Notes under the pieces: generated by a model
What the model was told of the DNA's origin: nothing
Database searches by the model: none
What the model saw: the letters and a program-made list of their open reading frames with translations, nothing else
In this document: piece by piece, positions 1-17,328 of the stretch
How positions within the stretch are numbered: position 1 is the stretch's first letter
How the letters are laid out: each line of letters opens with the position of its first letter
Position numbers and translations under genes: made by a program
Source: Candidatus Latescibacterota bacterium
GTDB lineage: Bacteria; Latescibacterota; UBA2968; GCA-2709665
Direction: 5' to 3'
DNA length: 17,328 nt
NCBI GenBank assembly: GCA_030746455.1
Contig: JASLMQ010000929.1
Span: 1 to 17,328 of the forward strand

Positions 1-201
1 CAGATTCTCGGGTACACGTCGGGGAAGATGCGCAGACACAACATCCGCGTGCTGGTGGGGGACCGTGTGACGATCGAGACCTCACCGTACGACCTCAACC
101 GGGGTCGGATCGTCTGGTTGCACAAGCTACCCGTGCCCGAAGGCACCAACGTGCCCAGGCGGACGGGGGGTGCTGCGCGCTTCAGGAGACACCGCCGCTA
201 G
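1..201 (+). CDS. infA: Translation initiation factor IF-1 (5'-truncated by window)
   Basis: The frame is open from base 1 to a TAG at 199-201 and gives 66 residues of IF-1; the start codon lies before the window. IF-1 is a single S1/OB-fold protein that binds the ribosomal A site during initiation. The visible part contains the family signature [19 protein letters not shown] followed by [12 protein letters not shown], which is the second half of the OB fold. Usual IF-1 proteins stop within a few residues of the RGRI strand. This one continues for about 27 residues with a basic tail ending in [14 protein letters not shown]. Actinobacterial-type IF-1 proteins can carry extensions at this point, but I cannot say whether the tail is functional. 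No clear terminator follows; a 7-bp GC hairpin at 240-259 has no T-tract. Confidence 0.9.
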
Positions 202-402
202 CGGGTGTGTTCTCGACTGGACGTGTGTTCCGTATAGGTGGCTCCCTGCGAGGGGAGCCGACTGCGGCGGGTTCGCAGCGGGGGTGAGCTGTACCCGGCG
301 TAGGCCGCCGGACCTCGATAGGGGTACGCAAGCAGCAGCTGACAGCGAGTGAGAGCAGCATCTGGAGGGAGGCCTGCACCAGAATGGGGGTGAGGGCGTT
401 TT
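202..402. other. Intergenic stretch, no gene recognised
   Basis: About 200 bases between the infA stop and the convergent MFS gene. Short open frames on both strands here have no recognisable protein features. A hairpin with arms GGCTCCC/GGGAGCC and a 6-nt loop sits at 240-259 without a T-tract. A weaker GGGCG/CGCCC hairpin overlaps the end of the MFS gene near 394-414. I see no tRNA or other known RNA. Confidence 0.4.
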
Positions 403-1680
403 CTATGTACGCCCGTCAGGCCGGCTCGAGCGGGAGCGGGGATCGTGGACGCGCTGAAGCAGCAGGAGGCCAACGAGGAAGAACGCGACAACCGACAGGA
501 CCGCGACCCGCTGATTGCCGCCAAGGGCGTGGGAGATCTCGCCGAATACCAGTGGTCCAACCACAGATGAGGACTTCCCGCAAAAGGCGTAGAACCCGAA
601 CATCTGGGCCTCCTTTCCCTTCGGGATCAGCTCCGACATCAGTGCCCGGCTGGCGGCCTGCACCGCCCCCAGGCCGGTACCGGCCAGCACGGCGATGAGG
701 ACGAATTCGCCCTTGGTCGTGACGAAGTAGGCGAGGCCGGCGATGGCGGTCCAGAGCACGAGGGTGAGGGTGATGGTCCGCTTGGGGCCCCAGACGTCGG
801 TGGGCCGGGCGAGGGCGAACGATCCTGCCAGGGCCGACAACTGAATCAAGAGGAAGAGCGGGATCAGTTCCTGCAGGGTGAATCCGAGCGTGGTCTTGGC
901 AAAGATGGCCGCGAAGTAGATGGTGGTGTTGACGCCGTCGATGTAGACGAAGAAGGAGAGCAGGAAACGCCGGAGGTCGCGCTGCTTCAGTACGTCGGAG
1001 GCCAGTTGCTTGAAGCGGGTTACGCCCGAGGCGGCCGCGCGAAGCACGCCTTGGGTGCCGCGCCGGTCCGCCGGCAGCATGGCAAGGGCCGGGACGGAGA
1101 ACAGGGCGAAGAAAGCCGCCACCGACCACCAGGTGAAGTCGAGCCAGCCGCGGGCGACCAGGGGCAGGGAGATCAGCAGGCCGGCGGCCGACCCCGCGTA
1201 GCCCGTGCCGAAGCCGATGCCGGACACGAAGCCCTGACGATCGGGCGGCGCGATGTCGGGCAGGTAGGCGTTGTAGTAGACCAGGGCCCCCTCGAACCCG
1301 ATGTTGGCCAGAACGGCGAGAGCGTAGCCCCAGAGGATCATGCCTGGCGCAATTGTCGGGAAGAGCGCCACGCAGCCCACGCAGACCGTAGTGTAGGCGA
1401 ACAGCATCCGCTTCCGAACCCCGGCCCTGTCGGAAACCGACCCGAGGACGGGAGACGAGAGCGCGACGATCAGCATCGAGGTGGACAGCACCCGGCCCCA
1501 CCACAGGTCGCCCAGCCCTGCGTCGTTGCCGACGACGACGTCGGCGAAGTAGACGCTGAAAACGGTGGCCATGATGACCGCCGAGAACACGGAGTTGGCG
1601 AAGTCGTAAGACGCCCACGCCGCGACGATCTTGCGGTCCATCCGGGGGATGGTGTGGGGCATGTCGTGCCGAGGGACCAT
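403..1680 (-). CDS. MFS transporter, UMF1/Atg22-like family
   Basis: A 425-residue polytopic membrane protein with about 12 hydrophobic segments, the usual size for the family. The N-terminal signature AAWASYDFANSVF (about residues 20-32) is typical of the UMF1/vacuole-effluxer (Atg22-like) branch of the major facilitator superfamily. Yeast Atg22 exports amino acids from the vacuole; substrates of bacterial members are mostly unknown, so I do not name one. I chose the ATG at 1680 because AAGGAG lies 8 bases upstream of it. The frame is open to an ATG at 1740, but that lies in the probable promoter region. A later ATG at 1641 (MDRKIVAAWAS) would still keep the first membrane segment. The gene is monocistronic and diverges from hicBA. 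No adjacent gene hints at its cargo. Confidence 0.88.
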   Translation of the reverse strand: MVPRHDMPHTIPRMDRKIVAAWASYDFANSVFSAVIMATVFSVYFADVVVGNDAGLGDLWWGRVLSTSMLIVALSSPVLGSVSDRAGVRKRMLFAYTTVCVGCVALFPTIAPGMILWGYALAVLANIGFEGALVYYNAYLPDIAPPDRQGFVSGIGFGTGYAGSAAGLLISLPLVARGWLDFTWWSVAAFFALFSVPALAMLPADRRGTQGVLRAAASGVTRFKQLASDVLKQRDLRRFLLSFFVYIDGVNTTIYFAAIFAKTTLGFTLQELIPLFLLIQLSALAGSFALARPTDVWGPKRTITLTLVLWTAIAGLAYFVTTKGEFVLIAVLAGTGLGAVQAASRALMSELIPKGKEAQMFGFYAFCGKSSSVVGPLVFGEISHALGGNQRVAVLSVVAFFLVGLLLLQRVHDPRSRSSRPDGRT

Positions 1681-1746
1681 GCTCGGGGCTCCTTCTGGAT
1701 TCACACTGATGAAGCCTGCCGAGCGGGGTGGGCTCGGCATCAGGCA

Positions 1747-1776
1747 AATCTAGGTCACGTAAGCAGCATTTGTCAA
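1747..1776 (-). promoter_or_regulatory. Sigma70-like promoter for the MFS transporter
   Basis: Reading the minus strand, TTGACA (1776-1771) is followed after 18 bases by TAGATT (1752-1747), a perfect -35 and a 4/6 match -10. It lies about 70 bases upstream of the preferred ATG at 1680. This also supports that start over the ATG at 1740, which would begin almost at the expected transcription start. Confidence 0.6.
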
Positions 1777-1853
1777 TCTGCATGGCTCAGGGGGCGGTCG
1801 CTTCTGCCCGACGCACACGGCCGGCGATTTCCTCAGCCTGATGCAGCCTGACC

Positions 1854-1882
1854 TTGACATCGTCGGGTTGCTGCGTTATTCT
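1854..1882 (+). promoter_or_regulatory. Sigma70-like promoter for hicBA
   Basis: TTGACA at 1854-1859 is followed by a 17-base spacer and TATTCT at 1877-1882. This is a perfect -35 with optimal spacing and a 4/6 -10. It lies about 75 bases upstream of hicB. I could not identify a clear inverted-repeat operator in the leader between 1883 and 1958. Confidence 0.65.
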
Positions 1883-1958
1883 GTACCACCAGGCGAGCCA
1901 GACAAGGTGTTGTGCTTAGATCTGTCCTGGTCTTACTCTGTCCCAAGGAGCAGCGACC

Positions 1959-2165
1959 ATGGAGACCAAGACGCTGAAGACAAGGATGCAGATGGTCTAC
2001 TGGAAGGAATCCGAGTTCTGGCTGGGAAAGCTCATCGAGCATCCGGAGATCATGACACAGGGTAAGACGCTCGAGGAGTTGGAGGAGAACATCAAGGATG
2101 CATATCTGATGATGCTGATGGACGATGTCCCGGAGCAGCACGAAGTCAAGCAGATCGATATATGA
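1959..2165 (+). CDS. hicB: HicB-family antitoxin
   Basis: A 68-residue acidic protein resembling the partial RNase H fold of HicB antitoxins. The short pattern YWKESEFWLGKLIEHPEIMTQGKTLEELEENIKDAY matches in order the YW..D..WLG.L...PD..TQG.TLEEL..N..D.Y layout of the compact HicB group (residues about 14-49). HicB neutralises its partner HicA by direct binding. This compact version has no room for the C-terminal ribbon-helix-helix or HTH DNA-binding domain found in longer HicB proteins, so autorepression, if any, would need another mechanism. The start is supported by AAGGAG 8 bases upstream. The stop overlaps the hicA start (ATGA at 2162-2165), implying translational coupling. The order is antitoxin first, unlike the E. 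coli hicAB locus. Confidence 0.82.
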   Translation: METKTLKTRMQMVYWKESEFWLGKLIEHPEIMTQGKTLEELEENIKDAYLMMLMDDVPEQHEVKQIDI

Positions 2166-2353
2166 ACCGGCGGTCGTTCGTGCGCGGGCTTGTGAATGAC
2201 GGTTGTGTACTCCTCAGGCAGGGCGCGAGGCACGACATCTATGTGAATCCCTCAACCGGCCAGAAACAACCCGTTCCAAGGCATTCTGAGATCGACGACA
2301 GGTTGGCCAGGCATATCAGGAGATACCTGGGATTAGTGGAGAGCGAACGGTAG
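2162..2353 (+). CDS. hicA: HicA-family mRNA interferase toxin
   Basis: A 63-residue basic protein with the double-stranded-RNA-binding-like fold expected of HicA toxins, which cleave mRNA. Family landmarks are the N-terminal RRSFVRGLVNDGCVLLRQG helix-strand, the conserved catalytic-type histidine in GARHDIY (His24), and the NPSTGQKQPVPRHSEI strand-turn ending in a C-terminal helix. Length and motif order are those of an intact toxin. It begins inside the last codons of hicB through an ATGA overlap, so it is probably translated after its antitoxin. The pair sits alone between unrelated housekeeping genes, a common position for chromosomal toxin-antitoxin modules. No flanking repeats or integrase indicate recent transfer. 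Confidence 0.85.
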   Translation: MNRRSFVRGLVNDGCVLLRQGARHDIYVNPSTGQKQPVPRHSEIDDRLARHIRRYLGLVESER

Positions 2354-2386
2354 CCCAGGCCTCAACAGTCTTCCCACGCAGAACCA

Positions 2387-2422
2387 GAAGCGGCGATCTG
2401 GTGATACCCAGATCGCCGCTTC
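2387..2422. terminator. Hairpin between convergent hicA and thiC
   Basis: A perfect 15-bp inverted repeat (arms GAAGCGGCGATCTGG at 2387-2401 and its complement at 2408-2422) with a 6-base loop lies between the hicA and thiC stops. Position and symmetry suggest a bidirectional terminator. Neither side has a convincing T-tract, so strength is uncertain. Confidence 0.6.
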
Positions 2423-2442
2423 GCGTACCAACCCCCTTCCCA

Positions 2443-4185
<1,743 letters not shown>

Positions 4186-4211
4186 TCACTGCCAGCGGCC
4201 GAACAGAGCAC

Positions 4212-4244
4212 GAAAACGGGCCGCTTTCGGTCGGAAAACGGCCC
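4212..4244 (-). terminator. Riboswitch-linked intrinsic terminator upstream of thiC
   Basis: On the minus strand an 11-bp hairpin (arms GGGCCGTTTTC and GAAAGCGGCCC with one T-G pair, loop CGACC, 4218-4244) is followed by GTTTTCG. It lies between the TPP aptamer and the thiC start. This is the expected position for a ligand-dependent premature terminator, the expression platform of the riboswitch. Confidence 0.75.
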
Positions 4245-4278
4245 AACGCATCGCCCGGACGGATCCGGATGGATGCGA

Positions 4279-4357
4279 TTCCGTTTCCCTACGCTGGCAT
4301 TACCCAGGTCAGGTTCGAAGGGTGTGATCTCAGCCTCTCGGCACCCCTGCACGGAAA
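4279..4357 (-). promoter_or_regulatory. TPP riboswitch (THI element) controlling thiC
   Basis: The minus strand carries the hallmark TPP aptamer blocks in order: GGGGTGCC, GGCTGAGATCACACCC, ACCTGACCTGGGTAATGCC and GCGTAGGGAA. The CTGAGA core recognises the pyrimidine of the ligand and the CCTGA...GGGTAATGCC arm binds the pyrophosphate. Flanking TTCCGT (4356-4351) and ACGGAA (4284-4279) can close the P1 stem. High TPP should favour the terminator at 4212-4244 and switch thiC off. Confidence 0.95.
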
Positions 4358-4393
4358 CATGTGGTCTGTTGCGTACGGCTTGCTCGTGCACAA

Positions 4394-4422
4394 AAGCTAA
4401 TCAATAGGATCTTTGGAGTCAA
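4394..4422 (-). promoter_or_regulatory. Probable thiC promoter
   Basis: On the minus strand TTGACT (4422-4417) is followed by 17 bases and TAGCTT (4399-4394). The -35 is 5/6 and the -10 only 3/6. The transcript would start about 30 bases before the riboswitch P1 stem, which fits. Confidence 0.5.
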
Positions 4423-4426
4423 CCCC

Positions 4427-4464
4427 CGCAAAGAGAAGGGGTGCCGCATTCCTGCGGCACCCCT
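4427..4464 (-). terminator. Intrinsic terminator of the sigma/LTxxQ operon
   Basis: A perfect 12-bp hairpin (arms AGGGGTGCCGCA and its complement, 4-base loop, 4437-4464) lies 33 bases beyond the lipoprotein stop. On the minus strand it runs into TTCTCTTT. It closes the minus-strand operon just before the thiC promoter. Confidence 0.85.
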
Positions 4465-4497
4465 GACAGGGCGGAGAAAGGTCTCTATGATCTGTGG

Positions 4498-5508
4498 CTA
4501 TTTCGCCGTGCGCTTCGTCTGCCGCCCCGCCAAGATCTGATCGTACTTCGCCTCCTGCTCGTCGGTCAGGATCTCACGGAGGGCCTTGTCGAACGCGCTC
4601 CGGAGGGCCTCGTACTCCTTCTTCACCGATTCGCGGTCGGCCTTGGTCTCGCGAGCCTTCTGTGCGATCGCCTTGCCGTCCGCGCTGTGCTTCAGCCTCA
4701 ACGCCTTCAGCGCCGCCCGCTGGTCCGCATCGAGCCCGAGCTGGTCTTCGATCGGGGTCCGCTTGGCCTTCGCGTCCTTCTTCTTCTGCTGGATGCGTCG
4801 CTTTGCCTGCGCCTGCCGCTTCTTGCGCTCGGCCTGCTGCTCGGGGCGGGCGGCCTTCAGCTCGTCATACTTCGCCTTCTGTTCGTCGGTCAGCAGGTTC
4901 CGGACCGCCGTGTCGAACCCGCTTCGGAGCGCTTCAAGCTCCTTCTTCACCGTCTCGCGATCCGTGCCCGCTTCGCGCGCTTTCTGAGTCACGGCCTTGC
5001 TGTCGGTGCGAAGCCCGTCCCTCAGCGTCTTCAGTGCCGCTCGCTGTTCCTCATCGAGCCCGAGCTGGTCCTCGATGGGTGTCCGCTTCGACTTCGCCTT
5101 GGTCCTCCTCTCCTCGGCGCGCTTCCTGACCTCGGCCTTCAGATCTGCATAGGTGGCCTTCTGCTCATCGGTAAGCAAGGCCAGGATGGCGGCGTGATGC
5201 TTCTCCCTCAGGGCCTTGAGCTCATCTCTCACGGCCTTCCGATCCTTGGATCCCTTTGCGGCCTCCAGGACGGCCTGGGTCTCGGCCTTCTGTTCCTTCC
5301 TAAGCGCCGCCAGCGCCGCTTTCTGCGCCTCAGAGAGGCTAAGCTTGTCGGCCAAGCCGCCGAACCGATCGCCATCTTCCGAGGAGACAACAGGCTTCTC
5401 GACTGTGGGGTCCGACGCATCTAGCGAGGTGGTGGGGGCGTCCTGGCTGCATCCAACGAAGAGCCAGGCCGCGGCTAACAGGGCGGGTACGAGTCTAGGG
5501 GTCTTCAT
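4498..5508 (-). CDS. Lipoprotein with three tandem CpxP/Spy-like LTxxQ domains
   Basis: A 336-residue predicted lipoprotein. Residues 1-20 are a signal peptide ending in LFVGC, giving lipidation at Cys20 (the -3 position is Phe, slightly unusual). A low-complexity linker (21-50) leads into three helical repeats. Each opens with an L.L.EAQ/EEQ/ADQ..AL..LR motif (about 56, 149, 257) and closes with LTDEQxAxYxxLK/I (about 112, 207, 315). The LTxxQ motif is characteristic of CpxP, Spy and ZraP/CnrX-type periplasmic proteins, which bind unfolded proteins or metals and modulate stress signalling. Repeats 2 and 3 are very similar and offset by 108 residues; repeat 1 is more diverged. Linkers are very rich in Lys/Arg, Ala and Gln and likely coiled or helical. 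GGAG lies 8 bases before the ATG. It is the last gene of the operon, 89 bases after its neighbour. Known single-domain relatives are about 150 residues, so a triplicated lipid-anchored version is unusual. Exact function is unknown. Confidence 0.85.
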   Translation of the reverse strand: MKTPRLVPALLAAAWLFVGCSQDAPTTSLDASDPTVEKPVVSSEDGDRFGGLADKLSLSEAQKAALAALRKEQKAETQAVLEAAKGSKDRKAVRDELKALREKHHAAILALLTDEQKATYADLKAEVRKRAEERRTKAKSKRTPIEDQLGLDEEQRAALKTLRDGLRTDSKAVTQKAREAGTDRETVKKELEALRSGFDTAVRNLLTDEQKAKYDELKAARPEQQAERKKRQAQAKRRIQQKKKDAKAKRTPIEDQLGLDADQRAALKALRLKHSADGKAIAQKARETKADRESVKKEYEALRSAFDKALREILTDEQEAKYDQILAGRQTKRTAK

Positions 5509-5597
5509 GGATTCGGTCTCCTGGAGTCAAGCGTTTGCGGTTCGGCAACTCGCGGGCCTGCCCGGTCACATGGACGGACCCGAGGTGTCGGATCTAT

Positions 5598-6638
5598 CTA
5601 TTGTTTGGGTTCCGCCGGCGCATCCTCGGAGGATCGGCCGGGCAGGCACCTTGGGCACTCCGGGCACTCCACGCCCATCGGGCACTCGCCGGGTTGCATG
5701 TGCGGGCGTCCCATCATCCTCCGGCCATCCCGCATCATCCGGTGCCCTCGCTGCATCATCCCACGGCCCCGGTGCCCCTTCCCCTCCTTCCGCAGCTCCT
5801 TCATCTTCTCCTTCTGCTCGGGTGTGAAGACCGCGGCTCTGGCGAGCTGCTGGTCGATCCGCGCGGTCAGAATCTGGCCTCGGGCCCGATTGACCTCAGC
5901 CACAAGGGTCTTCACATCGGTCTTGCTGGGCGAAGCCTGACCCATGGCCGAACGCAGGTCGAGCATCGCGATCTTCTGGTCGGCCTGGAGACGCGCCATC
6001 GTCTTGGCGTTGGACAAGCCGAGGGCCTTCAGCTTCTCCTGCTGCGATTCCGACAGCCCCAGGGCGTTGGCCAGGTTGGGCCGTCGCATCCCGCTCCCCC
6101 GTGCCGGTCCCCTTCCTCGCATCGCCATCGCCCGGCCCCGTCCCGGACCTCGGCGGCCCCCATGCTTCATCGCGTGTCCCCGTCCTCTCATCCCTCTCCC
6201 GCGTCCCTTGATCGCACGGCCCTTCCCCATTCCTCGGCCCGGGCGCAGCTCCTTCATCTTTTCCTTCTGCTCGGGCGTGAGGATCGCAGCGTGCGCCAGC
6301 CGTCCCTCGATGCCTTCGGAAAAAATCTGCGACCGGATCCGGTTCACCGCGGCCACGCGGGCCTTCACGTCCGCGACGTTGGGTCCGACCTCGGCCATCA
6401 GGGCGCGGAGGTCCATACCCGCGACCTTGAGATCGGCGCCCAGTCGGGTCATCGTCTTCTGACCCTCGGTTCTCAGGGTCTTCAGCCTCTCCTGCTGCTC
6501 GGCCGTGAGATCCAGGGCTTCCGCCAGGTCCGGACGCCGCGCCATCCAGCGCTCCCGCCTGGGTCGAGCCTCTGCCGCCAGCGCACTCCCCAGGAGGGCG
6601 GCGGCCACCATCACGACTGCCAGGTTTCGGTACGTCAT
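5598..6638 (-). CDS. Exported two-domain CpxP/Spy-like protein with RGR-rich linker and Cys-rich tail
   Basis: A 346-residue exported protein. Residues 1 to about 23 form a signal peptide (NLAVVMVAAALLGSALAAEA). Two LTxxQ-type domains follow: 34-131 (RRPDLAEALDLTAEQQ to LTPEQKEKMKEL) and 185-282 (RRPNLANALGLSESQQ to FTPEQKEKMKEL), a clear internal duplication. They are joined by a Gly/Arg/Met/His-rich linker (133-184) with repeated GRG/RGRG units. The C-terminus has MMQRGHRMMRDGRRMMGRPH followed by four cysteines (319, 325, 328, 331; C-x5-C-x2-C-x2-C). The Met/His clusters and Cys set suggest metal binding, in line with ZraP/CnrX relatives, but this is inference. I chose the ATG at 6638 because AAAGGAG lies 10 bases upstream and it starts the signal peptide directly; the frame is open 29 codons further. 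It sits 50 bases after the previous operon gene. Confidence 0.82.
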   Translation of the reverse strand: MTYRNLAVVMVAAALLGSALAAEARPRRERWMARRPDLAEALDLTAEQQERLKTLRTEGQKTMTRLGADLKVAGMDLRALMAEVGPNVADVKARVAAVNRIRSQIFSEGIEGRLAHAAILTPEQKEKMKELRPGRGMGKGRAIKGRGRGMRGRGHAMKHGGRRGPGRGRAMAMRGRGPARGSGMRRPNLANALGLSESQQEKLKALGLSNAKTMARLQADQKIAMLDLRSAMGQASPSKTDVKTLVAEVNRARGQILTARIDQQLARAAVFTPEQKEKMKELRKEGKGHRGRGMMQRGHRMMRDGRRMMGRPHMQPGECPMGVECPECPRCLPGRSSEDAPAEPKQ

Positions 6639-6688
6639 CGCAATCACGCTCCTTTCATGTGTGAGCGATCGTGGGTCCCGTGGAGCGG

Positions 6689-7120
6689 CTACGGCCGGTC
6701 CCCCGGTCTCGGTCTGCGCCTCCAAAGCCTCCGGTAGCGCTGACGGTTCTCGTTGTACTCAAGCTGCTGTTCCTCCGTGAGGACCTCCAGGATCCTCACG
6801 CGCGTGCTGTCGAGCATGCTTCTGAGCTGCCTGTTCACCTCCCTGCGCTGGTGCACGGTACGCTCACGACCCGCGTCGAGTATCTCCCGGATCCTGGTCT
6901 CCTGGTCCTCGGACAGGTCGAGATCCCGAGTAAGACGGCGCTGCCAGCGCTGCTGGAGCTCAGGCGCCATGGCCGGGCCTCGACGCTGCATGAGGGCATC
7001 GGCACGACGGACCTGCCTGAACATGGCCCGACGCGTGACGATCGCGCCACAGACGCCGCCGACGAGGAAGATCAGGACGGCGAGAAGAAGCGCCTTGGTT
7101 CTCGATGAGAGGGCCAGCAT
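6689..7120 (-). CDS. Membrane-anchored CpxP/CnrX-like periplasmic sensor
   Basis: A 143-residue protein with one N-terminal membrane segment (about 9-28, LLLAVLIFLVGGVCGAIV) followed directly by basic residues, so it is more likely an uncleaved anchor than a signal peptide. The rest is helical and highly charged, with a DLDLSEDQ...IREIL motif (67-81) and LTEEQQLEY (114-122). That is the L.L...Q/LTxxQ layout of CpxP, Spy and the CnrX-type heavy-metal sensor family. CnrX controls an ECF sigma factor by acting on its anti-sigma partner. Here the gene starts only 3 bases after the anti-sigma stop, so a similar sensor role is attractive but inferred. No His-rich metal site like that of CnrX is obvious. 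Length is normal for the family. Confidence 0.8.
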   Translation of the reverse strand: MLALSSRTKALLLAVLIFLVGGVCGAIVTRRAMFRQVRRADALMQRRGPAMAPELQQRWQRRLTRDLDLSEDQETRIREILDAGRERTVHQRREVNRQLRSMLDSTRVRILEVLTEEQQLEYNENRQRYRRLWRRRPRPGDRP

Positions 7121-7123
7121 GGG

Positions 7124-7600
7124 TCACCTCGGCTGGGATGCGGGGTCGGGAACGGCATCGATGAGCATCAGGATGTCATCGCGCGAGATCTCGGTATCGT
7201 CCAGGACTACTGTGACGGGCGATTCGCCGCCCCACTGAGACCTCAGGACGTCTTCGAGCGTCACTGCCGAGTCCTCCCCGTTGAGCCCGTCGAAGACGGC
7301 TATCAGGAGGGCCGCCGCCACAGCGAACAGGGGAATCAGGCGCTTCCCGGCCCATTCCAGGTTTGGCCAGATGCTGAGGACCTTCTCCTCCCGGATCCGG
7401 GCGTGCACGCCGTCCCAGAGGGAGGGGGTGGGGACCTCCCGCCTCCGCTGGATCAGGACACGAGCGCGCTCGAGACAGTCGAGCTCCTCCCGGCAGCCGG
7501 GGCAGGTCGCCAGATGGGCCTCGACCCGGTCGACGTCGGCCGAGTCGAGGCTGCCGTCCAGGTACAGAAGCAGATCTTCTCTGACACAGGTCTTGCTCAT
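7124..7600 (-). CDS. Zinc-finger anti-sigma factor, membrane-anchored
   Basis: A 158-residue protein with the architecture of ZAS-type anti-sigma factors. The N-terminal cytosolic zf-HC2 domain has the H-x3-C-x2-C motif (His29, Cys33, Cys36 in HLATCPGC) that clamps the sigma factor. One membrane segment follows (about 86-103, KRLIPLFAVAAALLIAVF), then a C-terminal extracytoplasmic region of about 55 residues that could receive a signal. The ATG at 7600 overlaps the sigma-factor stop as ATGA, the usual coupling of a sigma/anti-sigma pair; the frame is open further upstream but only inside the sigma gene. The C-terminal part has an acidic VVLDDTEISRDDILMLIDAV segment I do not recognise. Release is presumably by signal-dependent proteolysis or by contact with the adjacent LTxxQ protein; neither is shown by sequence. 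Confidence 0.87.
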   Translation of the reverse strand: MSKTCVREDLLLYLDGSLDSADVDRVEAHLATCPGCREELDCLERARVLIQRRREVPTPSLWDGVHARIREEKVLSIWPNLEWAGKRLIPLFAVAAALLIAVFDGLNGEDSAVTLEDVLRSQWGGESPVTVVLDDTEISRDDILMLIDAVPDPASQPR

Positions 7601-8187
7601 GACGTTTCCTCCCCAACCCATTCCGCGTGAACCGGTCGCAGCAGATCTCTGAGTCGGGCCCTGGCCCGCGAGAGCCGCGATTTCACGGTGCCGACGGAGC
7701 ACCCGAGCGTCTCTGCGATCTGTTCCTGCGACATGTCCTCGATGTCCTTCAGGACCACAACGGCTCGTTGGTCAGATTCAAGGGCATCCAGCGCGGCTTG
7801 GATGGCTTCTTGCAGCTGGGCGCGCTCTGCTCCGTCGGTCGGCATCCGTGCATCGAACAGGTGATCCGCAGTGATGCGGCCCGACTCGACAAGTGCGTCC
7901 AGAGAAATGGTGTCTTTCCGTCGGCTCTCGGCCTGGGCCCTGTTGAGGCAAACGTTGACGGCAATCCGGTAGAGCCAGGTGTAGAATGTCGATTCCGCCC
8001 GGAAGGTCTCTAGCGACTGGTAGGCCCTGACGAAGGCCTCCTGCGCGGCGTCACGCGCCCCCTCGGCGTCGCCCAGGATGGAGCACGCGAGGGTGTAGAC
8101 GCGGGCCTCGTAACGCTCGACGAGCTCGCGGAACGCCTCGAGGTCTCCCTCCTGGCACTGGACGACAAGGGATAGATCATCAGACAT
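7597..8187 (-). CDS. ECF-type RNA polymerase sigma factor
   Basis: A 196-residue sigma factor of the extracytoplasmic-function group. Region 2 spans about residues 12-87, with the core-binding and -10-recognition helices around DAAQEAFVRAYQSLETF and STFYTWLYRIAVNVCLN. Region 4 spans about 125-184, with the -35-binding helix-turn-helix MSQEQIAETLGCSVGTVKSRLSRARARLRDLL. There is no region 3, as expected. The linker (88-124) is somewhat long. It heads a five-gene operon with its anti-sigma factor and three LTxxQ proteins. GGAGG lies 4 bases upstream of the ATG. The preceding promoter has the GGAAC/TCTAA form recognised by RpoE-like ECF factors, so autoregulation is likely. Closest functional model is RpoE/CnrH-type envelope or metal stress control; subgroup not determined. 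Confidence 0.93.
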   Translation of the reverse strand: MSDDLSLVVQCQEGDLEAFRELVERYEARVYTLACSILGDAEGARDAAQEAFVRAYQSLETFRAESTFYTWLYRIAVNVCLNRAQAESRRKDTISLDALVESGRITADHLFDARMPTDGAERAQLQEAIQAALDALESDQRAVVVLKDIEDMSQEQIAETLGCSVGTVKSRLSRARARLRDLLRPVHAEWVGEETS

Positions 8188-8234
8188 CGGGCCTCCGGGA
8201 GCCGAAAAGAACGATACTCGCGCCCTTCACTCTC

Positions 8235-8263
8235 TTAGACAGCACGAGGGCGCATAGCGTTCC
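8235..8263 (-). promoter_or_regulatory. ECF-type (RpoE-like) promoter of the sigma operon
   Basis: On the minus strand GGAAC (8263-8259) and GTCTAA (8240-8235) are separated by 18 bases. This closely fits the RpoE-like consensus GGAACTT-N16/17-TCTGA. It lies 47 bases upstream of the sigma ATG and no sigma70-like promoter is evident, so the operon is probably autoregulated. Confidence 0.7.
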
Positions 8264-8264
8264 C

Positions 8265-8308
8265 GCCGGAAAACAGAAAGACCGGGCGCCGCTGTGGCAG
8301 CGCCCGGT
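8265..8308 (-). terminator. Intrinsic terminator of ilvB
   Basis: A 9-bp GC-rich stem (arms ACCGGGCGC/GCGCCCGGT, 8281-8308, with extra inner pairing) is followed on the minus strand by CTTTCTGTTTTCC. It lies 23 bases beyond the ilvB stop and just upstream of the ECF promoter, insulating the two units. Confidence 0.78.
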
Positions 8309-8331
8309 CGGTCGTGGGATCCGCGCGATCC

Positions 8332-10086
8332 CTACTCCGTAATGATGTCCGCGAAGGTGTGGCCGGACGGGATCATGGGGAGCACGTGCTCCTGGTAGGG
8401 CACCACCACGTCGATCAGGTAGGGACCCGGCGTCTCGAGCATTCGGTCCATCGCCTCGGGAAGGTCGGCCTTGCGTTCCACCCGCTCTGCCGGGATTCGG
8501 AAGCCCTTGGCTACCTGGACGAAGTCCGGGAATATGCCCTCACCCGCCGGATCTCCGATGAAGGTGTGTCCGCGGTTGCTCTCGTAGAATCGGTCCTCCC
8601 ACTGGACCACCATCCCCAGGTGCTGGTTGTTGAGGATCATGATCTTCACCGGCACCTGCTCGAAGTAGAGCGTGGCCAGCTCCTGAACGTTCATGCAGAA
8701 GCTGCCGTCGCCGTCGATGTCGACCACGAGCTCCCCGGGGCGGCCCAGCGCTGCGCCGATCGCTGCGGGCAGCCCGAACCCCATGGCGCCCAGGCCACCC
8801 GAGGTGAGCCAGTTCCGGGCATCCTCGAAGAGGTAGTGCTGGGCCGTCCACATCTGATGCTGCCCCACGCCTGTGGCGACAACGGCCTTGCCCTCGGTCT
8901 TCTTGTAGAGGATCTGGATGGCGTACTGGGGAAGAATCGCGTCATCGGTGTCATGGAAGCTCAGTGGATGCTTCTTCCGCCATGTCTCGATCTCGGCCCG
9001 CCAGGCAGCGTAGTCTCCCCCTTGCACCAGGCCGTTGAGATCCTGGAGGGCATACTTGATGTCGCTGACGATGGGCAGGTGGGCAACCTTGTTCTTGTTG
9101 ATCTCGGACGGATCGATGTCGATGTGCACGATCTTCCCGTGCTTGCAGAACTCCTCGAGGTTGCCCGTCACGCGGTCGTCGAACCGGACGCCCATGGCCA
9201 GAAGCAGGTCCGCGTGGTTGATCGCGTAGTTGGCGTACACGGAACCGTGCATGCCCACCATCTGCAGGGACAGGGGATCGGTCTCGGGGAATGCGCCGAG
9301 CCCCATCAGGGTCTGTACCACGGGGATCTGGGTCTTCGTGGCGAACACGCGGAGGTCTTCGGCCGCGCCGGAAGCGACGATCCCGCCGCCGGCGTAGATG
9401 ACGGGCCTCCGTGACTCGCGTATGGCCTGGGCGACGGTCTCCATCTGTTCCCTGTTCGCCCGGACATGGGGGTTGTAGCTCCGTATGGCGACCTGGTCCG
9501 GGAACACGGGTACGGTGTGGTCCTGCTGTACGTCCTTCGGGATGTCGACGAGCACAGGGCCGGGTCGACCGGTGCTGGCGACGTAGAAGGCCTCCTGGAT
9601 GATCCGGGGAAGGGCCTCGATGCTGTCGACCAGGTAGTTGTGCTTCGTGATCTGCCGCGTGACCTCGACGATGGGCGTTTCCTGGAAGGCATCCCCCCCC
9701 ATCAGATGGGTCGCCACCTGCCCCGTGATGGCCACAACCGGGATGGAGTCCATCCTGGCGTCGGTCAGGCCGGTAACCAGGTTGGTGGCCCCGGGACCCG
9801 AGGTCGCCAGGCACACGCCCACCTTCCCGGTCGATCGGGCGTATCCCTCAGCGGCGAAGATCTCTCCCTGCTCGTGCCGGCACAAGACCGTCCGGATCTT
9901 GGACCGGGTCAGGGCCTGGTGGATCTCCATGCTCGTTCCGCCGGGGTAGCCGAAGATGAGCTCGACCCCCTCGCGCTCCAGGGCCTCCACCACGATGTCC
10001 GCGCCCTTCTTGGGCTCGGCCTGTGGGCCGCCGTCCCCCGTGCCAGGTCCTCCCGGGCTTTCCAAGGCTTCCGCTTCGTTGTCCAT
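8332..10086 (-). CDS. ilvB: Acetolactate synthase (AHAS) large, catalytic subunit
   Basis: A 584-residue ThDP-dependent enzyme that condenses pyruvate with pyruvate or 2-oxobutyrate, the first common step of Val, Leu and Ile synthesis. The N-terminal PYR domain has FGYPGG and the catalytic glutamate in CRHEQGE (Glu72). The FAD/central domain follows. The C-terminal PP domain has the ThDP motif beginning GDGSF (459) and ending near NNQH, then [10 protein letters not shown] (Trp496). The first 26 residues are a low-complexity Gly/Pro/Glu leader not needed for the fold. GGAG lies 5 bases and GAGG about 12 bases upstream of the ATG. No ilvN/ilvH regulatory subunit follows; a terminator does. Compared with the plant numbering, position A122 is Thr (51) and P197 is Ala (125), sites where changes reduce herbicide sensitivity. 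Its own promoter lies at 10195-10223. Confidence 0.96.
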
Positions 10087-10147
10087 CTTCGCTCCATCTC
10101 CTCTGCAGGTTCATCCGTGTGGCCCACGCTGGTTAACGGGAGCGCCC

Positions 10148-10159
10148 TAATTCGAATTA
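10148..10159. promoter_or_regulatory. Perfect 12-base palindrome in the ilvB leader
   Basis: TAATTCGAATTA is a perfect palindrome about 30 bases downstream of the expected start of the ilvB transcript from the nearer promoter. It lies in an AT-rich patch unusual for this window and could be a repressor operator. No regulator is identified, and chance cannot be excluded. Confidence 0.25.
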
Positions 10160-10194
10160 AGATTCAGATTTTACTGCACTTACAGGTTGGAAGG

Positions 10195-10223
10195 AATATA
10201 AGAGCTTCATTGGTTTTTGTCAA
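10195..10223 (-). promoter_or_regulatory. Strong sigma70-like promoter for ilvB
   Basis: On the minus strand TTGACA (10223-10218), a 17-base spacer and TATATT (10200-10195) give a 6/6 and 5/6 match. The transcript would start near 10188, giving a leader of about 100 bases before ilvB. It lies downstream of the hairpin at 10269-10301. Confidence 0.75.
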
Positions 10224-10268
10224 CCATCGGCTGTCCTCCACGCTGCGTGTCGGTGACGGCAAACGAAG

Positions 10269-10301
10269 AACCCGCCGTCGAGCCAGGCTCGACGGCGGGT
10301 T
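10269..10301 (-). terminator. Hairpin terminator or attenuator after the 32-codon ORF
   Basis: A perfect 15-bp inverted repeat with arms AACCCGCCGTCGAGC and a 3-base loop. On the minus strand it is followed by CTTCGTTTGCC, a weak T-tract. It lies 28 bases after the stop of the small hydrophobic ORF. Its 5' arm can alternatively pair with 10340-10350 inside that ORF (11 pairs, one G-U), as an attenuator requires. Confidence 0.65.
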
Positions 10302-10328
10302 GTCTGCGATACAGATCGCTTTCGGCCC

Positions 10329-10427
10329 CTACGGAGCCCCCCACCGTCGACCGCCCAGGCCTACTACGCCCAGAACGATGCTGAGGACTACAGCAACCGA
10401 TACGACGGTGAGTGGTAGGGATATCAT
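10329..10427 (-). CDS. Small hydrophobic ORF: possible Val/Leu/Ile leader peptide upstream of ilvB
   Basis: A 32-codon ORF: ATG at 10427-10425, TAG at 10331-10329. The peptide starts MISLPLTVVSVAVVL and ends GGRRWGAP. It has 8 Val, 5 Leu and 2 Ile, so 15 of 32 residues are branched-chain. It uses codons rare in this GC-rich region: GTA four times, CTA and ATA. It has a good promoter 95 bases upstream and a hairpin downstream. Size and composition recall the E. coli ivbL leader peptide that attenuates ilvB. The mRNA of codons 25-29 is complementary to the terminator 5' arm. Alternatively it is a one-helix membrane microprotein, since the Val-rich core could span a membrane. No strong Shine-Dalgarno is visible (only AGG about 8 bases upstream), which weakens the case for translation. 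Confidence 0.5.
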   Translation of the reverse strand: MISLPLTVVSVAVVLSIVLGVVGLGGRRWGAP

Positions 10428-10498
10428 GGTGTTTGCCTGTGTCAGTACATCAACTGCCTGGAGTCGGAGACCTGTGCGATCGTCTTCGGGCGGCATCA

Positions 10499-10527
10499 AG
10501 TGTATCGGTTTCGGCTGCGGATGTCAA
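10499..10527 (-). promoter_or_regulatory. Sigma70-like promoter of the small hydrophobic ORF
   Basis: On the minus strand TTGACA (10527-10522), a 17-base spacer and TACACT (10504-10499), a perfect -35 and 4/6 -10. The start would be near 10492, producing a leader RNA of about 225 bases up to the hairpin at 10269. It lies just after the stop of the UVR-motif gene. Confidence 0.65.
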
Positions 10528-10570
10528 GCCCGATCGAAGATCCCGAACCTGTGCCGCCGAGCCGGTGGCA

Positions 10571-11332
10571 CTACTGGCTGTCCAGCTCGCGGAGCTTGTC
10601 TCGCAGTTCGGCCGCGCGTTCGAACTCCTCCTCCTCGATGGCCTCCGCCAGTGCCTCCTTGAGCTGCTCGGATTGGCTCAAAGGCCGCTTCTCCCTGATC
10701 TCTGCTTCGAGCTCATCGAGGGCCTGCCTGGATCGCTTCCTTTCCGCCGTGAACTCCTCGGCGTCCACTTCCTCCAGCCCCTCGATCCGCTCACGGGTCT
10801 CGCGGATTACCGTGAAGGCGGTCTCATAGTCTTCGTTCTGCACCGCGGCCATCGCCCGGGCAACGCCGTGGATCCTGAGGATGTAAGGCCACCACCGTTC
10901 CAGGTTCGTTCGATCTTCCTCCCGCTCCGCATACTGGTTGACGAACCTGAAGACCTCTATGTTGCGCTCGGTGTCCCGTATCACACGCGTGTAGTCCTGG
11001 ATCTGGAGCAGGAAGACGTATCGCTCGTAGACCCTCCGGCTCTCGTCGAAGATCTCCTCGCATGCCTTCCGATCCAGCTGGAAGACGCCGCCTCCCGGAT
11101 CCTCGGACTGCTTCCGAAGCATCTCCTTGTAGTGATCGAGGGCGAAGGGCTGGTTGTGAGGGCGCACCCCGTCGGGGCGCCCGTCGAGCTCCATCTGCAG
11201 AACGCCCTGGAAGGCGCCCTGATCCACCCGGACCTGGATCTTCTCCGAGCCGTCCTGGTCGATCACTTTGCGTATGCTGTTCTGCGGATCGTATGGCCAA
11301 CTCCGCAGTATAGATCCGATGTCCTCCAGCAT
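10571..11332 (-). CDS. UvrB/UvrC-motif (UVR) coiled-coil protein of unknown role
   Basis: A 253-residue soluble, highly charged protein. The last 30 residues (224-253) form a UVR motif, LKEALAEAIEEEEFERAAELRDKLREL. This is the short helical hairpin through which UvrB contacts UvrC, also present in ClpC/McsA-type proteins and many uncharacterised ones. The N-terminal part (1-75) has a small beta-rich region (VRVDQGAFQGVLQMELDGRPDG) and the middle (95-215) is helical. There are no nuclease or helicase motifs, so it is not UvrB or UvrC itself. AGGAG lies 7 bases upstream of the ATG. The gene stands alone, and the next unit on the same strand starts about 45 bases after its stop. A candidate promoter TTGCGC-N17-TAGATT lies upstream but is weak. 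Similar UVR-tailed proteins occur in several deep-branching phyla; function unknown. Confidence 0.75.
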   Translation of the reverse strand: MLEDIGSILRSWPYDPQNSIRKVIDQDGSEKIQVRVDQGAFQGVLQMELDGRPDGVRPHNQPFALDHYKEMLRKQSEDPGGGVFQLDRKACEEIFDESRRVYERYVFLLQIQDYTRVIRDTERNIEVFRFVNQYAEREEDRTNLERWWPYILRIHGVARAMAAVQNEDYETAFTVIRETRERIEGLEEVDAEEFTAERKRSRQALDELEAEIREKRPLSQSEQLKEALAEAIEEEEFERAAELRDKLRELDSQ

Positions 11333-11649
11333 GTCGGCTCTCCTGGGAGCGATATCGTACGCAGTCGTGCCCGCACCGTCGAGGGGAATCTAACGCACTC
11401 CCGGGCTGGGCGCAAGGCTTAAGCGGAGGGCGACGGTTGAGCCACGCCAGATGGATCTTGCACGATAAAGCGGGGTGCAGGGACGGAGTGAGAAGGCTGA
11501 GGGGACAGGCTGAGAATGAGGCTGGGAGGGGACTATGGTTGCGGCTCGGCCGGCTCTTCGATACAATCCTGGGTTCGGGTGAGGCCCTCACCCAGGATCA
11601 CTCAGAGACACGGCGTCGATGGTGCGCACAGGCCCTCGCACAGGGTGCA
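11333..11649. other. Intergenic stretch with one hairpin
   Basis: No gene recognised in these 317 bases. A 9-bp inverted repeat (ATCCTGGGT at 11566-11574 and ACCCAGGAT at 11590-11598) overlaps a competing 7-bp hairpin (GGGTGAG/CTCACCC, 11577-11593). It lies downstream of the small membrane protein gene and could terminate it, but no T-tract follows. The AGGCTGAG-like words near 11488-11525 are short purine-rich repeats with no clear function. Confidence 0.35.
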
Positions 11650-11844
11650 TCAGGGCTTCAGGCGGATCTCCATGACGGGTCGACCCAGGCGGGTCAGCTT
11701 CGGCTGCTCCTCCTCGGTCTCCTCGGCGTCCGGCGGGGGCGGCGGAACGTCGGCAAAGTCGCCGTCGACTCGGGTGAGCTGCTGGAGCGAGATCAGGAAG
11801 CAGAAGACGCCCGAGATCAGTAGTGTGCCTGCCAGGAGCAGCAT
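11650..11844 (-). CDS. Small single-pass membrane protein, unknown function
   Basis: A 64-residue protein. Residues 1-21 (MLLLAGTLLISGVFCFLISLQ) form one membrane helix with little N-terminal flank. A polar tail follows, with a five-proline run (PPPPP, about 35-39) and an acidic DAEETEEEQP segment, ending in LGRPVMEIRLKP. I chose the ATG at 11844 because AGGAGG lies 8 bases upstream; an in-frame ATG at 11862 has its nearest AGGAGG 15 bases away. The good Shine-Dalgarno and the helix-plus-acidic-tail design argue for a real gene. It matches no family I recognise. It faces the divergent M28 peptidase gene. Its promoter is not clear. Confidence 0.6.
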   Translation of the reverse strand: MLLLAGTLLISGVFCFLISLQQLTRVDGDFADVPPPPPDAEETEEEQPKLTRLGRPVMEIRLKP

Positions 11845-11943
11845 CGTGCCATCCTCCTGCATACGGTTGTGGGGTGCCTCCTCTATCTAGGACTATCGTC
11901 ACAATCGGCGAAAGCTTGACGGAATCCGAATCAGGGATAGATG

Positions 11944-11972
11944 TTGACAAAGCGTCAGGGACGCTCTATCTT
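11944..11972 (+). promoter_or_regulatory. Sigma70-like promoter for the M28 peptidase-permease unit
   Basis: TTGACA at 11944-11949, a 17-base spacer and TATCTT at 11967-11972: a perfect -35 and 4/6 -10, about 40 bases before the GTG at 12012. A lone TATAAT at 12001-12006 has no fitting -35 and is less likely. Confidence 0.62.
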
Positions 11973-12011
11973 GCGACTAGAAACGGAAGTAGTTGTGGGC
12001 TATAATGTTAG

Positions 12012-13241
12012 GTGGCAAACCGGCGGGGTGGATATCTGACGAGAGCATCTACATTGCGATGGTCTGGATGGATTTCGGTCGTGGTCTGGGCGTGGGCGGC
12101 GCTGTGTCCCGGGCCGGCACGGGCAACCCCGAGGTCGGACATCCAGGCGCTTGTCGACCAGGTGTCGACGGACAGCATCCAGGCCACGGTGGGGCGGCTG
12201 GTGGACTTCGGGACGCGGTTCATCGGAACCGATTCCAATGCCGCCGCGGCGAGGTGGCTCGACGGTCGATTGGCAGATCTAGGCTACCGGGAGGTGAGGC
12301 TGGACACCTTCGAGGCCAGGGTCGATCGCACGGTTCGGCTCGTGGGGAGTGACCCCGCAATGCCGGTCCGGTTCTTCGTCGACGGGGCCGAGCAGGCCAA
12401 CGTGGTCGCCGTGAAGCCGGGCGTCCTGTTCCCGAGGCGGCAGATCGTGCTGGGGGCGCACTACGACAGCGTTGCGCTGGATCGCATGCCAGACGACCAG
12501 GTGCTCGCGCCGGGGGCAGACGACAATGGCTCGGGAACGGCCGCGGTCCTGGAGGTGGCACGGATCCTTCAAAAGGTCGACCTGGACGCGACGGTGGTGG
12601 TCGTTCTGTTCGGGGCAGAGGAGCTCGGGCTGAACGGCAGTCGGGCCTACGCCCAGCAGGCGCGGGACAGGGGTGATGAGATCGTCCTGATGATCACGCT
12701 GGACTCGATTGGGACCCGCTCGGTCTTCCACCCGAACGGTTTTGCGATCGACACCATCGGCCCGTACCTTTCCCTGGGCGAGCGCGTGGCCCAGGCTGCA
12801 GAGGACTACACCGATGTGCGAGCGCGCACGCCGGAGGGGGGACCGGTCCGTATCACGAACCGGGGTTGCGGTTGCACGGACCACCAGTCGTTTATCGATG
12901 CGGGGTATCCCGGGATCGGGGTCTTCCTGGACTTCGGTGCATCCGAGGCGCACCATAACACCAGCATCGACACCCTGGGTGCCGTCGATTTCACGATGGT
13001 CCGCTCGGTGGCGGGGGTCGCCCTGGCGGCCGTGGCCGAGACCGCCGGATTCCCGGGCCGGACGCCCGACTTTGACGGGGACGGCACGGTCGCGTTCGGA
13101 GACTACCTCCAGTTCTCGCTTGCCTTCGGCAAGTGGGCCGACGAGGGGGATGCAGCACGGTTCGATCTGGATCGGGACGGCCGCGTCCGCTTCTCCGATT
13201 TCGTGCTTTTCGCACAAAGCTTCGGGAGGACGATGGACTGA
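12012..13241 (+). CDS. Exported M28-family zinc metallopeptidase with C-terminal dockerin-like repeats
   Basis: A 409-residue exported aminopeptidase-type protein. Residues about 17-38 form a signal peptide ending in GPARA|TPR. The M28 catalytic domain spans about 45-345, with zinc-site motifs GAHYDS (His150, Asp152), PGADDNGSG (Asp170), FGAEELG (Glu203/204, catalytic base and ligand), LDSIG (Asp231) and EAHHNT (His314 or 315). Two Ca-binding loops close the protein: DFDGDGTVAFGDYLQF (353-368) and DLDRDGRVRFSDFVLF (385-400). Each is D-x-D-x-D-G-x-V-x-F-x-D, followed by an AFG/SFG end like type I dockerin or EF-hand repeats. Such C-terminal pairs are frequent in secreted proteins of FCB-type and uncultured phyla. 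The GTG start has no good Shine-Dalgarno; an in-frame TTG at 12054 is possible and would shorten the signal N-region. Its stop overlaps the permease start. Substrate unknown. Confidence 0.87.
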   Translation: MANRRGGYLTRASTLRWSGWISVVVWAWAALCPGPARATPRSDIQALVDQVSTDSIQATVGRLVDFGTRFIGTDSNAAAARWLDGRLADLGYREVRLDTFEARVDRTVRLVGSDPAMPVRFFVDGAEQANVVAVKPGVLFPRRQIVLGAHYDSVALDRMPDDQVLAPGADDNGSGTAAVLEVARILQKVDLDATVVVVLFGAEELGLNGSRAYAQQARDRGDEIVLMITLDSIGTRSVFHPNGFAIDTIGPYLSLGERVAQAAEDYTDVRARTPEGGPVRITNRGCGCTDHQSFIDAGYPGIGVFLDFGASEAHHNTSIDTLGAVDFTMVRSVAGVALAAVAETAGFPGRTPDFDGDGTVAFGDYLQFSLAFGKWADEGDAARFDLDRDGRVRFSDFVLFAQSFGRTMD

Positions 13242-14554
13242 TGGATGCCATGGCGAGGTACTTCCGGTTCGAACAGCTGAACACGAGCTGGCGCGCGGAA
13301 GTGACGGGCGGGCTGACCACGTTCATCACCATGGCCTATATCGTGGCGGTCAATCCCAACATCCTGGCGGATGCCCTGGGGAAGGACCTGTTCGGCGAGC
13401 TGCTCTTTGCCACCTGTGTTGCCGCGGCGGCGTCCACGCTGATCATGGGCATCGCGGCCAACTACCCCTTCGCCCTGGCTCCCGGCATGGGGCTCAACGC
13501 CTTCTTCGCCTACACGGTCGTGCTGGGCATGGGCGTGCGGTGGGACCTGGCTCTGGGGGTGGTGCTGGCCTCGGGGCTCCTGTTCACGCTACTCACGCTG
13601 ATGCGGGTGCGCGAGGCGATCATCGCCGCGGTGCCCGATGCACTCAAGCACGCGACGGCGGCCGGCATCGGGCTGTTCATCGCCCTGATCGGGCTGAAGA
13701 ACGCCGGGATCATGTCGGGTGACGAGAACACACTTGTGACCCTGGGGACGATACGAAGCGGTCCGGCCGGCCTCGCGCTGCTGGGTGTCGTCGGCATCGG
13801 GGTGCTCATGGTCCGGGGCGTTCGGGGGTCGATCCTGCTGGGGGTGGTCGGCGTCACAGTGATCGGGATTCTCAGTGGCGTCTCCGCGTCCCCGACGGGG
13901 ATCTTCAGCCTTCCGGCCTGGCCCGATCGGCTTTTCGGCGCCGCCGTGGTCAACCTTCCCGCGGCGTTCGACGTGGCGCTGATCGGGCTGGTGTTCGCGT
14001 TCCTGTTCGTCGACCTGTTCGACACGATGGGGACGCTCGTCGGGGTGTCGGATCGCGCGGGCTTCCTGGACGCTCAGGGACGCCTGCCCCGGGCCAACCG
14101 GGCATTGCTGGCCGACTCGTTCGGTACGATGATCGGGGCGATTCTCGGAACGTCGACGGTGACCACCTACATCGAGAGCGCGTCGGGCGTGTCAGCTGGG
14201 GCGCGGTCCGGATTCGCCAGCGTGGTAACCGGGCTGCTCTTCCTCGCCGCGCTCTTCGTGACGCCTCTGGTTGAGGCGATCCCGGCCTACGCGACCGCGC
14301 CGGCTCTGGTCGTGGTCGGCGTTCTGATGATGGCGTCGGTGGTGCGTGTGAAGTGGGACGATATATCGGACGCGCTTCCGGCTTTCCTGACGATGGTGGC
14401 CATGCCGCTGACCTTCAGCATCGCCAACGGCGTGGCGATCGGGTTCGTGGCCTACCCGATCGTCAAGAGGCTGGGCGGCAGGGGACGGGAGGTCCACGTG
14501 CTCGTAGATTTGCTTGCGGTGGTCTTTGTCGCGAGATATCTTTTCATGGATTAG
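13241..14554 (+). CDS. NCS2-type purine (adenine/guanine/hypoxanthine) permease, AzgA/PbuG-like
   Basis: A 437-residue membrane protein with about 12-14 hydrophobic segments, the usual size for the AzgA/PbuG branch of the NCS2 nucleobase:proton symporters. Signatures include the N-terminal TEVTGGLTTFITMAYI-like segment (here RAEVTGGLTTFITMAYIVAV), ALAPGMGLNAFFAYTVV, FVDLFDTMGTLVGV and STVTTYIESASGVSAGARSG, in family order. It would import purine bases from the periplasm; which base cannot be read from sequence. The ATG at 13241 shares one base with the peptidase TGA (TGATG), and GGGAGGA lies 10 bases upstream. The next ATG at 13250 is an alternative. The open frame extends further 5' but only inside the peptidase gene. 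Coupling a peptidase with a purine permease is not a pairing I know. Confidence 0.93.
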   Translation: MDAMARYFRFEQLNTSWRAEVTGGLTTFITMAYIVAVNPNILADALGKDLFGELLFATCVAAAASTLIMGIAANYPFALAPGMGLNAFFAYTVVLGMGVRWDLALGVVLASGLLFTLLTLMRVREAIIAAVPDALKHATAAGIGLFIALIGLKNAGIMSGDENTLVTLGTIRSGPAGLALLGVVGIGVLMVRGVRGSILLGVVGVTVIGILSGVSASPTGIFSLPAWPDRLFGAAVVNLPAAFDVALIGLVFAFLFVDLFDTMGTLVGVSDRAGFLDAQGRLPRANRALLADSFGTMIGAILGTSTVTTYIESASGVSAGARSGFASVVTGLLFLAALFVTPLVEAIPAYATAPALVVVGVLMMASVVRVKWDDISDALPAFLTMVAMPLTFSIANGVAIGFVAYPIVKRLGGRGREVHVLVDLLAVVFVARYLFMD

Positions 14555-14556
14555 AT

Positions 14557-14637
14557 CGTGAAGGACGTCAGACGTGAGACGTGAGAGGACAGAAGCAAGA
14601 CGGCCGCTCGCAAGTGCAAGGGAGGGTTTTCCAAAAA
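14557..14637 (+). other. Short spacer with imperfect direct repeats
   Basis: GACGTCAGACGTGAGACGTGAG near 14568-14586 contains tandem ACGT(G/C)AG units of 7-8 bases. It lies between the permease and the kinase remnant, next to the probable deletion. It might mark rearrangement but is too short to interpret. A GGGAGGG lies 11 bases before the next ATG. Confidence 0.3.
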
Positions 14638-14907
14638 ATGGACAAGCAACAGTACGACCTGAAACGCATCGTCCAGCGGATCTCGATCTTCAAGGACCTC
14701 GAGGTCGAGGAGGTCCAGCTGCTGCTGTCCCAGGCAGACCGGCATTCCAGCACGGGCCTTGTAAGCATGGAGGAGCGGGCAGCCATTGTCGGAGGCCGGC
14801 TGGCAATAGAGTCCGAACCCGGGAAGGGTGCAACGGTCCGGTCATGCCTGCCCGTGGTTCCGGCGACGGACCATCGGCCCCCCATTGGCGAGGAGGACCC
14901 ACCATGA
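14638..14907 (+). pseudogene. Chimeric remnant: start of a cyclic-nucleotide-binding protein joined to the end of a histidine kinase
   Basis: An 89-residue ORF with two unrelated halves. Residues 1 to about 34 (MDKQQYDLKRIVQRISIFKDLEVEEVQLLLSQAD) read like the first helix of a CRP/cNMP-binding domain (I.IFKDL...E...LL). Residues about 39-73 (TGLVSMEERAAIVGGRLAIES then EPGKGATVRSCLPV) are the last part of the HATPase_c domain of a NarL-partner sensor kinase, normally GLGLxxMxERAxxxGGxLxIxSxPGxGTxVxxxLP. The H-box, N, D and first G boxes are missing, so it cannot be a kinase, and the cNMP fold is absent, so it cannot bind nucleotides. The stop overlaps the ATG of the NarL/FixJ regulator (ATGA, 14904-14907), as in an intact kinase-regulator operon. 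A deletion fusing two genes, near 14738-14755, is the simplest reading. An assembly error is possible. Confidence 0.6.
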
Positions 14908-15560
14908 GCCCGATTCGCGTTGTGATAGCCGACGACCACGCACTCGTGCGATCCGGGATTCGGGCGCTGCTCGAGGCGGCAGCGGACATTCACGTGGTTG
15001 CCGAAGCAGGGGATGGGCGCGAAGCGGTGGCGCAGGTCCAGTCACACGAGCCGGACGTCGTCCTGATGGACGTGGCCATGCCCGGGCTCAACGGATTCGA
15101 CGCAGCCCTCCGCGTGAGGGAGGATGCCCCTGAGACGCGCGTGATCATCCTGTCCATGCACACCAGCGAGGAGTACGTCCTGCGGGCGTTGAGAGTGGGG
15201 GCCAGCGGGTACCTGCTCAAGGAGGCCGAGACGGGTGAGCTCGAAACCGCGATCCGCACGGTCGCTCGAGGAGAAACGTACTTGAGTCCCCCGGTGTCCC
15301 GGTTCGTGGCGGACTATGTTCGGAGAACCGGTGGCGACGTGGAATCGACCCCGCTCGAACGTCTGACGATCCGCCAGCGCGAGATTCTGCAGCTCATCGC
15401 CGAGGGTAATACCAACCGGCAGATCGCCGAAAAGCTCCACATCAGCCAGAAGACCGTGGAGACCCACCGCACGCAGATGATGAACTCCCTGGACATCCAC
15501 GACGTGGCCGGTCTGGTTCGATTCGCTGTGAGGGCCGGTCTCGTCAGCAGCAACTCCTGA
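14904..15560 (+). CDS. NarL/FixJ-family response regulator
   Basis: A 218-residue transcription regulator. The receiver domain (1-121) has the acidic pair Asp10/Asp11, the phosphoacceptor Asp56 in VVLMDVAMPG, the switch Ser84 in IILSMH and Lys106 in YLLKEAE. The LuxR-type helix-turn-helix (about 152-214) has LTIRQREILQLIAEGNTNRQIA and the recognition helix SQKTVETHRTQMMNSL, typical of DNA-binding two-component outputs. All active-site residues are present, so it should be phosphorylatable. AGGAGG lies 7 bases before the ATG, an ideal site. It overlaps the end of the kinase remnant, which suggests its own kinase was lost and that another kinase, perhaps the one at 16264, drives it now. Target genes are not identifiable here. 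Confidence 0.94.
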   Translation: MSPIRVVIADDHALVRSGIRALLEAAADIHVVAEAGDGREAVAQVQSHEPDVVLMDVAMPGLNGFDAALRVREDAPETRVIILSMHTSEEYVLRALRVGASGYLLKEAETGELETAIRTVARGETYLSPPVSRFVADYVRRTGGDVESTPLERLTIRQREILQLIAEGNTNRQIAEKLHISQKTVETHRTQMMNSLDIHDVAGLVRFAVRAGLVSSNS

Positions 15561-15841
15561 GAGGGCTTGTAGCTTCCGAATCGGGCCAGCAAGCGCCTGT
15601 GGCCCGGGCGTCTGCTCTTGACAGATCCCCGCTCGACTGTTGGACCCACACTGGTTCGCCCCCTCCCAACAGATCTACCACACCGAGTCCCCTTCATACC
15701 CGGTATCCCCTACAGCTCGTAGATCAGGTCTCTTCCGGCCGCTTTTCAGGTATTCACCCGATACCCAATCGGGCCCATTCCTCGCATGTTTCTCACGCAA
15801 AAGAGGATAGCGAGAACCCAAACCAGCGGACGGAGCGACCG
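15561..15841 (+). other. Intergenic region between the two regulators
   Basis: No gene is recognised in 281 bases. A weak hairpin (CGGGCCA at 15582-15588, TGGCCCG at 15600-15606) lies 22 bases after the regulator stop and may terminate it, without a clean T-tract. TTGACA at 15618-15623 resembles a -35 element, but the sequence 17 bases later (TGGACC) is a poor -10. The lower-GC stretch from about 15650 probably holds the promoter of the next operon. Confidence 0.35.
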
Positions 15842-16267
15842 ATGGCAGATGGTCTTCCCCGAAAAGGGAACGAGCCGGGATCCGGCCCGAACCCTGTCCC
15901 GGCGGCTACACGTGTGCTGCTGGTAGACGATCACCGGCCGTTCCTGGTCTCCTTGGGCAGGTTTCTCGAGGCCGTGCCCGATATCGAGGTCGTGGGTGTC
16001 GCGACCTCTGGGTTGGCAGCACTGGAGAAGGTGGACACCCTCCAGCCCGACCTGGTTCTGATGGACGTGCGCATGCCGGAGATGGACGGCCTCGAGTCAA
16101 CCCGGCGCCTGAAGGCGCGTTCGAGATCGACTCGGGTGGTGATCTTGACGATTTACGACTGCGGGGACTACAGGCACCAGGCAAGCCAGGCGGGGGCGGA
16201 CGGGTTCGTGTCGAAGGCGGACCTGGGGATACGGCTTCTGCCGCTGATAGAGGAGGTTGTGGGATGA
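15842..16267 (+). CDS. Receiver-only (CheY-like) response regulator
   Basis: A 141-residue protein of one receiver domain (about 23-140) after a 22-residue Gly/Pro/Asn-rich N-terminal tail. The phosphorylation site is complete: Asp29/Asp30 (LLVDDH), Asp75 (LVLMDVRMPEMDG), Thr103 (ILTIYD) and Lys125 (FVSKAD). It resembles the receiver half of NarL-type regulators (VDDH, SKAD) but stops where the linker and LuxR HTH would begin. It therefore cannot bind DNA by itself and would act by protein contact or as a phosphate relay or sink. The ATG at 15842 has GGAG 6 bases upstream; the frame is open further 5' without a Shine-Dalgarno. It overlaps the histidine kinase start by ATGA, so both are made together. 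It could be a CheY-type output or a truncated regulator; no frameshift evidence. Confidence 0.88.
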   Translation: MADGLPRKGNEPGSGPNPVPAATRVLLVDDHRPFLVSLGRFLEAVPDIEVVGVATSGLAALEKVDTLQPDLVLMDVRMPEMDGLESTRRLKARSRSTRVVILTIYDCGDYRHQASQAGADGFVSKADLGIRLLPLIEEVVG

Positions 16268-17328
16268 AGGACTGCGCGGGCGCCAGCAATGGGAGCGCCC
16301 TCAAGCGCCGGATTCTGCGCCAGGAGGCCCTGCTGCGTATCAGTGAGGCTGTGCAGGAGATGATCCAGCCAGCCGACCTCGAGCGCGTGGTCAAGATGTG
16401 CCTGGAGGAGATGAGAAGGCTCGGGCTGGATTCCCGCGGTCTCTCCATCCACCGACTCATAGATCAGCGCACGTGCACGATCGAGACCTACCTCGCGGCC
16501 CAATCTACCCCCCTTTCGCGTCAGGTGACGCATAATGAGAACGTGCTGAGGATGTGGAAGGGCGGGAGGACTGTCTACCGACCCGATGTGGAAGAGAACC
16601 CGGGGGGAATAACGCCCGAGGGCCTCGAGTGGACGCGTGAGTGCTTCGGTGCCGCCATCCGCTGCATCCTGGACGTGCCCCACGTGAATGGAACGTTCGC
16701 GGTATCTAGCGTGCAGCCTCACGCTTTCTCCGATGCCGACGTCGAGTTCGTGGAGGAGGTGGCACAGGTTGTCTCACTCGGTCTCTCGAGGGTGCGTGAC
16801 CTCGAGAATATGGCCGCCCTGGTCAGGCACGTGCCCGAGGGAATCTGCCTGATAGACGGCTCACGTAGACTCGTGTTCGCCAATCCAGCGGCGCAGGAGA
16901 GTCTTGCTGCCGCAGCCGGTCTGAGTGTGGGCGATCCGGTTGTGCAGATCGGGAGATACGGGCTTGAGGAGATTGTGCAGGGAAAGCCGGACGGACTCCC
17001 TCTGGAGGTGCATATCCCTGGATCTGAACAGCGGACCTTCGAGATCACCGGGTCGCTCATTCGCGAGGAGGTCGAGACCGGTGGATGTACGCTCGTGATC
17101 CGAGACGTCACTCAGGACCGCAGGACGCTGGCAAAGATCCTGCGCCAGTATCGCCTCGCCTCACTCGGGCAGCTGGCGGCGGGCATCGCGCACGACTTCA
17201 ACAACTCGCTCACCCTGATCATGGGCGTGGCCAAGCTCCTGGACCGGAGAGACGATCTACCTGGTGACGCCTGTGAAGACGTTCGGAGCATCGTGCAACA
17301 GAGCCAGCGGGCTTCCGAGCTAGTCCGT
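16264..17328 (+). CDS. Sensor histidine kinase, GAF-PAS-HisKA (3' end beyond the window)
   Basis: The ATG at 16264 overlaps the regulator stop as ATGA, and the frame stays open for 355 codons to the window end. Residues about 20-180 form a GAF-like domain (helix EALLRISEAVQEMIQPADLERVV, later FSDADVEFVEEVAQVVSLGL, a typical GAF C-terminal helix). Residues about 183-287 form a PAS domain (ALVRHVPEGICLIDGSRRLVFANPAA ... LVIRDVTQDRR). The HisKA helix follows (about 295-325), with the phosphoacceptor His310 in LGQLAAGIAHDFNN, an H-box of the HDFNN type. The catalytic HATPase_c domain should follow outside the window. No membrane segment is present, so it is cytosolic and senses an internal or soluble signal. 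It is likely the kinase for the receiver-only protein upstream. Confidence 0.9.
   Translation, partial: MKDCAGASNGSALKRRILRQEALLRISEAVQEMIQPADLERVVKMCLEEMRRLGLDSRGLSIHRLIDQRTCTIETYLAAQSTPLSRQVTHNENVLRMWKGGRTVYRPDVEENPGGITPEGLEWTRECFGAAIRCILDVPHVNGTFAVSSVQPHAFSDADVEFVEEVAQVVSLGLSRVRDLENMAALVRHVPEGICLIDGSRRLVFANPAAQESLAAAAGLSVGDPVVQIGRYGLEEIVQGKPDGLPLEVHIPGSEQRTFEITGSLIREEVETGGCTLVIRDVTQDRRTLAKILRQYRLASLGQLAAGIAHDFNNSLTLIMGVAKLLDRRDDLPGDACEDVRSIVQQSQRASELVR

Follow-up and report, generated by a model that had tools for sequence, protein, structure and literature searches.

What do three proteins of the LTxxQ kind do behind one ECF sigma factor and its anti-sigma factor: do they sense metal, regulate the anti-sigma factor, or simply follow the sigma factor as its products? 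This question was raised by five adjoining genes in the window, the whole analysed stretch of 17,328 nucleotides of contig JASLMQ010000929.1 from a Candidatus Latescibacterota bacterium. The initial annotation had described these genes as an expanded envelope-stress module, with one of the LTxxQ proteins directly tuning the anti-sigma factor. The three proteins were termed L1, L2 and L3 in the order of their genes. Judged from the sequence, the five genes very probably represent a sigma/anti-sigma operon with LTxxQ-type proteins, which is probably autoregulated.

Layout and transcription signals of the operon

All five genes were found on the minus strand between 8187 and 4498 (Table 1), with the ATGA overlap of the sigma stop and anti-sigma start codons and the gap of 3 bases between the anti-sigma gene and L1 exactly as initially annotated. 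The following gaps comprise 50 bases between L1 and L2 and 89 bases between L2 and L3. Purine-rich, Shine-Dalgarno-like stretches were read by eye 5' of the gene starts; the one belonging to L1 lies within the anti-sigma gene, and translational coupling of L1 is therefore likely. The 50- and 89-base gaps folded no better than their shuffled versions (z of 0.24 and 0.28), which makes a single transcript of the five genes plausible, and no match to any of four promoter patterns was found in the gaps 5' of L2 and L3.

Table 1. Features of the operon and their positions in the window
Feature	Position	Strand	Product	Characteristics
ECF-type promoter-like site, GGAAC-N18-GTCTAA	8235..8263	minus		sole match of the pattern in the window
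ECF sigma gene	7597..8187	minus	196 aa	Pfam Sigma70_r2 and r4_2
Anti-sigma gene	7124..7600	minus	158 aa	Pfam zf-HC2, hydrophobic stretch, acidic tail
L1 gene	6689..7120	minus	143 aa	membrane-anchored, Arg-rich, single short LTxxQ pair
L2 gene	5598..6638	minus	346 aa	signal peptide, two LTxxQ/Metal_resist domains, four-Cys tail
L3 gene	4498..5508	minus	336 aa	lipoprotein, three LTxxQ domains
Terminator-like hairpin 3' of L3	4437..4464	minus		assessed by fold energy against shuffles

The ECF-type promoter that had been placed at the head of the operon was recovered 47 bases from the sigma start codon. Its sequence agrees with the sigma-E promoter consensus. The shuffled windows contained on average 0.03 matches, and 5 of the 200 shuffles had one; as the pattern was defined after the site had been seen, these statistics have to be read accordingly. 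A looser pattern was uninformative, with 5 matches versus 3.05 expected and equal counts in 42 of 200 shuffles. The other end of the operon had been credited with a strong terminator. This holds for the stem (-26.6 kcal/mol, z of -5.6, none of 200 shuffles as good), but not for the T tract, TTCTCTTT, which is mediocre to poor. Terminator-like sites were no more frequent in the window than by chance (3 versus 3.1 expected).

The sigma factor pair and the LTxxQ-type proteins

The sigma factor belongs to the ECF class by its regions 2 and 4 (Pfam Sigma70_r2, 4.1e-17; r4_2, 1e-20; both above cut-off) and by the NCBIfam model of the ECF superfamily (TIGR02937, 114.7 bits versus a cut-off of 42.9), while the highest-ranking subfamily models, PRK11922, RpoE and SigM, each stayed below their own cut-off. 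The adjoining gene encodes its predicted membrane anti-sigma factor, a zf-HC2 protein (1.2e-9, 38.5 bits versus a cut-off of 22.2). Eight sequences were aligned, namely the window protein, three relatives with 74-78% and four with 44-48% identity. The zinc motif His-x3-Cys-x2-Cys (H29, C33, C36) was invariant in all eight. A hydrophobic stretch at about residues 88-106 reached 2.39 on a 19-residue hydropathy scale, and the C-terminal tail of about 54 residues is acidic (charge of -9 to -12 in each of the eight sequences) and partly conserved (NGED, TLED). Entry P0006 was left out of the alignment, because it repeats the window protein itself in shortened form; this database form of 94 residues (7124-7408, minus strand) starts at the GTG of Val65 and perhaps reflects a cut contig or an alternative start call.

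The topologies of the three LTxxQ-type proteins differ as originally described: a membrane helix with one domain in L1, a signal peptide with two in L2 and a lipobox with three in L3. Their common assignment to the LTxxQ family was confirmed outright by the Pfam cut-off of 24.3 bits for L2 (6.2e-13, 49.8 bits) and L3 (9.8e-11, 42.7 bits); L1 scored below it and is connected to the family only indirectly, through a weak profile match to Spy and its likeness to L3. L2 also matched Metal_resist (3.9e-10). Its signal peptide was called by eye. The two L2 domains are 55% identical, and the motif pairs within each are 76 residues apart, versus 45-55 residues in L1 and L3. The domain models are helical hairpins like those of ZraP and CnrX; the L2 model resembles 3lay, with no Foldseek row at E below 0.001. 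Met is abundant in the tail and in the linker, which is RG/Met-rich. In the tail, the four Cys of a C-x5-C-x2-C-x2-C pattern and the preceding His-Met were kept in all three aligned sequences (63-67% identity). This alignment does not include P0013-P0016, which cover 29-40% of the query at 31-33% identity, and in the underlying homologue search scoring was confined to the 7991 candidates with the most words in common. The four-Cys tail appears to be the best candidate for a soft-metal site in the operon, though its Cys could form disulphides instead of binding metal. In L3 the lipobox LFVGC was read by eye, and the last two domains are 62% identical in protein and share 197 of 270 bases in DNA. 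L2 and L3 are natural tandem constructs of Spy-like domains, and one of the two carries a probable soft-metal tail.

The L1 motifs LSEDQ and LTEEQ lie 45 residues apart. With Pfam LTXXQ (PF07813), L1 reached E 0.077 and 14.2 of the 24.3 bits required, and its homologues P0001 and P0002 likewise remained below cut-off with 14.1 and 16.5 bits. Spy was found in the PDB at E 0.002 by the profile of these three sequences and at E 0.065 by L1 alone, and the NCBIfam Spy model gave E 1.8e-4 (21.9 of 174 bits). None of 500 shuffles scored as well as L1 against the first L3 domain, L3a; when L1, P0001 and P0002 were each compared with the three L3 domains, the number of equally good shuffles was 0 or 1 of 500 in all nine pairs. 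Against L1, L3a scored 65, whereas the highest score among 124 stretches taken from six further proteins of the window was 36. The structure model of L1 is helical (pLDDT 63.4). L1 was therefore treated as a divergent short relative of the L3 domains rather than as a proven LTXXQ member, on account of the above-shuffle likeness to L3 and the Spy profile match and despite the Pfam score below cut-off. L1 was not classed as a copy of an L2 domain, because the scores were weak against shuffles: 16 and 93 of 500 were as good as L1 for the two L2 domains, 21 and 4 as good as P0001, and 5 and 12 as good as P0002. Cys24 in the membrane helix of L1 (7049-7051, minus strand) is invariant in all three sequences; by eye, the residues preceding it form no lipobox.

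The metal ligands of CnrX include His. When L1 was examined for a His and a Met in its soluble part, it fell short of this ligand set: the part lacks Cys, and its single His is absent from the homologues, so that no His is shared by all three sequences, while Met44 is kept among the three L1 sequences with no reliable alignment to CnrX. L1 gave no Metal_resist row at E up to 1, whereas CnrX itself matched at 7.5e-26. The comparison of the L1 and CnrX profiles yielded a probability of 1.1% and aligned the membrane helix only; a MAFFT alignment of both proteins (27% identity) was for this reason not trusted. A metal sensor of the CnrX kind, as brought in by the initial annotation, is thus unsupported for L1, because its soluble part contains neither Cys nor a conserved His; Asp or Glu as metal ligands are possible. 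What stands of the expanded envelope-stress module is the combination of an ECF sigma factor and a zf-HC2 anti-sigma factor with three LTxxQ-type proteins.

Known systems and searches for relatives

The layout of the operon is already known from cnrYXH, cirYZ-spy and rpoE8, and it is a variant of these, since sigma/anti-sigma operons with one such protein have been published; new, relative to the literature matches listed, are the three proteins with their six domains. The CnrYXH system of Cupriavidus metallidurans, encoded on pMOL28, equally combines an ECF sigma factor, an anti-sigma factor and a membrane-anchored periplasmic helical protein in a tight cluster. According to passages of PMC7689651, CnrX is a sensor of Co and Ni whose ligands include Met123, and it acts on the sigma factor through CnrY. 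The gene order there is Y-X-H, whereas sigma factor, anti-sigma factor and L1 follow each other here. CnrY is described in part of PMC8103513 as a class II anti-sigma factor, in contrast to the zf-HC2 protein found here, and the efflux genes cnrCBA lie 3' of CnrYXH where LTxxQ genes lie 3' of L1. For Phocaeicola vulgatus, passages of PMC13114119 report the ECF sigma/anti-sigma pair CirY/CirZ with a Spy-like gene that, according to RNA-seq, is co-transcribed and under sigma control; deletion of the anti-sigma factor raised sigma and spy. These passages describe one Spy-like gene, whereas the operon studied here carries three LTxxQ-type genes, with one, two and three domains and one product membrane-anchored. 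The RpoE8 operon of Azospirillum brasilense includes a 'periplasmic heavy metal sensor', the single such protein in the relevant part of PMC12826043, where the middle gene is called hypothetical, as opposed to three LTxxQ-type proteins here. A Sinorhizobium LTxxQ protein was linked to a two-component system and not to a sigma factor (passages of PMC2912261). With ZraP, Spy and CpxP the L2 domains share the Pfam family and the helical-hairpin fold, and L3 shares the Pfam family; the tandem duplication, the linker, the four-Cys tail and the wide motif spacing distinguish L2. Among the literature matches listed, with few subscription papers and with the large ECF classification paper outside the scope, no title or abstract start described a single ECF sigma factor followed by several LTxxQ proteins.

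Using tblastn against plasmids, no match was obtained for L3, L2 or the anti-sigma factor. The sigma factor matched 859 records, each below 60% identity, and the one such record inspected (Gemmatirosa) contained no LTXXQ match (0 of 1). Scans of genome contigs with L1 and with the anti-sigma alignment returned 338 and 32 pattern matches, and a scan of viral contigs (alignment A3) returned 529. None was confirmed, and as the scans employed few exact peptide patterns, absence is not implied.

Regulation of the sigma factor

We favour, with a probability of roughly 55%, an autoregulated envelope-stress operon with L1 as partner of the anti-sigma factor and L2 and L3 as outputs. At rest, the anti-sigma factor would hold the sigma factor at the inner membrane, and L1, tethered beside it, would steady the acidic periplasmic tail with its Arg-rich helical domain. 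Proteins unfolded in the envelope, or a soft metal causing this unfolding, would draw L1 off or expose the tail, and the freed sigma factor would transcribe its own operon. L2 may then serve as a periplasmic ZraP-like chaperone with a metal-holding tail of Met, His and Cys, and L3 as a Spy-like holder with three domains and a lipid anchor. Both would take up the signal and bring the system back to rest, as CpxP does for the Cpx system. Most likely, L2 and L3 are chaperone or metal-buffering outputs and L1 is the partner of the anti-sigma factor.

That L1 tunes the anti-sigma factor is suggested by the gene coupling, the membrane anchor, the opposite charges and a place like that of CnrX or RseB. 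The soluble part of L1 carries a charge of +10 to +13, and this basic part and the acidic anti-sigma tail would suit a contact. Charge alone is weak evidence, because L2 and L3 are likewise basic and CnrX has a charge of -4. Besides the window, the only one of the aligned anti-sigma tails with a probable L1 partner is that of P0005; its partner P0001 was assigned because contig number and length agree. If L1 controls the anti-sigma factor without binding metal, it would link the CnrX-type arrangement to chaperone sensing of the Spy type and show a periplasmic chaperone fold turning into a regulator of a sigma factor. A more specific version, which we consider doubtful, sees a sigma switch built as a ladder of domains: L1, of Spy type and without a metal site, would hold the anti-sigma factor, while the related L3 and the metal-capturing L2 would compete for the signal, so that five output domains reset one sensor, the L1 and L3 domains being of recent common origin within the operon.

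The main competitor is a metal response of the CnrYXH kind, in which the sigma factor is released by one LTxxQ protein that detects metal in the periplasm, and the products bind the metal. The kinds of partners and their tight coupling are the same as in cnrY-cnrX-cnrH, and the Metal_resist match of L2, its CnrX- and ZraP-like models and its conserved tail would fit. However, the protein in the sensor position is L1, with the ligand deficits and the low-probability profile comparison given above, and 0 of 8 neighbouring proteins scanned matched a metal-resistance family; we regard this explanation as rather unlikely. Clearly improbable is that the LTxxQ proteins are plain outputs and that the signal passes through proteolysis of the anti-sigma factor alone, as with RseA and without any contact. 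This would agree with passages of PMC13114119 that describe the Phocaeicola Spy as an output of CirY, and with tail motifs that persist in all seven relatives of the alignment, including the four at no more than 44-48% identity; a protease or ligand site would show such conservation. A free chaperone, however, would need neither the membrane helix of L1 nor the coupling of its gene to the anti-sigma gene, and the opposite charges of L1 and the tail likewise speak against it. It is very improbable that the Arg-rich domain of L1 is cytoplasmic and acts on the pair of sigma and anti-sigma factor from inside. The positive-inside rule could be invoked for it, with seven Arg and one Asp in residues 30-47 versus two basic residues before the helix. 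But L2 with its signal peptide and L3 with its lipobox are basic too, so that basic exported domains are normal in this operon, and Spy, CpxP and CnrX are periplasmic.

Several further features were observed in the window around the operon. A TPP riboswitch (4269-4359, minus strand; 64.1 bits versus a gathering threshold of 54.3) lies ahead of thiC (2443-4155), as expected, and the gene at 403-1740 encodes a transporter of the MFS/ATG22 type, one of the eight neighbouring proteins scanned. The only Pfam row at E 0.001 for the 253-aa protein encoded at 10571-11332 (minus strand) is a C-terminal UvrB/UvrC motif. On the plus strand, an M28 peptidase (12012-13241) ends with two repeats, DFDGDG and DLDRDG, that look dockerin-like or calcium-binding-like by eye, and two response-regulator genes lie close together at 14574-16267, the first of which encodes a DNA-binding domain of the LuxR type.
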